From a virus, in IMG/VR virus record IMGVR_UViG_3300021437_000018, positions 1 to 62,710 of that record: DNA of 62,710 nucleotides, one strand, 5' to 3'. Positions 1 to 62,710 of this stretch are shown here, piece after piece. Numbering within the stretch: position 1 is the first letter of the stretch; each line of letters starts with the position of its first letter. The translations under genes and the position numbers were made by a program. The notes beneath the pieces were generated by a model. The model saw only the letters and a list, made by a program, of their open reading frames with translations. It did no database searches and had not been told where the DNA came from.

Positions 1-2
1 CT

Positions 3-152
3 TTCATCCCGATCAATGATGCGGATTGGAAATTCCAGAACGAGCAACGGGAGCGGCAACAGGTCGAAGCGCGGGCGGCCTGCGGTGGCCTGCCTGACGA
101 GCCCGACGACGGTGGCGCCCGAGGGGCCGCCGGCAAACCCTATCGATTTTGA
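3..152 (+). CDS. C-terminal end of an unidentified protein (truncated by window start)
   Basis: An open frame enters from the left edge and stops at TGA 150-152, giving 49 residues ending in GKPYRF. The visible part has a charged helix-like stretch (NEQRERQQVEAR) followed by a Gly/Asp/Pro-rich tail. It reads more like a real protein than the overlapping frame with an ATG at 16, which is Ser/Thr/Pro-rich. It lies just upstream of head genes, so a head-morphogenesis role is possible, but nothing in the sequence identifies it. Confidence 0.5.
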   Translation, partial: FIPINDADWKFQNEQRERQQVEARAACGGLPDEPDDGGARGAAGKPYRF

Positions 153-175
153 CCAGCACGAAGGAAAATCAACCA

Positions 176-418
176 ATGGCGCTACCTACTGGATCCGATA
201 ACACTGGCCGCAACAAGTCTCACGTCGAAATGGACCCCGACGCTCGCCCTGCTGGGGCCCTTTCGCCCCTCGAGACCGAGCTGCCGGTAGCAGGGACGTT
301 CGGCACCCCTGCAAGCCTCGGCGGCTACAGCCCCAACCCAAACCGTTCGGCGCAGCAGACCAGCACCGAGCAGGGAATGAACGTGGGCCAGCTGTCACCG
401 ACGGGGATCCGTCGGTAA
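176..418 (+). CDS. Small hypothetical protein, head region
   Basis: 80 residues starting MALPTGSD. The ATG at 176 is chosen over one at 149 because GAAGGAAA lies 8-9 nt upstream of it. The product is polar and rich in Pro, Gly, Ser and Thr, with no predicted membrane segment and little hydrophobic core, so it may be disordered. It sits between an unidentified upstream gene and a beta-rich structural protein. I do not recognise a family. Confidence 0.55.
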   Translation: MALPTGSDNTGRNKSHVEMDPDARPAGALSPLETELPVAGTFGTPASLGGYSPNPNRSAQQTSTEQGMNVGQLSPTGIRR

Positions 419-494
419 GCGGCCTCATTAGATTCCGCGGGGAAACCCGCAACGACGGCCCAGGGGAAAGGCTCCCCCCTGGAGACGTTGAGGT

Positions 495-1151
495 ATGCGG
501 GGCCTGTTCGGAAAATACCCAATGCGCTCGCTAAAAGACCTATTCAACGCACTTTCTCTCAATCTCTTGGCCCCTGCGGCTTCCGCGGCAAACCTTGGGA
601 CTCTGCTCACTCTGAGCCCGATCTCGGTCAATCTGACCTCGGCCACGTCGAGTAAATTCACTCTGCCCGCCAACGCCAAGGCAGCGGTCATTCTGGCGGC
701 TTACGTGACCGCCGGCAGCGTGACCGGCAAGTGCACTCCGGTGATTGGAGCATCTCCTGCCACTCACGAGGTGACGATCACTCCGACTGGGGACATTCTC
801 TTCAACAACGCGACCGACGCAGTGACCGCTTGCCAGGTGACCTATATCGCCGAGGAAGGAGAGGTAATTACCGAGACCATTTCCCTGGCCTCAAATACTG
901 GTGCTTTTCTCAACTCCCGTCAAAGCCGAGTACTCCTGGCCGTCACTTGCACGGCTGGCACTCGCACAGGGGCCTCTACGGTGGTGGCGCAAGGCAGTAC
1001 TCCCACCACGGGCAATGCGGCCCTGAGCGCTGACGGAAAGAGCCTGGTAACTCCCGCTGCGGACGCCGTGACTCAGGCGATTGTGACGTACGTCGCTTTC
1101 CCCGCCGCTGGCGTCGCGTCAGCGCTCAAGACTGCGAGCCAGAGTTACTAG
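495..1151 (+). CDS. Probable virion structural (head decoration-like) protein
   Basis: 218 residues, dominated by Ala, Thr, Val and Ser with alternating hydrophobic/polar residues typical of beta-rich capsid accessory proteins. Two similar halves each carry a VTCTAG- or VTAGSV-like strand and a TDAVT or ADAVT motif, suggesting an internally duplicated fold. GGAGA lies 9 nt before ATG 495; ATG 522, with GGAAAA upstream, is an alternative. Its position just before the scaffold gene suggests head decoration or stabilisation, which is inferred from context only. A hairpin follows the stop. Confidence 0.5.
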   Translation: MRGLFGKYPMRSLKDLFNALSLNLLAPAASAANLGTLLTLSPISVNLTSATSSKFTLPANAKAAVILAAYVTAGSVTGKCTPVIGASPATHEVTITPTGDILFNNATDAVTACQVTYIAEEGEVITETISLASNTGAFLNSRQSRVLLAVTCTAGTRTGASTVVAQGSTPTTGNAALSADGKSLVTPAADAVTQAIVTYVAFPAAGVASALKTASQSY

Positions 1152-1172
1152 CCCCGACTCCGTATTGCACTC

Positions 1173-1204
1173 AGTGCCTCCTGGGATTACGCTCAGGGGG
1201 CACT
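1173..1204 (+). terminator. Stem-loop after head gene, possible terminator or processing site
   Basis: AGTGCCTCCTG (1173-1183) pairs with CAGGGGGCACT (1194-1204), an 11-bp stem with one G-U pair and a 10-nt loop. It lies 22 nt after a stop codon and is followed by AGTGTTTCT, not a strong T-run. It could attenuate transcription or stabilise mRNA between genes needed in different amounts. Confidence 0.55.
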
Positions 1205-1270
1205 AGTGTTTCTGGTGCAACGCAACGGGAGCGGGAAATCCCGGGACAGAAACGCAGAAAGACAATTCGC

Positions 1271-1978
1271 ATGGCAGGACTACTATTCGCTCTCGCATGC
1301 ATGACGGCTGTTCTGGCGCCAGTTGATGAAGATGGCCTCCCGCCAGGGGGTGGAACGCCACCTCCGGCCCCGCCGGCAGCACCCTTCGCGGTGTTTGAGA
1401 CGAGCGACGCGCTCAATAAGCGTCTGGCCCAGGCGACTCGCTCGGAGCTCCGGAAGGAATTTGGGACCGACGACTTGGCAGTCATCAAAGCTAGGATGGC
1501 CAGGGCCGACGAACTCGAGAAGCAAGAGGAGGAACGCAAGAAGGCGGCGATGACCGAGGCTGATCGGCTAAGGGCAGAGAAGCTGGAAGCTGAGCAGAAG
1601 GCTACGCGAGCAGAGGCGGAGCGCGACCAGGAAAGGCTCCAGCGGCACATTGCCGGCGAATGCGCAGCGAAGGGAATCAAGGCCGTGGACTACGCCTCAT
1701 TTCTGATCGAAAAAGCAACGGACGCCTTGCCGGCAGGGCAGCAACTGGACGTGGCTAAGTTCTTGGACGACCAGCTCGCTGACGAAAGCAAAAAAGCAGC
1801 CTTTGGGATTTCGGTGCCTGCTCCAGTGCCAGTGCCAGATCCAGCTAACACAGTGCCGAAACCAGGTGATCCCCCTCCCCCTCCCCCGAAGCCCGGCGAG
1901 ACCCCTCCTCCAGTCGATGCTATGTCGATGTCCAGTGACGACTGGCAGAGGCACAAGAGCCAGTACGGGATGATTTAG
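1271..1978 (+). CDS. Phage scaffolding protein (capsid assembly)
   Basis: 235 residues. Residues ~45-130 form a long charged coiled coil (ELEKQEEERKKAAM, then ADRLRAEKLEAEQ), followed by a helical region, a proline-rich linker with a run of six Pro (~175-212) and a C-terminal basic/aromatic helix ending WQRHKSQYGMI. Coiled coil plus a short C-terminal coat-binding helix is the standard architecture of tailed-phage scaffolds, and the gene lies upstream of the major capsid gene. Scaffolds template procapsid assembly and leave before DNA packaging. The hydrophobic first ~17 residues are unusual; a later start is possible. Hairpins flank the gene. Confidence 0.7.
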   Translation: MAGLLFALACMTAVLAPVDEDGLPPGGGTPPPAPPAAPFAVFETSDALNKRLAQATRSELRKEFGTDDLAVIKARMARADELEKQEEERKKAAMTEADRLRAEKLEAEQKATRAEAERDQERLQRHIAGECAAKGIKAVDYASFLIEKATDALPAGQQLDVAKFLDDQLADESKKAAFGISVPAPVPVPDPANTVPKPGDPPPPPPKPGETPPPVDAMSMSSDDWQRHKSQYGMI

Positions 1979-2015
1979 CTAGCTATCCGCCAATGGGCGT
2001 GCTATGCATTTGAGA

Positions 2016-2054
2016 CCCAAGGGGATGCCGTCATACGAGACCGGGCCCCTTGGG
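2016..2054 (+). terminator. Stem-loop downstream of scaffold gene
   Basis: CCCAAGGGG (2016-2024) and CCCCTTGGG (2046-2054) form a perfect 9-bp stem with a 21-nt loop, between the scaffold stop and the next start. No long T-run follows. It matches the pattern of hairpins after neighbouring highly expressed head genes and may be a weak terminator or an mRNA-stability element. Confidence 0.55.
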
Positions 2055-2083
2055 CGCTCCAATAGAGGCAGAAAAAAGGAATC

Positions 2084-2458
2084 ATGAATCCCAGGCCCCG
2101 TCCGACCTATTATCGGAGTTGGCTAAATCCGGGTTTGGGTCCCGTAAGCCCCACTGAAATGCGAGAGCGACACCCAGCATTCATGAGTGCCGCTCAGCGT
2201 GTCCCGCCTCCAAGCAATCCTAGGACGCTCAAGTCGGTTACTCGAGCAGAGGTGCTCGCAATGGAGTTTCGCGGGAATCCGGTGCGGTCATGTAAGACCA
2301 GGGCGTACGAATGCGAGCGGTTGGAGCTCTGTGAAGGTGACTGGATTTGTCGGCACCATGGGAGTCTGCTGACGGTCCACGCCAATAAGGGTCGACTAGT
2401 GCGATTGCTAGAATGCGTGCGAAGCGGGAGAAAGGAAGAAGACGATGGCGAACGATAG
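2084..2458 (+). CDS. Hypothetical protein with Cys/His motif
   Basis: 124 residues with a good ribosome-binding site (AAAAGGAATC before ATG). The N-terminus is Pro/Arg-rich. The C-terminal half has CKTRAYECERLELCEGDWICRHH, where four Cys and two His could bind a metal. It overlaps the next gene by 14 nt, so the two are probably translationally coupled. No family recognised. Confidence 0.55.
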   Translation: MNPRPRPTYYRSWLNPGLGPVSPTEMRERHPAFMSAAQRVPPPSNPRTLKSVTRAEVLAMEFRGNPVRSCKTRAYECERLELCEGDWICRHHGSLLTVHANKGRLVRLLECVRSGRKEEDDGER

Positions 2459-2825
2459 GAAGACTGAATTGCATGAGGGGTCCATCTGGACATCGGAATC
2501 CATGGTGACCGATAGGGATGGGCAGGTACTGTCGATTGACAGGACGATTGACGGAAGCGTCTGCTTACTGGTTGGGAATGGTCGCGATCTGGAACCAGAA
2601 TGGGCGTATGTCGAAGACGTACATGCTGTTCTGGAGCGCGGCGGTTACTGCCCACATGCGCTCAAGGAGCGAGCAAGGGAAAAGGTTCTGGGACACTGCA
2701 AGGACTGCGTGAGCTGGAAATGGAACATGAATCAAGCAAACGATCCGTGGTGCTCCGACAATGACTCTTGGACCTATCCGGCAGATGGCTCGGGGTTCTG
2801 TTCGCGCTTCGAGGCGAAGCCATGA
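2445..2825 (+). CDS. Hypothetical protein with C-terminal Cys-rich domain
   Basis: 126 residues with GGAAGAAG upstream of ATG. The N-terminal half is beta-like (SMVTDRDGQVLSIDRTIDG). The last ~45 residues contain HCKDCVSWKW, then PWCSDN and GFCSRFEAKP, a CxxC plus two separated Cys that suggests a small zinc-binding domain. The stop overlaps the next start as ATGA. Function unknown. Confidence 0.6.
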   Translation: MANDRKTELHEGSIWTSESMVTDRDGQVLSIDRTIDGSVCLLVGNGRDLEPEWAYVEDVHAVLERGGYCPHALKERAREKVLGHCKDCVSWKWNMNQANDPWCSDNDSWTYPADGSGFCSRFEAKP

Positions 2826-3307
2826 TTCGCCGACCGTTCTCCTTGTTGCTTCTAGGCTGTTCCGCCTGCGCGTCGAACTCCCACGAATGGCGGCTCGAGG
2901 GGACAGCTGGCAGCGACGAGCGCGCAGCTATCCAAACGTCATTTGGCGAATGGTGCGAGCGCAGCGACGGCAAGCATTGCGACACCATTACGGGTGACGG
3001 CGACTCGAAAATAACCATGGCCTCTACTTGGCACCCCGGAACAATGGGGCAATTATTTGTCGACGTGAGTCAGGATGGATCAACGGCTTCGGCTGAAATT
3101 CGTTTGCGGACGGATCGCGACAAGCCAGATTGGTTGGAACGATTGCGGCGCGTTACCCTGCATGAACTGGGGCATTGGTATCGAGATCGTTCCGGACACC
3201 TGGGCCCGGGGAATGTAATGGCGCCATGTTACGGGGACATTGAGCATTTGACCGATGCGGACTTGACTGACGAATACCAAGACATTGAGGGTTGCGGCGG
3301 TAGCTAG
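2822..3307 (+). CDS. Matrixin-like lipoprotein zinc metalloprotease
   Basis: 161 residues. The start at 2822 (ATGA overlap with the previous stop) gives an ideal lipoprotein signal: basic MIRR, a Leu-rich core and a lipobox LLGC with Cys13 as the lipidated residue. HELGH (His114, Glu115, His118) is the zinc-protease motif; His126 is a candidate third ligand and NVMAP (Met133) resembles the metzincin Met-turn. The following LTDADLTDEY is typical of matrixin ends. The spacing HELGH-x7-H is two residues longer than the usual HExxHxxGxxH, so ligand assignment is tentative. The product should be exported and lipid-anchored, which is unexpected among capsid genes. Possible roles are envelope modification or superinfection exclusion. 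Confidence 0.7.
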   Translation: MIRRPFSLLLLGCSACASNSHEWRLEGTAGSDERAAIQTSFGEWCERSDGKHCDTITGDGDSKITMASTWHPGTMGQLFVDVSQDGSTASAEIRLRTDRDKPDWLERLRRVTLHELGHWYRDRSGHLGPGNVMAPCYGDIEHLTDADLTDEYQDIEGCGGS

Positions 3308-3355
3308 CTAGGGCTATGGTTTGACTCGCTCCATTGGGGCAGAAGGCAGAACGTC

Positions 3356-3883
3356 ATGAAATCGAAAGCAGAAGTATTGGAGTCGTTGCGGTGGCTCGTC
3401 CGAACGTTGTTGGATGGCGGTAAGCACCAGAGAGAGCAAGCATTTGCCATCGTTGCCACCCTGGCAGACGACCTCTGCGACGATCCAACACCAAAGCGCA
3501 CCTTTCCCGCTGCGGCCCCAGTAGCCCCCAAATCATGGTCAGAGGAACGGGAAGCGTTATTGGCTGAGAATAAGCGGCTACGTCTTGGACCAGAATGTGA
3601 ATCATGGCTTTGGGAGGAGTGGGCTCGCACTGTCGTCGGCGGAATCGGTCTGACACCGGATGATCTTTTCGAGCGCACTAAGAAATATGTGGCAACTATT
3701 CTCAAGTTGAACCAAGCGAATGAGCGCACAGCAGTACGAGCCATTAAGGTGTTGACCGACTATCGTCGAGCCATGAAAGAGCGCGGCGAGCTCGGACCAT
3801 TCCATGGTGCTGAAGTTGTTCGAGCGCTCGATTTGTTGAGTCGGATTGAGTGCGAGCAACTGGGGCACAGTTATGACGCCTAG
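3356..3883 (+). CDS. Hypothetical helical protein
   Basis: 175 residues, preceded by AGAAGGCAGAACGTC. Mostly helical: an N-terminal amphipathic segment, a Pro/Ala linker at ~45-58, then a charged helix (EREALLAENKRLRLG) and further helices. No catalytic motif or membrane segment is visible. It overlaps the next gene by 11 nt. Family not recognised. Confidence 0.55.
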   Translation: MKSKAEVLESLRWLVRTLLDGGKHQREQAFAIVATLADDLCDDPTPKRTFPAAAPVAPKSWSEEREALLAENKRLRLGPECESWLWEEWARTVVGGIGLTPDDLFERTKKYVATILKLNQANERTAVRAIKVLTDYRRAMKERGELGPFHGAEVVRALDLLSRIECEQLGHSYDA

Positions 3884-4115
3884 GTTTCTCTCGCTGGACG
3901 AACTCCCAACCCTCCGAGCTGCCCGGGAGGCGCAATGTTCGGAGGCCTATTTGGCCGCCTGCACCGCCCTAGGCATGGGGCACATCCAGTCGGCAGATCC
4001 GTTGGCACTGCGGCGCCTGGCTCGTTACGTGGCGACAAGGGCACTGAGGACGGTTATAATTCACGAGCCGTACGGGACCAGCTACGAGATTGAGGTCGGG
4101 CGCCCAAAGGCGTAG
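3873..4115 (+). CDS. Small hypothetical protein
   Basis: 80 residues starting MTPRFLSLDELPTLRAA. ATG 3873 is chosen because it gives a short overlap with the upstream stop, in keeping with the coupling seen throughout. The middle is helical and Arg/Ala-rich, and the C-terminus is strand-like (RTVIIHEPYGTSYEIEVG). No recognised family. The last codons contain a -35-like TTGAGG of a promoter for the next gene. Confidence 0.5.
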   Translation: MTPRFLSLDELPTLRAAREAQCSEAYLAACTALGMGHIQSADPLALRRLARYVATRALRTVIIHEPYGTSYEIEVGRPKA

Positions 4116-4118
4116 ACT
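4090..4118 (+). promoter_or_regulatory. Candidate promoter for a leaderless mRNA of the 4126 gene
   Basis: TTGAGG (4090-4095), 17 bp, TAGACT (4113-4118), then 7 bp to ATG 4126. No Shine-Dalgarno lies before that ATG. A start site ~7 bp after the -10 box would fall on the ATG itself, giving a leaderless transcript. It is one of several with the same layout in this window. Confidence 0.5.
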
Positions 4119-4125
4119 GGCCGGC

Positions 4126-4767
4126 ATGCCCTGCCAGATCCACAATCCGACCCCCGAAGCCATTACCCTATCTGCTCCCCTGCGAGGCGTCCTAGCACGG
4201 GGGCAGTCTTACGTGGTGTCTGCCACGGTTGCGCAGATTGCCGCGCTACTGGGGCCAAGCCCGCTCGAGCTATCGACCCCTGCGATGGTAGTGTCGCCTG
4301 GTGAGGCCGACGATTGGGTGCTGGGGTTTGCGGCTGGGATCACTGACACGCAAATCGCGGACGGCGCAGTGAAGCCGTGGAAGCTATCACTACCCGACGG
4401 CGCCGCCGCGAATAATAGCGGTGAGCTCGGCAACGCGGTGGTGCTCCGTAGGACAATTGCTGCCGGCGCAGGTGGGTCGGCGGATGATGTGACCCTGACC
4501 GAGCATTTGCCGGTTGGGATCGAAATTGTGGACGTGATTCTTCACGTCGGAACAGCTGGCGCTGGTGGCTCCACAGCTACGGTGCGCACGGCTGCAGGCG
4601 GCGGTGGGACGGCACTCTCGAGTGCTCTGTCTACGGCGTCGACAGGTGTCGTACGTTCGGTATTGGCGACGGCAGCGACCGCAGTAAGCGGCGCAGCGCT
4701 CTATTTGAGGCGCTCCGACAATGCTCTCGCGGGCTTCGTTGACATCGTAGCGATCCGGGTAGCGTAG
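4126..4767 (+). CDS. Probable capsid accessory/structural protein
   Basis: 213 residues starting MPCQIHNPTPEAITL. Residues 1-60 are strand-rich, and the rest is a Gly/Ala/Thr/Val-rich beta sequence (VGIEIVDVILHVGTAGAGG, later GFVDIVAIRVA) that resembles trimeric decoration or fibre-like head proteins. There is no ribosome-binding site, consistent with leaderless initiation from the -10 box 7 bp upstream. It is placed immediately before the major capsid gene. The structural role is inferred from composition and context. Confidence 0.5.
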   Translation: MPCQIHNPTPEAITLSAPLRGVLARGQSYVVSATVAQIAALLGPSPLELSTPAMVVSPGEADDWVLGFAAGITDTQIADGAVKPWKLSLPDGAAANNSGELGNAVVLRRTIAAGAGGSADDVTLTEHLPVGIEIVDVILHVGTAGAGGSTATVRTAAGGGGTALSSALSTASTGVVRSVLATAATAVSGAALYLRRSDNALAGFVDIVAIRVA

Positions 4768-4775
4768 AATTCGTG

Positions 4776-4804
4776 TTGAACCGGTTGCCCGGGTAGCGTA
4801 GAGT
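4776..4804 (+). promoter_or_regulatory. Candidate promoter upstream of major capsid gene
   Basis: TTGAAC (4776-4781), a 17-bp spacer and TAGAGT (4799-4804), in the 139-bp gap before the capsid gene. The boxes resemble those at the leaderless genes, but here a ~95-nt leader with a Shine-Dalgarno follows. An overlapping TAGCGT at 4794 is an alternative -10. Confidence 0.5.
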
Positions 4805-4906
4805 GGAACCCACCAACGCTTCCCGGCCCCGAAATACGCTCACTCTGGCGGCAAATAGAGGATCACGGCGGACGAGGTAGCTCCAACAAAAACGGAGTTT
4901 CCCGCT

Positions 4907-6295
4907 ATGACCCTCTTGATTCCCGGTTTTCCTCAATCCATCGGCGCCTGTGTTCAGGATCGAACGCTTGAACGTATGTTTCACGATGCGGCCTATCCGC
5001 TCTTGCTGTGGCGCGGCGAGGCAGCCCCCGAGAAGTGGGCGGCCAACATCGGAGAAAAGCAGACCTTCACCCGAGTTGGGCTAATAGAAGCGGACACGGA
5101 TCCAATCACGCCCGGCAACGACCCCACGATTGGCAGCTATGCAAAGGAGCAATGGGAGGCAGAGGCAGCCCAATTCGGCAAGACAATCCCGACGCATCTA
5201 CCGACCTCGGTCATTGCAATGGCTCCGACCCTGATGCGGGACACCCAGCAACTCGGCCTCCATGCTGGCTTGACTCTCAATCGTCTGCCGCGCAATCGCA
5301 TCTTGGCGGCCTATGCTGGCGGCGACACCGTCGTGGCTACCGCAGCCCTCGCTGGCGCGCTGGCTATTCGAGTGGCTTCACTGAGTGGCTTCACCCAGCA
5401 AATTCAAGACGGGTTCTTGCGCCCAGTATCCCCGACCAACCCATTGGTAATTTCGTTCAGTACAGCCGAGCCCGCAAACACGGTAACCGGCTTCAGTGCT
5501 GACAATCCCTTGCGCCCCCTGGGGTCTGGTACCTTGATCCTCGGCGCGGCACTGGGCGGCAACGTGGCGCTACGTGTTGGCGTCTTCGCCGCAACTCGCT
5601 CGCGCATTTGGCGAGTCGGTGGCTCCGCGACGGTGGACGGGATTACGACGGCCAACATCCTGACCGCTCAAGAAATCATCAACGCTGTGGCCCTGCTACG
5701 CCAGAACCGCATGCCACCGCACGCTGATGGCACCTACCATTGCCATTTGTCACCAATGGCTGAGGCCCAGCTATTCGGCGATAACGCAATCCAGCGCATG
5801 TATCAGTCTATCCCGGACAACACGCCCTTCCGTGACCTGATTATCGATCGTAAGTTCGGCTGTACTTTCTATCGCAACACTGAGATGCCTTCTGCGACAT
5901 CTACGAACTCGACACTGTGGCAGGCGGACGCGGGTGGTGCGGGTGGTGCGGTGCTGGCGCGAGAAGCAGGCATTGAAATCAGCAATGCGGCTGGCCTCGC
6001 GATTCAACGTACGATAATCACAGCCGGCGGCGTGCTAGTTGAAAAATACATCGACGAATCGGCCTTCATCTCCGAGGCTGGTGTGACTGGCAAGGTTGGC
6101 CAATTCTCCATCGTCAATGGCGGTGTGGCTGTCATGTTGGATCGCATCCGGTTCATCATGGCCGCTCCGCTCGATGCGTTGCAGCAGACAATCCGGCAGT
6201 CCTGGAGTTGGTCGGGCGACTTCCCCTGTCCGAGCGACGCGCTCACCGGGACACAGGCACGCTTCAAAAGAGCCATCGTTCTTGAGCATAGCTGA
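4907..6295 (+). CDS. Major capsid protein
   Basis: 462 residues, the expected size for an HK97-fold coat protein. It has an N-terminal region rich in aromatic and charged residues, then a beta-rich centre. The stretch around residues 275-310 (HCHLSPMAEAQLFG, then MYQSIPDNTPFRDL) and the following TFYRNTEMP resemble the P-domain/A-domain segments of large-phage coat proteins. CGGAG lies ~12 nt before ATG. It is preceded by a promoter and scaffold and followed by a hairpin and connector genes, the normal head order. It forms the icosahedral shell. Assignment rests on size, position and composition. Confidence 0.85.
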   Translation: MTLLIPGFPQSIGACVQDRTLERMFHDAAYPLLLWRGEAAPEKWAANIGEKQTFTRVGLIEADTDPITPGNDPTIGSYAKEQWEAEAAQFGKTIPTHLPTSVIAMAPTLMRDTQQLGLHAGLTLNRLPRNRILAAYAGGDTVVATAALAGALAIRVASLSGFTQQIQDGFLRPVSPTNPLVISFSTAEPANTVTGFSADNPLRPLGSGTLILGAALGGNVALRVGVFAATRSRIWRVGGSATVDGITTANILTAQEIINAVALLRQNRMPPHADGTYHCHLSPMAEAQLFGDNAIQRMYQSIPDNTPFRDLIIDRKFGCTFYRNTEMPSATSTNSTLWQADAGGAGGAVLAREAGIEISNAAGLAIQRTIITAGGVLVEKYIDESAFISEAGVTGKVGQFSIVNGGVAVMLDRIRFIMAAPLDALQQTIRQSWSWSGDFPCPSDALTGTQARFKRAIVLEHS

Positions 6296-6312
6296 GGACA
6301 TGTTTAGAGCAC

Positions 6313-6354
6313 CCCGGACTAGTTGTTTCATTTCCCCTCGCAGCTAGTCCAGGG
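6313..6354 (+). terminator. Stem-loop after major capsid gene
   Basis: GGACTAG (6316-6322) pairs perfectly with CTAGTCC (6344-6350), extended by CCC/GGG outside one mismatch; the loop is 21 nt. No T-run follows. It could partially terminate or protect the abundant capsid transcript. Confidence 0.5.
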
Positions 6355-6411
6355 ATGCTATCTCACTCTTGAATTTGCCTTGAATTGCAACGGACTCAAC
6401 TGGACGAAACT

Positions 6412-7026
6412 ATGGCGACAGAACAGCAGCCCCCGCACCTATTCGATGATGCGTCCGAAGAAGAACTCCTCGGGTTTTCCCATAAGGAGCTGTCCGAGTA
6501 CGCGGTAGATCGTGGCATTGCGTATACGTCGAAAATGAACAAGACGAAGATTGTCGCAGCATTGCTTGAGCTACGAGCGATCGGCGCGTTGCCCAACGAT
6601 GAGGGTTCAGTTGATGATTCAGCTGAGGACGAGGACGAAATTGAGGTAATCACTCCGGACGAGGCACGAAAGTTCGAGAGCGCTTCTGATGCCGCTATCG
6701 ATGATTGGCTTTGCCGTCACCCTGACGCGCGCCAATGCTTGAGAGATTTCGCGGAATCCACGCTCAGCAAGCGACGTGAAGTTAGGCGCAAGGAAGCGGC
6801 GGCCAATGCGATGAAATCGGATCTCGGGTACTACCGGATTACGAAGGGCGGACGTCTTTGCTTGGGTGGCCTTTGGACGATGCTACCGGCAGGCAGCTGC
6901 GTGACCGAGGCGACGCACAATCTTGCTGAGTTGCAGGCTCAGGGATTCGAGCTTGAGCCAGTCCGTGAGGTGCGGGCAATCGAGAACCATGCGGGTATGC
7001 CGGTGATGTCTATTGACGTAGAGTGA
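6412..7026 (+). CDS. SAP/HeH-like helical domain protein, head region
   Basis: 204 residues from ATG 6412 (an upstream ATG at 6385 lacks a ribosome-binding site; GGACGA precedes 6412). Residues ~14-52 (EEELLGFSHKELSEYAVDRG then KMNKTKIVAALLELR) match the helix-extension-helix pattern of SAP/Rho-N-like domains often found in the gene after a phage capsid. An acidic linker (~65-78) and a C-terminal domain with GYYRITKGGRLCLGG follow. Probably a head-tail connection or DNA-contacting virion protein. Confidence 0.6.
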   Translation: MATEQQPPHLFDDASEEELLGFSHKELSEYAVDRGIAYTSKMNKTKIVAALLELRAIGALPNDEGSVDDSAEDEDEIEVITPDEARKFESASDAAIDDWLCRHPDARQCLRDFAESTLSKRREVRRKEAAANAMKSDLGYYRITKGGRLCLGGLWTMLPAGSCVTEATHNLAELQAQGFELEPVREVRAIENHAGMPVMSIDVE

Positions 7027-7030
7027 TCCT

Positions 7031-7435
7031 ATGACCTTCGACGCAAACCAGCGGTCACGAATCAAGCACTTCCTGAAGTATCCCGACTGGCAGTCCATGT
7101 CTAACGGGGTACAAATGGGCATGCCCGCTGGTGCGCAGGCGATGTATTTGGTCGAGCAGTCATTTGAGCGCTTGACCTCCGCTGGTGAAGCTTCAGTATT
7201 GAGTGATCTTGAGCAATGTGAGGCATGCGAATGCCAGATTACCGATGCGCGAAAACGCGTCAAAGCCCGGACAATTGGGTCCATTGCAACGAATCGAGAC
7301 GAGCTGACTCAACTCAAACAGGAGTTGGAGGAGTGGAGACAGCGCTTGTCTGACGATTTAGGTGCGCCGATCAATCCTTACACGCTGCAGAACCCATTTG
7401 GGGCCAGTGGCGGAATCAATGCCAGGGTATTCTGA
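7031..7435 (+). CDS. Probable head-tail connector/adaptor protein
   Basis: 134 residues, largely helical, beginning with DANQRSRIKHFLKYPDW and holding a long helix with DARKRVKARTIGSIATNRDE, ending NPYTLQNPFGASGG. Size, helical content and position right after the capsid cluster fit an adaptor or head-completion protein. Its stop and the next start share a base (TGATG). Confidence 0.55.
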   Translation: MTFDANQRSRIKHFLKYPDWQSMSNGVQMGMPAGAQAMYLVEQSFERLTSAGEASVLSDLEQCEACECQITDARKRVKARTIGSIATNRDELTQLKQELEEWRQRLSDDLGAPINPYTLQNPFGASGGINARVF

Positions 7436-8064
7436 TGAGCGGAAATCCTCGCAATCCGACCCCTAACACTGATTCCAGATTGGCTCCGCTCGAGGATCGG
7501 CGAACGTGTAGGCATGTGCCACTGGAACCGTCGTTCGTTGACGAGATGGGTGAGGTGGCTGACGACATACGACAACTCGCTACAGATTTTGGCGCTCGCC
7601 CATACCGAGTCTTTTGCGTCGTGGTGTCTTGGACGGGGCGAGAGGTTGGCAGAGGGACGCAAGCCGTGTTGGCGGAGACTGAGTTGCTCCCGACGCCTCG
7701 GATCGATCTGACGTCGCTCCGATACGTAGTCACTTCGGGAGGGCGCACCGATGATGGATACACCAAGCTTTATGAAGTCTCTCCGCGCTACACAGAGGAC
7801 GACATTCATTCGCTGTTTTATCGGGACTTGCTTCCCGGTGAGCAAGCATTTGTTGAGGTACGAATGGATGCACGAGACGGGAGACAGCCCGTGCGACACC
7901 GACTCACAGTATCAGGCGTTCCTTTTCGTGACGCAGATGGGTTTCAATGGGTGGTGCCACTCAAAATCCAGCAAGAGGAGCGCAGTCGAGACGGGACACT
8001 TTCGGAGCGTCAGAAAACCACTGCAGTCCATCCACTGACGACTGGAATGCCGGTGGTGCCGTGA
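7435..8064 (+). CDS. Structural protein, probable head-tail joining
   Basis: 209 residues, beta-rich after the first ~45. Strands such as RPYRVFCVVVSWTGREVGRG and PGEQAFVEVRMDARDGR suggest a compact barrel. It sits between adaptor-like and gp10-like genes and is coupled to both (TGATG before, GTGA after), so head completion or stopper function is likely. No specific family is recognised. Confidence 0.55.
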   Translation: MSGNPRNPTPNTDSRLAPLEDRRTCRHVPLEPSFVDEMGEVADDIRQLATDFGARPYRVFCVVVSWTGREVGRGTQAVLAETELLPTPRIDLTSLRYVVTSGGRTDDGYTKLYEVSPRYTEDDIHSLFYRDLLPGEQAFVEVRMDARDGRQPVRHRLTVSGVPFRDADGFQWVVPLKIQQEERSRDGTLSERQKTTAVHPLTTGMPVVP

Positions 8065-8741
8065 GTCGCCAGATTACTGTTCGCGACTTCGCGCAGCTGA
8101 CCAAAGACTTGTCGCCCCAAGTCAACGCGGCGTGCATTCGCGGACTACGTTCGGCGGGGCTGCGGGGCGTTGGTGAGGTGGTGCGGCAGATCGACAATGC
8201 CGAGCCCTATCCTGGTGTTGACACGGGGGCCACTCGCCAGTCGGCCATTTGTGAACCTATTCCTGAGGGCGCAGAGCTGAGCGTGAACACGCCACAGGCG
8301 GCCTGGCTAGAGTTCGGCACGCGGCCTCACATGCCCCCGTTGGGGCCGATTCTGACATGGGTAACGCGCAAGTTTGGGCTGGGCATGGGTGGGCGGAGAG
8401 CCAAGAAAATTCGGGCGCGCAAAGCTGGCCCGAAGCCCCCTCCGATGCAGGGCCCGAAGGGGCCACCGAAGCATGGCCCCAAGGCGCCCTCCAAGCAGGG
8501 TCCGCGGCTGTCCAAATTCCACAAGGCGCAGCGGCGCAGCATGAAGCATGCGGCGCAGCAACAGGCGGATGCGGAGAACCTACGTAAAGCGCTGGCCATT
8601 GCGAACAAAGTGCGCTGGAAGATCGCCCACCACGGGACTGCTCCGCGTGGCTACTTCGCCAAGTCCATGGTGACGATCCGCACGAAATACGCACCAAGAG
8701 AAATTCGGCACGAGCTAAAAGCCCTAGAAAAGAGGCTCTGA
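8061..8741 (+). CDS. HK97 gp10-like head-tail joining protein
   Basis: 226 residues from GTG 8061, which overlaps the previous stop as GTGA. The core PQAAWLEFGTRPHMPPLGPI (~75-95) is the hallmark of gp10-like/tail-completion proteins, where an EFGT-x-PHxPP segment follows a helical N-terminus. Residues ~115-150 are a low-complexity Gly-Pro-Lys/Gln insert (GPKPPPMQGPKGPP), absent from typical members and possibly a flexible loop. The C-terminus is basic and helical. It joins head and tail during assembly. Confidence 0.7.
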   Translation: MSRQITVRDFAQLTKDLSPQVNAACIRGLRSAGLRGVGEVVRQIDNAEPYPGVDTGATRQSAICEPIPEGAELSVNTPQAAWLEFGTRPHMPPLGPILTWVTRKFGLGMGGRRAKKIRARKAGPKPPPMQGPKGPPKHGPKAPSKQGPRLSKFHKAQRRSMKHAAQQQADAENLRKALAIANKVRWKIAHHGTAPRGYFAKSMVTIRTKYAPREIRHELKALEKRL

Positions 8742-8872
8742 TGGCGTTTGACTCTAAGAAAATCAAGATGGATCCGAAACCGCTCGCGAAGACCAAGGGC
8801 AAGTCGCCCGGAGTAGCCTTGCCGCCTCTGAAGAAGTCCAAAATCGACCCCAAGAAGATCAAGGGGTTCTGA
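8741..8872 (+). CDS. Small Lys-rich protein (43 aa)
   Basis: 43 residues, MAFDSKKIKMDPKPLAKTKG followed by more Lys/Pro and ending KKIKGF. The ATG overlaps the upstream stop (CTGATG) and the stop lies 3 nt before the next gene, so it fills the gap exactly. KKIKMDP and KKSKIDPKKIKG look like a duplicated motif. The strong positive charge suggests binding to DNA, RNA or an acidic virion protein. Function unknown. Confidence 0.6.
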   Translation: MAFDSKKIKMDPKPLAKTKGKSPGVALPPLKKSKIDPKKIKGF

Positions 8873-8875
8873 TCG

Positions 8876-9571
8876 ATGGCGCTTGGTGACCTGCTAGCTC
8901 CCGTTGGACTGCGGCGAATGCCTCTGGCTTCGCCTCGGGCCATGGCTCCGCGCGACGCGGCAGCAGCGGCGCTGGCAGAGTACCTACGCAAGGCGGTCTG
9001 GTTCATCCCCGCGACAGACCCGGCAGAGAACGTGAACTTCTCGCTCACTTCAGTGCTTGAGGAGTGGCCGAACGAGGACGAGGAGCTGAACCAGCCTTGC
9101 GCTGCCATCACGACGATCACGGAAGAGCGGCAGGCCCACAACTTCGTGCCGACTATCCTCGAGTCGACTTGGAATACCTACGGCACCGGGACGGTGTTGT
9201 GGAAGACCGACGAGTGCGAGATCCTTTTTCAGGTCGACTTTTGGATCACCAACAAGGCTGAGCGCCAAGCTATCGAGGCCGGATTGTCCGAGTACTTCGC
9301 GCCTGAAGAGGGGCGCTGGGGGATCATGCTCGAGGGGCCCGCCGCCTATTGGTCGCAGCCGATTCGGTTCTATTTGCAGCGAATCGATGGGCATAAGCGC
9401 ATGGATGATTCAGATCTGGTGCTTGGCCGCGATCGAAAGCTATTGGTACGACTAATCGCGCAGATTGATGATTTGCAGTTGCGACGCGCTAGTGAGCTAA
9501 ATCCGCAAGTGCGGCTGTCGGTCAATGATGGCCCAAGCGAACTTGTCTTCCCGCGGCCTGCGGGATCCTGA
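8876..9571 (+). CDS. Tail terminator/completion protein
   Basis: 231 residues. An N-terminal helix (DAAAAALAEYLRKAVWF) is followed by an alternating alpha/beta region (ECEILFQVDFWITNKAERQAIE), the pattern of tail-tube terminator proteins that cap the tail and contact the head. It lies directly before the sheath gene. Assignment rests on fold pattern and order. Confidence 0.6.
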   Translation: MALGDLLAPVGLRRMPLASPRAMAPRDAAAAALAEYLRKAVWFIPATDPAENVNFSLTSVLEEWPNEDEELNQPCAAITTITEERQAHNFVPTILESTWNTYGTGTVLWKTDECEILFQVDFWITNKAERQAIEAGLSEYFAPEEGRWGIMLEGPAAYWSQPIRFYLQRIDGHKRMDDSDLVLGRDRKLLVRLIAQIDDLQLRRASELNPQVRLSVNDGPSELVFPRPAGS

Positions 9572-9597
9572 TACATTCCCACGAAGGAGTCATCCCC

Positions 9598-11799
9598 ATG
9601 CCTGGCTATGTCCGACGGTTTACTGAAGTCCCCACCCTCGAAGTCATCCGCGAGATCGAAGGTCTCGTCATTGTCGATCTGGCTCCCCCAGCCCCAGCTA
9701 CCGGTGCGGGCTCTGGCACTGTGTTGCTAGTGGGTGAGTTCGAAGACGGCTATTTTGCCACCGACGAAGAAGCCCTCGGGGGCGTCGAGGTCTATGGCTC
9801 CGGCGACTATCAGCACAAATTCGGCAGCTTTGGCTACGCTTACAACGGAGTGAAGGCCAACCACCCGAGCGCGCGGCGCAGCCTTTCGGAATCCTGGAAC
9901 GGGAACGGGTGGCTTAAGTCCTTTGGACTCAAGGCGAACCGCCTGATCATCAGCCGAGTCGACACTTCGGTGGGTGAGGTGGTGTTTTCGCCACTGGCAA
10001 CGATCAAGAGCGCTGCTGGGCCATGGGTTGGAACGGTAGGGATGATTCTCTCGGCGGCAACGAACACCGGCACGGGTACCACGGCAGCATTGGCTGCAAC
10101 CGCTGCTACCGTCACTGGTTCAGGCGCATCATTCAGCACCATTGTTGGAGGCGACTCCATCAGTCTATCGATTGACGGTGGGCCAGTCACGCCAGTGGTT
10201 TTTGCGGCATCTGACGTTACGCTGGCGACCGTGATCTCCAGGATCAATGCGACCCTTGGGGCCACGGTGGCGAGCGGAAGCGCACAATTGATTTTGACTG
10301 GCCTGCGCCTTGGAACTGGAGGCAAGGTAATTCGCGCTGACATTACGTCGGGCTGCCTCGCGAAGCTCGGTCTAACCGCTGGTACCTCAAGCGGCACCGG
10401 AAATGTAGCCAATCTGGCCACAGTAACAGCGACAGAAGTGGCGACGCTGGTCAACGCCTCGGCCTCAATGACATCGGCAAACGTCAAATCACGGGTCGGC
10501 GCGGACGGTAAGTTGTGGCTCTACCATCTGGTTTCCGCGACGGCCTCAACGATTCAGGTTGACGCTGGCACTGGTGGTATGGGGGCAGCGATGGGGTTCG
10601 TGATTGACACGGACTCAACGATCGCGCTCAACGAAGCAGGTACTATCCCGGCAGGGACGCGAGTCCAAGCCTCGGGCACCGCTGGCACTGAGTGGGTGAC
10701 GATGCAGACGCTCGAGATCCCCGCCGGTGGCGCTGGTCCATTCCCAGTGCGCATTCGTCCTGGGCTCGACAACGGAACTCATGTGGGGGTAGCAATCAGC
10801 GCGGTCAACACCTTGGTGGATGCCCCGTCTTTTGCTACATTTGCGATTTCGAATCCAGCCGCAATCACTGCTGCCCTTACGGAAGGGCAAAAAGATGCGG
10901 CCTACAAAGAGGCCTTGGACGCTACCCTGAATGAGCTTGGGGTTTGCCGAGAGGCTAACTACCTCTTGATTGCTCGCTGCTCCGATTCGGTGAAGCGCGA
11001 AGGTCGAGCTAATGCGGTTCTAGCTACCGAGATCGGCATGTTCGGGCGCAAGTATCTTACTGGCGACATGCTCGGCACGAGTTCCGACGTTTCGGTAGCC
11101 AATGTTGCAAGCTACCGAAGGGATCGGGTTTTCTACACGGCGCTAGCGCTCAAGGTGAAGATCCCGGTCATTGCTGAGCGTGGCACCGCTGGCGGTTCGG
11201 GTTTCACCGCGGACGGCGTGATTGACGTTCGTGCCGATGGCCCGCTTTGCACGCTTTGCGCGCGCCTGCCACCCGAGGAAAACCCTGGGCAACAGACGAA
11301 CCTAATCGATGACTTCTTTGCCGTGAATGCTTACGGCGAGTCGATCACGATCGACACCTACAAGGCGTTCCGCCGTAATGGTATCTGTGCCCCCCGAGTC
11401 GATCGGGTCGGCGGAACCATCTTCCAAAGCGGCGTGACGTCAAGCCTGACTAGCGGCGAGGAAACGATCGCCCGTCGGCGCATGGCGGACTTCATCCAGG
11501 ATTCGGCGATCGGGATCTGGTTGCCCTACTCGAAGAAAATCGCCCGTGAAGCAACTCGCATGCGCGGCCTCGCGAAATGGAACCAATTCTTGGCAGGCCT
11601 CGAGTCGGTGGCGAACCCTGAGAAGAGCCGAATCCATTCCTGGTCTACTGACGACGGCGTGAATGCCGGCAACACCAACGCCACGCTAGCCCTGGGCGTC
11701 TACTACGTGCTGACGAAGGTCAAGACTCACCCGTCTCTGGACTTCATTGTCCTGGAAACCGAGATCGGCGAAAACGCCGTCATCACGAAGACCCTCTAA
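9598..11799 (+). CDS. Contractile tail sheath protein
   Basis: 733 residues with AAGGAG 8 nt before ATG. It opens with a tail-sheath-like GYVRRFTEVPT, has a Thr/Ala/Gly-rich inserted beta domain at ~150-370 of the kind carried on sheath surfaces, and a conserved C-terminal half (KVKIPVIAERGTAGG, later TKVKTHPSLDFIVLETEIGE) resembling the tube-contacting core. It polymerises around the tube and contracts during injection, which establishes myovirus morphology. It is followed at once by the tube gene. Confidence 0.9.
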   Translation: MPGYVRRFTEVPTLEVIREIEGLVIVDLAPPAPATGAGSGTVLLVGEFEDGYFATDEEALGGVEVYGSGDYQHKFGSFGYAYNGVKANHPSARRSLSESWNGNGWLKSFGLKANRLIISRVDTSVGEVVFSPLATIKSAAGPWVGTVGMILSAATNTGTGTTAALAATAATVTGSGASFSTIVGGDSISLSIDGGPVTPVVFAASDVTLATVISRINATLGATVASGSAQLILTGLRLGTGGKVIRADITSGCLAKLGLTAGTSSGTGNVANLATVTATEVATLVNASASMTSANVKSRVGADGKLWLYHLVSATASTIQVDAGTGGMGAAMGFVIDTDSTIALNEAGTIPAGTRVQASGTAGTEWVTMQTLEIPAGGAGPFPVRIRPGLDNGTHVGVAISAVNTLVDAPSFATFAISNPAAITAALTEGQKDAAYKEALDATLNELGVCREANYLLIARCSDSVKREGRANAVLATEIGMFGRKYLTGDMLGTSSDVSVANVASYRRDRVFYTALALKVKIPVIAERGTAGGSGFTADGVIDVRADGPLCTLCARLPPEENPGQQTNLIDDFFAVNAYGESITIDTYKAFRRNGICAPRVDRVGGTIFQSGVTSSLTSGEETIARRRMADFIQDSAIGIWLPYSKKIAREATRMRGLAKWNQFLAGLESVANPEKSRIHSWSTDDGVNAGNTNATLALGVYYVLTKVKTHPSLDFIVLETEIGENAVITKTL

Positions 11800-11829
11800 T
11801 TCTGGGCAATTTGAAGGAGAATTACGACA

Positions 11830-12267
11830 ATGGCACAACGAGTAAAAGGCCTAGAATGTTCGCTGGCTCTGTCCACGCCTGACGGCGCAGACGAGGAGGT
11901 TTTCGACGACATCATTGAGTCCGAACTGAACATGGACATGGAGATCCTGGAAAAAGCCTACCTCGGGCAGACGGGTTCGAAGTTCGATGACCTATTCAAG
12001 GGTTTTTCGGGAACGTCCAAGGTCCACATGGAAGGGCCAACGTTCTTCTCTCTCTCCGGGAAGATTCAGGATCGAGCAACGCGGCGCACGCCTGCCGATG
12101 GGGTGTTTTCGCTATCCTTTACGGTCAATTTCCCCTCAGGCGCGCGAGCGCGATTGACTGCCGAAGACATCTTCTTCGGGACCATTCCGATGAAAATTGG
12201 CGGGCAGTCCGAATACGTCGAGATGGAACTCACGTGGAAATGCTCCACGTTGCGCCGAATCCTCTAG
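11830..12267 (+). CDS. Tail tube protein
   Basis: 145 residues with AAGGAG upstream. Size, the position after the sheath, and the beta pattern (FSLSFTVNFPSGARARLTAE, EYVEMELTWKCS) match gp19/FII-like tube subunits, which stack as hexameric rings to form the DNA conduit. An intrinsic terminator follows, as is common after this abundant product. Confidence 0.85.
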   Translation: MAQRVKGLECSLALSTPDGADEEVFDDIIESELNMDMEILEKAYLGQTGSKFDDLFKGFSGTSKVHMEGPTFFSLSGKIQDRATRRTPADGVFSLSFTVNFPSGARARLTAEDIFFGTIPMKIGGQSEYVEMELTWKCSTLRRIL

Positions 12268-12304
12268 ATCAGGCATAGTGGCTATTGCCACGGCGCAGCA
12301 GCAA

Positions 12305-12340
12305 GAGGCTCCGGGGATCCCCTCGGGGCCCTTTGCTTTT
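12305..12340 (+). terminator. Rho-independent terminator after tail tube gene
   Basis: GGCTCCGGGG (12307-12316) and CCCCTCGGGGCC (12319-12330) form a GC-rich stem with G-U pairs and a short loop, followed by CTTTGCTTTT. Outer arms GCAGCAA and TTGCTGC extend the pairing. It separates sheath-tube from the less abundant chaperone and tape-measure genes. Confidence 0.75.
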
Positions 12341-12383
12341 CATGGTTGCTGCGTCGCTGGCCTCTAAACCATGGAGAGCCACA

Positions 12384-12938
12384 ATGTCAGTAGAAAAGAA
12401 CAGACCGAAGCGCAACGCAGCCGAAACAGTCATGACCGAGGGCGTCGAGCCGCCAGTAGAAGCCCTGGCGCCGTTGGTCGCCCCAAAGCCCCAGTTACTC
12501 AATGAGGATCCGAACCTACTCGCGAAACTGTTCGAGGCCTTCACGCCCACGGGTAAGGCCGCGCTGACGGACAAGCCATTGCTGCCGGTGCGCACGGTGA
12601 CTTTTACCGTCGACGGCGCGGAATGCGCTCCCGGTGTGTTTGTCGACGTAAATGGCGATTACTTCGATTTCCAGCTCACCATGCGTAGCCTCGACAGTGC
12701 GCAGGAAATGGCGACTCTCGATTCGGTGACGGGCTCTGGGCACACGGTGCCTCCGCTCATGTCTCGAGCGATGTTGTATAAAATGAACGGGGCGATCATC
12801 ACTCCACGCCAGCGCGAATGGCTTTGGGAGGCGCTCGACATGCGCGGGCGGCAGCTCTGTTTCGTTGCCTATCAGCAGATGGGCGGGGCGTCGGCGGCAG
12901 CTCTGGGAAAATTCCGAGCAAGCTTTACGATCGGCTGA
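12384..12938 (+). CDS. Tail assembly chaperone, short form (gpG-like)
   Basis: 184 residues from ATG 12384 (GGAGAG upstream; an ATG at 12285 would read through the terminator). Residues ~65-170 contain VTFTVDGAECAPGVFVDVNG and QREWLWEALDMRGRQLC, compatible with chaperones that bind the tape measure. It lies between tube and tape measure, and a slippery heptamer near its 3' end allows a longer product, the classic two-protein arrangement. Confidence 0.75.
   Translation: MSVEKNRPKRNAAETVMTEGVEPPVEALAPLVAPKPQLLNEDPNLLAKLFEAFTPTGKAALTDKPLLPVRTVTFTVDGAECAPGVFVDVNGDYFDFQLTMRSLDSAQEMATLDSVTGSGHTVPPLMSRAMLYKMNGAIITPRQREWLWEALDMRGRQLCFVAYQQMGGASAAALGKFRASFTIG
12905..12911 (+). promoter_or_regulatory. 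-1 frameshift slippery site G GGA AAA
   Basis: In the chaperone frame the codons read CTG GGA AAA, giving the X XXY YYZ heptamer G GGA AAA. Slippage by -1 lets ribosomes enter an open frame that runs to 13177. The lambda G/GT site is GGGAAAG. No strong downstream hairpin is obvious, also as in lambda. Confidence 0.8.
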
Positions 12939-13177
12939 GGTCTCGAGTCTATGCCCCGTTGGCGCTGCAAATTGCGTGGTGCCTGGCGTGGAGCAAGATA
13001 GGTACCGAAAGGCCCCTGCGTGAGCTCTGGTCGCGGATAGCGTACGCCACGAGGTACGGGCGGATCACACTCACGGAAGCGGTAGAGCTTGACCAATGGC
13101 AACTGAACCGGTTCCTCGTGGCGCTCAACGAATTGGTGCGCCAAGAGAACGGCCCGGCCGGATCGCACGAAAAGTAG
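12911..13177 (+). CDS. Frameshift extension of tail assembly chaperone (T domain of gpGT-like fusion)
   Basis: Read in the -1 frame after AAA at 12909-12911, this adds 88 residues (IPSKLYDRLRSRVYAPLALQ onward, ending GPAGSHEK), making a ~264-residue fusion. The segment has no good start of its own; the nearest, at 12818, lies in the overlap without a ribosome-binding site. In known phages the G:GT ratio is set by slippage efficiency and GT recruits tube protein to the tape measure. The extension is helical and ends just before the tape measure gene. Confidence 0.75.
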   Translation: MPSKLYDRLRSRVYAPLALQIAWCLAWSKIGTERPLRELWSRIAYATRYGRITLTEAVELDQWQLNRFLVALNELVRQENGPAGSHEK

Positions 13178-13185
13178 AACTCGGG

Positions 13186-13191
13186 TAGACT
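13186..13191 (+). promoter_or_regulatory. TAGACT -10-like box 6 bp before tape measure start
   Basis: TAGACT is followed by 6 bp and the GTG start at 13198, the layout of the other putative leaderless promoters. No convincing -35 is seen (TCGCAC at 17 bp). The gene has no Shine-Dalgarno. Confidence 0.35.
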
Positions 13192-13197
13192 GCTCGG

Positions 13198-15129
13198 GTG
13201 TCCGCTGATTTTGACGTCCGAGCAAAACTGACCCTCGACAGCCAAGCTGCGTTCGGTGGAGCGCAGCGGCTGTCGAGCACGATGCTTGACCTATCGCACC
13301 AATTGCAGGGCGCGCAAGGGCTCGCCGGTGGCCTACTGGGGCGCGTCGTGGGGCTGGGGGCTGCCTACTTCGGCCTGAATGCTGGGATCAATGTATTCAA
13401 AGGCTTGGTCAGCTCTGCTGTGGATTACACGGCGGAGCTGCAATCGACTAAGATTGGCCTGCAGTCCGTGCTTTCTGCGGTTACCGGCGCCTCATGGGAG
13501 GAGGCGGGAAAACAAGGTGAGGAGGCATTCAAGCGGATCCAGGACGCAGCCATTGAAAGCCCGGCTACAGCGCGACAGATGTTCGACATCTTCAATGGAA
13601 TCGTTGGTCCGGTAATGAACACCGGCGCGTCTATGGAAAAGGTCATCAGCCTAACCAACGATGCAACAATGGCAGCGGCGGGCTTGCACGTGGATTTCGC
13701 GCAAGCGTCGCGGGACATGTCGATGATGGTGCGCGGCGCGGCTGGAGTGGACGTCAAGCTGTTCTCGCTGTTGCGAGCGTCAAACGCGATCAAAGAAACT
13801 ACCGAGCAATGGAATAAGAATCTGACTGCGGCGCAGCGCGTTGAAAAACTCGCTCAGGCCCTGGCGAAGTTCAAGCGAGCCGGTGATGCGTATGGCAAAT
13901 CGTGGCTTGGTATCACGTCCACACTGACCGACCTAAAGGATCGATTCAAGTCGGCTTTCATGTCACCGATCATGGACATGGCAGCACGGCGGCTGTTCGC
14001 GGCAAATCAGAATATGATTAAGAACCAGGCGCAAATCGTGCGACTGGCAACGATTTATGGAGAGCGCGTGGCCATTGCATTGGAGCATGGTTGGGAGCGC
14101 GGGATGGAGCTATGGGGTGAATTGGTCGAGAATTGGGGTGCCCTCAGTAGAGGTTTTGACCACGCAATGATTAAGGTGCATCAGTTTGCCCCGATGTTGC
14201 TCAGGGCTGCCAAGATCTATGCCGGGGTGTCTGTTGCGGGCAACGTGGCCGGCAAAGGGTTGCAGGTTGGGGCCGGGGTGATTGGCACTGGTGGTATGGC
14301 TGCCGGTGGTATGTCCAAGCTCCTTGGCCTGCTGGGGGGCGGGAGCGCTGCAGGGGCAGCCGGAGCAGCGGCAGAGGGCACGGCGGCAGCAGTGGCCGGG
14401 GAAACGGCAGCAGCGGGGGCAGCAGCGGCAGGCGCGGCGGTGTCCATTGGCGCGGTGGCGGCGGGTCTGGTGCTCGTGGCTGCCACGGCGGAACCGGTGA
14501 TCGACAACTGGCAGGGGATCAAGACCGCGGCTCTTACCACGACCGAGAGCGTTTGGAATTCGCTCGTGGACGCCGGCAAGTCTATTTGGTCAGCTCTGCG
14601 GGGCCCGATGTATTTGATTGGCGGGGCGTTGACTACGTTTGGGCAGTTGGTCGGGGTAACGCTTGTCGCTGGCGTCAACGTGGCAGCAAATGCGATCCGT
14701 TGGTTCTTCGACAATATCGAGCCGATTTCAACAGCGATCATGGAGTGGGCCGTCCCCGCAATGAAGGCCCTGGTTTGGTGGATCAACGACCTATCGAAAG
14801 CAATGGACAAGGTCACCGGACGAACTACGGTGATGCAAGCGGCCGATAATTCGTTCAAGCAAGGCGATTGGGTCGCATCAGAAAACACGATGGCGGCGAT
14901 CCTGGCTGGTTCCAACGTCGCGTCCGTGACGGAAGCGAAGCGGCAAAGGGACTTGGCCAAGCAGACCACGAAGGTCACCAACGATTTCCGAGGGAGCAAT
15001 ATCAAAATTGATCAAAAATTCGAAGGCGACCAAGATCCAGATCGGATTGTGGTCGGCATGATGAGCGATCTCACTCGTCAGGCCGAATTGAGACTTTCGT
15101 CTGGTTACGCTGGCGTTTTCACGAGGTAA
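13198..15129 (+). CDS. Tail tape measure protein
   Basis: 643 residues from GTG. The N-terminal ~330 residues are helical and include an IFNGIVGPVM segment typical of tape measures. Residues ~345-440 form a long Gly/Ala-rich hydrophobic stretch (about 14341-14480), likely membrane-active on ejection. A further hydrophobic pair lies at ~475-515. It follows the chaperone pair and precedes hub genes. Tape measure length sets tail length; 643 residues implies a fairly short tail of roughly 100 nm at ~0.15 nm per residue. No lysozyme domain is visible. Confidence 0.85.
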   Translation: MSADFDVRAKLTLDSQAAFGGAQRLSSTMLDLSHQLQGAQGLAGGLLGRVVGLGAAYFGLNAGINVFKGLVSSAVDYTAELQSTKIGLQSVLSAVTGASWEEAGKQGEEAFKRIQDAAIESPATARQMFDIFNGIVGPVMNTGASMEKVISLTNDATMAAAGLHVDFAQASRDMSMMVRGAAGVDVKLFSLLRASNAIKETTEQWNKNLTAAQRVEKLAQALAKFKRAGDAYGKSWLGITSTLTDLKDRFKSAFMSPIMDMAARRLFAANQNMIKNQAQIVRLATIYGERVAIALEHGWERGMELWGELVENWGALSRGFDHAMIKVHQFAPMLLRAAKIYAGVSVAGNVAGKGLQVGAGVIGTGGMAAGGMSKLLGLLGGGSAAGAAGAAAEGTAAAVAGETAAAGAAAAGAAVSIGAVAAGLVLVAATAEPVIDNWQGIKTAALTTTESVWNSLVDAGKSIWSALRGPMYLIGGALTTFGQLVGVTLVAGVNVAANAIRWFFDNIEPISTAIMEWAVPAMKALVWWINDLSKAMDKVTGRTTVMQAADNSFKQGDWVASENTMAAILAGSNVASVTEAKRQRDLAKQTTKVTNDFRGSNIKIDQKFEGDQDPDRIVVGMMSDLTRQAELRLSSGYAGVFTR

Positions 15130-15133
15130 ACCC

Positions 15134-16402
15134 ATGGCACTTGGACTAGGTGGATTTGGTTCGGCTCTGGCAGTAGCGGCAGACACGCTGGGGCTCAGCT
15201 CATTCACCGATGGGCCACGCGTTCCCGGGACGTCCATGGAACTCCATGTGGACGGAGGGGATCGCGTTGAGCTCCGTGATCGTGCGATGCCCTTCGAAGA
15301 ATTGGCATTCCCGGTTGAGCAACGCACAAAAAAGACGCTCTATCCAGGCAACCCGATTGCTTCGTTGCAAATTCTTGGCGCGGACAATTTGCCGAGCGAG
15401 CTTGAGGGCGAGTGGAATCACCGCTTTTTGCCGGGCTCTGTTTTGGTAAATAGCGATCCAACAACGATTGAGTCACCTGAGCAGCTTTGCTGGCTATTTG
15501 ATGGAATCGTGCGGTCGGGGCGCACGGTGAAGGTGCAATGGCTGCATTATGCGCGAATCGGGGTATTGAAGAAGTTTGAACCTATTTGGCTACGCGCGAG
15601 CGATTGCAAGTGGCGCATGTCGTTCGAGTGGATCGCTGACAACGATTCGATGCCCGTGGTGGTCAAGGATCTTGGTAGCGGGTTTGGCATTTCAGATTTG
15701 ATGCGGATCCTCAATCTGGCCGAGGACCTGATGACTCTTGGCCCAATGCTCGCGCGTTCACTCGCAGCGATGTTGGTCAGTGGGATCAAGTCGATCCGCG
15801 AAAAGGTGTCGAAGTTGATTCAGGTGCTTGGTGCCATAGAGGCATTGGTGAACTTGCCGGCAGCGCTTTGGGGTGCGGTCAAGTCAGCGATCAAGTCGAT
15901 TTGTGACGAGTGCCGAGAAATGAGTCGGCGCCTGTCTGGTCCGCGGTTGTCCTCCCGGGGAACGAGCGGTAACCCTGAAATTGTTGGAACCGCATCGGCT
16001 GCTCTTGTTCGAGATCCAACTAGCCCCAGTGGAGCCGCTCAATCAGGGGCTTCGCAGGCGCTTGCGTTTGAAGCGTGGGCGCGCACAACGGCGCGCACAG
16101 TGAGTGACCTGCGGCACCAGGCCATCTTGATTGGGATTGCCTTAGAAGCGCGGGTACGGCCCGAGGCGGTAAAGGCACTCACGGTGCGCGAAGGCGAGAC
16201 GGCGTGGAGCGTTGCGGCGCGAGAGTATGGCTCAGCCGAATACGCCAACTATTTGATCGAGATCAATCACCTGCAGGGGGCGAAGCTAGTGCCAGGGACC
16301 ACGCTACGGATCCCGGCTCGGCCATTCGGGGCTGCTCCCGACGTCGAGCCAACCGACACCGACGTGATAGATCTGCAGAACCCTGTTCCGTGCCAGGTGT
16401 AG
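15134..16402 (+). CDS. Tail/baseplate protein with C-terminal LysM domain
   Basis: 422 residues. The N-terminal ~180 residues are beta-rich (FLPGSVLVNSDPTTIE, WLFDGIVRSGRTVKVQWL), and the centre is helical with hydrophobic segments. Residues ~345-397 (LTVREGETAWSVAAREYGSA, then NHLQGAKLVPGTTLRIPA) match a LysM fold of the kind found in T4 gp53 and Mu-like tail proteins, where it aids baseplate assembly or contacts peptidoglycan. It lies between the tape measure and hub. Confidence 0.75.
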   Translation: MALGLGGFGSALAVAADTLGLSSFTDGPRVPGTSMELHVDGGDRVELRDRAMPFEELAFPVEQRTKKTLYPGNPIASLQILGADNLPSELEGEWNHRFLPGSVLVNSDPTTIESPEQLCWLFDGIVRSGRTVKVQWLHYARIGVLKKFEPIWLRASDCKWRMSFEWIADNDSMPVVVKDLGSGFGISDLMRILNLAEDLMTLGPMLARSLAAMLVSGIKSIREKVSKLIQVLGAIEALVNLPAALWGAVKSAIKSICDECREMSRRLSGPRLSSRGTSGNPEIVGTASAALVRDPTSPSGAAQSGASQALAFEAWARTTARTVSDLRHQAILIGIALEARVRPEAVKALTVREGETAWSVAAREYGSAEYANYLIEINHLQGAKLVPGTTLRIPARPFGAAPDVEPTDTDVIDLQNPVPCQV

Positions 16403-16405
16403 CCG

Positions 16406-18226
16406 ATGGCTGTATTTCGTCCGACGTGTCGTGTCAGGTTGCAATTATCGCTCGACGAAGGCGGCGAGATAGTAACGCCAACGCCTGCGAGTAAGGCATC
16501 CATTGGGATTTCTTCTGGCGTCACTAGTGTGGCCGCTGCTTTGGTCAAGAACGTTACTAAGCGCCAGGGTCTTGGTGTTATACAGCGTGCGCTTTCTGCT
16601 CCGGATTTTGCGAAAGCAAAAGAAGAACTCGATCTAGAGCGCACGCAATTGCAGCAGATGGCCACGGCCGACACCGGTGGACAGAAGTATCCGGGCGGGG
16701 TGGATCCAAATCGTGGGGCGCGCGACAAATGCGTGGTATTTGAAGGGTTGCCGTCGCAGGCAACGATCACTCGAGCGCCGTCAAAGGACGCTGATACTGT
16801 CTCGGTTACTTTCGCCTTTCGGGATCTGCCTATTGATCCGCGGTGTGTGCGCGCCTGTTTGGTGTCGATTGCCATCGGTGCAGTGTCTCGCGAGGACTAC
16901 GTTGGGGGGATAGTGGGTGGGCAAAAACGTGCGGATGGTACGTCGATTGCGATTGTGGAGCACGAGAGCGAACAGGAATTGCGTCTCTGGTCATCGACTC
17001 GATTCGTCGGCTATGTCGCCACCTGGAAAGTCACCTTTGACGAAGGTGGCGACACCGTGCAATTGGATTGCGTGGACGTGTCCTGCGTGATGCGTTCACA
17101 GCCATTGCTGGGGCACAAAATCGATATGTCGTTGCCAATTCAAGAGGGCATCCAGGCCCTGGTGAACGAATTCCTGACGTCAAATGGGCTGACCGTCAAA
17201 CTCGGGACACCGATCGGCAAGGGTGAGGCGCAGAGCGTTCAGGCGCCGATTGGGGCATTGAAGCCGATCGATGTGATGCCTCAACAGCTCAAGACTCGAA
17301 AGGGCAAGGTTGCGCAAGCAACAACCAAGAGCGAAAAGCAGACGGTTTGGGACCATATCAACGACGTGTGCTTGCGTCTTGGGCTTGTCCCGATCATGCG
17401 TGGATTCACTCTCTATTTGACCGAGCCGCGTTTGCAGTATCGAGATCTTGAGGGCGCAACCCGGATGGTCTATGGACGCAACGTCAAGCATTTGGAATTG
17501 TTGCGCAAGATGGAGGGGATCACGACGGACACGATCGAGGTGAGGTGCCCGGATCGTTCCATTGGGCGCGTACTCTGGGCGCGTTATCCGGTGCTCAATG
17601 GTGAGCCCAAGTCGGGGATCCTTGGAAAGTCCGGTAGCCCTCAACCGGTGACCTCGAGAGCATCGAAGGTGTCACCAAACGGCACGGGGCACGAAGTTGT
17701 GCGCGTGCTCACGGTGCGCGGAGTTGCAAGTCTTGCGACACTCGAGAAAATCGCAGAGGCTACATTTCACGAAGTCGGGCGACAAGAGATCCAGGGCAAT
17801 TTCTCGACAGACGAAATCGAATCCTGGGACTCGAAGCTCGAAGGTGATTTGCTTGACCTCTATCCTGGGCAGCCGGTGACGGTACTGGTTGAGCAGCAGC
17901 CCCAGCAACGCGACAACGGCCAAGGGGCGTCCACCTACCAGGAGCTAGCGAGCCTTTCGGTGGCAGGGCGGCAAAAGTACCTCGAGGGGCTTCGGATCTC
18001 GCCGGAGAGCGCGCGACGGCTCGCGGTGGCCCAGGAACAGGTCTATATGACGTCAACTTTTCGCGCTGGCTTTGTCACGATCCGATGGTCAGCAGAGGAA
18101 GGCGTTTCTATTGAATGCGATTTCTACAATTTCGTCGTGGTGCGCGAGGACCCGAACGGCGCCGGAATCGTTACGGGCAAGCGTCCTGCGTCGTTGGGCG
18201 AAGCCTTGTCGGTGAGGATGCGATGA
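16406..18226 (+). CDS. Baseplate hub protein (gp27/late control D-like)
   Basis: 606 residues. The order tape measure, LysM protein, this, then a spike-like protein is the usual place for the hub. Sequence blocks such as VEHESEQELRLWSSTRFVGY, WKVTFDEGGDTVQLDCVD and WDSKLEGDLLDLYPGQPVTV fit the beta-barrel domains of gpD/gp27-like hubs. It trimerises to join tube and central spike. The next start overlaps its stop (ATGA). Confidence 0.7.
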   Translation: MAVFRPTCRVRLQLSLDEGGEIVTPTPASKASIGISSGVTSVAAALVKNVTKRQGLGVIQRALSAPDFAKAKEELDLERTQLQQMATADTGGQKYPGGVDPNRGARDKCVVFEGLPSQATITRAPSKDADTVSVTFAFRDLPIDPRCVRACLVSIAIGAVSREDYVGGIVGGQKRADGTSIAIVEHESEQELRLWSSTRFVGYVATWKVTFDEGGDTVQLDCVDVSCVMRSQPLLGHKIDMSLPIQEGIQALVNEFLTSNGLTVKLGTPIGKGEAQSVQAPIGALKPIDVMPQQLKTRKGKVAQATTKSEKQTVWDHINDVCLRLGLVPIMRGFTLYLTEPRLQYRDLEGATRMVYGRNVKHLELLRKMEGITTDTIEVRCPDRSIGRVLWARYPVLNGEPKSGILGKSGSPQPVTSRASKVSPNGTGHEVVRVLTVRGVASLATLEKIAEATFHEVGRQEIQGNFSTDEIESWDSKLEGDLLDLYPGQPVTVLVEQQPQQRDNGQGASTYQELASLSVAGRQKYLEGLRISPESARRLAVAQEQVYMTSTFRAGFVTIRWSAEEGVSIECDFYNFVVVREDPNGAGIVTGKRPASLGEALSVRMR

Positions 18227-18999
18227 AACTTAGTGAGCGCAGACGCAGACCCCAGCAACGCGGCCACGGTCGAGTCGATGTCGAGCGAATTGCCGAGGCC
18301 GTCTCCCGGCCAGGGATTGATCCGCGGGCGTGGATTACCCTGGCCCGTACCGAGGCGGGGGCCGACGCTCGGCGCTACGACCCCGACAACGGGTGGATCG
18401 TAGATGCCATAGCTTACGGCTCAGCCGTGCACGGCAACACGCTACCGTGTCGCGTGGCCTCGGCGTGGCCCGGTCTGGCAGGGTATGGGGAATTCCGCCC
18501 GCCCGCAGACGACGAGGAAATTGTGGTGGTCCTTCCGGGCGGGGATCCCGACGAGGACCCGATTGCTTTGGCCGTGTTGGCCAATGGTGACGGCGGGGGA
18601 CCGCCCGAGACGGTAGCGGGACGCCAAGTCAACCCTACTGGCGCAACGACGCCAGGTGGACCAATAGCGGCCGAGGATTGCGAGTTTTCGAAGTCGCCCT
18701 ATTCGCGCGTCGAGGAGCATGAGGGCGAACGGCATATTCGAGCGAAGTGGGTGACTATTGAGGCCATGATGCCGATTGCTGGGATCAAGCTTGGTAGTCC
18801 CAGTGCACAGCATCCGGTGGCCAGAGCGGATGAGTTGGCAGCGGCTCTCGAACAGCTAATTTCGGCACTCACCACATGTTTCTCTGCCGGCGCAGGCGCC
18901 TACCCGATCAATGGAGCATCAGCATTTGCGACCGCTGCACAGAACGTGATCAGTTTGCTCCATACGCGAGTACAATCCCTGGGCGTGGTTGTGGACTAA
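18223..18999 (+). CDS. Baseplate central spike (gpV/gp5-like)
   Basis: 258 residues from ATG 18223. The middle (~60-145) has NTLPCRVASAWPGLAGYG and EEIVVVLPGGDPDEDPIALA, the pattern of an OB-fold domain of phage spikes, followed by a beta segment (EGERHIRAKWVTIEAMMPIA) and a helical C-terminus. It follows the hub gene, as in P2 and Mu. No His-rich iron-binding tip is visible, so the tip may be a separate protein. Confidence 0.65.
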   Translation: MKLSERRRRPQQRGHGRVDVERIAEAVSRPGIDPRAWITLARTEAGADARRYDPDNGWIVDAIAYGSAVHGNTLPCRVASAWPGLAGYGEFRPPADDEEIVVVLPGGDPDEDPIALAVLANGDGGGPPETVAGRQVNPTGATTPGGPIAAEDCEFSKSPYSRVEEHEGERHIRAKWVTIEAMMPIAGIKLGSPSAQHPVARADELAAALEQLISALTTCFSAGAGAYPINGASAFATAAQNVISLLHTRVQSLGVVVD

Positions 19000-19017
19000 T
19001 CCAACCCAGAGTAGACT
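18989..19017 (+). promoter_or_regulatory. Candidate promoter for a leaderless mRNA of the 19024 gene
   Basis: TTGTGG (18989-18994), 17 bp, TAGACT (19012-19017), 6 bp, ATG 19024. No ribosome-binding site precedes the start. The -10 is identical to that at 4113 and 13186; the -35 is weak. Confidence 0.45.
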
Positions 19018-19023
19018 CGATCC

Positions 19024-20259
19024 ATGTTTCGGATCGACCAAACCGGCTTGCCCACGGGTACCATTGACCGGTCGCGCACAGATGGGCTGCTAACAGGCGC
19101 CCAGGTGACGTTGACTTATTTTGGCAGCGGCACATTTAGACCACGATTTCTGTGGGTGCCTCCCGGCGACACGGGGTCGATCGCATCGCTTGCGCAGGTA
19201 ACTGCCGGAGTGTGGACATTTACTCCAAGTGCAGGATTTCCAGGCACTTATCGCATTGAGGAAATCGAAAACGAGGGAAAACCAAACGAAGCGCGAAGAG
19301 TTCGCTTGTTTCGTGTGCGGACGGCTGCCGGGCTAATTATCCCGGCGCCAAACGAAACTGCGAATCACTTGGCAAATCTCGCGAATGCCACGGTAACTCA
19401 TGTTGCGCAGTCAGAGGACAATGCAACAGATTACGCAAATGCGCTGCTCAACAACTATCCATGGACTGGATGGTGGCGTGCATGGGCGGAGATGATTGCT
19501 ATTGCCGATTCCTCTCTCGCAATGAGGTGGCGTTCGGTTATGAATATCGACTTTACCAATGTCGGCAACGTGACATTTCCAGCGGATGGTACTTATACGA
19601 TCGGTGGGCACTCCTTCGTATTTGTCGGTTTCACTGGGCTACAAAGCTCCAGTTTTCCATGGGCGATTCTTTCCACTGTTGGGTTACGCGCTCGAGCAAA
19701 TGCTTCCGGCGTTTCTTACGCTGGCGCTGATGCTCCGCGGTTGGTGTGGAATGGCACAAATCTACGAGATCTTGCCCCGACCCGAGTTCGCTTACGTTAC
19801 GGCAGCAGTGGCGGTTCAACGATCGAAACGTTGCTCATGGCACAATGGGAAGAAGGGCAGACGTATTGTGGCGTCGGGGGATACACCTCGGCAGGATACG
19901 GCTTCGATCACTATTCGATGTACCGTGTTTCGGGCGGCACATCGACGCCGGTGGCCTCGAACGTGGATATTGGCGCACCATCATCTGCAGGGAATGGCGA
20001 CAACCTGGGACTCACTATGCCAGGCGGGGCGCATCCGTTGCGACCCCTGGTGTTAGATATAGGAAATGGGGCATTGGCTGCCGGCGACTCCTATATTCCC
20101 CGGGAAATTCGCTTGAGTTCGGGGGATGGGTATACCGTGAATCGGTACAGCAACACCCGTTCGAGCCAGGCAAAGATTGTCATCTGTCCACAATTCGCGA
20201 CTCACAACACAACAGCCGCAATCGTGTATCTTGGGATGCTGGTTGAGCAATATTACTGA
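19024..20259 (+). CDS. Putative tail fibre/virion surface protein
   Basis: 411 residues. The N-terminal ~100 residues form a beta domain (QVTAGVWTFTPSAGFPGTYR resembles a carbohydrate-binding or Ig-like strand pattern). A helical linker follows, then a Gly/Ser/Tyr-rich C-terminal region (GGYTSAGYGFDHYSMYRVSG) typical of exposed fibre domains. It starts a run of large surface proteins. A host-recognition role is inferred from composition and position. Confidence 0.55.
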   Translation: MFRIDQTGLPTGTIDRSRTDGLLTGAQVTLTYFGSGTFRPRFLWVPPGDTGSIASLAQVTAGVWTFTPSAGFPGTYRIEEIENEGKPNEARRVRLFRVRTAAGLIIPAPNETANHLANLANATVTHVAQSEDNATDYANALLNNYPWTGWWRAWAEMIAIADSSLAMRWRSVMNIDFTNVGNVTFPADGTYTIGGHSFVFVGFTGLQSSSFPWAILSTVGLRARANASGVSYAGADAPRLVWNGTNLRDLAPTRVRLRYGSSGGSTIETLLMAQWEEGQTYCGVGGYTSAGYGFDHYSMYRVSGGTSTPVASNVDIGAPSSAGNGDNLGLTMPGGAHPLRPLVLDIGNGALAAGDSYIPREIRLSSGDGYTVNRYSNTRSSQAKIVICPQFATHNTTAAIVYLGMLVEQYY

Positions 20260-20266
20260 GGAATTC

Positions 20267-23200
20267 ATGGCCACATTTTCGCTATCTTGCGTCGTTGGAT
20301 CGGTACATCCCGGTTTGGAATTGCAGGTTGCAAAGGGCGATTCTCTGGCGATCAATCTGCGACTGCAGACAATTCAAGGCACCACCTATGACGCTCGCGG
20401 GGCCGTGATCTATTTTGCCTGGGAACAAGATCGAGAGCCATCTGGACCGCCACGAATGCTGGCGTTGCCAGGCAATTTGCAGGGCAATGCTACATTCGTT
20501 GTCTCGGCGAAAGACTGCTGGTACTTCACGCTGGCGCAATTTTGGTGGGATGCGTGGATAGTGCTTGCGGACGGCACCAAGATCCAACTGGTCCCGCGCA
20601 GGCGTATTGTTGCGCTGCAGGCAGTCGGTCCAATTACAGTGGATGACGCTCCGAGCGGACTTGAGCCCGTTCCTTTGCCGCTGCAGCAGACCGTCGAAAT
20701 CGCGGGTGTACTAGACCTGCCAGGCAACACTGCGCCTCTACCAGCTCCGGCTCCCGTACGCTGGTACTACGCAGGCGAATTCGTTGTGCGTTTGGCTCTG
20801 GCGCAACTGCAAACGACGACAGGATATCCGGACTCGGGGGCCGTTGGGACTCTGTACGTAGGGCGCAACGGCAGCCCCATCGGTGCACCAATCCCGATGG
20901 TCCAAGGCACTGCCGAGGAGGGTACCGAGGGTATCTTTATCGCGCGCATCGACGCCGCTCATCAGGCTCTCGTGTCCGAGGGCGACACGATCACCTACCA
21001 GGCTTGGGTGCGCCCGACCGATCAGGCTGAGTACGCCGCCCATGAACAGGGCGAGGTCGCATTGATCCCATCGGGTAAGCCAATCAATCAGCCCCCTACC
21101 ATCGTGCTTGCTGCCATCCCTGCGCAGGTGGTGCCGGGAGCGCTCGCGCTGTCGATCGCTGCTAGTGATCCAGATGGCACTCTGACAGCAGACTCTTTCG
21201 CTCTGCTCGTCAATGGCACTCCGACTCCGGCCACATTTGCTCTGACTAATGGCAGCTCGTGGACGACGAGCGTCACGCTCGCCACGCTCGGGGCCATGTC
21301 CCTGTCGGTGGTCGTGACGGACTCTCTCGGCAGCTCGGTGACGGCCACGCGCAGCACGGTCGTGGTCACTCCTGCAGTCGAGATCACAGCGGACACTCCC
21401 CAGGACGTGGGCGCGGTGACGACGCTCGTGACTGTTACTCCGGCGCCGCCGAACGGCACGGCCGTGACCATCCTGGAGGGCACCACGACCCGAGGCAGTG
21501 GCGTGCTGACCAATGGTGCCGCTGCCGTGGCGACGTCTGCTCTTGGAGTTGGCACTCACGCCCTGACTGCCCGCATCATGACCCTCGCAGGAGCGGTCGT
21601 TAGCCCCGCAGTCAACGTCGACGTCGTGGCGGTGGCACCGGTGGTGGACATCACCACGCCGTCCGGCACGGTCACGATCGGGCAGAGCTACGCCATCACG
21701 GCTAGCGTGACCATCGCCACGGGCGGCACGATCGCGTCTGTGCAATACCGCGTCGGTGGCACGGGCAACTGGGCCTCGATGACGCACGGGTCAGGGTCTA
21801 CATGGACGGCGTCCTGGACCCCCGCCGAGCCGGGCGAGATTACGGTCGAGGTGCGCGCCACCGATGGCGGCTCCCCTGCTACGACGACTACATCCAGTGA
21901 GACCGTCACCGCCGAATACTTGACTCTTGCGTGGGGTCCGCTCACGTTTGCTGGCGCGTCGATGTACGCAGAGACGGACGCCCCGTCTACCGCGGCGCCG
22001 CTCACTGTGCACTTCGCACTAGATGACGCGATCGACGGGTGTACCATCTTGATGCGCGTGCCCGTGGGTCCGACTGATCTGCTGCTCGACGTTCCGGAGG
22101 GCTGGAAAGTCTGGCAAAACGCGCGCATCGTGTCACCGATTGACACCGAGTTCCCGGCGGCTCTGCCGTGGGTGCCCGGGTGCGCATGCGACTTTCTCTT
22201 GCAGATAGATTCCGCGGCTCACCGGATTCACTGGTCGAGCAAGAGGTACACTCCGGCTATCGAAGGGTACATCACGAGGCACTGGCCGCTGCACGATGAC
22301 GGAGCGGCGTACACTGCCGCCGGCAACCCCGTGCTCGCAGACGACGCCGTGCGCGCTGGCGGTGGGCCACTACTCTCCGGTGATTTCGGGCCAGACCCAA
22401 ACGCAACTATCGGTGGCGTGTCGGTCGATACCGAGGAGCGAGGCAATGTGTTCTTGCGCCCTGCATGGGCACGGCTGCCGTGCACGTCGACGACGACCAA
22501 GTACTCTATCAGCTGGCGCATGCGTGCACCCTGCATGCGGACGATCACGGGTGACTCGGGGGCCACGTCATTCTTGGCGACGACCAATGGGGGCGACTGC
22601 GTTTTCGGTTTCCTCGGAGGTTCGCCCTTCGATGAGGATGGCAATAAACACCTAGCTTTTGCCAATGTTTTCGAGGGAAATCCGGCGTTTCCTCACATTC
22701 GCCGAAAGGTCGCGTACCCGACGTACTACGACACGCGAGACGGGTATTCTCTCGGGTCACTGATCGGCGTCACTAGTCTCAATGGCACTGAGTACGACGG
22801 TTGGGCCACGTTCGCTATTGTCGCGGACGGAACCATCGGCAAGATCTACGTCAACGGGATGCTGCGCGCGACGGGCACGATCATCGCGCACTCTTTGGCA
22901 CAGGGGTTTTACCTCGGCGTGGCCAATGGCGATTTCGGGGACGTGCCCGCGGGCGGTGCTCAGTACTGCGACATCGTGTATTACGACGGCGTGTGGACCG
23001 ATGCGCAGGTCGCGGCTATCTGCACCCAAACGAGATCGATCGCGAAGGCCGCTCGCCATCCGTCGTCGAACATACTCGTCGAAGGAGTGCACGGATCGTC
23101 GCAGGCGAACAGCGGCAATGCGCAGGAGGTACGAGTCAACCACCCGACGTGGACTGTCACGGACGTGCGCATCATCACGGGCATCGACGACAGCCCGGAA

Positions 23201-23803
23201 AAGCTGGCGATGACGCTATCGATTTGCGCTGCCAAGGACCTGGTCGTCCCTATCCGCGTGGACTGCGGAATGGTCTGGAATCAGTCGGGAGGAACACCCG
23301 AGGGCAATGCAGATCGACTCTTCAACGAATGCGTGCGAATGATCCAGCGCAATGGCTGCATTCCGTTGGCAGGTACATTCTCGGGGCATAACGATCCAGC
23401 GGCATCGGGGCCGTACACTGCGACGCGCATCCGTGCGCAGGCGGACATCAATCTGAACAAGTACGCGCTATGTATCTCTCGGTACGATCTGCTCGAAGCA
23501 GAGGTGTCACTGCCGGACGGCACGGGCACCGCCGGCCCTCTCGGCGTTTCGAGCACGTACTACAATGAGGCGCCTATTCCCGGTGGGTCCGTCGAGGCAG
23601 GGCCTCACATGGGCCCGAGGCAGCCACGTACGTTCGCGAGCGATCCAGGTGGTCAATACCAGTGGCCCAATGGGACGCCCGAGAATCCGTGCGCTGGCGT
23701 GACACTTTGGGAGTTGATCTTCGAGCAGTCGTGCAAGCACTGGATGATCAACACTGGGATCGGTGGGTCTAATACGAGCTGGTACCCGCCCCCTTTAGAC
23801 TAG
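20267..23803 (+). CDS. Large tail fibre with Ig-like and LamG-like domains
   Basis: 1178 residues from ATG 20267 (GAGGAATTC upstream). The N-terminal ~140 residues resemble a baseplate attachment domain (SLAINLRLQTIQG). Residues ~280-580 hold several Ig-like repeats (PPTIVLAAIPAQVVPGALAL; APVVDITTPSGTVTIGQSYA). Residues ~660-930 look LamG-like, and the rest carries an unfamiliar domain (EVRVNHPTWTVTDVRIITG). It should bind host surface sugars. It ends one codon after a CCCTTTA slippery site followed by a strong hairpin, so a fraction may be extended into the next frame. Codon use shifts to richer GC than the neighbouring 19024 gene, hinting at modular exchange. Confidence 0.75.
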   Translation: MATFSLSCVVGSVHPGLELQVAKGDSLAINLRLQTIQGTTYDARGAVIYFAWEQDREPSGPPRMLALPGNLQGNATFVVSAKDCWYFTLAQFWWDAWIVLADGTKIQLVPRRRIVALQAVGPITVDDAPSGLEPVPLPLQQTVEIAGVLDLPGNTAPLPAPAPVRWYYAGEFVVRLALAQLQTTTGYPDSGAVGTLYVGRNGSPIGAPIPMVQGTAEEGTEGIFIARIDAAHQALVSEGDTITYQAWVRPTDQAEYAAHEQGEVALIPSGKPINQPPTIVLAAIPAQVVPGALALSIAASDPDGTLTADSFALLVNGTPTPATFALTNGSSWTTSVTLATLGAMSLSVVVTDSLGSSVTATRSTVVVTPAVEITADTPQDVGAVTTLVTVTPAPPNGTAVTILEGTTTRGSGVLTNGAAAVATSALGVGTHALTARIMTLAGAVVSPAVNVDVVAVAPVVDITTPSGTVTIGQSYAITASVTIATGGTIASVQYRVGGTGNWASMTHGSGSTWTASWTPAEPGEITVEVRATDGGSPATTTTSSETVTAEYLTLAWGPLTFAGASMYAETDAPSTAAPLTVHFALDDAIDGCTILMRVPVGPTDLLLDVPEGWKVWQNARIVSPIDTEFPAALPWVPGCACDFLLQIDSAAHRIHWSSKRYTPAIEGYITRHWPLHDDGAAYTAAGNPVLADDAVRAGGGPLLSGDFGPDPNATIGGVSVDTEERGNVFLRPAWARLPCTSTTTKYSISWRMRAPCMRTITGDSGATSFLATTNGGDCVFGFLGGSPFDEDGNKHLAFANVFEGNPAFPHIRRKVAYPTYYDTRDGYSLGSLIGVTSLNGTEYDGWATFAIVADGTIGKIYVNGMLRATGTIIAHSLAQGFYLGVANGDFGDVPAGGAQYCDIVYYDGVWTDAQVAAICTQTRSIAKAARHPSSNILVEGVHGSSQANSGNAQEVRVNHPTWTVTDVRIITGIDDSPEKLAMTLSICAAKDLVVPIRVDCGMVWNQSGGTPEGNADRLFNECVRMIQRNGCIPLAGTFSGHNDPAASGPYTATRIRAQADINLNKYALCISRYDLLEAEVSLPDGTGTAGPLGVSSTYYNEAPIPGGSVEAGPHMGPRQPRTFASDPGGQYQWPNGTPENPCAGVTLWELIFEQSCKHWMINTGIGGSNTSWYPPPLD

Positions 23804-23857
23804 CCGCGGGTACGGCACTGGGAGCGTCATCGAGCGCGGCTCTCCCGGTACCCGCGG
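23791..23857 (+). promoter_or_regulatory. Predicted -1 frameshift signal: C CCT TTA heptamer plus hairpin
   Basis: In the fibre frame the last codons read CCC CCT TTA GAC TAG, so 23791-23797 is C CCT TTA, matching X XXY YYZ. After a 6-nt spacer, CCGCGGGTAC (23804-23813) pairs perfectly with GTACCCGCGG (23848-23857); inside, GGGAG (23820-23824) pairs with CTCCC (23842-23846). Heptamer, spacer and stable stem are the three canonical parts of a -1 signal. Confidence 0.7.
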
Positions 23858-25080
23858 TTGGAGCAGGCTCGGTCACTGTCTACGGCTGGGTGCTGCTACC
23901 CGAGTCTCCTTCGGACGGCACTGCTCTCACGATTGACTCGAGTCAGGCGCTCATCTATCTCGAGTACTCGGCAGGCGCGGGACGTTGGCACCTGGTGCAC
24001 GGGTGGGGCGCCGCCGAAGTGTTGATGATGGGGCCCGAGGACGGATGGTGCTTCGTCGCGCTCGTCTACTCGACGATAGAGCTGCGCGCGTACTATCGGC
24101 GCGAGGAGATCGTCAATCTCGCAGAGTGCACACCCGTGTCGTGGACGTACGACGATAGCCTTGCGGCCATCCTGCTGACGGGGTGGGCAGGCTGTGCAGT
24201 GCAATACTGGGGGTGCCATGTCGGAGCACTCACCCCCGCGCAGCTGCTGGCGCAGAGCCAGTCCCGCACGCAGCTCGTCGCTGGGCGCAGCTACTGGCGA
24301 CTTGATGAGGCATCCGGTGCGGACCTCGTGGGCAATCACGCAGCCACGCTCGTTAGCGCGACGGCTCACACGGAGACAGCACCGGCCGAGGCCGTCACGG
24401 TTGATGAGGCGCTGTCGGCGCTGCTCTACAAGGATTCGTTCTCGCGCAACTACGCCGAGATTTCGACGGCGCCGTTCCCCGGCGCGGTGACGGTGTGTGG
24501 ATGGTTCCGGTTCGGGAACATGACGCACAATTCGTACGTCTTCGAGTTTCGGATCAACGATGACAATCGGCTGATATTCGTGCTGCAGCACGATGCCGAC
24601 ACCACCGGCATGTATACGAATTTGATGTCCTACCTCGATAGCGATCTGATCGAGCCGTGCGGTGGGTATCATGAGCCGACGGTGACACTCGAGCAGACCA
24701 CAGGATGGTGGTTTGCCGCGTGGACGATCGTGCCTGGCGAGACGACCACAACGGCGCGCGTCTGGCTAGCGCCACACGGCACGACTCTGACCGAGGTCGA
24801 CGCCGCTACCCCGACGTGGCCGCACGTGCATGCGGGTAGCTACGCCACACGACTGGTCGTCAGCAACGGAGGCCCCGAATTCGAAGGGGCACACCTGCGC
24901 CTGTTCGAGGGCGCGTTGACCGAGGGTCAGCTAGCGTCCCTAATGGCTTCGAGTGCCGCCCAGCCGACGGCGTGGGCGGACTACTCGCTCGCGAGCGGGT
25001 CACTGCTGGATCGATCTGGACACGCTCGAAATCTGACCACACCCGGAGAAATTTGGCCGGGAGAATTGGGGCCGCTATGA
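23797..25080 (+). CDS. Frameshift-dependent C-terminal extension of tail fibre (LamG-like)
   Basis: In the -1 frame this is open from 23773 to 25080 and adds 427 residues to the fibre, for ~1604 total. The only ATG/GTG starts usable early are GTG 23890, without a ribosome-binding site, yet codons before it (GAGSVTVYGWVLLPES) look like the first strand of a LamG/concanavalin-like domain that continues after it. A second similar domain starts near residue 175 of the extension (FPGAVTVCGWFRFGN). High-GC codon use matches the upstream fibre. If not frameshifted, it could be a gene broken by an indel or a product of weak GTG initiation. Confidence 0.65.
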   Translation, partial: RLAAGTALGASSSAALPVPAVGAGSVTVYGWVLLPESPSDGTALTIDSSQALIYLEYSAGAGRWHLVHGWGAAEVLMMGPEDGWCFVALVYSTIELRAYYRREEIVNLAECTPVSWTYDDSLAAILLTGWAGCAVQYWGCHVGALTPAQLLAQSQSRTQLVAGRSYWRLDEASGADLVGNHAATLVSATAHTETAPAEAVTVDEALSALLYKDSFSRNYAEISTAPFPGAVTVCGWFRFGNMTHNSYVFEFRINDDNRLIFVLQHDADTTGMYTNLMSYLDSDLIEPCGGYHEPTVTLEQTTGWWFAAWTIVPGETTTTARVWLAPHGTTLTEVDAATPTWPHVHAGSYATRLVVSNGGPEFEGAHLRLFEGALTEGQLASLMASSAAQPTAWADYSLASGSLLDRSGHARNLTTPGEIWPGELGPL

Positions 25081-25844
25081 GTGCCTACGGTTCCGCGTCT
25101 TTTGGTTGCGCTGGTATTCCTGTAGTGGTGACAGGGGCTCGATGCCTAGACATGAGTTCCGTCTACCTGGATTTGGACTCGGATTCGGCGCCTGGTTTGC
25201 GCAATCCCGCGCGCCGAGACTCTATTTTTTGCTGGCGCAACTGGACGCTGGTTCCTGGAGCAAACGCCAGATCAAGACTAGTGCGCTCAATTTCGTGGCT
25301 GGAAACGGATTGCCGATTGCGTATTTGTTTCGATGGCGCCTTGAGCAACAGCTCGACATATCAGCTATGTTCCGAAATAGTCGGGACAAATGTCGTTTTT
25401 TCAACTCCGGGAATCCATCGATCCGCGACTATTCGGCGTGCGCAAGAACAGATAATTCAGGACTGGGCAAAGCCGGAGCGCGAATCAGATCTACAAGGTG
25501 GCAGCCTTGGAACCACGCAAATCGTCTCTGGTGATCTGGCGCTTACGTCTGGCGTCGCATCGCTGCATGAGCGAATTGTTCGGCGGGTGCAAACGGCTAC
25601 CGGGGAATTTGTCCACGATACGACATACGGGACAGATTGGCGCGAAAAAGGATTATTGCGAATTGATGGATTGCAGCGTTTACAGTCGCGCCTGGTAGCT
25701 CAAATCAAGCGCGAGCCGGATGTGGTGCGTTGCGAGGTGGCCCTGGGGCAGGTGATTGATTCCCCCGGGACCTTATCAGTGCACATCAAAGCAGACACCG
25801 CCGATGGTCCCCTGGTAGTTTCGACAGAGGTGGGCCGACCGTGA
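25077..25844 (+). CDS. Baseplate wedge protein with gp25-like domain
   Basis: 255 residues from ATG 25077 (ATGA overlap). The N-terminal ~130 residues are unfamiliar. Residues ~175-240 (GEFVHDTTYGTDWREKGLL, then LVAQIKREPDVVRCEVALG) match the gpW/gp25-like wedge domain with its conserved GTDW and following helices. It precedes a J-like protein, as gp25 homologues do. The unusual N-terminal half may connect to the fibres just upstream. Confidence 0.7.
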   Translation: MSAYGSASFGCAGIPVVVTGARCLDMSSVYLDLDSDSAPGLRNPARRDSIFCWRNWTLVPGANARSRLVRSISWLETDCRLRICFDGALSNSSTYQLCSEIVGTNVVFSTPGIHRSATIRRAQEQIIQDWAKPERESDLQGGSLGTTQIVSGDLALTSGVASLHERIVRRVQTATGEFVHDTTYGTDWREKGLLRIDGLQRLQSRLVAQIKREPDVVRCEVALGQVIDSPGTLSVHIKADTADGPLVVSTEVGRP

Positions 25845-25850
25845 TAGCCT
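25821..25850 (+). promoter_or_regulatory. Candidate promoter for a leaderless mRNA of baseplate J-like gene
   Basis: TCGACA (25821-25826), 18 bp, TAGCCT (25845-25850), 6 bp, ATG 25857. The same -35 hexamer is at 57208. The boxes lie inside the end of the gp25-like gene. Confidence 0.45.
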
Positions 25851-25856
25851 TGGGGC

Positions 25857-26999
25857 ATGAGTGCGCCATTTCCGACTCGTGAAGACTTTTTTGCTGTAGG
25901 GGCCCGGGAGTTGCTTGCCCGGCAGCAAAGCCGTCCACCGGGCAAGCGGGTGACGTTGGCAGCTATTCAGACGACAGGCACCAATGTCAATTCGGCCTTG
26001 GCTGGGATGGCCGCAATGTGCGACGAGGTTATGCGGCACGCGGCGATCCGGTTTGGTGAGTTGTTCCTCGACTCGTCGGAGGGCGAGGCGCTTGCGCGAC
26101 TCGTTGCAGATCACATTGATCCAGATTTGGCATGGAAACAGCCAGCGCGCGCTGTGGTGCCATTGCTTTTCACGCGAGCGATCCCTCCGAGTAGTGGGTC
26201 TGCCTATACTGTGGCATCTGGGACAGTGGTGCGGACTGCCACTGGCATCGAATTTCATACCGTGGAAGACGCGAGTTTTCCGGTGAATTCTACAGGTCCA
26301 GTGGGCCCAATTGCGGCCGAGGCTTTGCTTGCCGGAACGGCGGGGAATGTCGATACAGACACGTTGGAGCAATTTGCTCAACAACCGAGCGACCTGGGGA
26401 TTTCTGTGACGAATTTGGAGTTCGCTTCAGGTGGCACAGATATCGAGACTAGTCAGGAGTTTTTGAGCCGCGCTAGGGTTTCTCGCCGTGCGCAACGGCG
26501 CGGTATATTGGGCGCAATTGAGTTGGGGGCACTATCGATACCAGGCGTCAAAACGGTTATCGTCGAGGAGGATCTCGACGATAACGGAGAGCAAACCGGA
26601 CTCATTCGGATCTATGTCGCAGATGCCAACGGACGCTCAAATAGCGCACTTTGCGCTTTGGTCCGCGATGCATTGGTCGAGTATCGATGCTGTGGCATCG
26701 TGCCATCAGTTGTCGCGACAGCCCCATTGTTGGCCTCAATTGCCTACTCGCTACCGCTACTTGCTGGCTATGATGCCACTGCCGCCGCCACGCAATTGAA
26801 GACATTGGCCGTGGCACTAGTGAACCAACTCAAGCCCGGGCAAGTGTTGCAGCGCAGTCTTCTCACCGCGATTGCTCGTACTGTGCCGGGATACGTGGTC
26901 AGTGATTCAAGCGTCGTTACTCCATCTGATGACCAGGCGCCGTTTTCTTCCCAAACCATCAAAACTCGCGTGGATTTAGTGACAGTAAACGGAGCATGA
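25857..26999 (+). CDS. Baseplate J-like protein
   Basis: 380 residues. Residues ~65-160 have the SSGSAYTVASGTVVRTATG and GTAGNVDTDTLEQF blocks that mark J-like wedge proteins (P2 gpJ, T4 gp6 C-terminal). The C-terminal region (KPGQVLQRSLLTAIARTVPG) also fits. It forms the baseplate inner ring with the gp25-like and following proteins. It lacks a clear Shine-Dalgarno, consistent with the upstream -10 box. Confidence 0.8.
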   Translation: MSAPFPTREDFFAVGARELLARQQSRPPGKRVTLAAIQTTGTNVNSALAGMAAMCDEVMRHAAIRFGELFLDSSEGEALARLVADHIDPDLAWKQPARAVVPLLFTRAIPPSSGSAYTVASGTVVRTATGIEFHTVEDASFPVNSTGPVGPIAAEALLAGTAGNVDTDTLEQFAQQPSDLGISVTNLEFASGGTDIETSQEFLSRARVSRRAQRRGILGAIELGALSIPGVKTVIVEEDLDDNGEQTGLIRIYVADANGRSNSALCALVRDALVEYRCCGIVPSVVATAPLLASIAYSLPLLAGYDATAAATQLKTLAVALVNQLKPGQVLQRSLLTAIARTVPGYVVSDSSVVTPSDDQAPFSSQTIKTRVDLVTVNGA

Positions 27000-27000
27000 C

Positions 27001-28269
27001 ATGCCGGTCGCGAGAACAACCAAGGATGGTTTTGTTGAGATTTATCGAGCTGTCTTGCCGAAGGTGTATGTTGCGCCGCTTGAAGATCAGGATGATGGCG
27101 CGGGGATGGATCTGGTCTACGCGTTCACCGCGATGGCAGAGCTAGCCGACTGCGCGAGCAACAAGGGTACGCAGGCGTATTTTCAACGACAGCACAGTGA
27201 CCAGACTGACGAGCCGGCGGCTGCTCCACAGAAGGCAACCGGCTCATTTCAGATCGCTCGAGTAGGATATTCCGCGGGCACATTGGTGCTCCCGGCTGGC
27301 ACCATGATCGAGGCATACCGAATCGACTCGTATGGAGACGAGGAAGTTGTTGGGCGCTACCTGACCACGGTTAGTGTCACCATCCAAGAGGGAACCGGAG
27401 AGGTGACGACGCTATCGATCGAAGCGGAGTTCCCAGGTTACTTCGGCAATTTGTTGCCCGACTCGGTTTTCTTGCGATTTGCGCCACTTGGCACGTCATC
27501 TATTCCTTGCACTCTTGGAATATTGGGCTTTGATACTATTGTCCAGCGCAATGTATTGGCCACAGAAGATGCCTCTGTTGATCGATTCGTTGCATCAGAT
27601 GTTGGGCGTTATGCGCAAATTGTTCCGTCTCCTGGGACTGTGTTTCAGTCGCAGCCGTTGCAGCTAATGCGAATCGATTGGGTGGATGTAGCCAACCAGA
27701 GAATGCTACCGTCACTGGGACTGTCTTCGGCAGATGCAGGAAAATCCTGTATCGTGGTGGTGAAAGAGCTGAGTGAGCTTGGGTTATCGTTGAGCCAGCC
27801 AACGGCAATCACCGGTGGCAACGGTGGTTTGCTTGACGCTCGCGCTGCGGATTGCGGTGTGGCGCGCCTAGCTGGAGAGCCTGACGAATCACTGGTGACT
27901 CGGATCGAGGGAATAAGTGACATCGTGAGTCCTGCGGCTATTACTCGAGCGGTGGATCGCATCCTAGGACCTCTCGGGATTGCCTGGAGACTTATGGAGA
28001 CTGGCGATCCAAAGGGTCTTGGTGGTCGGGTATGGGATATTCATCCGTGGGATTTCGGCGATCTGGGGCCCACAATATCAAGTTCGTTCGTCTACGATGT
28101 GCAGGGGGCTCTTTGGTTATCTGCGAGCCAATTGCATAGATTTTTCGTCGTTGCGGTATCTGCTGCAATTATGAATGAGCCTAGCGCCGCATCGCGGGTG
28201 TGGAACGATGTGCATGCAGCAAGAGGCGGTGGGGTTGGTTTTCGGCTGGTGATTGATTCAACGTTGTGA
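27001..28269 (+). CDS. Baseplate protein, probable second wedge component (gpI-like position)
   Basis: 422 residues, starting 2 nt after the J-like stop. Residues ~75-160 (TGSFQIARVGYSAGTLVLPA, then EFPGYFGNLLPDSVFL) echo the J-like beta domain, and the C-terminus has a compact helical segment (SPAAITRAVDRILGPLGIAW) like tail proteins that follow gpJ. The duplicated J-like pattern suggests gene duplication. It probably completes the wedge. Confidence 0.6.
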   Translation: MPVARTTKDGFVEIYRAVLPKVYVAPLEDQDDGAGMDLVYAFTAMAELADCASNKGTQAYFQRQHSDQTDEPAAAPQKATGSFQIARVGYSAGTLVLPAGTMIEAYRIDSYGDEEVVGRYLTTVSVTIQEGTGEVTTLSIEAEFPGYFGNLLPDSVFLRFAPLGTSSIPCTLGILGFDTIVQRNVLATEDASVDRFVASDVGRYAQIVPSPGTVFQSQPLQLMRIDWVDVANQRMLPSLGLSSADAGKSCIVVVKELSELGLSLSQPTAITGGNGGLLDARAADCGVARLAGEPDESLVTRIEGISDIVSPAAITRAVDRILGPLGIAWRLMETGDPKGLGGRVWDIHPWDFGDLGPTISSSFVYDVQGALWLSASQLHRFFVVAVSAAIMNEPSAASRVWNDVHAARGGGVGFRLVIDSTL

Positions 28270-28279
28270 CGAGGCTGCC

Positions 28280-30094
28280 ATGAGCGAAGATCGAGTGATT
28301 GCGAACACGCTAGAACGAGCAACTTCAACAGATTTCAACGTCGCGCAAGCGATGCAGGCTAGGCGCCTCGGTGATTTTGTTGCGGCTGCATATGCTGACA
28401 ATGTCGTGCCGGTGCCGTTCCAAAATGGCGTTGGGCTGTCCGACAACAACTATTTCCCGCGTCCCGTAGTGACTGGCCTCAATGTTTACGCCTCGTCATC
28501 GAGCTCCGAGATTTACGTCAGCCCAGGCTCATTGACCCAATACAGTCCGCCGTGGGCTCCATTTTCTGGACCGGCATGGTCAGGCACTAGAGTTCCGCCC
28601 AGTGATATTCAGACGGGTTTTTTGCGCTCGATGACGACGGTTCCGTATGTGTCGACGGCTGGTTTGGGCCTCAGTAATTCTGCGCAGGAGGCATACCATT
28701 TGCTTGTTGCGCGGCTTGTGGAGGTGGTGAGCCTGACCAGCACCGTAAGTATTTTTGACGTAGCAACCCAGGCATTTGTCCCGACAACTCTCACTAAGCG
28801 GATTGAGCTACGGATTCAATTCCAATGGATCCTCGGAGCTGCCTTGAATGCCGATCAGACGATTATTCCGTCATTGGATGCTGGGGGTCCAGAGTGGGAA
28901 CCCATAGCTTACGTGGCGTTCGTTTCGCCCGGGGGCGTGAATTCCGAATCTGGCGCAAATCAAGGTAAAGTCATTGATGTTGCTCGACGTGTCTCTGGGC
29001 GTAGTGGGTCATTTCTTGGCTCTGGAGGCAGCGGGCAAAACAGCATTGTGTCGATGCCGACTGCGTTATTTGGCAAGCTCACGAGCGCCAGATCTCCCGA
29101 TTACGGTGGTGCGCCCAGCAGTGCTCTAATGGGCTCTGCTGTGGCAGACATTGATGGAGAGCGCGCCTTCTTGTCGATATCGCAAGATCATCGGCAAGTA
29201 GCGGACGTTGACGCGGTGGACGGATCAAACCCAACGGACTGGACCTTGGTGCACTACTATCTCTGTCCGCTGCAAAGCCCAACACGTCGCAGATGGCCAA
29301 TGCGGACTGTTCTCAATGTGAGTGCTGACGTTGATCGGTCGCTTCAGTCCCGCGGGATCATTGTTGGCTCGATCATTCAACCAACGCGGAAACGCACGAA
29401 TTCCTTGCCAATCACGTTATATGCATCTGGGACCACGCGGGGGAAATGGGGTGCACAGTCGACTGTCCCAGCTGGTGCAGCTCAGTACATTGGCAGCGGT
29501 CATTCATACTCAAACGGTGGTTTCAATGCGATTTATCCCATGGTGCGTTCGGCAGGGGGCTCGGTGCTGTACCCACTTGGCGAGCAAAATAATATCGTCA
29601 GCAACCAGAAGATCCGCTGGTTGTGCCCATACGTTGATTCGATTGAAGGCGACTCTTTGGTGAGTGGTTATGTCGTTAGGTCGACGGACATTGACCTGAG
29701 AGACATCGTGCCGCGCACAGCAACCGCAGTACACTTGTTGTTTGAAATGCTGGATGGCACGAATTTTACTCACTGGACTGTCGAGGTTCGCAATCGTGTT
29801 GACAACCCAGTGAACGCGATCACGCCGTATCGAGTGAGTCCGGCGACAACTACAGGGCAGCGTCTTGCTGCCGGCGTAATGGTGTCAGGCAACCCGGGCT
29901 CTCACGAGTGGGATCATCCTATGTGTATCCTTCGCGTACCGACTGGTTGGGTGCCGGCCAATAGTCATGGTGACGCGTCCTCACTGTCTGCCGAGGGATA
30001 TCATTTTTGGCTGCATGCGGTGATCTCATCGTGGGAGTCTACCGGTACGTTTTTTGGTGAAGTTCAAATCCGCGTAGTCGGATGGGATGAATGA
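28280..30094 (+). CDS. Large tail/baseplate surface protein
   Basis: 604 residues from ATG 28280. The N-terminus (LERATSTDFNVAQAMQARRL) is helical and could bind the baseplate; the remainder is beta-rich with Ser/Gly/Tyr, including YISSGHS-like segments and WTVEVRNRVDNPVNAITPYR. This is typical of tail pins or short fibres downstream of wedge genes. No enzymatic motif is visible. Confidence 0.55.
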   Translation: MSEDRVIANTLERATSTDFNVAQAMQARRLGDFVAAAYADNVVPVPFQNGVGLSDNNYFPRPVVTGLNVYASSSSSEIYVSPGSLTQYSPPWAPFSGPAWSGTRVPPSDIQTGFLRSMTTVPYVSTAGLGLSNSAQEAYHLLVARLVEVVSLTSTVSIFDVATQAFVPTTLTKRIELRIQFQWILGAALNADQTIIPSLDAGGPEWEPIAYVAFVSPGGVNSESGANQGKVIDVARRVSGRSGSFLGSGGSGQNSIVSMPTALFGKLTSARSPDYGGAPSSALMGSAVADIDGERAFLSISQDHRQVADVDAVDGSNPTDWTLVHYYLCPLQSPTRRRWPMRTVLNVSADVDRSLQSRGIIVGSIIQPTRKRTNSLPITLYASGTTRGKWGAQSTVPAGAAQYIGSGHSYSNGGFNAIYPMVRSAGGSVLYPLGEQNNIVSNQKIRWLCPYVDSIEGDSLVSGYVVRSTDIDLRDIVPRTATAVHLLFEMLDGTNFTHWTVEVRNRVDNPVNAITPYRVSPATTTGQRLAAGVMVSGNPGSHEWDHPMCILRVPTGWVPANSHGDASSLSAEGYHFWLHAVISSWESTGTFFGEVQIRVVGWDE

Positions 30095-30106
30095 AGAAAG
30101 GATAAA

Positions 30107-30304
30107 ATGAGCTGGAATGTTGCTGGATTGCTCACGGTTGGCCTAACTCTGCTCACGTCGGGTTGGGTTGCAAACACACTGTCGACGATGCGAATTTCCA
30201 AGCGAATCTCCAAGGCATCGAAGGCAGCGCTTTGGATCCACGGAATCCATGGTATTGTCGCAGCCCTCGATCCAATCGAGGAAAAGGAAGAGAAAAAACC
30301 ATGA
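30107..30304 (+). CDS. Small single-pass membrane protein (lysis cassette)
   Basis: 65 residues with AGAAAGGA before ATG. One hydrophobic segment near the N-terminus (VAGLLTVGLTLLTSGWVA) is followed by basic residues and a charged C-terminus ending EEKEEKKP. It leads a cassette of lipoproteins and an amidase, so holin or spanin function is possible; the single segment does not decide it. The last codon overlaps the next ATG. Confidence 0.55.
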   Translation: MSWNVAGLLTVGLTLLTSGWVANTLSTMRISKRISKASKAALWIHGIHGIVAALDPIEEKEEKKP

Positions 30305-30657
30305 GAATTGTAATTGCATTGGCAGCGTTGCTGCTATTCGCAGGATGTGCCGGAACCCTCGATGAATCCCGGGGCAAGGTTGCTTTAGCGCGTCCGGGCG
30401 CTGCTCTGTCCACGCCAGAACGATGCGTGCAACTGTCGGATCGTCAATGGACTACTGGCATGATTGGGGCAGGCGCGGGCTTCGCGGCGGGCTCGGCGGG
30501 TCTATCCACGATCATGAGCAGCGATCACAATGTCCGGCTCGCACTAGCGCTCACTTCGGTCGGGTTTGGGATGATCGCAACCGGATCGACAATTGGGTCG
30601 CAGTTTGCCGCGAGTTCCTACGCGCAAGAATGTGTTCAGCCGGCAGGTGCGAAGTGA
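30301..30657 (+). CDS. Lipoprotein, lysis cassette
   Basis: 118 residues. The start at 30301 gives MRIVIALAALLLFAGCAG with lipobox FAGC (Cys16). Residues ~55-105 contain two Gly/Ala-rich hydrophobic stretches (GMIGAGAGFAAGSAGLS; VGFGMIATGSTIGSQFA) that could be glycine-zipper helices. Lipoproteins in phage lysis cassettes are often outer-membrane spanins, but the zipper segments are atypical. Coupled to both neighbours. Confidence 0.6.
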   Translation: MRIVIALAALLLFAGCAGTLDESRGKVALARPGAALSTPERCVQLSDRQWTTGMIGAGAGFAAGSAGLSTIMSSDHNVRLALALTSVGFGMIATGSTIGSQFAASSYAQECVQPAGAK

Positions 30658-30998
30658 GAAATGGGACAGGGCGTTCCCTGGCTTTCGTTGCCCTCCTGGG
30701 CGTACTGTCGCTCGCGCCAGATTGTGGTGGCAGCAACCCTACCCCTCTGCCGCCGACGACCCTTGGTGGGGCGACTGGGCAGGGCGGAAGCGGCCCCATT
30801 GGCTCCGCGTGCCAGCAGGCGCAATGGACGCTGGAGGCTCTCCGGTGTCCTGAGGCAACTACACCGCAAGGCACACCCTTCGCGGTGGTCTGTGATCGGG
30901 CGGCAGTAGATGGGCGAGACATGCATCCATCGTGCATTGCCAAAATTACAGCCTGTAGTGAGGTCGAAGCGGCCTATCGAGGGGAGCTCTGTCGATGA
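30654..30998 (+). CDS. Exported Cys-rich protein, probable lipoprotein
   Basis: 114 residues from GTG 30654 (GTGA overlap). The signal-like segment LAFVALLGVLSLAPDCGG may end at a non-canonical lipobox, followed by a Gly/Pro/Thr linker. The C-terminal domain has six spaced Cys (ACQQAQWTLEALRC, VVCDRA, PSCIAKITACSE, GELCR) that could form disulfides in the periplasm. No known activity. Two consecutive lipoproteins suggest a multi-part envelope function. Confidence 0.55.
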   Translation: MRNGTGRSLAFVALLGVLSLAPDCGGSNPTPLPPTTLGGATGQGGSGPIGSACQQAQWTLEALRCPEATTPQGTPFAVVCDRAAVDGRDMHPSCIAKITACSEVEAAYRGELCR

Positions 30999-31774
30999 TT
31001 CTATTTGCCACTGGGCGACAGCCACATAGTCCGCAACAGCTCGCGAATCTGCGCGAGAAACACGCTTACGTTGGCGCAGCCATTGTTGCTGAAACGATAG
31101 TGCAGCCCATTGCACGGATCCGGAATCAACGCTCGACGCCAAGTTGCGTGGGCCAGGCTTGTGCCGGCGCAATCCATGCGCTCATCGGTTTCGACGGCTC
31201 CGCGATCAATCTCTGGATCGATGCGCGACGCAGGCAAGGTGACATCGACAATCCCGATGATGGTACTACGGCGGAGACGGCGATCGAGTCCCTGATTGGT
31301 CGCGGCCTTGATCCGTATGAGGACGGAGAAGAAAGCCGTTCGGCTGCTGATTATTCGCAGATGCCAGCTCTCGCTGCCGAACTGGCAGCAGACGACCATC
31401 GAATCTCGCCGGTTGCTGAGCGCTACATCGTGACCGGTACGGTGGCGAAGCAACGTCTTGCCATTATTGAGGCGCTCAAGGCTGGACATGCGGTACTTTG
31501 GGCTACCGGCGTCAAGGATCCGTTCTTTGGCCTCACCTTCGATGCAGTGGCGGACTCCAACTTCATCGGCGCCGACTTCAATGGCCACGAGATGCGGATC
31601 GTTGGATACGATGCCACGTCGGATGAGTTTTTGATCCAAAACTCATGGGACAAAGATTGGTGCGGCTGCAATTTCCAGGGCGAGACGTACGCAGGTTGCT
31701 TCCGATGTCGCGCTGTCGATGCGATCGAATGTGCATGGGACACGATGGTGCTGCAGCTCAAGCCCGCGCCGTGA
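30995..31774 (+). CDS. Papain-like (C1) cysteine protease
   Basis: 259 residues. NQRSTPSCVGQACAGAIHA supplies oxyanion Gln45 and nucleophile Cys51; NGHEMRIVGYD supplies His198; FLIQNSWDKDWCG supplies Asn216. Order and spacing match papain-family peptidases, including the xNSWxxxWG-like motif (here WCG). There is no signal peptide or propeptide, so it may act in the cytoplasm, be carried in the virion, or reach the cell wall through lysis. Papain-fold enzymes cleave peptides or amides; in phages some act on peptidoglycan cross-links. It lies between lipoproteins and the amidase. Confidence 0.8.
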   Translation: MILFATGRQPHSPQQLANLREKHAYVGAAIVAETIVQPIARIRNQRSTPSCVGQACAGAIHALIGFDGSAINLWIDARRRQGDIDNPDDGTTAETAIESLIGRGLDPYEDGEESRSAADYSQMPALAAELAADDHRISPVAERYIVTGTVAKQRLAIIEALKAGHAVLWATGVKDPFFGLTFDAVADSNFIGADFNGHEMRIVGYDATSDEFLIQNSWDKDWCGCNFQGETYAGCFRCRAVDAIECAWDTMVLQLKPAP

Positions 31775-32055
31775 GCCACAAGGATTTACCGTCGTATCAG
31801 CGCATGCGAGCGCGAAAACGTGCCCGAGCGAAATGCCAGATTTGGGATCATCCACTCGGGCACAAAACTAAGCGATGTGGAGCGTGTCGCTTAGTGATTG
31901 GGCGCGAGCAATTTGATCGATGTTCGCATGCCTCAGATGGGTTGCAGGGGTATTGCAAGCAATGCATGCGGTTGCGTAGATATGGTGGCCACAGGGCTTG
32001 CGCAACTTCACGAAATATGACCCAATGCTCGCATGCCAGTCGGCGAACTTCGTGA
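31771..32055 (+). CDS. Zinc-ribbon protein, HNH/endonuclease VII-like N-terminus
   Basis: 94 residues from GTG 31771 (GTGA overlap). KRCGACRLVIGREQFDRC followed by DGLQGYCKQCMR is the CxxC-x(n)-F-x(n)-DG-x3-YCKxC module common at the start of phage HNH/endonuclease VII-like proteins. Here the nuclease part is missing, so it may be a truncated homing endonuclease or a stand-alone nucleic-acid binder. It is very basic. Confidence 0.55.
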   Translation: MSHKDLPSYQRMRARKRARAKCQIWDHPLGHKTKRCGACRLVIGREQFDRCSHASDGLQGYCKQCMRLRRYGGHRACATSRNMTQCSHASRRTS

Positions 32056-32635
32056 GCTTCGTTTTCGAAACCTAGTTGTGCCTGTGCAATTTCTGGCTGC
32101 TGCACAGGGGACGTGGACGCCTTCGGATCCGGCGCGCGAAGTGCGGTTGATCTGCTTGCATTCGGCAGAGTGCGGGGAAGTTCCTGGGGCCGCTGAAGCG
32201 CTGCAGACTTGGGCCGCTGGCAGTGCGCATCCGAAGGGGGCCTCATGGCACTTCGCGGTTGACTCCGACAGCATTACGCAATCGGTCGAGATCCACGATG
32301 TGGCTTGGCACGCGGGGCCGATCAATGGCTACTCGGTGGGGATCGAGCAGGCGGGACGCGCGGCGCAGACCTACGAACAATGGACGGATGGTTATTCCGC
32401 GGCGCTGCTCGAGCGCACGGCGCGACTGATTGCGTTGCTAGTCGCGTGGTACGACCTGCCGATCGAGCATGTTGCGAACCCAAAGGATCCGAAAGCCAAG
32501 GGCATTTGCACACATGCTGACGTGACGAAAGCTTGGGGGACTCGAGGGGGGCACACCGATCCGGGCGCTGCATATCCCATGGAATTTGTGCTAGCTAAGG
32601 CGCGCGGCTATCAATTAGGAGCGATCGAGCCATGA
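32033..32635 (+). CDS. N-acetylmuramoyl-L-alanine amidase endolysin
   Basis: 200 residues. The amidase_2 fold is visible: a first strand with His43 (RLICLHSAECGE), a core ASWHFAVDSDSITQSVEIHD, then WHAGPINGYSVGIEQAG, and a C-terminal HADVTKAWGTRGGHTDPG with candidate zinc/catalytic residues. It cuts the MurNAc-L-Ala bond during lysis. There is no signal peptide or cell-wall-binding domain, so a holin would be needed for release. Overlaps the previous gene by 23 nt. Confidence 0.85.
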   Translation: MPVGELRELRFRNLVVPVQFLAAAQGTWTPSDPAREVRLICLHSAECGEVPGAAEALQTWAAGSAHPKGASWHFAVDSDSITQSVEIHDVAWHAGPINGYSVGIEQAGRAAQTYEQWTDGYSAALLERTARLIALLVAWYDLPIEHVANPKDPKAKGICTHADVTKAWGTRGGHTDPGAAYPMEFVLAKARGYQLGAIEP

Positions 32636-33027
32636 GCGAAATCGAAGTACAGGCAGAGCTTGATCGAGTACGGCTCGAACTCGAGCAGACCAAAGCGACG
32701 CTTGCGGATTTTCAATCACGTGACACGGATCGGCCTCCGGCAAGCGAGCACCCGACCGGGTCAAGCCGGATTGATTCCGTGGCGCACTACATCGAGCTCA
32801 TGGATTCGTTGGTGTCGGAAGTGCAAGGTTTTCGGTTAGATTTGCAAAAGCTGCCCGAGCAGGTTGAGAAATCGGTAGCTGCTGGGATTGCCAATTCAAC
32901 CGTGGAAATCGTCACTCGTCTTGAAAAAGCCGAGGCGGAAATCGTGCGGCTCAAGCGCTGGCGCGAGGACTTTGATGGTGAGGGCTGCGGGTTTGCGGGC
33001 TGCCCACGGCGGGCCATGGGTGACTAG
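32632..33027 (+). CDS. Coiled-coil protein
   Basis: 131 residues (ATGA overlap with the amidase). Residues 1-30 and ~90-110 are heptad-like helices (ELDRVRLELEQTKATLADF; TRLEKAEAEIVRLKRW) around a helical centre (LVSEVQGFRLDLQKLPEQVE). No membrane segment. It may associate with the following membrane-anchored coiled-coil protein. Function unknown. Confidence 0.55.
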   Translation: MSEIEVQAELDRVRLELEQTKATLADFQSRDTDRPPASEHPTGSSRIDSVAHYIELMDSLVSEVQGFRLDLQKLPEQVEKSVAAGIANSTVEIVTRLEKAEAEIVRLKRWREDFDGEGCGFAGCPRRAMGD

Positions 33028-33335
33028 TGTCTGTGCCAATAAAATATCGGGAGACGCTTCCGTCGGAAATGTCGCTCGAGGAAATCCTAGGCGCTGGCAT
33101 TGCTGAGCACGCAGCGCGAGCGCAAGCGGCAGAAGCCCGAGCAGCATCCCTGGAGGCAGAGCTAGCAAAGCTCCGCGCTGGTAATTCGGAGCCGCCTTCC
33201 GGAATTGACGTGCGCACCAGCGGCGGAAATCGTGTCAGGGGCGAACGCAGCACCACGGTAATCGTGATGTTGCTCGTGGCTGTTACGGCACTGCTTTGGC
33301 GGTTACCGGATATCCTAGCCGCGCTTTGCGATTAG
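33027..33335 (+). CDS. C-tail-anchored coiled-coil membrane protein
   Basis: 102 residues from GTG 33027 (TAGTG overlap). Residues ~25-55 form an Ala/Glu-rich coiled coil (ARAQAAEARAASLEAELAKL) and a single C-terminal hydrophobic helix follows (TTVIVMLLVAVTALLWRLP). The topology could suit a holin partner or an inner-membrane spanin. It closes the rightward cassette and overlaps the end of the convergent minus-strand gene. Confidence 0.55.
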   Translation: MSVPIKYRETLPSEMSLEEILGAGIAEHAARAQAAEARAASLEAELAKLRAGNSEPPSGIDVRTSGGNRVRGERSTTVIVMLLVAVTALLWRLPDILAALCD

Positions 33336-33457
33336 GCCGCCTTGCGGGCGCTCTGACGCAGTAGGATCCCCTCGATGACCTGGACTAGCTCGGCAAGCGA
33401 GGCGCTGTCCAGCAAGTCGAGTAGCGCGTCAATGGTGGCTCTGGTTGGTCGAGACAT
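33332..33457 (-). CDS. 41-aa protein on the minus strand with its own promoter
   Basis: Encodes MSRPTRATIDALLDLLDSAS followed by LAELVQVIEGILLRQSARKAA. GGAAAG (33464-33469) sits 6 nt before the ATG and a TTGACA-16-TATATT promoter lies further upstream. The product is one amphipathic helical hairpin with a basic tail, suited to dimerising or binding a partner. It is the only small minus-strand gene next to the early/late boundary, so a regulatory role is plausible. Its stop overlaps the convergent gene by 4 nt. Confidence 0.7.
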   Translation of the reverse strand: MSRPTRATIDALLDLLDSASLAELVQVIEGILLRQSARKAA

Positions 33458-33509
33458 CGGAGTCTTTCCGGCGACCACCTGGCCGCCATTACCTTTTGGG
33501 CATAGGGCC

Positions 33510-33537
33510 AATATAGCTCTCTATTTGTGCGTGTCAA
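33510..33537 (-). promoter_or_regulatory. Strong sigma70-type promoter reading leftward
   Basis: On the minus strand TTGACA (33537-33532), 16 bp, TATATT (33515-33510), nearly consensus. A start near 33503 gives a ~45-nt leader before ATG 33457. It is the best consensus match on either strand. Confidence 0.75.
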
Positions 33538-33562
33538 GAATCAAAGTACTGGCCGTTCGGTA

Positions 33563-33578
33563 GTGAACTGCAGTTTAC
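33563..33578. promoter_or_regulatory. Operator-like palindrome
   Basis: GTGAACTGCAGTTTAC has a perfect 10-bp core AACTGCAGTT plus flanking GT/AC. It lies ~26 bp upstream of the leftward -35, a suitable place for a dimeric repressor or activator. Confidence 0.4.
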
Positions 33579-33807
33579 ATGTCACATATGGTGCCATAGT
33601 GAATCTTTGGATACAGGATAGCGTTTGATCGGGCGATCGGGCCGTGAACAATCAATCACTCTTGACACGATTTCAAAACCAAGCGATCTCTCGCGCGGCT
33701 TCTGGCTTCGCCTCGATAACCCCGCAGATCGGGGGGCTCTCATCGAGCCGCCCCCCTCGGCAGCGCTGGCGCGACTGCCTCACCCCTGGCCCTAGTCGAT
33801 ATCGTGC

Positions 33808-33823
33808 GGTGCCTGACGGCACC
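33808..33823 (+). terminator. GGTGCC-TGAC-GGCACC hairpin
   Basis: A perfect 6-bp stem with a 4-nt loop, followed by TTCG. There is no T-run, so termination is uncertain; it may be part of a structured control region. Confidence 0.35.
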
Positions 33824-33898
33824 TTCGAATCGACGACATCGCCTAGCCAATGCGCTTCGCGAGTAGGCCAAAACCAGGTGTATCCAAAAGTTCACGCC

Positions 33899-33930
33899 TT
33901 GCCCAAGCGTTAACTAGCTGCTACTAGTTA
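33899..33930 (+). promoter_or_regulatory. Candidate promoter and inverted repeat before RHH gene
   Basis: TTGCCC (33899-33904), 17 bp, TACTAG (33922-33927), 6 bp, ATG 33934, with no Shine-Dalgarno. TAACTAG (33911-33917) and CTAGTTA (33924-33930) form an inverted repeat overlapping the -10, a likely operator for autoregulation. The 13-mer ACTAGTTAGCTAT (33923-33935) recurs at 61632-61644. Confidence 0.5.
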
Positions 33931-33933
33931 GCT

Positions 33934-34239
33934 ATGCCGAAAGCAGAGCAGACAGAGCAGAAATCGCCGAAACGACGGCACGCATCGACGTTGCGAATTC
34001 GGATCGACATTGCGGACGCGCTAGATCGGGTACAGTGGGAAACAGGAAGAGCCAAATCAGCGGTGATTTGCGAGGCCGTCATGGAGTGGCTCAGGCTGCG
34101 AGAGATCGCGATCCGTGAAGGGAAGCCGAGGATCGTCGATTTGCCGGTTTTGCGAGCAATCCAGCGGCAACCGAAGCCCGAATCGAGAATCATGGACCAG
34201 TTGGAGGTGGCCGAGGATCCGAGAAAGGTAGGTCAATAG
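33934..34239 (+). CDS. Ribbon-helix-helix transcription regulator
   Basis: 101 residues. After a basic tail (KSPKRRH), ASTLRIRIDIADALDRVQWE and RAKSAVICEAVMEWLRLRE form a strand and two helices typical of RHH/CopG proteins, which bind DNA as dimers through the N-terminal strand. The C-terminal ~35 residues are extended. It opens the early region and has an inverted repeat over its own -10, so autoregulation is likely. Confidence 0.7.
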   Translation: MPKAEQTEQKSPKRRHASTLRIRIDIADALDRVQWETGRAKSAVICEAVMEWLRLREIAIREGKPRIVDLPVLRAIQRQPKPESRIMDQLEVAEDPRKVGQ

Positions 34240-34763
34240 TGAGTTGGTGGAGGGTGCAGCTTTCTGTTAACGGCAAGGTCGAAAGCTGCACGAAGCTTGA
34301 GGCCATCATCCAGGAGTCGACTGGCTCTCGTGTGTTTTTTGTGTGCGCTTCGCTGCGTATTGACGCGGAAGCTCAGGCGTACAAGAGGTACAAATTACAG
34401 CAAAAACAGGCACAGCGGGCGCGCAGAGCAACCAACCGCGCACAAGGGCTTTGTAAATGTGGCCGAAGGCCCCCAGCTGGACGTAAGCAATGCGATTTGT
34501 GCATTGCTCGATCAAAGGCGTCGAAAGCGAGAGCGATGGCGCGAGAGCGTGGAGAGACTCTCCAACCACTGCCGCCCAAGTCGATGGCGATAGCCGAAAC
34601 GCGAGCTGAACGCGAGCAGGAGGTAAGGCTTGAGGTGCTGCGAAAGGTACAGGAGGAGTGGCAGCGTTCCCCGAACGTCAGATCCTTCGGGGTATGGCTG
34701 GACAAGCAGATCGCGACCGCGGAAAAGGGCAAGTGCTATCCGGAATCCTTGCCTATCTCGTGA
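34239..34763 (+). CDS. Basic zinc-ribbon protein
   Basis: 174 residues from GTG 34239. The N-terminal ~50 residues are beta-like; a very basic helix (KRYKLQQKQAQRARRATNRA) precedes CKCGRRPPAGRKQCDLC, a CxC plus CxxC ribbon, then a second basic helix. The C-terminus (NVRSFGVWLDKQIATAEKG) is helical. Probably binds nucleic acid. It overlaps the next gene by 31 nt. Confidence 0.55.
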   Translation: MSWWRVQLSVNGKVESCTKLEAIIQESTGSRVFFVCASLRIDAEAQAYKRYKLQQKQAQRARRATNRAQGLCKCGRRPPAGRKQCDLCIARSKASKARAMARERGETLQPLPPKSMAIAETRAEREQEVRLEVLRKVQEEWQRSPNVRSFGVWLDKQIATAEKGKCYPESLPIS

Positions 34764-35281
34764 GTCTACCGATCTGGACAGCAGACTCATGGGAACCGCC
34801 CGAGGCTCGACGGGCACGTCTCGAGGTGGCAGCACAGGCCATCGTCGAGGCCTCTCGCGGGGACCGACAAGTGGCGGCAGCGGTGGCGGTCCAGGGGGGA
34901 CGTGAGAGCCTGTTCAGCGTTGGTTGGGGCCAATGCCAGTGCGACACTGCTCGAGGGGAGTGCGACCGAGGTAAGGCGCACGGGTACTGGCAGTGGCATC
35001 GGATCCCATCCGAGCCTGTCGAGTCATGGGAGGCGCTCTGCTCGGTTGAGGCGATGCCTGTGCTCGTGGCTGCCACCAGGACAGCGAAGTGGCTACGCGG
35101 CTGCTCACTGGGCGACAGAGTGTGCCTGGCTGGCAAATATGCGCGCTTGGGTGGGCTTCCAATGGAGTCGCCTCCGGAGTGGGCTTTTGGGCGAGCCGAC
35201 GCATCAATTCGGTTGGCCGAAAAGATTCGTCCCAACAAAAAATCACTCGCCAGTAGAAAACCATTGGCACTCTCGGAATAG
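34733..35281 (+). CDS. Exported lysozyme/transglycosylase-like protein
   Basis: 182 residues. GTG 34733 is chosen because AAAGGG precedes it and it gives an N-terminal hydrophobic segment (MLSGILAYLVSLPIW) resembling a signal or anchor. VQGGRESLF places Glu58 where lytic transglycosylases have their catalytic Glu, and KAHGYWQWHR (84-90) matches the GxxQ block. Cys pairs (CQC, C77, C107) may form disulfides. It would act on peptidoglycan in the periplasm. Its location among early genes, away from the lysis cassette, is odd. The end of the gene contains the 76-nt repeat and promoter. Confidence 0.6.
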   Translation: MLSGILAYLVSLPIWTADSWEPPEARRARLEVAAQAIVEASRGDRQVAAAVAVQGGRESLFSVGWGQCQCDTARGECDRGKAHGYWQWHRIPSEPVESWEALCSVEAMPVLVAATRTAKWLRGCSLGDRVCLAGKYARLGGLPMESPPEWAFGRADASIRLAEKIRPNKKSLASRKPLALSE

Positions 35282-35292
35282 TGAGCTATATA
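35264..35292 (+). promoter_or_regulatory. Early promoter TTGGCA-17-TATATA
   Basis: The -35 TTGGCA and -10 TATATA (extended to TATATACT) have a 17-bp spacer. It drives the 35336 gene and the following operon. The -35 lies inside the upstream gene. Confidence 0.7.
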
Positions 35293-35298
35293 TACTGA

Positions 35299-35326
35299 GT
35301 CGGCAGCGAACGCCGGCAGAAAGTAG
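35299..35326 (+). promoter_or_regulatory. 5' UTR hairpin abutting AGAAAGTAG
   Basis: GTCGGC (35299-35304) pairs with GCCGGC (35312-35317) around AGCGAAC, and AGAAAGTAG (35318-35326) follows immediately, 9 nt before ATG 35336. The same layout with different stems occurs at 38290-38313, 40456-40480 and 61659-61681. Confidence 0.65.
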
Positions 35327-35335
35327 AAACTCCAG

Positions 35336-35608
35336 ATGACCACTAGCCGCGAGATCCAAGACCGAATTGAAGCGCTAGAAGACGAAGCGAACGCGCACCA
35401 AGATTCAGAGCAAGAAACGCTATGCGATCGCGCTAGCGGGTACGAACTGTATGATTCGGATCACAATACTATTGTGAGTCCGGAAGAACTGTTTCCCGCC
35501 TCTGACACTCCTATGGTCGACTACGTGGCCACCATCGTAGAAAGCCTGGATTGCGATCAGGCAGAGGGCCATGTCCGGGTCGGCAATCGTCGCGTCTTTG
35601 CTCAGTAG
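35336..35608 (+). CDS. Small acidic early protein
   Basis: 90 residues, strongly acidic (RIEALEDEANAHQDSEQETL), with an EF-hand-like YDSDHNTIVSPEELF segment (~38-52) whose D-x-D-x-N spacing resembles a calcium loop. It is first in an early operon behind a strong promoter and hairpin leader. Short acidic early phage proteins are often DNA mimics or host-takeover factors, but there is no direct evidence. Confidence 0.55.
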   Translation: MTTSREIQDRIEALEDEANAHQDSEQETLCDRASGYELYDSDHNTIVSPEELFPASDTPMVDYVATIVESLDCDQAEGHVRVGNRRVFAQ

Positions 35609-35641
35609 TCGCCGACCATTGACCGAGGGGCTTAGGGCATT

Positions 35642-35661
35642 GAGAGGATCAAGAAATGTAA
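35642..35661 (+). promoter_or_regulatory. Start-stop element (ATG TAA) behind a good ribosome-binding site
   Basis: GAGAGGA (35642-35648) is 7 nt before ATG TAA (35656-35661), 6 nt upstream of the GTG used for the next gene. A ribosome bound here would start and stop at once, then could re-initiate at GTG 35668. Confidence 0.4.
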
Positions 35662-35667
35662 AATCGA

Positions 35668-35880
35668 GTGTTCGTGACTGGAGACCAGTGGGTAGAAAGT
35701 GCGCCTGATGGGGCCATCCCGGGGGTGCGCTATTACGATGGCGTACATCGTGGGTTCGTCCCCGCGCATTCAGCGACGTGCGTTGGGCGCGCGTCGGATG
35801 AGGAAATGTGTGTGGCAATGGCGGAGGCGCGGTCTAGGCTGCGCGAACGTCGTGCGTATAGCTTAGGGTGCGCAAGATGA
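35668..35880 (+). CDS. Small hypothetical protein
   Basis: 70 residues from GTG 35668 (in-frame stop just upstream; GTG 35674 is possible). The sequence has an aromatic beta segment (GVRYYDGVHRGFVPAHSATC) and a basic C-terminal helix (MAEARSRLRERRAYSLG). Its own start lacks a ribosome-binding site and may depend on the start-stop element. Coupled to the next gene by ATGA. Confidence 0.45.
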   Translation: MFVTGDQWVESAPDGAIPGVRYYDGVHRGFVPAHSATCVGRASDEEMCVAMAEARSRLRERRAYSLGCAR

Positions 35881-36065
35881 TCACCGAGTCAACCTATTCT
35901 GTAGATGACGAATTCGGTAACCCGATCACGACTGGATGCGAGACATTCGGTGCCGCACTATCGACGGCGCGGCGATACCTGAGCGCTCACGCGGACGCAC
36001 CTAGTGTGCTCGTGTATGACGACGATGAGTCTTGGGAGCTCACGCGCACCGACGTCCTAGGATGA
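35877..36065 (+). CDS. Small hypothetical protein
   Basis: 62 residues from ATG 35877 (ATGA overlap). Acidic with a strand (APSVLVYDDDESWELTR) after a helix (TFGAALSTARRYLSA), suggesting a compact alpha/beta fold. Unknown function. Confidence 0.5.
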   Translation: MITESTYSVDDEFGNPITTGCETFGAALSTARRYLSAHADAPSVLVYDDDESWELTRTDVLG

Positions 36066-36073
36066 TACTGACT

Positions 36074-36131
36074 CCCCCAAGGGCCTCGCTACTCGGATAG
36101 GGTAACGGGGCCAAGGGGGCGCCAGTGGCGC
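36074..36131 (+). terminator. Stem-loops between early genes
   Basis: CCCCC-AAG-GGCC (36074-36085) pairs with GGCC-AA-GGGGG (36109-36119) with an internal loop, and GCGCC-AGT-GGCGC (36119-36131) forms a second small hairpin. No T-run follows; possibly attenuation or mRNA processing. Confidence 0.35.
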
Positions 36132-36146
36132 ACCAGAGAGGGCAAC

Positions 36147-36347
36147 ATGGCCAAGCCAATCACCAAAATCTCGGACCTGCCGCCTGCAATCGATTCCGAG
36201 CAAGAGGTGGCAATTCCTGGATATTATCTCGGACAGGGCGACAGATACGATCGTTGGCTGCTTCGACGAGCGCGCGACGGCAAGCCAGTGGCAATCGTTC
36301 GTATTCGTTGGTCGGGACTCTGGCCCATAGCGAAAAAGGTCAAGTGA
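36147..36347 (+). CDS. Small hypothetical protein
   Basis: 66 residues with GAGAGGG before ATG. It has a beta-hairpin pattern (GKPVAIVRIRWSGLWPI) and a basic C-terminus. The stop overlaps the next ATG by 1 nt, so it is coupled to the SNF2 gene. Confidence 0.5.
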   Translation: MAKPITKISDLPPAIDSEQEVAIPGYYLGQGDRYDRWLLRRARDGKPVAIVRIRWSGLWPIAKKVK

Positions 36348-38206
36348 TGTTGATTCCGGCGAAGTACAATGGAAAATGCGCGGGCTGCGGCGATCCGATT
36401 GTGATCGGTGAGCAAATCAGCTGGACGCGCGGTAGCTCCGCGGTGTTTCATGCGGGTTGCTCGACGGAAGGGCAAGCGGCAGCGAAGGCGGCGCAGGCCT
36501 CGCGCGCGACTGACGCGGACATCGAGCTTGCTTGTCCCCCTGGCCTCGAATATATGCCATTCCAGCGAGCGGGGATTGCTTTCGCTCTGTCGGTTGGCAA
36601 GACTCGGCGGGGTGTGTTGTTTGGTGATGCGCCTGGACTCGGTAAGACGATCCAGGTACTCGGCTGGATCAACAATGAAACCGAGATCAATTCGGTGTTG
36701 GTGATCTGCCCTAAGTCTCTGACGATCAATTGGATGCGAGAGGCCCGCAAGTGGCTGACCCGCGATTTCAAGGTCTCGTGCGTGCCCGGTTGTGGCGATG
36801 TGGTCGTGATGTCCTACGAGGGCGCGAAGAAGTACTCGGCGCAACTGGACCGCAAATGGGGTCTGGTCGTGGTGGACGAGGCCCACCTCGTAAAAAACCC
36901 CAAGGCGCAGCGCTCGAAGGCAGTGGCGGCAATCGTCGCGAAAGCGTCGCGTCGAGCCCTGCTCACGGGGACACCGATTCCCAACCGTCCGATTGAGCTA
37001 TTCCCGCTCATGGCCATGGTCGATCCGGCAGAGTGGGATCCAAATGGAAAGGGATTCTTTCGCTTCGCTCTGCGGGACGCGGCGGCGCACAACTCAACGG
37101 GCTATTGGGACTTTTCTGGCGCGTCAAACCTCGATGAGCTGCAGCAGCGATTGCGGTCAACGAACATGATTCGTCGGACGAAGGAGCAGGTGTTGACCGA
37201 GCTGCCAAAGAAGCGCAGGCAGGTGATCGAGCTACCAGCGAACGGCGCAGCGAAGGCCGTGGAGGCCGAGAAAGCCGCATGGGATCGGCTCGAGTCGCGG
37301 CTCGAGGATTTGCGCGCGGCGGTAGAGCTTTCGAAGGCCTCGGACGATCCGGCGGACTTTGACTCAGCTGTGCGTGCACTGAGCGGTGCAACGAAAACAG
37401 CTTTCACCGATATTTCGAAGCAACGTCACGCGGTGGCGGTGGCGAAGGTGCCGCATGTGATCGAGCATGCGACGACGTGTCTGGAGGACGCAGACGGCAA
37501 GTTGCTGATTTGGGTACACCACCACGATGTTGGGGATGCGATTCGCGAAGGGCTCTCCGAGTTCGGTGTGGTTGGGATCGACGGTCGTAACTCAAGTGAG
37601 GAGCGAGACGCGGCGGTCCAGAGGTTCCAGAACGATCCGAATGTGCGGGTGTTCGTGGGTGGGATATCGGCAGCAGGCGTCGGCCTTACCCTTACGGCCT
37701 CTGCTCACGAGATTTTCGCAGAGCTCGATTGGGTACCCGGCAACATGTTGCAGGCCGAGGATCGGGCCCACCGAATCGGTCAGCTAGAGTCGGTGCTTGT
37801 GCAGCTCATGGTGCTCGAGGGCTCGCTCGACGCTCGAATGGCCTCGGTGCTTGTGGACAAAATGGCCGTTGCCGAAGCAGGGCTCGACGCTGACACGAGG
37901 CGCAATCAGATCCTGCCAACTGCCCAGCCACCCGCCACGGCGGGCACTGTGCGGGAGCTGGCAGAAGTGGCAGCCAAACTCTCGGCGACCGACGTGGCCG
38001 AGGTACACGCGGCGCTGCGGCGGCTCGCTGGGCTCTGCGACGGGGCAGCGGCAATTGACGGGCAGGGGTTCTCGAAAATCGACGTCCGGATCGGTCACTC
38101 GCTAGCCAATGCTCCGAGGCTCAGCCCCAAACAGGCAGCGCTGGGGGTCAAGTTGTGCCGCAAATATCGGAAACAACTAGGCGAAGGCTGCTGGTCGAAC
38201 CTGTAA
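36347..38206 (+). CDS. SNF2-family DNA-dependent ATPase/helicase with N-terminal zinc finger
   Basis: 619 residues. An N-terminal zinc module uses Cys11, Cys14, His35 and Cys38. The helicase core follows: Walker A DAPGLGKT (~94-101), DEAH (~175), TGTPIPN (motif III), and in the C-terminal lobe RAHRIGQ (motif VI). SNF2 proteins translocate on double-stranded DNA and remodel protein-DNA complexes; in phages they are linked to replication, recombination or removal of host proteins. A C-terminal ~100-residue helical extension is unassigned. The 76-bp promoter repeat starts 35 nt after its stop. Confidence 0.9.
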   Translation: MLIPAKYNGKCAGCGDPIVIGEQISWTRGSSAVFHAGCSTEGQAAAKAAQASRATDADIELACPPGLEYMPFQRAGIAFALSVGKTRRGVLFGDAPGLGKTIQVLGWINNETEINSVLVICPKSLTINWMREARKWLTRDFKVSCVPGCGDVVVMSYEGAKKYSAQLDRKWGLVVVDEAHLVKNPKAQRSKAVAAIVAKASRRALLTGTPIPNRPIELFPLMAMVDPAEWDPNGKGFFRFALRDAAAHNSTGYWDFSGASNLDELQQRLRSTNMIRRTKEQVLTELPKKRRQVIELPANGAAKAVEAEKAAWDRLESRLEDLRAAVELSKASDDPADFDSAVRALSGATKTAFTDISKQRHAVAVAKVPHVIEHATTCLEDADGKLLIWVHHHDVGDAIREGLSEFGVVGIDGRNSSEERDAAVQRFQNDPNVRVFVGGISAAGVGLTLTASAHEIFAELDWVPGNMLQAEDRAHRIGQLESVLVQLMVLEGSLDARMASVLVDKMAVAEAGLDADTRRNQILPTAQPPATAGTVRELAEVAAKLSATDVAEVHAALRRLAGLCDGAAAIDGQGFSKIDVRIGHSLANAPRLSPKQAALGVKLCRKYRKQLGEGCWSNL

Positions 38207-38241
38207 CCAGTTGTTCACACCAAAGAAAAAAGTACCCACCC

Positions 38242-38317
38242 AGAAAACCATTGGCACTCTCGGAATAGTGAGCTATATATACTGAGTCGGCAGCGAACGC
38301 CGGCAGAAAGTAGAAAC
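38242..38317 (+). repeat. 76-bp direct repeat, copy 2, with promoter and hairpin
   Basis: Identical to 35255-35330. TTGGCA (38251-38256), 17 bp, TATATA (38274-38279), hairpin and AGAAAGTAG (38305-38313), then ATG 38322. Here the codons it copied from the upstream gene are not translated in frame, so this copy is the derived one. Confidence 0.9.
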
Positions 38318-38321
38318 ACAG

Positions 38322-38606
38322 ATGGTCAAATCAATCCCCACCAGTGAGCAAATGCGACAAGCAATCAAAGCTGATCAGCTGACCCTTGACGCTTTGACGG
38401 AAAAGGGATGGACCGGCGGAACCGCGCTAAGTGTTCTGCTCGGAAGCATTTACAGTCACCCGATGTTTGATGATTTTCGCGAGGTATCCAGGAGGAATCC
38501 TCAGTTGCGCCACATGCGCGCGTTGGCCGAAGGGCTTTCTGGGTGTCGGCACCCAACCGACGGTTCTCGACGCGGGAAACCATCCGAAAGAGGAGCAAGG
38601 ATATGA
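38322..38606 (+). CDS. Hypothetical early protein
   Basis: 94 residues. Helical N-terminus (EQMRQAIKADQLTLDALTEK), a Gly-rich turn and a basic C-terminal tail (RRGKPSERGARI). It is first behind promoter copy 2 and its stop overlaps the next start. Unknown function. Confidence 0.5.
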   Translation: MVKSIPTSEQMRQAIKADQLTLDALTEKGWTGGTALSVLLGSIYSHPMFDDFREVSRRNPQLRHMRALAEGLSGCRHPTDGSRRGKPSERGARI

Positions 38607-38806
38607 GCGAGCAAACCAGGATTCTGACCTTCGATTCTTTCATCCGGGCCGAGCAGGCCCGATCAATCCGGTTCGCCCAAGGTGAGGCGACCCAAGAGGA
38701 ACTAGAGGCTATCTGCGGGCTCAGCGAGACCGTCTATCTCGACGCCTACCCCGAGGCAATGCAGTTGCAGATCAGCGCTTACCAGGCGCAGCGAGCGGCG
38801 TCGTGA
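38603..38806 (+). CDS. Small hypothetical protein
   Basis: 67 residues from ATG 38603 (GAGCAAGGAT upstream; ATGA overlap). Helical, with EATQEELEAICGLSETVYLD. Coupled to the small membrane protein that follows. Function unknown. Confidence 0.5.
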   Translation: MSEQTRILTFDSFIRAEQARSIRFAQGEATQEELEAICGLSETVYLDAYPEAMQLQISAYQAQRAAS

Positions 38807-38937
38807 AGGTGTTACTGGTAGTTGTTCTGGGGCTGGCTTGGGTCTTTGCGGCGCTGTTGTTTTCTGTGCGGTTTTGCCGTCACGTGGACGATCCGCCGAA
38901 AAGCAGATGGGAGAACGACTGTCATGGCGACGACTGA
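38803..38937 (+). CDS. 44-aa membrane protein
   Basis: GTG 38803 overlaps the previous stop (GTGA). MKVLLVVVLGLAWVFAALLF is a single hydrophobic helix, followed by RFCRHVDDPPKSRWEND and a short acidic tail. It ends 14 nt into the next gene. Small early membrane proteins in phages can modify host envelope functions; no evidence here beyond topology. Confidence 0.55.
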   Translation: MKVLLVVVLGLAWVFAALLFSVRFCRHVDDPPKSRWENDCHGDD

Positions 38938-39196
38938 GGACCGCGAGCAAGACGCATGGGGCCAGATCGGGGCATTGCTCAAACGCATGCATGATGCCGG
39001 GTGGTGTCCGGATCTGAAAATCCGAAGCGGTGGCGAGACGGCTCGGATCGAGTTACAGCTTGACTTGTTCCTCGACGACCAGCCCGACGTCTACGAATGG
39101 CAATTCCCCTTCTGTGAAGCGGCGCAGCAACTTTTGGGAAAGCTTGAGGAGCTCAAGCAGAAAGTGAACGAACAGTGGGAAAGCAAGAAGATCTGA
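38924..39196 (+). CDS. Hypothetical protein
   Basis: 90 residues from ATG 38924 (GGGAGAACGACTGTC upstream). Helix, then beta strands (ETARIELQLDLFLDDQPDVY), then a charged helix (LLGKLEELKQKVNEQWESK). Compact alpha/beta protein without recognised motifs. Confidence 0.55.
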   Translation: MATTEDREQDAWGQIGALLKRMHDAGWCPDLKIRSGGETARIELQLDLFLDDQPDVYEWQFPFCEAAQQLLGKLEELKQKVNEQWESKKI

Positions 39197-39204
39197 CAAC
39201 GGTG

Positions 39205-40098
39205 ATGAACGCGGGCGAGAAGATAATCGGCGCGATCGTGTGTTGGTCGCTCGACGGCTACTCGGCAGGGCGCGAGTCATTCAGCGGAGCGATGCGGACG
39301 GCGTGGGAAGTGACGGAGTGCGCGCTTGTTCGGCAGCCGAGACCGAAGGCGGCTTTGCGCGCAGCCTGCGAGCGATTCAACGGTACGCGCAAAGGGATTC
39401 TGTTCCGCCCCTTCCGCAAGACGGGCGGCTTCGCCTGCGTTCTCGAGTCCGAGAATGCGGGGCAAATGATGCATGCTCACGTGGCTACGGTGCTCGCGGA
39501 CGACGATGGCCCACAATGGCAATGGATCGCGAGCAAAGATGGCCCAGCGTCGCAGGAAATGCAGGCGTTGCCCGGTCGCATTCGTGAGCTTTGGGCTGCG
39601 AAGCGTGAGCGCGTCGACTCCGATGAGCTGTCAGCCACGCTCGTGGCGTGCATGCTCGGGACCTATCGTGAGCCGCTCCTAGGGGCATTCTGTCTGCGGG
39701 ATAGAACCGGTGGTGTCTACTTCGTTCCGGCGGCGACGCTCGATAATCTGCGAGCGATCCGCGTGGCAGTGAACTCGGCTTCGCGTGGCTGCAAGCTGCA
39801 AATCCTCACGGTGTCCGGTACTGCGGAAAACCTCGCAGAGTCTGCAGGGCAGGCTCGAGCAACTTTCGCTCGGCAATTGGCCGAGGTGCGTGAAGAGGTG
39901 GCCGAGTTCGTGGCGGCCGCGAAGGCTGAGGGCAAGTCAGCGGACACACGGAACATCGCAGTAAGGGCTGAGCGCTTCCATGCTCTTCGGGCTCGGGTGG
40001 CCCTGTTTCGCGATATCCTTGGCGATGTGAGTGGAGATCTCGAGACCGAGATCAACGAGGCCAAATCAGCCATGGTGGAAGAGCTAGAGGCACTCTGA
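39205..40098 (+). CDS. Conserved-looking phage protein next to MoxR/VWA genes
   Basis: 297 residues from ATG 39205 (GTG 39175 would add 10). The N-terminal ~200 residues are alpha/beta (GGVYFVPAATLDNLRAIRVA), and the C-terminal third is helical and coiled-coil-like (ATFARQLAEVREEVAEFVAA). It precedes the XRE, MoxR and VWA genes in one operon, so it may work with them, for example as an adaptor or substrate. Family not identified. Confidence 0.55.
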   Translation: MNAGEKIIGAIVCWSLDGYSAGRESFSGAMRTAWEVTECALVRQPRPKAALRAACERFNGTRKGILFRPFRKTGGFACVLESENAGQMMHAHVATVLADDDGPQWQWIASKDGPASQEMQALPGRIRELWAAKRERVDSDELSATLVACMLGTYREPLLGAFCLRDRTGGVYFVPAATLDNLRAIRVAVNSASRGCKLQILTVSGTAENLAESAGQARATFARQLAEVREEVAEFVAAAKAEGKSADTRNIAVRAERFHALRARVALFRDILGDVSGDLETEINEAKSAMVEELEAL

Positions 40099-40099
40099 C

Positions 40100-40480
40100 G
40101 TGGGAAGACCGAGGACCAAGTCGCGACGGCGCGAGACGCCGATCGTCAAGGTGGTTGGGAAAGTCCATGCCCTTGGCGAGCGGATCGCGTTGCGGTGTGC
40201 GGAACTTGGTCTGACCTACCTCGATTTGTCGGCTCGGCTCGGGTACGAGCGTCCAAACGGGCGGCATGTGGTTTTTTTTTCGATTGCGCAGACGGTCAAA
40301 TACGACCGTCTAGTGAGGCTCGCGCGCGCCCTCGAGTGGGATAGCCTGGCTCCATTTTTTGAGAAAATGCCTACATTTGAGGGCCAGACCCGGGCAGCGC
40401 TGAGAAAATGGGAAAAGAACATTGTCGCCACAAATGCGGGTGCTAGAGAATCGGCGCCGCCTCACAGCGGCAGAAAGTAG
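40100..40480 (+). CDS. XRE/Cro-like helix-turn-helix protein
   Basis: 126 residues from GTG 40100. A basic N-terminus (GRPRTKSRRRE) precedes an HTH region: ALGERIALRCAELGLTYLDL, SARLGYE and, after a divergent turn, KYDRLVRLARALEWDSLAPF, the usual end of XRE folds. A run of nine T (40272-40280) encodes part of VVFF in the recognition region. It lies directly upstream of MoxR and its stop is part of the AGAAAGTAG element, so it may regulate that operon. Confidence 0.65.
   Translation: MGRPRTKSRRRETPIVKVVGKVHALGERIALRCAELGLTYLDLSARLGYERPNGRHVVFFSIAQTVKYDRLVRLARALEWDSLAPFFEKMPTFEGQTRAALRKWEKNIVATNAGARESAPPHSGRK
40456..40480 (+). promoter_or_regulatory. Hairpin abutting AGAAAGTAG before MoxR gene
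   Basis: GCCGC (40456-40460), loop CTCACA, GCGGC (40467-40471), then AGAAAGTAG (40472-40480) and 4 nt to ATG 40485. The TAG is also the stop of the XRE gene. Third instance of the conserved leader structure. Confidence 0.6.
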
Positions 40481-40484
40481 CGAA

Positions 40485-41627
40485 ATGGCAAGTCTGCAAA
40501 GCAGGTTTCACGGGCTCGCGAACCAGCTCAAGGCCCAGTACTTCGAGCGTGATGCGATCGTGTCGGGCATGATGTGCGCGGCGATAGCAGGGGAGCACGT
40601 CTTGTTATTGGGGGAGCCTGGTACGGCCAAGTCCGCACTGGTGCGTGGGTTCTGCGCTGGCTTCGGTGGGGCGAATTACTTCGAGTGGTTGTTGTCCAAG
40701 TACTCGGTACCCGAGGAGCTATTCGGGCCCCTGTCACTCGCAGAGCTCAAGCGCGGGGTCTATTCACGGGTGACTGTTGGCAAGTTGCCCGAGGCCGAGA
40801 TCGTGTTCTTGGATGAGATTTTCAAGAGCAATTCTGGTGTACTGAACAGCCTTCTGGCGGCGATCAACGAGCGCAAATTTCACGACGGTAACTCGGTCAA
40901 GACGATCCCGTTGCGGCTATGTGTGGGTGCGAGCAACGAGCTCCCCGAAGGCTCCGAGCTGGCTGCGCTTTACGATCGTTTTCTTGTGCGATATTGGGTT
41001 GATCCGATCAAGTCGCTCAAGTCCATGTCAGCTATGCTGGTTGCAGGCGACCAGTCGATCGGAGTGGCAGCGAGCCTCGCGGACTGGACGAAAGCTCAGG
41101 CGGAAGCCAAGCAGATTTGCTTTCCTGCGGTCGCGGTAGACGCTCTGCTTAGCCTCAAAGCCAAGGTTGAGGCTGACGGGGTGTCGGTGAGCGATCGGCG
41201 CTGGAAGCGCATCGTTGGGCTACTGCGGGCAAACGCCTGGCTATCTGAAGACACCGAGGTTTCAACGGACCATTTCGAGATCCTGGCAGATTGCCTCTGG
41301 TCGGATCCCGCAACTCGGACGCAGGTTGCCTCTCGAGTGTCCGACGTGGTCGGTTCGGCTGTGGCCACTTCGCGCAAGATCCTCGACATGCTCGTTGTCG
41401 CGCGAAATCAAGTGACAGCTCGCCCGACGGATCCGCAAGGCTTGGGAGATTGGCGCAAGCAATTGGTAACGCTTGGCACCGAGGCCACTGAAGCAGTGCT
41501 CAAATTGCAAGCAGAGGCCGAAAAGCAGTCGGGCCGCAAGCGCCAGAAAATCGAAGCGCTGGTAAAAGAAGGGCAGCAGCAGAAAGAGGAAATCCGAGCG
41601 ATGATTCGCGAGGGGATGGACTTCTGA
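40485..41627 (+). CDS. MoxR/RavA-type AAA+ ATPase
   Basis: 380 residues from ATG 40485. Walker A LLGEPGTAKS (41-50), Walker B EIVFLDEIFKSNSG (~106-118), GASNELPEGSELAALYDRFL with sensor 1 and arginine-finger region typical of MoxR/RavA. The C-terminal third is helical, ending in a basic coil (SGRKRQKIEALVKEGQQQKE). MoxR ATPases remodel or activate proteins together with VWA partners, and the next gene is such a partner, overlapping by one base. Unusual in a phage. Confidence 0.9.
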   Translation: MASLQSRFHGLANQLKAQYFERDAIVSGMMCAAIAGEHVLLLGEPGTAKSALVRGFCAGFGGANYFEWLLSKYSVPEELFGPLSLAELKRGVYSRVTVGKLPEAEIVFLDEIFKSNSGVLNSLLAAINERKFHDGNSVKTIPLRLCVGASNELPEGSELAALYDRFLVRYWVDPIKSLKSMSAMLVAGDQSIGVAASLADWTKAQAEAKQICFPAVAVDALLSLKAKVEADGVSVSDRRWKRIVGLLRANAWLSEDTEVSTDHFEILADCLWSDPATRTQVASRVSDVVGSAVATSRKILDMLVVARNQVTARPTDPQGLGDWRKQLVTLGTEATEAVLKLQAEAEKQSGRKRQKIEALVKEGQQQKEEIRAMIREGMDF

Positions 41628-43309
41628 TGGCCCAAGCAGTCACCTACAGCGGGATTACGGCTCGGCCAGTTGTGGGTCCAGATGGAAAGGTTTCGCATTG
41701 GATCGCGGACGGTGCGTCAATCCCTGCTGACCTGTTTGCTGTCCATGGAAAGGCGATGCTTGCCGCGAAGGCGAAAGGCGTTCCGTGGGTCCCGTCGCAA
41801 GCGCTTTCGAAGGTCAACGGTCGTCAAGTGTCCTTGGTTGAGAGCGTGGCTCACTTGCATGACGTCTTTTCCGACGGCAGAGACGTGGCTTACAAGGTGG
41901 ACGAGCAGACCCGGCAGGCTGCAGCGGCAGAGTTACAGCGCGGCGGCCAATTCGGCGAGGTCGTAGATGCGTTGGCTAACGAGAATTGGCCAGCACTGCC
42001 ACGGGAATTGTTCGCGCGGCTCCATGGGGACCCGGAACCACTCGAGCAGTGCCCCACGGGTGCTGACTGGGCAAAGGAACTGCACAAGGCAGCAGACGAA
42101 TCGGACGATTGGGATCGGCTGCGCACGCTCAGCCAAGGGGACTCGTGGGCAGCGGGGATCGGGGCAGCGGCGGTTGGGCGCAAGTTGATCGATGCCTTCG
42201 GGGATGCGTTGCGAGACCTGCCGCGAGAGGATCCGCAGAAACTTGAGGAGCACATTGACACGGCGGACGAAGCCTTGGGTCTGGGCGAAAAGGACACGCA
42301 GCGGGCCTTGGAATCGATGATCAACGAGGCAGCAGCGGCAGCGAATGCGTGCGAAGTCGTGGCCGATGCGATTGCCAAGAGTCCATCGAAGGCACTTCGA
42401 GCGATTGTCGCTGGGGCTAAGGAAGCTGTGCAGGAAATCAGCGAGACCTTGCAGGCTGTCACGGCCCTTGGTGTCGGGACCGAGCCGGGTCATCTGTCGC
42501 GGGTGACTGGTCCGCGCGAGGAAATCCTTCGGGCGTTGCGAGACGATCCAGCATTGCGAAGGATTGCCGTTCTGGCGGGGCGGCTCAAGGTGGCGGCTCG
42601 AGCGGCGCAGCGTTCCAAATCGAGGTACGTCCCGGAACAAATCGTGGACGTCACGTTGGGCGGGGAGATCTCGCGCCTGCTTCCCTCCGAGCTGGTTTCG
42701 TTTGCTGTCCCCGAGCTGGAGCTATTGGGGCTCAAGCGCTTGGCCGAGCGGCAATGTCTTGAGTATTCGTTTGCGGGCACCGAGCGAAAAGACCGCGGCC
42801 CACTGGTGCTGTGCGTGGATGAGTCTGGATCGATGAAAGGCGCACCGCATGAATTCGCCTGTGCCGTGGGGCTGGCCCTGCTCGAGATTTGTGCAATGCA
42901 GCGACGAGCATTTGCCTATTTGCACTTTGATTCTACGGTCTCGCGCGAATGGATTGTCGAGAATCCGGCCAAGCTCAAGTTTGCCGACTTTCTGGCGGAA
43001 GTGTCGTATTTCTCCGGCGGCGGAACCAACTTCGAGCCGCCGCTGAAACGTGCGACCGAGTTGATTGCCGGTAGCTCGGCGGCCTTGGTTGACGCTGACG
43101 TGATGCTGCTTACGGACGGGGCGGCCACTTGGGGCACCGACAAAACCGACGCGGTCGCTACCCTGGGGCAGCTTGGGGCGCGATTGTGGGGCGTAGAGAT
43201 CGGCGGTTGTTTTTCGGTTGAGCAGAGCAAGGCAATGGCCGGTAAGTTTTCATTGCAGCCCGGCCTTGTCGGGGCAACCGTTCAAATTGAACTTGCTTTT
43301 GGGTTATGA
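41627..43309 (+). CDS. VWA-domain protein, ViaA/CoxE-like partner of MoxR
   Basis: 560 residues. The N-terminal ~380 residues are largely helical, with a segment resembling VWA-partner proteins (LSQGDSWAAGIGAAAVGRKL). The VWA domain has a full MIDAS: DESGSM (~397-402), GGGTNFEPPL for the threonine, and LLTDGAA for the distal aspartate. Such proteins bind MoxR ATPases and a client. The pair mirrors bacterial RavA-ViaA. Client unknown. Coupled by TGATG to MoxR and ATGA to the next gene. Confidence 0.85.
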   Translation: MAQAVTYSGITARPVVGPDGKVSHWIADGASIPADLFAVHGKAMLAAKAKGVPWVPSQALSKVNGRQVSLVESVAHLHDVFSDGRDVAYKVDEQTRQAAAAELQRGGQFGEVVDALANENWPALPRELFARLHGDPEPLEQCPTGADWAKELHKAADESDDWDRLRTLSQGDSWAAGIGAAAVGRKLIDAFGDALRDLPREDPQKLEEHIDTADEALGLGEKDTQRALESMINEAAAAANACEVVADAIAKSPSKALRAIVAGAKEAVQEISETLQAVTALGVGTEPGHLSRVTGPREEILRALRDDPALRRIAVLAGRLKVAARAAQRSKSRYVPEQIVDVTLGGEISRLLPSELVSFAVPELELLGLKRLAERQCLEYSFAGTERKDRGPLVLCVDESGSMKGAPHEFACAVGLALLEICAMQRRAFAYLHFDSTVSREWIVENPAKLKFADFLAEVSYFSGGGTNFEPPLKRATELIAGSSAALVDADVMLLTDGAATWGTDKTDAVATLGQLGARLWGVEIGGCFSVEQSKAMAGKFSLQPGLVGATVQIELAFGL

Positions 43310-43533
43310 CACGCCGAGCGGAGTGGATCCCGATTCGCGATTTGAAGCCAGGCGACTGGATCGCGGATCCGCACTGCGGGCAACCCGGGCGCGTCAAATC
43401 GGTTGACATCGACGGTGACTCTGTAATAGTGAGCTACCTCAAGGGCCCACCGGGCCAATTAGGGTTTCGGGTGCAGCTGACAGACACGGTGTCCAGGCTG
43501 GTAAAAATCCGGCAGAAAGCGGCAAGCAAGTGA
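43306..43533 (+). CDS. Small SH3-like beta protein
   Basis: 75 residues. EWIPIRDLKPGDWIADPHCG and GRVKSVDIDGDSVIVSYLKG form a compact beta-barrel pattern, with KPGDWI as a turn. Overlaps both neighbours (ATGA/GTGA), so it is co-translated with the VWA protein and may serve as an accessory domain. Function unknown. Confidence 0.55.
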   Translation: MTRRAEWIPIRDLKPGDWIADPHCGQPGRVKSVDIDGDSVIVSYLKGPPGQLGFRVQLTDTVSRLVKIRQKAASK

Positions 43534-44750
43534 GACAACTGCAAGTACTGACGAACTCCGAGGCGGAGTGTTATGACGAGTGCCCCGCAAAGCACGGCTA
43601 TGCCTACCATGAGCTACTGCGGCCAATTGCGATCGCAAAGCCATTGCAGCGGGGCACGCTCTACCACGCCGGCGTGGCCGCTGGCTGGCGTGCGGCCTGG
43701 GCTGCGGACTCCTGGCACCTGCCGCTTGTGGAGCGCGTAGAGCTAGCCAAGCAGGCCGCTAGCGCAGCCATCGAGGAGCTAGCAGCAGAGGCGTCGGCAG
43801 AGCTGGCGCAGGTCGAGGCGACTCCCGAGCGGTTCGATACCCTGGACGAGGTGACGCGGATTGCAACTTGGGGCGCGCGACGATATTTCCAGGAACGGCA
43901 GAACGACTTAGATCCGGCACGGTTTCTTCCGTTGGCAGTTGAGCAGGCGTTTTCGGTGCGACTCCCGAATGCGGCGGGACACCCAACGATCGTCCAGTAT
44001 GAGGGCGTCATTGACCTGGTGCTCTACGATCGCGAGATGGACATGATTCGCGTCGAGGATCACAAAATGCCCGAGGACGGGCCCTCGGCGCTTGAGAAAA
44101 AGATCGAGCTAAACACGCAGACGACGGGGTATCTTGCGGCAGTGCGGGAGCTGCAGAAGGATCCGAAGAACGGATTTTGGCGGTTCTTTCGCGAGAATGT
44201 TGCCGGATCTTGCGTTCATGAGATCTCGCTTGATAGGATTCTGCAAGGGCAGACCGGGCTAGTCGCATACAACGTTATGCGCGGGAAGATCCCGGCAGAG
44301 CCACGGGTCAACCAAAAAGGCGATGTTTCTGTGGCTGAGTGCTCAACGTTGCCCGAGATTTACGAACGCGCCCTATTGGAACAGGCCACGGATCGCGGCA
44401 TCGACATCAGCCAGAAGCAGCGGGATCGACTCGAGCAAATTCGAGCGAAGGCCCGATGGTTCGAGCAGATGGAATTTTTTCGAAACGGTGAGGAAATTCA
44501 GCGCTGGCTCGAAGAGACATTGGTTAAGGCCAGACTGATTCGCGAGAGCGGCCGCAATCCCGAGCTGCGAATTCGCAGGCCTGTCCATTGCTCGTCCGCC
44601 TCGTCTTACGCCTGCGCTTATAAGGCGGTTTGCATTGACCCAACTTCGGATGCGGTGAAGCGAACAAGCTATCGTGTCGCGATTGACAGCCACGAGGAAG
44701 TGGCAGAAGCGAAAGAACAAAATGGCAACGAAAAAGACCTCGGGTGGTAG
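43530..44750 (+). CDS. RecB/Cas4-like PD-(D/E)XK nuclease with putative Fe-S cysteines
   Basis: 406 residues from GTG 43530. TNSEAECYDECPAKHGYAYH near the N-terminus and HCSSASSYACAYKAVC near the C-terminus place Cys where Cas4/AddB enzymes hold an iron-sulfur cluster. The core has RGTLYHAGVAAGW (conserved His), GVIDLVLYDREMD (catalytic Asp) and IRVEDHKM (the D/E-x-K part). Such enzymes process DNA ends in recombination. It lies with RecA-fold, SSB-like and RuvC-like genes, forming a recombination/replication set. Confidence 0.8.
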   Translation: MRQLQVLTNSEAECYDECPAKHGYAYHELLRPIAIAKPLQRGTLYHAGVAAGWRAAWAADSWHLPLVERVELAKQAASAAIEELAAEASAELAQVEATPERFDTLDEVTRIATWGARRYFQERQNDLDPARFLPLAVEQAFSVRLPNAAGHPTIVQYEGVIDLVLYDREMDMIRVEDHKMPEDGPSALEKKIELNTQTTGYLAAVRELQKDPKNGFWRFFRENVAGSCVHEISLDRILQGQTGLVAYNVMRGKIPAEPRVNQKGDVSVAECSTLPEIYERALLEQATDRGIDISQKQRDRLEQIRAKARWFEQMEFFRNGEEIQRWLEETLVKARLIRESGRNPELRIRRPVHCSSASSYACAYKAVCIDPTSDAVKRTSYRVAIDSHEEVAEAKEQNGNEKDLGW

Positions 44751-45396
44751 AGCGAAGAAAGAAAAGACCATGGGCAAGCGGCCGAGCAAGTCCAAGAAAG
44801 CGGCAGCGCGGAAAGCTGGCACGGGCGAAGCCCCCAAGAAGAAGCGCGGACGCCCCCCGAAGCCCCTCACGGCAGAACAGCGATCGGTAGTGCCAGACGC
44901 GCTACACGCGGCGGCGGAGCTAGGAGACGCGGATGCCATTGAGCATCGTGCTCGGATCCTCAAGGCTTACGACGCTCTCAAGCGAGCGGAAGCGCGCAAA
45001 GCCGAAGTGTTCAAGGAATGCCGAGACCGTACCAACCAGGAAAAGGCGACTTTTCAGACGACGATTGAAGCACCGGTGCAGGACAATGCCGTCAAGGATA
45101 CGTTGCTTGGGTGGATTCGTCGTGCGCAGGCGGCTTGGCAAGACGTCAATGAAACCGACCTCCTGAACAAAGAGGAAAAGAAACTTGCTGGTAAGGCGTT
45201 CAGGCAGACCCGAAAGATTTTCGACGACACGATCACGAACGTTTCTCAGCTGGCTCTACCTTTCGCGGATTTAACCGAGGATCTCCCGGCAGTGGTTGCG
45301 GAGTCGGTGCGTGGTGGTAATGACGAGCCCGAAGACGAAGACGAGCCCGAAGACGAAGACGAGCCCGAAGACGAAGACGAGCTAGATTTCGAGTAA
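44722..45396 (+). CDS. AT-hook protein with basic N-terminus and acidic repeat tail
   Basis: 224 residues from ATG 44722. The first ~50 residues are Lys/Ala-rich and contain KKKRGRPPKP, a canonical AT-hook for minor-groove binding. A helical middle follows (EHRARILKAYDALKRAEARK). The C-terminus is an EPEDED repeat encoded by an 18-bp tandem repeat. The layout recalls eukaryote-like chromatin proteins and could bind DNA while the acidic tail recruits or blocks other proteins. Placed between nuclease and RecA-fold ATPase. Confidence 0.65.
   Translation: MATKKTSGGRAKKEKTMGKRPSKSKKAAARKAGTGEAPKKKRGRPPKPLTAEQRSVVPDALHAAAELGDADAIEHRARILKAYDALKRAEARKAEVFKECRDRTNQEKATFQTTIEAPVQDNAVKDTLLGWIRRAQAAWQDVNETDLLNKEEKKLAGKAFRQTRKIFDDTITNVSQLALPFADLTEDLPAVVAESVRGGNDEPEDEDEPEDEDEPEDEDELDFE
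45322..45381 (+). repeat. 18-bp tandem repeat encoding acidic tail
   Basis: The unit GACGAGCCCGAAGACGAA is repeated 3.3 times without mismatch, encoding DEPEDE units. Copy number can change without breaking the frame. Confidence 0.85.
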
Positions 45397-45403
45397 AGCT
45401 TGG

Positions 45404-45448
45404 CCGCACAAGTGCGGTTATTGGATAGCAATGGCGGCACAAGTGCCG
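45404..45448 (+). promoter_or_regulatory. Twin hairpins with identical ACAAGT loops before ATPase gene
   Basis: CCGC-ACAAGT-GCGG (45404-45417) and CGGC-ACAAGT-GCCG (45435-45448) have the same loop but different, compensating stems; centres are 31 bp apart, about three helical turns. The second ends 14 nt before ATG 45463. They may be RNA hairpins for a translational regulator or two palindromic DNA operators. Confidence 0.5.
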
Positions 45449-45462
45449 TAGAAGGTGAAGCA

Positions 45463-46425
45463 ATGTTGAGACTGGATGATCTGGCCGGGGAAACTTACGT
45501 TTCCGCGGCGATTTACGGCAAGCCCGGCACAGGCAAGACGAATTTTGGTGTGAGCGCTCCGAAGCCGCTGATTGCGCTAACGGAGCGCCAGGCCTTGATC
45601 CACGTGAAGGCAGCAGCGGTGCGACTGGGTAAGCCCTGCCCGCCGGTGGTGTTCTGTGAATCGATTCAAGACTTGCGGGATCTGGTGCGCGCATGTCACG
45701 GCGACAAATCGAAACCGTTCCGTGTTTTGCACAAATTCAAGACCAAGAATGGTGAACCCGATAAAGAAGAGGTGGTGCTGACGTTGCCCGAGTGGCCCGA
45801 GACACTGGTTCTCGATTCGGGCACGGATGCCGGTCGATTGATGACCGAGGCAATCGATCGCGAGAGCCCGCCTCGTGCTGGTAGTGACGGGTTACCGACA
45901 CACACTCAGAATTACTGGGGTGTCTTGGGCAATCGTTTTGGCTCATTCGTTCGGGACTTCCGCTCGTTGCCGCTACACCGGATCATCCTGTGTCTAGCGG
46001 ACGACAAGGAAGTTGGCGAAAGCGACGCGCGAACGCGGTGGCTCGGTCCGTCGTTGCCGATGCGTCGACTAGCAGACGATCTGGCTGCGTCGGTCAACGT
46101 CGTCGGCTATACTTATCGGCGGATCAAGCGCGAAAAGCGCGGCGATTCCGTGGTGAATTCGATTCATTATGGCGTGTTGACGGTGGGGCCAGAGTACGCG
46201 GTCACGAAGCCATTCCGTCCGCTGCGTGATGCGGAAGTGCCGGATTTCTCGTACTGGCTCAAAGTACTAAACGGCATCACTCAACCAGTGCCAGCTCCCG
46301 CAATGCCTGGAGATCTAGATGCAGGCGAAGCCGACGCCCCAACATCGGCAGCAGTCGAGCCACCCGAACCAGAACCAACGGCGCAGCCCAAGACGGCGAA
46401 GGCGACCAAGAAAGCGAGCAAGTGA
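45463..46425 (+). CDS. RecA-fold AAA ATPase (Sak4-like single-strand annealing/recombination ATPase)
   Basis: 320 residues from ATG 45463 (GAAGGTGAAG upstream). Walker A IYGKPGTGKTNFG (18-30) and Walker B-like ETLVLDSGTDAGR (~125) define a RecA-type NTPase like phage Sak4/AAA_24 proteins. The C-terminal ~50 residues are a Pro/Ala/Lys disordered tail. It is adjacent to an SSB-like gene, a common pairing. It likely promotes strand annealing or exchange. Confidence 0.75.
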   Translation: MLRLDDLAGETYVSAAIYGKPGTGKTNFGVSAPKPLIALTERQALIHVKAAAVRLGKPCPPVVFCESIQDLRDLVRACHGDKSKPFRVLHKFKTKNGEPDKEEVVLTLPEWPETLVLDSGTDAGRLMTEAIDRESPPRAGSDGLPTHTQNYWGVLGNRFGSFVRDFRSLPLHRIILCLADDKEVGESDARTRWLGPSLPMRRLADDLAASVNVVGYTYRRIKREKRGDSVVNSIHYGVLTVGPEYAVTKPFRPLRDAEVPDFSYWLKVLNGITQPVPAPAMPGDLDAGEADAPTSAAVEPPEPEPTAQPKTAKATKKASK

Positions 46426-46426
46426 C

Positions 46427-47059
46427 ATGCCCAAGGTGCGAGGAGCAACGGACGAGGAAAAGAAGGCGCGCGACTGGTCGATCCCTGCTGGGCGCTACGT
46501 GCTCGGATGGAAGGAGTTCGAGCGAAAAAACGGGAAAGAGCGTCCTTATGCGGACTTCCTTCGGGTCAAGTTTTGCACGGTGAAAAAGGACGGGACCAAC
46601 GGCAAAGGATTCCGCGACATCGTGGGGCTAATGGTTGACCCGAAGGGCAATCCGAATTTCGAGAACCGTTGCAAGTTCAATGTGACGCGACTTCAAATTC
46701 TGATTGAGGTGTTGGGGATCTCGGAAGAGTTCGAGATCGGCGATACGTCGGAAGGCACGGCTAGCGTGCAAGAGGGTGATCGCAACTTCGCGCGGCTGTT
46801 CTGTGGCCGGGCATTCGTCGCGGAGGTGACCCGCAGTGAATCGGGCGGCTACGTCAACAATAACATTCAGCGCCTGATCGCGCGTAGCCAATGGACCGAG
46901 TCTGAATTGGCTTCGGTCAATGCATGGGAGGCAGCGCAGCTCGCGAAGCCTAGTACCCCAGAGGGCGCTGTTGACGATTCGCACATTGCTGGCTCGAGTG
47001 ATGACCAATTCGACGATGAGTTCGATCCAGCGGATGATTCCCCGGTAGAAGACTGGTAG
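46427..47059 (+). CDS. Single-stranded DNA-binding-like protein
   Basis: 210 residues from ATG 46427. The N-terminal ~140 residues are beta-rich with aromatic and basic residues (PYADFLRVKFCTVKKDGTNG; RCKFNVTRLQILIEVLG), fitting an OB-fold/DUF669-like binder. The C-terminus is Asp-rich and ends DDSPVEDW, like the acidic partner-binding tip of SSB. Downstream of the RecA-fold ATPase with a 1-nt gap. Confidence 0.7.
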   Translation: MPKVRGATDEEKKARDWSIPAGRYVLGWKEFERKNGKERPYADFLRVKFCTVKKDGTNGKGFRDIVGLMVDPKGNPNFENRCKFNVTRLQILIEVLGISEEFEIGDTSEGTASVQEGDRNFARLFCGRAFVAEVTRSESGGYVNNNIQRLIARSQWTESELASVNAWEAAQLAKPSTPEGAVDDSHIAGSSDDQFDDEFDPADDSPVEDW

Positions 47060-47062
47060 GCC

Positions 47063-47659
47063 ATGCCAGAGGAGCGACCGAAGTTGGGCCCCGGTCGAAA
47101 GCTAGTCGCCGACCTTTCGCGGTTGCTGTGCGCAATTGCGGAGGGTCGGCGCAAGCCAGAGGACGTGGCCAAGGATCTGCAGAAACTATCTGACTACGCG
47201 GCGGGGATCGCCCCGCAGAAAGCAACAACGCCAGCGGTAGACACGAAGGCCCAAGAGGACGACATCTTCGCCTATTGGCGCACGGCGGCCGGAAAGGGCA
47301 TGGCCAAGTTTACGCCCGAGCGACGCGCGAAAGTCAGAGCTAGACTTCGGGACGGCTACGGGGTGGCAGCGATCAAGCGAGCAATCGATTTCGTCTGCGC
47401 CGATCCGTGGCATACTGGCGGCAACCCCGACGGGAAAGTATTCGTGGATCTTGAGTTGATCTGTCGCAACGGAACGAAACTTGAGCGCTACATTGAAGAA
47501 GCCGGTACCAGCGTGGCTACGCCAGCGCCAGCGGATGACACCGGCAAGCAAGCAGCGATCGAAGGTTTGAAAGGTGAGGCCAAGAGGGCCTTAGAAAGAG
47601 GTGATAACGATGCCTACAATCGGGCCCAGCAGGCCTTGCGCAACCTCAAGCGGCAGTAG
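47063..47659 (+). CDS. Phage replication protein with conserved C-terminal domain
   Basis: 198 residues. FTPERRAKVRARLRDGYGVA and AIDFVCADPWHTGGNPDGKV then VFVDLELICRNGTKLERYIE match the C-terminal domain of many phage replication initiators/helicase loaders (the DPxHxGxN and DLELIxR blocks). The winged-helix N-terminal part usual in such proteins is not evident; the N-terminal ~70 residues are helical and basic. It may load or recruit host helicase. Confidence 0.7.
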   Translation: MPEERPKLGPGRKLVADLSRLLCAIAEGRRKPEDVAKDLQKLSDYAAGIAPQKATTPAVDTKAQEDDIFAYWRTAAGKGMAKFTPERRAKVRARLRDGYGVAAIKRAIDFVCADPWHTGGNPDGKVFVDLELICRNGTKLERYIEEAGTSVATPAPADDTGKQAAIEGLKGEAKRALERGDNDAYNRAQQALRNLKRQ

Positions 47660-48197
47660 TTTCGGCGGGATCCGTGCGGATTTTGCCTCACGGCTGAGGT
47701 CGGCGAACAATGTGTTGCGCACATTGGTCAACTACGTGCCCGGATCATTTCCTGAGCGCCCAGCGGATTTGGAGCTTGGAGATACGCAGCTGCGAGAGGC
47801 GGCAGCAAAAAAGCACCGAGGTGGCCGACTCACGAAGGTTGAGTGTGAAGCACTGAAATTGCTCGGTTCGTGGCGCGCGGCTGTGCGACGGATCGAGCAA
47901 GTGAGCGCAGGAAATCTGCTCATGCTGCTCGGGGTGGTGAATGTGCTCGAAGCGAGTGATCGTCAGGGAGACGCCGACACCGTGCGAGTTTTTTTGGTCG
48001 ACCATTATGGGGCAATGTTACCTGGCCCACCAAGCCCCAGTAGCAATACCATTTGGGCAGATCGGTGGGCAGATCGGCACAGTCAAAATCGGCAGATGCT
48101 ACCATTGGCTCTGCGGACCATGTCCGAAGACGATCTGACTGTTTCGATTCAGCCGACGAAAGAAGAAAGTGAGAATGATCCCGATGAGTCGTTTTAG
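47610..48197 (+). CDS. Hypothetical protein in replication operon
   Basis: 195 residues from ATG 47610, chosen because AGAGGTGA is 6 nt upstream; it overlaps the previous gene by 50 nt. Helical and basic in the middle (LRTLVNYVPGSFPERPADLE; LKLLGSWRAAVRRIEQVSAG), with an acidic C-terminus. No family recognised. Confidence 0.5.
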   Translation: MPTIGPSRPCATSSGSSFGGIRADFASRLRSANNVLRTLVNYVPGSFPERPADLELGDTQLREAAAKKHRGGRLTKVECEALKLLGSWRAAVRRIEQVSAGNLLMLLGVVNVLEASDRQGDADTVRVFLVDHYGAMLPGPPSPSSNTIWADRWADRHSQNRQMLPLALRTMSEDDLTVSIQPTKEESENDPDESF

Positions 48198-48633
48198 CGT
48201 AAAATCAGGAAGCATTGACGAAATTGCTAATCAGGTGGACGCGGTGGCATTGGCGGCAGCGAAGGCGGCTGGACTGACCGGCACTTGGTTGCCAATGCTG
48301 GTGCTGGCTCAAAAGGATAGTCCACACGCGGTGTTGATTGTCGGCCCCGACAAGCCTTCGGTGATGCTGCTCCATGCTCTAGCGGCTGACCAGGCTAATG
48401 AGGAGCAGGACCCGGTCAAGCGCTACATTGCTGCAGCAAAGTACGTGTTGCAGGAAACATTTTGCGACGACAACGCATCATTTCTTGTTGTCGGCAACCC
48501 CAAGGGGATCCCGGTGGTGCTAGAGTTTGGTGTTCAGGACTTGGCTCATTCGGCGGAACTATTTCGCAAGGCTGCTGACATGATTGAGGAGCGAGCGAAA
48601 GCGGTCGAAGCGGCGAAGAAAGCGGCTAACTAG
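48175..48633 (+). CDS. Hypothetical alpha/beta protein
   Basis: 152 residues from ATG 48175 (AAAGTGAG upstream; ATG 48184 also possible). HAVLIVGPDKPSVMLLHALA and NASFLVVGNPKGIPVVLEFG look like strands of an alpha/beta domain, with a C-terminal Ala/Lys coiled coil. Function unknown. Confidence 0.55.
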   Translation: MIPMSRFSVKSGSIDEIANQVDAVALAAAKAAGLTGTWLPMLVLAQKDSPHAVLIVGPDKPSVMLLHALAADQANEEQDPVKRYIAAAKYVLQETFCDDNASFLVVGNPKGIPVVLEFGVQDLAHSAELFRKAADMIEERAKAVEAAKKAAN

Positions 48634-48635
48634 CC

Positions 48636-48947
48636 ATGGACTCCGAAGCGTGCGAGCGCCTGCAAGATTTGCTACGACAGCCGATCCGCGACAACTTGGC
48701 GGGACGCGCAGCGTTCGAGGCGATCCGTCCATTGGTGCAGCAGCTACTCGAGGCCTATGCTACGGAGCGCGGGCGCGATGGCGGCGAGTTCGGCCGACGG
48801 GTGCTCGAGCTGGTCGAGTCTCGGGTGATGGCCGAACTTAACGGTCGGATGGAACTATCCGATCGGGTGTCTCTGGTGTCGTGCTCGACGCACGTAGCGA
48901 CTCCTCTGTGTTACGTGGACGTGCGGTTGAAAGTCGAGGCGCTCTGA
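48636..48947 (+). CDS. Hypothetical helical protein
   Basis: 103 residues, helical for the first ~70 (IRPLVQQLLEAYATERGRDG), with a short beta end (CYVDVRLKVEAL). Coupled to the RuvC-like gene through TGATG. Unknown. Confidence 0.5.
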   Translation: MDSEACERLQDLLRQPIRDNLAGRAAFEAIRPLVQQLLEAYATERGRDGGEFGRRVLELVESRVMAELNGRMELSDRVSLVSCSTHVATPLCYVDVRLKVEAL

Positions 48948-49492
48948 TGTTGGCGCGCGAAGATGCCTCACTCTTGAATTCAGCACAGGCGCGCAGACTG
49001 CTCTCCGGTGGCGCCGAAGTGCTGGCGATCGATCCCGGGGAGCACGGGGCCGCGGCGGTCAGGCACAGGCAAATGGGCGCGATCCTATTTCGGACGCTGG
49101 ACGACTGGAAAGCGATCGAGGAAATGGTTGATTTCGGCCGGCCATTGGTGGTGCTGCTCGAGGATCAATTCAGCGGCAAGTCGTTCGGCTCATCAAAGGA
49201 GACGACGTGGACGTCTGGTGTGCTAACCGGCTTTCTATTCGCTTACCAGCTGGACAATTTCACGGTGGTGCATGTGGCCCCTGCGACCTGGCAGGCTGCG
49301 CAACGTCGGCGGCTGGGTGTCTTCGGCCCTCAGCTTAACCGACAGGCGGGGATCGGGCTGGCCCTGCACGAATTGCTTACGGTTACTCCGGAGGCTCACG
49401 GTAGCGTCAACAAGGCCAAGCGGGAAGGGTACGCATCGGCGCTCGGGATTCTCCTCTGGTGGGAAGGGTTGGTGAGCCAATGCAAGGGCTAG
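48947..49492 (+). CDS. RuvC-like Holliday junction resolvase
   Basis: 181 residues. VLAIDPGEHGAAAVR (Asp29) is the first RuvC strand motif; VVLLEDQFSGKS (Glu72/Asp73) supplies the second acidic residue; SVNKAKREGYASALGILLWW fits the last helix, though the usual Asp pair is replaced by Glu/Ser. RuvC-like enzymes resolve recombination junctions and branches before packaging. In line with the neighbouring recombination genes. Confidence 0.75.
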   Translation: MLAREDASLLNSAQARRLLSGGAEVLAIDPGEHGAAAVRHRQMGAILFRTLDDWKAIEEMVDFGRPLVVLLEDQFSGKSFGSSKETTWTSGVLTGFLFAYQLDNFTVVHVAPATWQAAQRRRLGVFGPQLNRQAGIGLALHELLTVTPEAHGSVNKAKREGYASALGILLWWEGLVSQCKG

Positions 49493-49779
49493 ATGGTCTG
49501 TCGCTGTACGTACAGAGCGGCCAAACACAGGCAATGCGGCAGCTTGGGGCGGCCGTAGTGCATTCGGCTGTCGTTGATCGCTGGCATGGTCGACATTGTT
49601 ACCAGGTGGACACCTGTAGGGCTGGGCGCCGACTGAGCGTGACGGTGACGATTCCCCGGTGGTGGTGGTTGTTGCTTGGGCTGCGCCATTGGCTGCTAGC
49701 TTGGCAGGTGACGCGGCTGGCGCGTCGAGTGGCTGCCAAGCAAGGTGTGGATTTGCTCGTGAAAGGGTTTTGCCGATGA
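49480..49779 (+). CDS. Small protein with Trp-rich membrane-like segment
   Basis: 99 residues from ATG 49480 (13-nt overlap). The centre has RWWWLLLGLRHWLLAWQVTR, strongly amphipathic or membrane-associated, flanked by a Cys/His-containing N-terminal part. Unknown function; may be a membrane-bound early protein. Confidence 0.5.
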   Translation: MQGLDGLSLYVQSGQTQAMRQLGAAVVHSAVVDRWHGRHCYQVDTCRAGRRLSVTVTIPRWWWLLLGLRHWLLAWQVTRLARRVAAKQGVDLLVKGFCR

Positions 49780-50105
49780 GCACAGCAAAGGAACAGATAG
49801 ACGCATTCACGCAATCCGCCTGCAAGGTGCTGCGAAATGCCGTGCTGCGCGCGGCCTTGCCCAAGGGGCACCTACCGATCGACTGCTCGCCAGATCGCGC
49901 GGCAGAGGCACTCGAGCCCTACGAGCAGGCGCTACTGGCGGACTCCGTCGCGTTCCATGAGTTATTGCGTGTTGCCTACTTCGAGGGCGTTCGCTCGGTC
50001 CATCGGGAGTTGAGTGCGGCCCCTGGCGTGGATCCGGAAATGCTCGATGAATCTGTCGAGTTCTTCACAACCCGTGAAGGCGACGGGGAGGCGATCAAGC
50101 TATGA
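49776..50105 (+). CDS. Hypothetical helical protein
   Basis: 109 residues (ATGA overlap). Helical and acidic toward the end (EMLDESVEFFTTREGDGEAI). No recognised motif. Coupled to the next gene by ATGA. Confidence 0.5.
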   Translation: MSTAKEQIDAFTQSACKVLRNAVLRAALPKGHLPIDCSPDRAAEALEPYEQALLADSVAFHELLRVAYFEGVRSVHRELSAAPGVDPEMLDESVEFFTTREGDGEAIKL

Positions 50106-50641
50106 CGCACTACCTGGCTCTGCTGACCCCCTATGCTCTCGCGGTCGTCTCGGGCCAGGTAGACACGATCCCGCTCTGGGCCGCCCCTCCTGAGGGCGTC
50201 AGGGGCACGCGAGTCGCTCTTTTTGCCTCTGGCTGGCACGAGGCAACGGCGATGGGGTTGACGGAGCGCGACGGAGTCAAGTTCGGCGTTCAAGATCGCT
50301 CACGCTCTGGCCGGGTTGGGTCGGTGATGGTGATGGGCTATGTGGAGACGGCGCATCCATGGGATCGCAGGGGAATCGCCGGAAAGAATTGGCCAGGTCG
50401 ACCCGTACCGAAACGGATGGGCACCTTCCATTGGCTCGTGGGTCAACCAAAAGTCGAAATAAATCAGTCAGTCCTTGGGCTCTCGCGGCTGCCCGTGGCA
50501 TACATGGACCGGGCGCAGCAACAGGCGGCGCTCAGAGAGTACGGCGACAGACACGGCCCCGACCGCTTGCCAAGCGAGGATCGGGAGTTGTATTTTGCGA
50601 TCGTGAGAAAGGATCAAGATGTCAACCCAAGAGGTAAGTAG
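50102..50641 (+). CDS. ASCH-like or hypothetical protein
   Basis: 179 residues. The N-terminal block (YALAVVSGQVDTIPLWAAPP, then GVRGTRVALFASGWHE) resembles the start of ASCH/PUA-like RNA- or modified-base-binding folds, with later GSVMVMGYVETAH. The match is partial. ASCH domains bind nucleic acids; the call is tentative. Confidence 0.4.
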   Translation: MTHYLALLTPYALAVVSGQVDTIPLWAAPPEGVRGTRVALFASGWHEATAMGLTERDGVKFGVQDRSRSGRVGSVMVMGYVETAHPWDRRGIAGKNWPGRPVPKRMGTFHWLVGQPKVEINQSVLGLSRLPVAYMDRAQQQAALREYGDRHGPDRLPSEDRELYFAIVRKDQDVNPRGK

Positions 50642-50942
50642 CAATGAGCGAGTAGTGCAGGTACCATCCGGTTGGTGCTGGCTGCGTAAGGATTCCCCCG
50701 ACGAACATACTCGCCAGTACTGGCGCGACGGTAAGCCGTTTTGTTTGCTCGTGGCGCAGCCATTTGAGCATGGCTGGAAGTTGCTAACGTATTGGGGACT
50801 AGGTGTGGGCACAAACGAATCGAGACACGAGAGCGAAAATGCCGCGTTATTTGCGATGGCTCAAGTCGCGATTGGCATCCACGCAACTTTGGTGGCCCAA
50901 GGTATCGAGATCGCCTGCTTGAATACCGCGAAGGGCGATTGA
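50619..50942 (+). CDS. Hypothetical protein
   Basis: 107 residues, 23-nt overlap with the previous gene. It has a beta/aromatic N-terminal half (SGWCWLRKDSPDEHTRQYWR) and a helical C-terminal half (AALFAMAQVAIGIHATLVA). Coupled to the HNH gene by TGATG. Unknown. Confidence 0.5.
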   Translation: MSTQEVSSNERVVQVPSGWCWLRKDSPDEHTRQYWRDGKPFCLLVAQPFEHGWKLLTYWGLGVGTNESRHESENAALFAMAQVAIGIHATLVAQGIEIACLNTAKGD

Positions 50943-51226
50943 TGTTTCGGTCGCCAAAATACCTGGCTTTCGTGCGGCGCCGCCCATGTATTCATTGCGG
51001 CGGCGCCTGCGATCATGCTCATCATTTCGGTAAGCGGTGGGGCGGCGGCGGCACGGGGGTCAAGTCTCATGACACCTTCACGGTGGCTCTTTGCTGGCCG
51101 TGCCATCGTGCTGTCCATGACGTCGGAAAGATTGGCACTTGTTCGAAGGCAGAGACAGAAGAGCGTATGTTCCGCGAGGCGCTGCGGTCTGTTACTGAGT
51201 ATTTGGTGGAGATGGGCTATGGGTAG
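50942..51226 (+). CDS. HNH-type nuclease (DUF968/Ref-like small phage nuclease)
   Basis: 94 residues from ATG 50942. RRRPCIHCGGACDHAHHFGK, then SHDTFTVALCWPCHRAVHD contain two CxxC zinc pairs and the AHH...CH...H pattern of an HNH fold. Small nucleases of this type occur just before terminase genes, where they may aid packaging or recombination. Confidence 0.75.
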   Translation: MFRSPKYLAFVRRRPCIHCGGACDHAHHFGKRWGGGGTGVKSHDTFTVALCWPCHRAVHDVGKIGTCSKAETEERMFREALRSVTEYLVEMGYG

Positions 51227-51713
51227 AGGCAAGCAAGCAACCAAGCCGCTCAGGGGCTATCGGCGACAAATTGCTTTGATTGTGGCTGAGAATTTGATTG
51301 CAGAGCAGCGAGAACCGGCAGTAATTGATCGTATTTTGATGAAGAAATACGACATCAAATTACAAGCTGCGGTACTGCTCCGTGAGGAAGCTTTGCGAGC
51401 ATTGCTCAGTGCCGACGAAAGTAATCGTCGGGAGCGATTCAAGTTGGTGTTACGTGGAATGCGTCGGCTTTACGTTGAGGCGTTTGACCGAAAACAATTG
51501 ACCGTGTGTGCAAATCTATTGAGTCAGATGCGTGAAATGTTCGACTTGAAGCAACCGTTTGTCGAAGGCGGCGGGGCCGTCAAGGGTGAGCACGAGGATC
51601 GTTCCACTGAGGATCTGATGTATTTTGCCGAGCACGGCGAATGGCCAGACGAGGCAGAAAAGCGCAAGTCGGCCGAAGTAGTAAGCACAAACCCACTGGA
51701 TGCATTGATATGA
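51219..51713 (+). CDS. Probable terminase small subunit
   Basis: 164 residues from ATG 51219. Helical N-terminus with an HTH-like region (AVIDRILMKKYDIKLQAAVL) and a C-terminal motif DRSTEDLMYFAEHGEWPDEA, which resembles the end of many small terminases (D-R-S/T-x-E-x-L-x-x-Y/F-A-x-H-G-x-W-P). It lies ~1.7 kb before the large subunit. Small terminases recognise packaging sites on DNA. Confidence 0.6.
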   Translation: MGRGKQATKPLRGYRRQIALIVAENLIAEQREPAVIDRILMKKYDIKLQAAVLLREEALRALLSADESNRRERFKLVLRGMRRLYVEAFDRKQLTVCANLLSQMREMFDLKQPFVEGGGAVKGEHEDRSTEDLMYFAEHGEWPDEAEKRKSAEVVSTNPLDALI

Positions 51714-52021
51714 GACATCGACCAATCATCAGCAGCGCGGCGGCAAAATCAGACGTGCTGGAGCGTCGGCGGCAGCACTTGGAACGAAGAGCTTCCGATC
51801 GAGATCGAGGCGGTCAGGCAACGTCATTCGATTTGGCTGAGGCCTCGGCTCTGACCGCTGGGATTGAGGCCTTGGCCTGGTATGCTCAAGAATCCACGGA
51901 TGCACATGGAGCTACTCCTCTCGGGTTACTGGCGCGGCTGATCGACACGGACCCACAAGATTCGGCAGCAGTAGCCAGGTTGCAGGCCGATACCGAGGAA
52001 CTAATGCGAGGGCTCGACTGA
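51710..52021 (+). CDS. Hypothetical protein
   Basis: 103 residues (ATGA overlap). A basic helical N-terminus (KSDVLERRRQHLERRASDRD) followed by an Ala/Leu-rich helix. Coupled to the next gene by TGATG. Unknown; may assist packaging. Confidence 0.5.
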   Translation: MRHRPIISSAAAKSDVLERRRQHLERRASDRDRGGQATSFDLAEASALTAGIEALAWYAQESTDAHGATPLGLLARLIDTDPQDSAAVARLQADTEELMRGLD

Positions 52022-52179
52022 TGGACCAGAAGGTGAGCTTGTTGGAATCATGGATACGGCTGAAATCATGGCGAAGGTGCGGCCTTATCTCGTGTTTGGT
52101 TGCGCCGTCCACGGTTTTCCTGCTTGGTGCTTGGTACGAGAGCGAGAAATGGACGAAAAACAATGCCGACAATTTCTAG
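52021..52179 (+). CDS. 52-aa membrane protein
   Basis: ATG 52021 shares a base with the previous stop. The product has a basic N-terminal part (WIRLKSWRRCG), one hydrophobic helix (LISCLVAPSTVFLLGAWY) and a charged tail. It is preferred over a 156-residue open frame starting at 52050, because it fits the coupling and leaves room for the zinc-finger frame at 52163. Function unknown. Confidence 0.45.
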   Translation: MDQKVSLLESWIRLKSWRRCGLISCLVAPSTVFLLGAWYESEKWTKNNADNF

Positions 52180-52432
52180 TCCAACAGCTACTGGGGCAGG
52201 GACTCGAACGGACGCCGAAACCGACGCTCTCGAGCCTACTGAGTGTTGAGGTTGCGGCGCTCCGATCTATTGGGTTACTCTCGAGTCAGGTAAACGTCAC
52301 CCGCTTGATCGAGGGCGTCAAGTTCGGGTTGGCTTCATTTCTGGCCGTGGATTTGTCGCTTACGGTAGCTACACCAGCCACTTCGCGACGTGTCCAGCGA
52401 CGAAGGACTTCCGAAAGAAGAAAGAAGGCTAA
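52163..52432 (+). pseudogene. Zinc-finger protein interrupted by in-frame TGA inside its CxxC
   Basis: From ATG 52163 the frame reads 28 codons to Cys28, then TGA (52247-52249), then 60 more codons ending TAA 52430-52432, 2 nt before the next gene. The post-TGA part, GCGAPIYWVTLESGKRHPLD with later YTSHFATCP, matches a small phage/actinobacterial zinc-binding family whose start is CxxC-(G)APIxW. The TGA occupies the first x of Cys28-x-x-Cys31; His73 and Cys77 complete the site. No start codon exists just after the TGA. One C-to-T change (CGA Arg to TGA) would explain it; readthrough is an alternative. Confidence 0.65.
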
Positions 52433-52434
52433 GC

Positions 52435-52650
52435 ATGGACGAAAACGAAAGAAAAGAGGCTCTGCGAGAGCATCTGTTGGCCAGGGCAAATTTGGAAATT
52501 GTGCCACTGCGCGTGACTGATAGGTTTGCTGTGGTGTCGTTGCCTCTTGCCTGGCATTGGCCAGATTTTATGGAAGCCATGGAAGAAATTGGTTGGGAAC
52601 TGGTCCATGGTATCGGTGGCGGGGCGGTGTTGTTTAGAAAGTCACGATGA
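52435..52650 (+). CDS. Small hypothetical protein
   Basis: 71 residues from ATG 52435 (AAGAAGGCTAAGC upstream). Charged helix, then beta/aromatic core (AVVSLPLAWHWPDFMEAMEE; GIGGGAVLFRKSR). Overlaps the methyltransferase start by 4 nt. Unknown. Confidence 0.55.
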   Translation: MDENERKEALREHLLARANLEIVPLRVTDRFAVVSLPLAWHWPDFMEAMEEIGWELVHGIGGGAVLFRKSR

Positions 52651-53432
52651 CCGCTCTACCCTACCGAGTGATCCATGGTGACTGCTTGTCGGTACTGCGC
52701 CGTTGGCGTCGGGACTGCGTGACGGCCGTGGTTGGGGATGGTCCGTACTCTGAACACTGCCACGGGAATATGCGGGGAAACCGTGGGCTCAATGTGAAGG
52801 GCAAAAAGCGAATTGTCCAACTGGATCCTGGGTTTGAGCCGCTAACGCCAGAAAAGGTGATGGCGCACTCTGAGCAATTCTGTCGCGTTGCCACACAGTG
52901 GATCGCGATGTTCTCGGATGACGTGACTTTGCCGCTCTGGCGCGAAGGCATCGAAAATGCGAAAGGCCACTACCTTCGGACCATTCCCTGGGTGCGGTGG
53001 ATCTGTCCGAATTTCTCGGGCATGTGTCCGCCCAGCGGGGCTGAGTTCGTGGCAATTGCGCGGCCTCGTAAGTTTCCCGGCGAGACTCCACGGGCTCGAA
53101 AGTGGCTGCGTGGCAATCGGACTCACTACGACACGAAATGCCTTCGGGCTCACTCCGATGAGAAAGAAAATCTAGCGGCGTGGAGTCTAGATCCTGAGCA
53201 TCCGGGACATCGGGCGCAAAAACCGATCGCGCTGATGATGGAAGTTCTGTCTGATTGCTGCCAACGAGGCGACACAATCGTTGACCCATACGCCGGGTCT
53301 GGCACAACGGGGATCGCGGCGCTCCGACTTGGAATGCGGGTGGTTCTGATTGAAAATAAGGAAGCAGACGCGCGGCTTTGCCAGGCGCGAATGGATCGCG
53401 AGTGGGCCAGGCTGCAGTGCAAGGCGGCGTGA
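52647..53432 (+). CDS. DNA N4/N6-methyltransferase (beta class order)
   Basis: 261 residues. VIHGDCLSVLRRW begins the fold; motif IV is VVGDGPYSEH rather than the usual DPPY/SPPY; HRAQKPIALMMEVL (motif X region) and DTIVDPYAGSGTTGIAALRL (motif I) follow, giving the IV-before-I order of beta-class amino-methyltransferases. No restriction enzyme is adjacent, so it probably protects phage DNA. The Gly in DGPY is a deviation that may affect specificity. Confidence 0.85.
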   Translation: MTALPYRVIHGDCLSVLRRWRRDCVTAVVGDGPYSEHCHGNMRGNRGLNVKGKKRIVQLDPGFEPLTPEKVMAHSEQFCRVATQWIAMFSDDVTLPLWREGIENAKGHYLRTIPWVRWICPNFSGMCPPSGAEFVAIARPRKFPGETPRARKWLRGNRTHYDTKCLRAHSDEKENLAAWSLDPEHPGHRAQKPIALMMEVLSDCCQRGDTIVDPYAGSGTTGIAALRLGMRVVLIENKEADARLCQARMDREWARLQCKAA

Positions 53433-53435
53433 TTC

Positions 53436-54962
53436 GTGGCCTTCGCTCGCTCTCATGCAATCGAGTCGACTGAGAAGTCGAGGCTAGTTGCAAAGGAGCG
53501 AGTGCGAGCACGGCAAGAGGCAACGATCCGTCTTGCTCGCACTGACTGTTCGGCGTTCATTGAGTACGTCATGCGCAACGAGGCCGACGGGTCCGTGTTG
53601 CGCAATGCGCCGTTTCATCGCGAGTGGCAGGCGACTATTGAGGAAAACTCGCATGTAGTTCTAATCGCTCCGGTCGAGCACGCTAAGAGCCAGCAAGTCT
53701 CTGTTGGCCGCGTGTTGTTCGAGCTTGGCCGCAACCCGGGCCTGCGAATCGCTCTGATTTCTTGCACGAGCAAGCTTGCTGAAAAGTTGCTCAAGCAAGT
53801 CCGGGCGGAGATCGAGCGCAATCCTCGACTGACGCAGGTTTTTCCGCACCTGCGCAAATCGAGCCGCTCCGAGGATCCGTGGAAGGCCGACGCGATCACG
53901 GTCGAGCGCTCGACGACTGCGCGCGATCCGTCTGTGCAGGCTCTCGGGGCTTTCGGTGCGATTGTTGGCTCTCGCCTTGATCTGATTATCCTCGATGACG
54001 TGTTGGATTTCGACAACACGCGGACTGAGGAGCAGCGCAAGAAACTGATCGACTGGTTCGACACGACCGTTTACACGCGTGCGGTTGCAAGCGCTCGGGT
54101 CTATTGCATCGGGACGCCGTGGCACCCGGACGACCTACTCCATGAGCTCTCGAAGCGCCCAGCCTTCGCGGTGCGGCGCTATTCGGCAGTGGAGAATCCA
54201 GACGATCCACCCCGGCAGTGGCGACCGATCTGGCCAGAGCAATGGTCATTGAAGCGGCTGCAGCACCGACGGGCGAACATGCCCGAGGCGCACTTCATTC
54301 GGAAGTACCTTTGCCGGGTGCGCCTGGACGCCACCAGTCGTTTCAAGGAGCGTTGGCTCAACGAAATGGCGGCTTTGGGCAAGGGGCGCATCTTCGAACT
54401 CGTGGCGGCCCCTCGGCGCTCCCCACGGGGGCCTTTCTTGCCCTGCTTTACCGGAGTGGATCTAGCGGTGGGCGACAAGACCGGATCGGCTCGGACCGTC
54501 ATTTTCACAATAGCGCTCATGCCGGATGGGCGACGGTTGATCGTCAATATCGAGTCCGGGCAATGGCAAGCGCCGGAAATCTTGGAGCGGCTTGAACGGA
54601 CTTACCAGGCCTATAAATCCGACATTTTGGTCGAGTCGAACGGGGCCCAGAAATACATCATTCAACTGTCGGCGGGACGGATCCCGGTGAAAGGGCTGCA
54701 CACTGGTTCGGGGAACAAATTCCACGAGCAGTGGGGCGTCGAGTCGCTTGCGGTCGAAATGCGACAAAAGCTGTGGATCATGCCCTCCGGGGCGAGCGGG
54801 ACGGATGTTCCGGAGGATGGGGTGGCGCTCAAAAATGAGTGCCTGCATTACGATCCGGCGGTGCATACCGGGGACCGTCTAATGGCCATGTGGCTCGCCC
54901 GAGAGTGTGCCAGACAATGGGGCACCCCGAGAGGTCGCAGGCTCGACACTCAGCGCCGGTGA
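53436..54962 (+). CDS. Terminase large subunit
   Basis: 508 residues from GTG 53436. FHREWQATIEENSHVVLIAP leads into a Walker A-like PVEHAKSQQ, then Walker B LDLIILDDVLDF, motif III region VYCIGTPWHPDD, and a C-terminal RNase H-like nuclease (FTGVDLAVGDKTGSARTVIF; later DILVESNGAQ and LKNECLHYDPAVHTGDRLMA). It powers DNA translocation into the head and cuts the concatemer. The P-loop lacks the canonical second Gly (HAKS for GKS), as in some large terminases. Confidence 0.9.
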   Translation: MAFARSHAIESTEKSRLVAKERVRARQEATIRLARTDCSAFIEYVMRNEADGSVLRNAPFHREWQATIEENSHVVLIAPVEHAKSQQVSVGRVLFELGRNPGLRIALISCTSKLAEKLLKQVRAEIERNPRLTQVFPHLRKSSRSEDPWKADAITVERSTTARDPSVQALGAFGAIVGSRLDLIILDDVLDFDNTRTEEQRKKLIDWFDTTVYTRAVASARVYCIGTPWHPDDLLHELSKRPAFAVRRYSAVENPDDPPRQWRPIWPEQWSLKRLQHRRANMPEAHFIRKYLCRVRLDATSRFKERWLNEMAALGKGRIFELVAAPRRSPRGPFLPCFTGVDLAVGDKTGSARTVIFTIALMPDGRRLIVNIESGQWQAPEILERLERTYQAYKSDILVESNGAQKYIIQLSAGRIPVKGLHTGSGNKFHEQWGVESLAVEMRQKLWIMPSGASGTDVPEDGVALKNECLHYDPAVHTGDRLMAMWLARECARQWGTPRGRRLDTQRR

Positions 54963-55071
54963 AATTTGCAGAACTCAACGATATGGCTAGGTTACGAATG
55001 ACGAAAAGGCGAGCAAAAACGCTCACATGAGCTACACTATTTCTGAGGCGCAAGCTTCAGAAAGGCTGAAA

Positions 55072-55920
55072 ATGAACGTAACCGAAATCAACTGGACGGA
55101 GCTGACGTGGAACCCGGCGTCTGGCTGCAAGAAGCTGAGTGCCGGCTGCAAGTACTGCTACGCCCACGGGATTGCTGAACCTAAGCGTGGTACGGCAGCT
55201 TTCCCGGTCGGATTCGATGTGATGTTGAGGCCATGGAAGCTCGGTGAGCCAGCGAAGGTGAAGCGCCCGAGCCTCATTTTCACGAACTCGATGACAGACA
55301 TGTTTCTCGACGAGATTTCTGACTCGTATCGGGACCAGATTTTGGATGCCATGGCGAACGCGTCGCATCATCGATATCAGGTACTGACTAAGCGTCCAGA
55401 GATTGCTGCCCGCTACTTCGCGACTCGCAAAGTGCCAGACTACCTCTGGCTCGGGACCACTGTGGAGCATCAGGCTACGGCGCATCGCATTGAAACGCTG
55501 AAGTCAATTGACGCGAAAGTGCGCTACGTGTCGGCTGAGCCTCTGCTTGGACCAATCGTAGCTGACTTGGTTGGGATCCACTGGTTGATTTCCGGAGGTG
55601 AGTCAGGAAACCATCTCATGCGCCCCAATGTTTGCACCGAGCGCGCGCTGGTGCGCCGAGGTGGGGCCGGAGAATCCACTTGGGTTGCACGAGACGATCG
55701 TATGGACTGGGTTCGCGGACTTCGCGACCAATGCCAACGTGACAACGTGGCATTCTGGCACAAGCAATGGGGCGGCTCGAAGGGATTTCTTGCTGGTCGT
55801 CTGCTCGATGGGCGGACTTGGGACGAAATGCCGCGTGTCCCCGGTGCTATGCCGGCGGCCTATAAGCACAAGGCAGCGTCTGCTAAACCGGTGCGACAGG
55901 TTTGCTTGCCGCTTGTTTGA
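55072..55920 (+). CDS. DUF5131 / phage Gp37-Gp68 family, radical-SAM-like
   Basis: 282 residues. ATG 55072 is chosen (AGAAAGG upstream) because the family begins just before its IxWTxxTWNPxxGC motif, here INWTELTWNPASGC. The cysteines GCKKLSAGCKYCYAH form a C-x6-C-x2-C cluster. FTNSMTDMFLDEIS and HRYQVLTKRPE are also family-typical. These are radical-SAM-like proteins of unknown substrate. The gene converges on and overlaps the minus-strand methyltransferase by 38 nt. ATG 55027 is an alternative start. Confidence 0.8.
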   Translation: MNVTEINWTELTWNPASGCKKLSAGCKYCYAHGIAEPKRGTAAFPVGFDVMLRPWKLGEPAKVKRPSLIFTNSMTDMFLDEISDSYRDQILDAMANASHHRYQVLTKRPEIAARYFATRKVPDYLWLGTTVEHQATAHRIETLKSIDAKVRYVSAEPLLGPIVADLVGIHWLISGGESGNHLMRPNVCTERALVRRGGAGESTWVARDDRMDWVRGLRDQCQRDNVAFWHKQWGGSKGFLAGRLLDGRTWDEMPRVPGAMPAAYKHKAASAKPVRQVCLPLV

Positions 55921-56515
55921 GGCCGGAAAATATGGTGGTCGAGTAATTCATTACTTGGCCACCTTTTCCACTTCCATTTCCTTCGAAGCTCCATGTGTCA
56001 ATAATTTTGACCCCGGCGCGTTTGGCAAACCCAAGTAGTGCCAGATGCTGCAGGTTGGAGCTGACGCTTGTTTTGGCGGAGCATTTGGGTTGGCAACCGA
56101 TCAATTTTGCCATCGCGTTCGGCAGCGCCCCGTAGCGGAGCTTCATTGAAGAGCCGTCTGTGAGAACAAGCGCGCCCAATTCTTCAGGTAACCAATGCCG
56201 ACGCTCTGCTAGAATGAGCGCGCAATCCCAAGGGGAACCGAATGCATCGAAGTCGAAGATGTTGAATTGTTGCAGATCTAGGTGGCGTAAAGCGATGGTA
56301 TTGTCGCAGCACATACGAGCCATTGGCTCTTCCAGGGTGATTGGAAGCAGATCGCAGCCCACATACTGATCGGCTTTAGCCCACGCGCCTTGCCACATTT
56401 CACCGAGTCCGGAGAAAGCTTCAAATACACGCGCTGGCTTCACATGCTCGAGTGCAATGTGACGTAGCTCTAGTTTCTGTGAGATGGCTGCTGGAGCAGA
56501 GAAAACCTTGGCCAT
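55883..56515 (-). CDS. SAM-dependent methyltransferase-like protein
   Basis: 210 residues on the minus strand. VKPARVFEAFSGLGEMWQGA (motif I FxGxG at ~34-38) and KADQYVGCDLLPI are a Rossmann SAM-binding start; FNIFDFDAFGSPWDCALIL resembles the DPFG/DPxG-like catalytic region of RNA/DNA methyltransferases. It starts one base into the ParB-like stop (TGATG) and so is its operon partner. Substrate unknown. Confidence 0.65.
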   Translation of the reverse strand: MAKVFSAPAAISQKLELRHIALEHVKPARVFEAFSGLGEMWQGAWAKADQYVGCDLLPITLEEPMARMCCDNTIALRHLDLQQFNIFDFDAFGSPWDCALILAERRHWLPEELGALVLTDGSSMKLRYGALPNAMAKLIGCQPKCSAKTSVSSNLQHLALLGFAKRAGVKIIDTWSFEGNGSGKGGQVMNYSTTIFSGLKQAASKPVAPV

Positions 56516-57186
56516 CAGAACTCCGTCACCGAGGTGTCGACCTGCACACCTTTGTGCTTCTTGAGGTTGCGGCGCAATTCTTCAATGGTGCCTTGCATTG
56601 CGCTTAATGGGCCAGTGATGGTCATCGTGAAGCTAGCATCGTTGTTGGCTTTTGTGATAGATGTGGCTTTGCTGCGCGTGTCTTTGATGCCGAATTCGTC
56701 TGAATCGGCAGTGATTGAGAACCCAATGTCTAGAAGATTGTCGGCGCTAAGTTCTGCCAATACGTCGGGGAGTAGATCTGTGTCCCATGGTGACCACTCG
56801 TTGGATTTGTTATCGGCTAGTGCAAGCTCATTGGCTTGAGCGCGCGTTAGGTCGGTACGCATGCGACATGGTACTAGGCCGGTTTCTGCTACTCGAATTG
56901 CTTCCGGGTGCCATTTGGCACGCTGCTCGGGAGAGCAAAGCGGCAATCGGCGCTGAAGAATCGCGACAGCTTTCTTTCGTGTGTGGCCCCCGATGATGCG
57001 CTTGGTACCGGTATTTGGCTCAACCCAAGCGAGCATTGCTGTTCCAAAGCCGTATTTGATGATTAGTTTTGCTACTTTAGCCGCAGAATCATCGTTCCTT
57101 CGTGGGTTTTTGTCCCAAGGAATTAGCTCGCTGACGTGGATCCAGTCGGCGGCATTGGAGGTTGATGTTGTCGTTTTGGGTGTCAT
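56515..57186 (-). CDS. ParB/sulfiredoxin-like N-terminal domain protein
   Basis: 223 residues on the minus strand. WIHVSELIPWDKNPRRNDDS and RIIGGHTRKKAVAIL match the ParB-like nuclease domain (a P-x-x-x-NPR block and GxHR/GHT-R), and TRAQANELALADNKSNEWSP is the typical third block of phage versions. The C-terminal ~60 residues are separate. ATG 57186 is preferred to TTG 57222. Such proteins in phages accompany DNA methyltransferases and may modify or cleave DNA. Divergent from the 57243 gene. Confidence 0.75.
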   Translation of the reverse strand: MTPKTTTSTSNAADWIHVSELIPWDKNPRRNDDSAAKVAKLIIKYGFGTAMLAWVEPNTGTKRIIGGHTRKKAVAILQRRLPLCSPEQRAKWHPEAIRVAETGLVPCRMRTDLTRAQANELALADNKSNEWSPWDTDLLPDVLAELSADNLLDIGFSITADSDEFGIKDTRSKATSITKANNDASFTMTITGPLSAMQGTIEELRRNLKKHKGVQVDTSVTEF

Positions 57187-57207
57187 TGCTACGATTGTGT
57201 CCCTGTC

Positions 57208-57236
57208 TCGACATACGAGCAAGCTCGGGGTAGGAT
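57208..57236 (+). promoter_or_regulatory. Candidate promoter for a leaderless mRNA of portal operon
   Basis: TCGACA (57208-57213), 17 bp, TAGGAT (57231-57236), 6 bp, ATG 57243. It lies in the 56-bp divergent gap between the minus-strand pair and the portal operon. Confidence 0.5.
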
Positions 57237-57242
57237 GGCGAC

Positions 57243-57641
57243 ATGATCCAGACTTTCCAGATTACTGGTGGCGCAGCGGCAGATCCAGATCCTCGAGCGG
57301 CTCCCGCTACGATTCCGCCCGATCGGATCCTGAGTGCGGGCGAACGGATTGTCGAGACCGACGAGCAACCCGCTTCGCTCGCTTTGGCTCTTGAAGGGAC
57401 GGCTAGCAACACTTGCCAGGTAACGCTCTGGCATTCGTACGACGACCCACATGCCGTGAATCCGCTCAATCAGCGGTGGTATTTGCTGACCGCGGCGGCC
57501 ATCACGGTGACTGTGGGGCAGGTGATTCGGGCTCCAATTTTGCCGGGTCGAACCTACATTCGGGTGACGGTGGCCAGCGCTGCGGACTCGGTGCTCAAGG
57601 CCCGCGTGTTGTCGCAGCCTTACGCGACCCCGGTGGCGTAA
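57243..57641 (+). CDS. Small structural protein upstream of portal
   Basis: 132 residues, beta-rich after a Pro/Asp-rich start (ADPDPRAAPATIPPDRI). CQVTLWHSYDDPHAVNPLNQ and GQVIRAPILPGRTYIRVTVA resemble virion accessory proteins. It heads the portal operon. Function unknown. Confidence 0.5.
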   Translation: MIQTFQITGGAAADPDPRAAPATIPPDRILSAGERIVETDEQPASLALALEGTASNTCQVTLWHSYDDPHAVNPLNQRWYLLTAAAITVTVGQVIRAPILPGRTYIRVTVASAADSVLKARVLSQPYATPVA

Positions 57642-57645
57642 GGCA

Positions 57646-59277
57646 ATGGATCCGCGTCTACTTATATTGCTCGCGGGGCTACGACTTGATCTCTTTTGCT
57701 CGAGCGACCGCTACAAGCAACTAGATTTGGCGGACGCATACATCCGCGGGAACCAGTACGCCAAGCGGCGTTACGATTGGGACGCCGCCTTCGTGGGCTA
57801 CGAAGGCGACGCATCGATCCAGGCCCAATACTATGTTCCCATGGGTGCTCGGCGCCCAGCGGTGCGGCGAGATCTCCCGAAGCTGATCGTCTCGCGACTC
57901 ACTGCGATGGCTTTTGGTAAGGAACAATGGCCAGAACTCAAGATTCCTGGAGACGAGGACGCAGAAGACTACGTGAAGGCGCTCTGCGAAGAATCCTGCA
58001 TTCCTGAGCGGTTCATTGAGGCTCGGGACAAGGGCGGCGCCGCTGGCGTGGTGTGTTTCTCATTTGGTTTTGTCGACGGCAAACCCAAGGTGCGGGTGCA
58101 TGAGGGGAAATATTGCCGTGTTCTGCGATGGGTGGATCGCGACGAGTATCTAGTGGGCGCGGCGCTCAAGGTTTATCGATACGAGCAGGCCGAGATTGTT
58201 GAGGGCAAAATCAAGCAAGTGCCTTACTACTCGGTCCGGTATTGGGACGAAGACTGCGAGATCGTCTGGAATCCAGTGCCGGAGCGATTGGCTCGCGATG
58301 GTACCTGGGCATCGATTGTCAAATCGTTCATCGCCCGACACAACTACGGGCAATGCCCATTTTTTTGGTGCCAGAACCTGCCCGACTCTGAGCGAGAGGA
58401 CGGCGCCTCGGATTTCGATGGGATGCTCCATCGGTTCGACCAAATCAACTACTTGGCCAGTTCGACCAACAAAGGGACGATTGCCAACGTTGATCCAACC
58501 CTCGTGATCAAGGATGATCCGGGGGGGAATTCGGGAGTCGTGCGCAAAGGGTCGGAAAACGCGATTTACTCGAAGGGGGGCGCCGACTATCTGGAACTCG
58601 AGGGGACCGCGGTAGAAGCGGCGTCCAAATGGTGTGAGCGACTCGAGAATTGGTGCTTGGACGAGGCTTGCGTGGTGATGCCTACGGCGGCGACACAGGT
58701 GGCAAAGGAGCAATCGGGCGAAGCGATCAAGCTTCGATTTATGCCCATGGCCGCACAGTGCGACAAGTTGCGCGGACAGTACGGGGCGACGCTCAAGCGC
58801 TTGTTGGTGGCGATGCTGGAGGCCTCTCGACGCATTCTCTCGCAGCCGCCTGGTCCGGTTGTGACGACCGCGGATGGTCGGCGTGTGCAAGCGGTGGCCA
58901 CCGTGACCTTGCCTCCTAGGTACGAGGAAACGACCGGGACCGACGGGAAACCGGTGGTGACCAAGACAGAGCGGCGCCCTGGCGCATCGTCAGATCTGCA
59001 GCTCAATTGGCGCTCGTACTTCCCCCCGACTCCGATCGATATTCAGGCAATGGTTACATCGGCAACGACGGCCAAGGGTCAATTAATTTCGCAGAAGACT
59101 GCGATCCAATACACGGCGCAGGTGTTTGGCGTGAAAGATCCCGATCAAGAGTCGGCTGAGATAGACGCAGAGCGCGAAGCGGCGGTCGAACTGATGAATC
59201 AGCCGGGGCCCGAAGGCACTTTCGGCGCAGGACCCAAGGGCAAAGAAAAAGACGACGACGAGGGCGACGAGGCCTAG
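57646..59277 (+). CDS. Portal protein
   Basis: 543 residues. Position between terminase and MuF genes, length, and blocks such as DLPKLIVSRLTAMAFGKEQW, DRFDQINYLASSTNKGTIAN and the long C-terminal helix before an acidic tail (KEKDDDEGDEA) fit SPP1-like dodecameric portals through which DNA enters the head. The residues around SGEAIKLRFMPM resemble the portal stem region. Confidence 0.85.
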   Translation: MDPRLLILLAGLRLDLFCSSDRYKQLDLADAYIRGNQYAKRRYDWDAAFVGYEGDASIQAQYYVPMGARRPAVRRDLPKLIVSRLTAMAFGKEQWPELKIPGDEDAEDYVKALCEESCIPERFIEARDKGGAAGVVCFSFGFVDGKPKVRVHEGKYCRVLRWVDRDEYLVGAALKVYRYEQAEIVEGKIKQVPYYSVRYWDEDCEIVWNPVPERLARDGTWASIVKSFIARHNYGQCPFFWCQNLPDSEREDGASDFDGMLHRFDQINYLASSTNKGTIANVDPTLVIKDDPGGNSGVVRKGSENAIYSKGGADYLELEGTAVEAASKWCERLENWCLDEACVVMPTAATQVAKEQSGEAIKLRFMPMAAQCDKLRGQYGATLKRLLVAMLEASRRILSQPPGPVVTTADGRRVQAVATVTLPPRYEETTGTDGKPVVTKTERRPGASSDLQLNWRSYFPPTPIDIQAMVTSATTAKGQLISQKTAIQYTAQVFGVKDPDQESAEIDAEREAAVELMNQPGPEGTFGAGPKGKEKDDDEGDEA

Positions 59278-59280
59278 TCC

Positions 59281-61437
59281 ATGGCTGGTCTAGCCGACCC
59301 AAATGCGGCGGTAGAGCTATCACTGAACCGTGCGACCCGGCTCATTCAGAGTGGCGCTGGCAACACCCTGAGCCTGTTGCAGGCGGCAGATCGGGAGCTA
59401 CTCGATCGGCTGCAGCACATTGCTCGAAAGCACGGTGGGCCAGCTGGCACCTACACCGAGGCGCACGCTCAGATTTACCGTCAGCAAATTCGGCTAGTGA
59501 CGAACTACGTTCAGCAGCGAATGCTGGGCAAGACCAACGAGCAGGCGCGAGAGGCAATCAAGTTGGGGGTCAAGCAAACGGTTGCCTTGGCAACTCGGCT
59601 CGAGGAGCACTGGACAGGCATCACGAGGCCCCTGGCGCTGCACTCGCAGGCCATGCAAGACGAGATCGTGCGCGGCACGGGCGCGAGTCGCATCCGGCAA
59701 AACGAGGCGTCCTGGCAGCGCTACGGCGACGCAATGACCCGGGATTTTGAGCGCCAGCTGCGGTTGGGGCAGTTGATGGGGCTGAGTCACCACGAGGTGA
59801 TTTCGCGAGTCATCTCAGCGGGCGCCAAGGGAGGCTTGGACGCGGCAAAGCTTCATGAGCAGACCCCCGGCTCATTCCCCGCTCCCACGGGATATGTGGC
59901 TCGGCGGTACTGGGCAGAGCGGATCGTCCGGACCGAAACGGCCTACAGCTACAACGCGGCGGGACTGAATACGATGCAGGGGTTTCGGAACACCGATTTC
60001 CCCGACATGCAGAAGAAAATCCTCGCGCACTTCGACAACCGGACGGCCCCTGATTCAATTGCGGTCCACGGTCAGATCCGGCCGCTCGATGGCTACTTCA
60101 TGGACGGCGCTGGGCGGCAGTATCTACACCCCCCAGGGCGTCCCAACGACCGCGAGACGGTGATCCCTTGGCGGCCCCATTGGGGGGAGCTGGAAGCGAC
60201 GGAGCCGCCTTCGGTGGCAGAGCAGATTGAGGCGCAGCAAGAGGCAACGAGCGACAAGCTGCCAGCCCATGCAGTAGCCCAGAGGCGCGCGACGGCCGCG
60301 GGTGCCATCCAAGCTGCTACAGTCGCTCGCAAGCTTGCTCAGAAGCCAGTCAAGGTCCAGGCTCAAGAGCTATTGGCAACAGAACAGGCGCAGCCCACCG
60401 AGGCCGAGATCGCCAAGCAAGAAGCCAAGATGGCCAAGCAAGCCGAGAAAGCCGCGAAGGTGGCCGCGCTTAAAGCAGAGAAACAGGTGGCAAAAGAAGT
60501 AGCGAAAGCTGCCAAGGCTGCACAGAAAAAGCTGTTGCTTGTCGCGAAGATTGCTCAGGAATTGGTCAAGAAAGCCGAATTGTTGGCTGCTAAGAAAGCA
60601 GCGAAAGCGCCGCTAGCTAGTCGCGACGCCGGGGCTTCGTTGCCGAGCGTATTACCAACGGCCCCCGATGGAACGCCGTTACGACCTGTGCCAGTGTTGC
60701 GGCGCCGCAAGTTACCAACCAAGATGACCGCGGCCGAAATCGTGGCCGCAGGACAAGAGGTTCGGCGCACGTCTCGGCCTCGATCGGTGAAGTGGCATCC
60801 GCCCAATGTGCGCAAGGAGGATGCTGCATATCAGCAGAGAATGTATTTTGCTCCAGGAAATTTGATTGACGCGAATGGCCGAAATGGACTGTCGAGGTTC
60901 TCTTACGATCATGATTTCCTGATCCGTAAGTATATGGCTGGTGCGACGAAGGCTGAATTGGAGGCCTTAGAGGCTGCACACGCCGGCAAAACTGTCGCGG
61001 ATCAAGACGTGCGCGGGAAGGTTGAGCGTTCAATTCGATCGGCGCATGAGATAGAGCGTGTTTTTGCTCGTGGTGAAGATTCGCCAGCAAAGACAGTCTT
61101 CCGTGGCCTTGGCGGCATTAGCGATTCGCTGCTAACACGGATGCTTGGCGGTGATGTGTTTGATTTGGGTGGCATGCCGTCGTCGTCTAGCATTTCGACG
61201 GCGACGGCAGAATCGTTCATGAAAACCAACATGATCCACAAAGACGGAGCCGGAGTCATGCTGGAATTGCACCGCAAATCCAAGGCTATCGGATTTGACT
61301 CAGTGAGCCAATGCAAGGGCGAAGATGAGGTGTTGCTGCACGGCAATACGCAATGGCGCGTCTTGCGGCGGCAGCGAATGATGGATTGGCGAGGTCGAGA
61401 AACGTGGCATATTGAAGCAGAGGAGATTTCCCCATGA
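59281..61437 (+). CDS. MuF minor head protein fused to ADP-ribosyltransferase-like toxin domain
   Basis: 718 residues. Residues ~1-300 are the SPP1 gp7/MuF head module, with AERIVRTETAYSYNAAGLNT and DNRTAPDSIAVHGQIRPLDG, ending in HPPGRPNDRETVIPW. An Ala/Lys/Glu coiled coil spans ~310-455, then a linker. The last ~200 residues match the R-S-E ART pattern: TVFRGLGG (Arg608), PSSSSISTAT (Ser637-Thr640) and GEDEVLLHG (Glu681-x-Glu683). ARTs transfer ADP-ribose from NAD to proteins or nucleic acids. MuF proteins with toxin tails are known in phages, so this domain is probably packaged and injected. It overlaps the next gene by 4 nt. Confidence 0.8.
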   Translation: MAGLADPNAAVELSLNRATRLIQSGAGNTLSLLQAADRELLDRLQHIARKHGGPAGTYTEAHAQIYRQQIRLVTNYVQQRMLGKTNEQAREAIKLGVKQTVALATRLEEHWTGITRPLALHSQAMQDEIVRGTGASRIRQNEASWQRYGDAMTRDFERQLRLGQLMGLSHHEVISRVISAGAKGGLDAAKLHEQTPGSFPAPTGYVARRYWAERIVRTETAYSYNAAGLNTMQGFRNTDFPDMQKKILAHFDNRTAPDSIAVHGQIRPLDGYFMDGAGRQYLHPPGRPNDRETVIPWRPHWGELEATEPPSVAEQIEAQQEATSDKLPAHAVAQRRATAAGAIQAATVARKLAQKPVKVQAQELLATEQAQPTEAEIAKQEAKMAKQAEKAAKVAALKAEKQVAKEVAKAAKAAQKKLLLVAKIAQELVKKAELLAAKKAAKAPLASRDAGASLPSVLPTAPDGTPLRPVPVLRRRKLPTKMTAAEIVAAGQEVRRTSRPRSVKWHPPNVRKEDAAYQQRMYFAPGNLIDANGRNGLSRFSYDHDFLIRKYMAGATKAELEALEAAHAGKTVADQDVRGKVERSIRSAHEIERVFARGEDSPAKTVFRGLGGISDSLLTRMLGGDVFDLGGMPSSSSISTATAESFMKTNMIHKDGAGVMLELHRKSKAIGFDSVSQCKGEDEVLLHGNTQWRVLRRQRMMDWRGRETWHIEAEEISP

Positions 61438-61640
61438 GTGATAAATTCCCAAAATATGGGACTCTTGACGGCAAACAGGTCGAATTGACTGATGAATTTA
61501 TTCAATTGACTTCGGCACGGGATCTGCAAAATGTGCGCGTGCAGGTAAATGGTCGAGAACTACGGCCATTCAAATCGTGTCGAGAGCCGGTTGAGAGCCA
61601 AATCGGTAGCTGGCCCGGCTTGACTGCTCCAACTAGTTAG
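61434..61640 (+). CDS. Small protein coupled to MuF-ART gene
   Basis: 68 residues (ATGA overlap). GTLDGKQVELTDEFIQLTSA and NVRVQVNGRELRPFKSCREP suggest a small SH3-like beta fold. Tight coupling to a toxin-bearing head gene makes an immunity protein or head component plausible. Its 3' end carries the -35 of the next promoter. Confidence 0.55.
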   Translation: MSDKFPKYGTLDGKQVELTDEFIQLTSARDLQNVRVQVNGRELRPFKSCREPVESQIGSWPGLTAPTS

Positions 61641-61647
61641 CTATACT
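61620..61647 (+). promoter_or_regulatory. Sigma70-type promoter TTGACT-16-TATACT
   Basis: TTGACT (61620-61625), 16 bp, TATACT (61642-61647). The spacer contains ACTAGTTAGCTAT (61632-61644), identical to the operator-like sequence at the RHH gene. It drives the macrodomain gene with a hairpin leader. Confidence 0.75.
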
Positions 61648-61658
61648 GGCACTTGATA

Positions 61659-61681
61659 GCGACGAAAGTCGCAGAAAGTAG
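61659..61681 (+). promoter_or_regulatory. GAAA-tetraloop hairpin abutting AGAAAGTAG
   Basis: GCGAC (61659-61663), GAAA tetraloop, GTCGC (61668-61672), then AGAAAGTAG (61673-61681) and 5 nt to GTG 61687. Fourth instance of the leader structure, with a stem sequence unlike the others. Confidence 0.65.
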
Positions 61682-61686
61682 GAAAA

Positions 61687-62232
61687 GTGAGATACAAGAA
61701 AGCCGACCTCTGGCAGGTCAAAAACTATCAGCGCGTGGTGACCACCAATATCGGATGGGATTCGGTGTCGAAGAGAAACAACATGGGTGCGGGGACGGTG
61801 TTGGAGGCAATGGCTCGATGTCCGGAGATTTCCGTGCTTTATGGTCAGGCCTGCAAATTGCTGCGAGAGGCAATGCCGGCGATGGATATGATCGGGCTTC
61901 TGCGGTTGAATGAGTCGATTGGTTGGTCCCTATCGCCAAAGACTCTCGAAGATATGGCCGATCGACTTGGACGACTGATCTTCTTTCCGGTCAAACCACT
62001 ATTGGATCCACTCAACCCAGAACGTTCATGGGCCCAACGCGCCAGTCTGGAGTTGATCCAACGCTCGACAGTAGAGCTGGCTTCGTTCCCTGGCAAAATC
62101 GCTCTAACCCTGCCGGGCTGCGGCAATGGTGGGCTTGCTCCCGATTCGGTTTATCCGATTCTGAAGCGGTATTTGATCGACGATCGGTTCTTGCTCGTGG
62201 ACAATCGAGACGATTGGGAGCCGCCACAATGA
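61687..62232 (+). CDS. Macrodomain protein, candidate ADP-ribosyl hydrolase
   Basis: 181 residues from GTG 61687. [20 protein letters not shown] (Asn21, GAG at 34-36) then [17 protein letters not shown] is the N-terminal macrodomain signature (ligand-binding Asn and the MGAG loop). [20 protein letters not shown] matches the second glycine-rich loop (normally GxGxGGL) followed by a terminal helix. Macrodomains bind or remove ADP-ribose; DarG and related proteins reverse ART toxins. It lies one gene after an ART domain, under an early-type promoter. It may protect the phage-infected cell or counter host NAD-based defence. Confidence 0.75.
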
Positions 62233-62710
62233 CGCAACTCAAGCGATGGGACACGGGAGCGGTAATCTACGAGGGTGAGGGCGCGATTGCTGAACTGGTG
62301 GCAGCGACCCAAAAATTCGGGATCTCCAAATTCAGGGCCAACCTGTGCGGGGCCAACCTGCGCGAGGCCGACCTGCGCGGGGCCGACCTGCGCGGGGCCA
62401 ACCTGCGCGGGGCCAACCTGTGCGAGGCCAACCTGTGCGAGGCCGACCTGTGCAGTGCCAACCTGCGCGAGGCCAACCTGTGCGGGGCCAACCTGCGCGA
62501 GGCCGACCTGTGCAGTGCCAACCTGCGCGAGGCCGACCTGTGCGGGGCCGACCTGTGCAGTGCCAACCTGCGCGGGGCCGACCTGTGCGGGGCCAACCTG
62601 CGCGAGGCCAACCTGTGCGGGGCCAACCTGCGCGAGGCCGACCTGTGCAGGGCCAACCTGCGCGAGGCCGACCTGTGCGGGGCCGACCTGTGCAGTGCCA
62701 ACCTGTGCGG
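62229..62710 (+). CDS. Pentapeptide-repeat protein (truncated at window end)
   Basis: ATG 62229 overlaps the macrodomain stop (ATGA). After ~36 residues ([20 protein letters not shown] then a helix) come 25 visible pentapeptides of form A-(N/D)-L-(C/R)-(G/E/S/R), running off the right edge. Such repeats build a right-handed square beta-helix; some (Qnr, MfpA) mimic DNA and bind gyrase. The near-invariant Cys/Arg face is unusual. Coupling to the macrodomain suggests a shared function. Confidence 0.85.
62337..62710 (+). repeat. 15-bp tandem repeat array coding pentapeptides
   Basis: About 25 copies of a GCCAACCTGTGCGGG-like unit with limited variation, mostly at two or three positions. DNA-level identity is far higher than structure requires, implying recent expansion. 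The window ends inside it. Confidence 0.9.

Follow-up and report, generated by a model that had tools for sequence, protein, structure and literature searches.

A candidate -1 frameshift site between two reading frames of a putative phage adhesin

In the baseplate region of a viral genome a long reading frame (ORF1) overlaps at its 3' end with a second one (ORF2) that is open in the -1 frame, the shared stretch comprising 31 nt (23773–23803). This raises the question of whether the two frames encode one protein and, if so, whether they are connected by programmed -1 frameshifting or belong to one gene that was broken by a single-base indel. The sequence, an IMG/VR record of an uncultured virus with 62,710 bases, was analysed over its entire length (the window) and follows the gene layout of a contractile-tail phage (Table 1). 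Between the spike region and the gp25-like gene lie a gene at 19024 and then the ORF1/ORF2 unit. The label "tail fibre" for this unit is suggested by its position within the baseplate cluster and by its Ig-like and LamG-like domains.

Table 1. Positions of the candidate frameshift elements, the two reading frames and the genes used for orientation in the window.
Feature	Position	Strand	Basis or remark
Major head protein	4907
Tail-assembly-chaperone heptamer G_GGA_AAA	12905..12911	+	-1 extension to 13177
Putative tape measure	13198		position
Hub-like protein	15134
Spike-like gene	18115		position
ORF1, zero-frame adhesin / tail-fibre-like protein	20267..23803	+	ORF list; ATG 20267, 1178 aa
ORF2, -1 frame	23773..25080	+	open for 435 codons, 427 from 23797
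GGTACCCGC, repeat of a section of the 3' stem arm	23781..23789	+	other copy 23847-23855
Candidate slippery heptamer C_CCT_TTA	23791..23797	+	in ORF1 phase, two codons before the stop
6-nt spacer GACTAG	23798..23803	+	last 3 nt are the zero-frame TAG stop (23801-23803)
Stable stem-loop, candidate frameshift stimulator	23800..23861	+	folding
Laminin_G_3 (PF13385) match in ORF2, residues 9-99	23821..24093	+	Pfam
gp25-like gene	25077
Baseplate J	25857
Large terminase	53436
Portal	57646

Other parts of the window also show recognizable features. The gene at 19024–20259 has a conserved N-terminal part of ~165 aa (37–62% in the relatives) and a variable C-terminus, an anchor-plus-variable-adhesin layout adjoining the cassette. 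Downstream of the baseplate genes a gene for a papain-like cysteine protease (30995–31774; Peptidase_C1, E 7.5e-4, slightly below the curated cut-off) is followed by an Amidase_2 gene at 32033. At 40422–43309 a bpMoxR-type AAA ATPase (E 1e-60) is followed by a VWA protein, forming a MoxR-vWA pair of the phage lineage that is syntenic and conserved in four relatives (G040, G053, G067, G069). A DUF5131 / phrog_2045 gene at 55027–55920 is located between terminase and portal and was found at 68 viral loci with up to 62% identity. Since most of these loci have little else in common with the phage, it appears to be a cargo gene of wide distribution; relatives reached through it have DUF5131 in common with the phage but lack the fibre. 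The end of the record (~62600–62710, plus strand) reads as pentapeptide-like repeats.

ORF1 consists of an N-terminal part, Ig-like domains, a LamG-like domain and a C-terminal region of 247 aa and unknown fold. Pfam matches were obtained to Big_7 (E 5e-6), Big_3_5 (E 9e-4) and, weakly, Laminin_G_3. Its start codon is preceded at a distance of 5 nt by the SD-like motif GAGG and its product ends with ...SWYPPPLD. Structure prediction by AlphaFold2 without alignment yielded no usable models (pLDDT 34 and 40), which leaves an SGNH-like assignment of the C-terminal region unsupported. By eye, a first LamG strand might be read in the ORF1 tail (HWMINTGIGG...); this is suggestive only, and the Pfam match leaves the region uncovered.

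ORF2 contains a Laminin_G_3-like domain and a second, similar-looking LamG-like unit which, taken alone, is below detection. With 26.9 bits (E 6e-6 for the whole protein) the domain scores slightly under the gathering cut-off of 27.6 bits, and ORF2 is therefore LamG-like without formal membership in PF13385. A preliminary description of this locus had counted 427 open codons in the -1 frame, which corresponds to the stretch from 23797 to 25080, and had described the frame as beginning mid-domain and lacking a usable start. Both statements agree with our results. No ATG, GTG or TTG is present in ORF2 before the GTG at 23890, and the Laminin_G_3 match begins upstream of this codon and vanishes if the protein is started there. 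Upstream of GTG 23890 SD-like matches do not exceed 3 nt and none of the candidate starts in 23773–23900 has a well-placed motif of this kind, whereas most other gene starts that we checked show an SD match of at least 4 nt. ORF2 is, in short, a coding -1 frame without a start of its own, as is characteristic of -1 frameshift extensions. ORF callers would split this locus into two proteins and let the second begin falsely at 23890, with part of its domain cut off.

We then compared the coding properties of both frames. Frame-specific coding potential passes from frame 0 to frame -1 around 23780–23840 and the coding bias of ORF2 remains strong through all 427 codons with no decay. In synonymous codon usage ORF2 is closest to the 3' half of ORF1 among the gene segments compared (r=0.93), the values for the gene before and the gene after being 0.44 and 0.59, respectively. 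GC3 amounts to 0.71–0.75 within the unit and to 0.54 on either side. In the related genome G064, which is 52–75% identical in most neighbouring proteins, the entire unit (20267–25080) is missing and the gp25-like gene directly follows the homologue of the 19024 gene, indicating that the unit is gained and lost as a single cassette. Taking together the switch of the coding frame, the codon usage, the LamG match ahead of any start and the absence of the cassette in G064, we conclude that ORF1 and ORF2 very probably represent one adhesin unit written in two frames.

No homologue of ORF1/ORF2 came up at the given sensitivity among 50,697 phage records or in the viral and genome contigs. The contig scans match a handful of exact peptide words for each query and can therefore miss distant relatives. 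ORF1 also had no homologue among 72,556 plasmids. Alignments of terminase, capsid and baseplate J recovered eight syntenic relatives, none of which carries ORF1/ORF2; they have other adhesins or nothing at the locus. As no homologue was found, conservation of heptamer and hairpin cannot be shown. Within the 34 kb of window coding sequence that is matched by proteins of the relatives we found no frameshift, thus indels are not common in this record. Apparent frame jumps relative to G064 at 7947–9184 turned out to be antisense mirror ORFs and not broken genes.

At the end of ORF1 the codons read CCG (23786), CCC (23789), CCT (23792), TTA (23795), GAC (23798) and TAG (23801). The slippery heptamer reported in the preliminary description is thus present in the sequence and in phase, and this X_XXY_YYZ motif lies inside the overlap of the two frames. 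In-frame X_XXY_YYZ motifs with Y = A/T occur at 20 of 15,193 codon positions, which gives a chance of about 1% for finding one in phase at the 8 positions of the overlap. Among the 1605 codons of ORF1 and ORF2, TTA is used only once, in the heptamer. In E. coli C_CC.U_UU.A is among the motifs that shift above 0.1% without a stimulator, the efficient set being H_HH.U_UU.Y and V_VV.A_AA.R (PMC4066793). C_CCU_UUA is outside this most efficient bacterial class because the A-site tRNA on UUA would re-pair with UUU in a non-cognate manner (rule from PMC4066793); this rule singles out efficient sites but is no definition of frameshift sites in general. The junction itself consists of a C5 run followed by T3, and one extra base in the C5 run would place both frames in a single one.

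The region downstream of the heptamer can form a pronounced hairpin. CCGCGGGTAC (23804–23813) pairs perfectly with GTACCCGCGG (23848–23857), and this 10-bp stem, the 5' arm of which begins 6 nt past the heptamer, is the one noted in the preliminary description, whose sequence details all proved correct. Folding of 23798–23865 results in a hairpin that is longer but imperfect (12 bp, 5-nt bulge, 8 bp, 3 bp), of -38.5 kcal/mol with a z of -3.5 versus dinucleotide shuffles. Equally good folds are found in about 0.13% of 68-nt windows on the same strand. The window has 12 start points of perfect 10-bp stems, corresponding to about 0.1% for a spacer range of 5 positions. The z of -3.5 could be taken as decisive evidence; comparison with synonymous recodings of the same peptide reduces it to p 0.04–0.07, since 3.6% of the recodings also yield a 10-bp stem at this place and the folding energy reaches z -1.6 (p 0.067). 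An RNA structure 5–9 nt 3' of the heptamer is accordingly present and goes only marginally beyond synonymous recodings. The hairpin is largely a by-product of the Ala/Gly/Pro-rich, GC-rich coding stretch. Searches for terminators, promoters and Rfam elements gave no matches for the hairpin, and these assignments were rejected.

Part of the 3' stem arm is repeated: the 9-bp sequence GGTACCCGC has only two copies in the window, which are 66 nt apart and flank the junction, and a partial reverse complement is located between them at 23806–23813. The upstream copy could pair with this reverse complement, resulting in an alternative hairpin that carries the heptamer in its loop. Two mutually exclusive hairpins are therefore a structural possibility at this site.

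The genome contains another -1 frameshift site, of the lambda-type G/GT kind, in the tail-assembly-chaperone pair (12285–13177), in which an 88-aa -1 extension ends just before the putative tape-measure gene. Six relatives (G064, G058, G053, G067, G050, G061) have G_GGA_AAA at the corresponding position close to the end of the gene. This conserved -1 shift suggests that the hosts of the lineage support -1 shifting. Both sites have a heptamer near the end of the zero-frame gene with a -1 open frame behind it. They differ in that the chaperone heptamer lies several codons before the stop and is conserved, whereas C_CCT_TTA lies two codons before the stop and was found once. ORF1/ORF2 itself is not a lambda-type chaperone pair, being located between the spike-like and gp25-like genes. 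When the window and 11 related records were scanned for in-frame heptamers near gene ends plus a -1 extension, the fibre site ranked first both in the length of the gene preceding a start-less extension and in the stability of the fold behind the heptamer.

Based on these data we propose that -1 frameshifting at C_CCT_TTA adds two LamG-like domains to ORF1, a reading in which we have moderate confidence and which we favour over a one-base indel. Most ribosomes would stop at the TAG and release the 1178-residue protein. A minority would slip back by one base on the heptamer, the tRNAs on CCT and TTA re-pairing with CCC and TTT, and this slippage would be aided by pausing at the hairpin. The product of slipped ribosomes would be 427 residues longer and carry LamG-like (concanavalin A-like) sugar-binding domains, with the junction peptide ...SWYPPPL-RLAAGTAL... 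The upstream copy of GGTACCCGC, when paired with the 5' arm, may keep the heptamer looped until the ribosome melts the pairing. Slippage and its efficiency, the entry of both forms into the virion and the binding of host glycans by the LamG-like domains, as well as the two fibre lengths per virion predicted in the preliminary description, are inferences. The joint chance of heptamer and stem is about 1e-5 to 4e-4 if no correction is made for the large number of junctions that could have been picked, and these values favour programming over a random indel. Our confidence is reduced by the indel-prone run, the weak motif, the lack of conserved copies and a hairpin that fails to reach significance against the fairest null model. 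The fusion proposed in the preliminary description thus holds well with respect to one adhesin in two frames, and the programmed shift is the single most likely explanation; its hairpin is weaker evidence than it seems at first sight. The weights that we give to the readings here and below are judgements and not computed posteriors.

The strongest competitor, which we regard as a serious possibility though not the likeliest one, is a single adhesin gene broken by a one-base indel, either through a sequencing or assembly error or through a genuine mutation that arose recently in the population sampled. What looks like a slippery heptamer would then be no more than the homopolymer run that lost a base. 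Slippage or sequencing errors are typical of a spot such as this one, with C5 and T3 runs ahead of a strong GC-rich hairpin, and domains, composition and codon usage continue over the junction as they do in a single gene. The site is conserved in no relative and, given what it encodes, the hairpin stands out only mildly. However, the coding sequence matched by related proteins contains no other frameshift and the second frame runs through its whole length without decay. An indel furthermore requires neither an in-phase X_XXY_YYZ (about 1% chance) nor a 10-bp stem at the right spacing (0.1–4%).

It is improbable that ORF2 is a separate gene which is translationally coupled to ORF1 and has its own, possibly non-AUG start, e.g. 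CTG 23779 or CTG 23818. Such an arrangement would agree with the 31-nt overlap with the end of ORF1 and has a parallel in the relative G067, in which a LamG-like protein at the same locus is encoded independently, from an ATG of its own that closely follows a stop codon. However, the lack of ATG, GTG and TTG ahead of 23890, the loss of the LamG match (from 23821) in a protein starting there and the absence of a well-placed SD-like motif in 23773–23900 speak against it. The G067 gene was also considered as a second case of a LamG frameshift and rejected, as its ATG follows the TGA and the overlap contains no in-phase heptamer.

Slightly more improbable still is an untranslated remnant: ORF2 would be what is left of a former C-terminus after recombination, with the hairpin and the GGTACCCGC repeats as scars. 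The cassette is missing or different in all relatives and the 9-bp repeat flanks the junction, both of which fit a recombination event. The strong coding bias over 427 codons speaks against a remnant, and a recent event would still be required. Stop readthrough and +1 frameshifting were rejected, because ORF2 is in another frame and a +1 shift immediately meets the TAG at 23796.

Phage capsid and tail-tube proteins are known to gain domains, mainly Ig-like ones, by frameshifting. If programmed frameshifting takes place at the ORF1/ORF2 junction, LamG-like domains would replace Ig-like domains and an adhesin would replace the capsid or tube protein in the known -1 scheme. Frameshifting would set how many receptor-binding proteins bear lectin domains, which would tie recoding directly to host range and provide recoding-based receptor-binding diversity in a fast-changing adhesin cassette. 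We tentatively suggest that LamG-like lectin domains on a fraction of the adhesin copies give two binding repertoires per particle or among the progeny. The probable origin would be a LamG module that recombined out of frame into this cassette.

As a precedent the preliminary description had referred to Listeria phage PSA. Frameshifting indeed lengthens structural proteins of this phage, at a proline codon close to a stop codon or a pseudoknot. The PSA shifts at CCC_UGA and ACA_CCC are, however, +1 shifts (PMC5009743), and at the locus described here a +1 shift ends at TAG 23796. Better precedents are T3, A2 and A118, in which -1 frameshifts add Ig-like domains to structural proteins (reviewed in PMC5009743). 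For frameshift-expressed Ig-like domains in phages out-of-frame non-homologous recombination has been proposed as the origin (PMC5009743), and the variable cassette observed here fits this model. T3/T7 gene 10B, the Lactobacillus phage A2 capsid and the Listeria A118/A500 coat protein resemble ORF1/ORF2 in having a short zero-frame form and a -1 extension that adds a domain of carbohydrate-binding type, the modules being thought to have recombined out of frame. Unlike these proteins, ORF1/ORF2 is a putative adhesin of the baseplate region, known from its sequence, in which Ig-like domains are present already. Its extension of 427 residues is LamG-like, and homologues of the unit were not found. 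The link to Laminin_G_3 (PF13385) / concanavalin A-like domains is given by the match in ORF2 and the weak match in ORF1.
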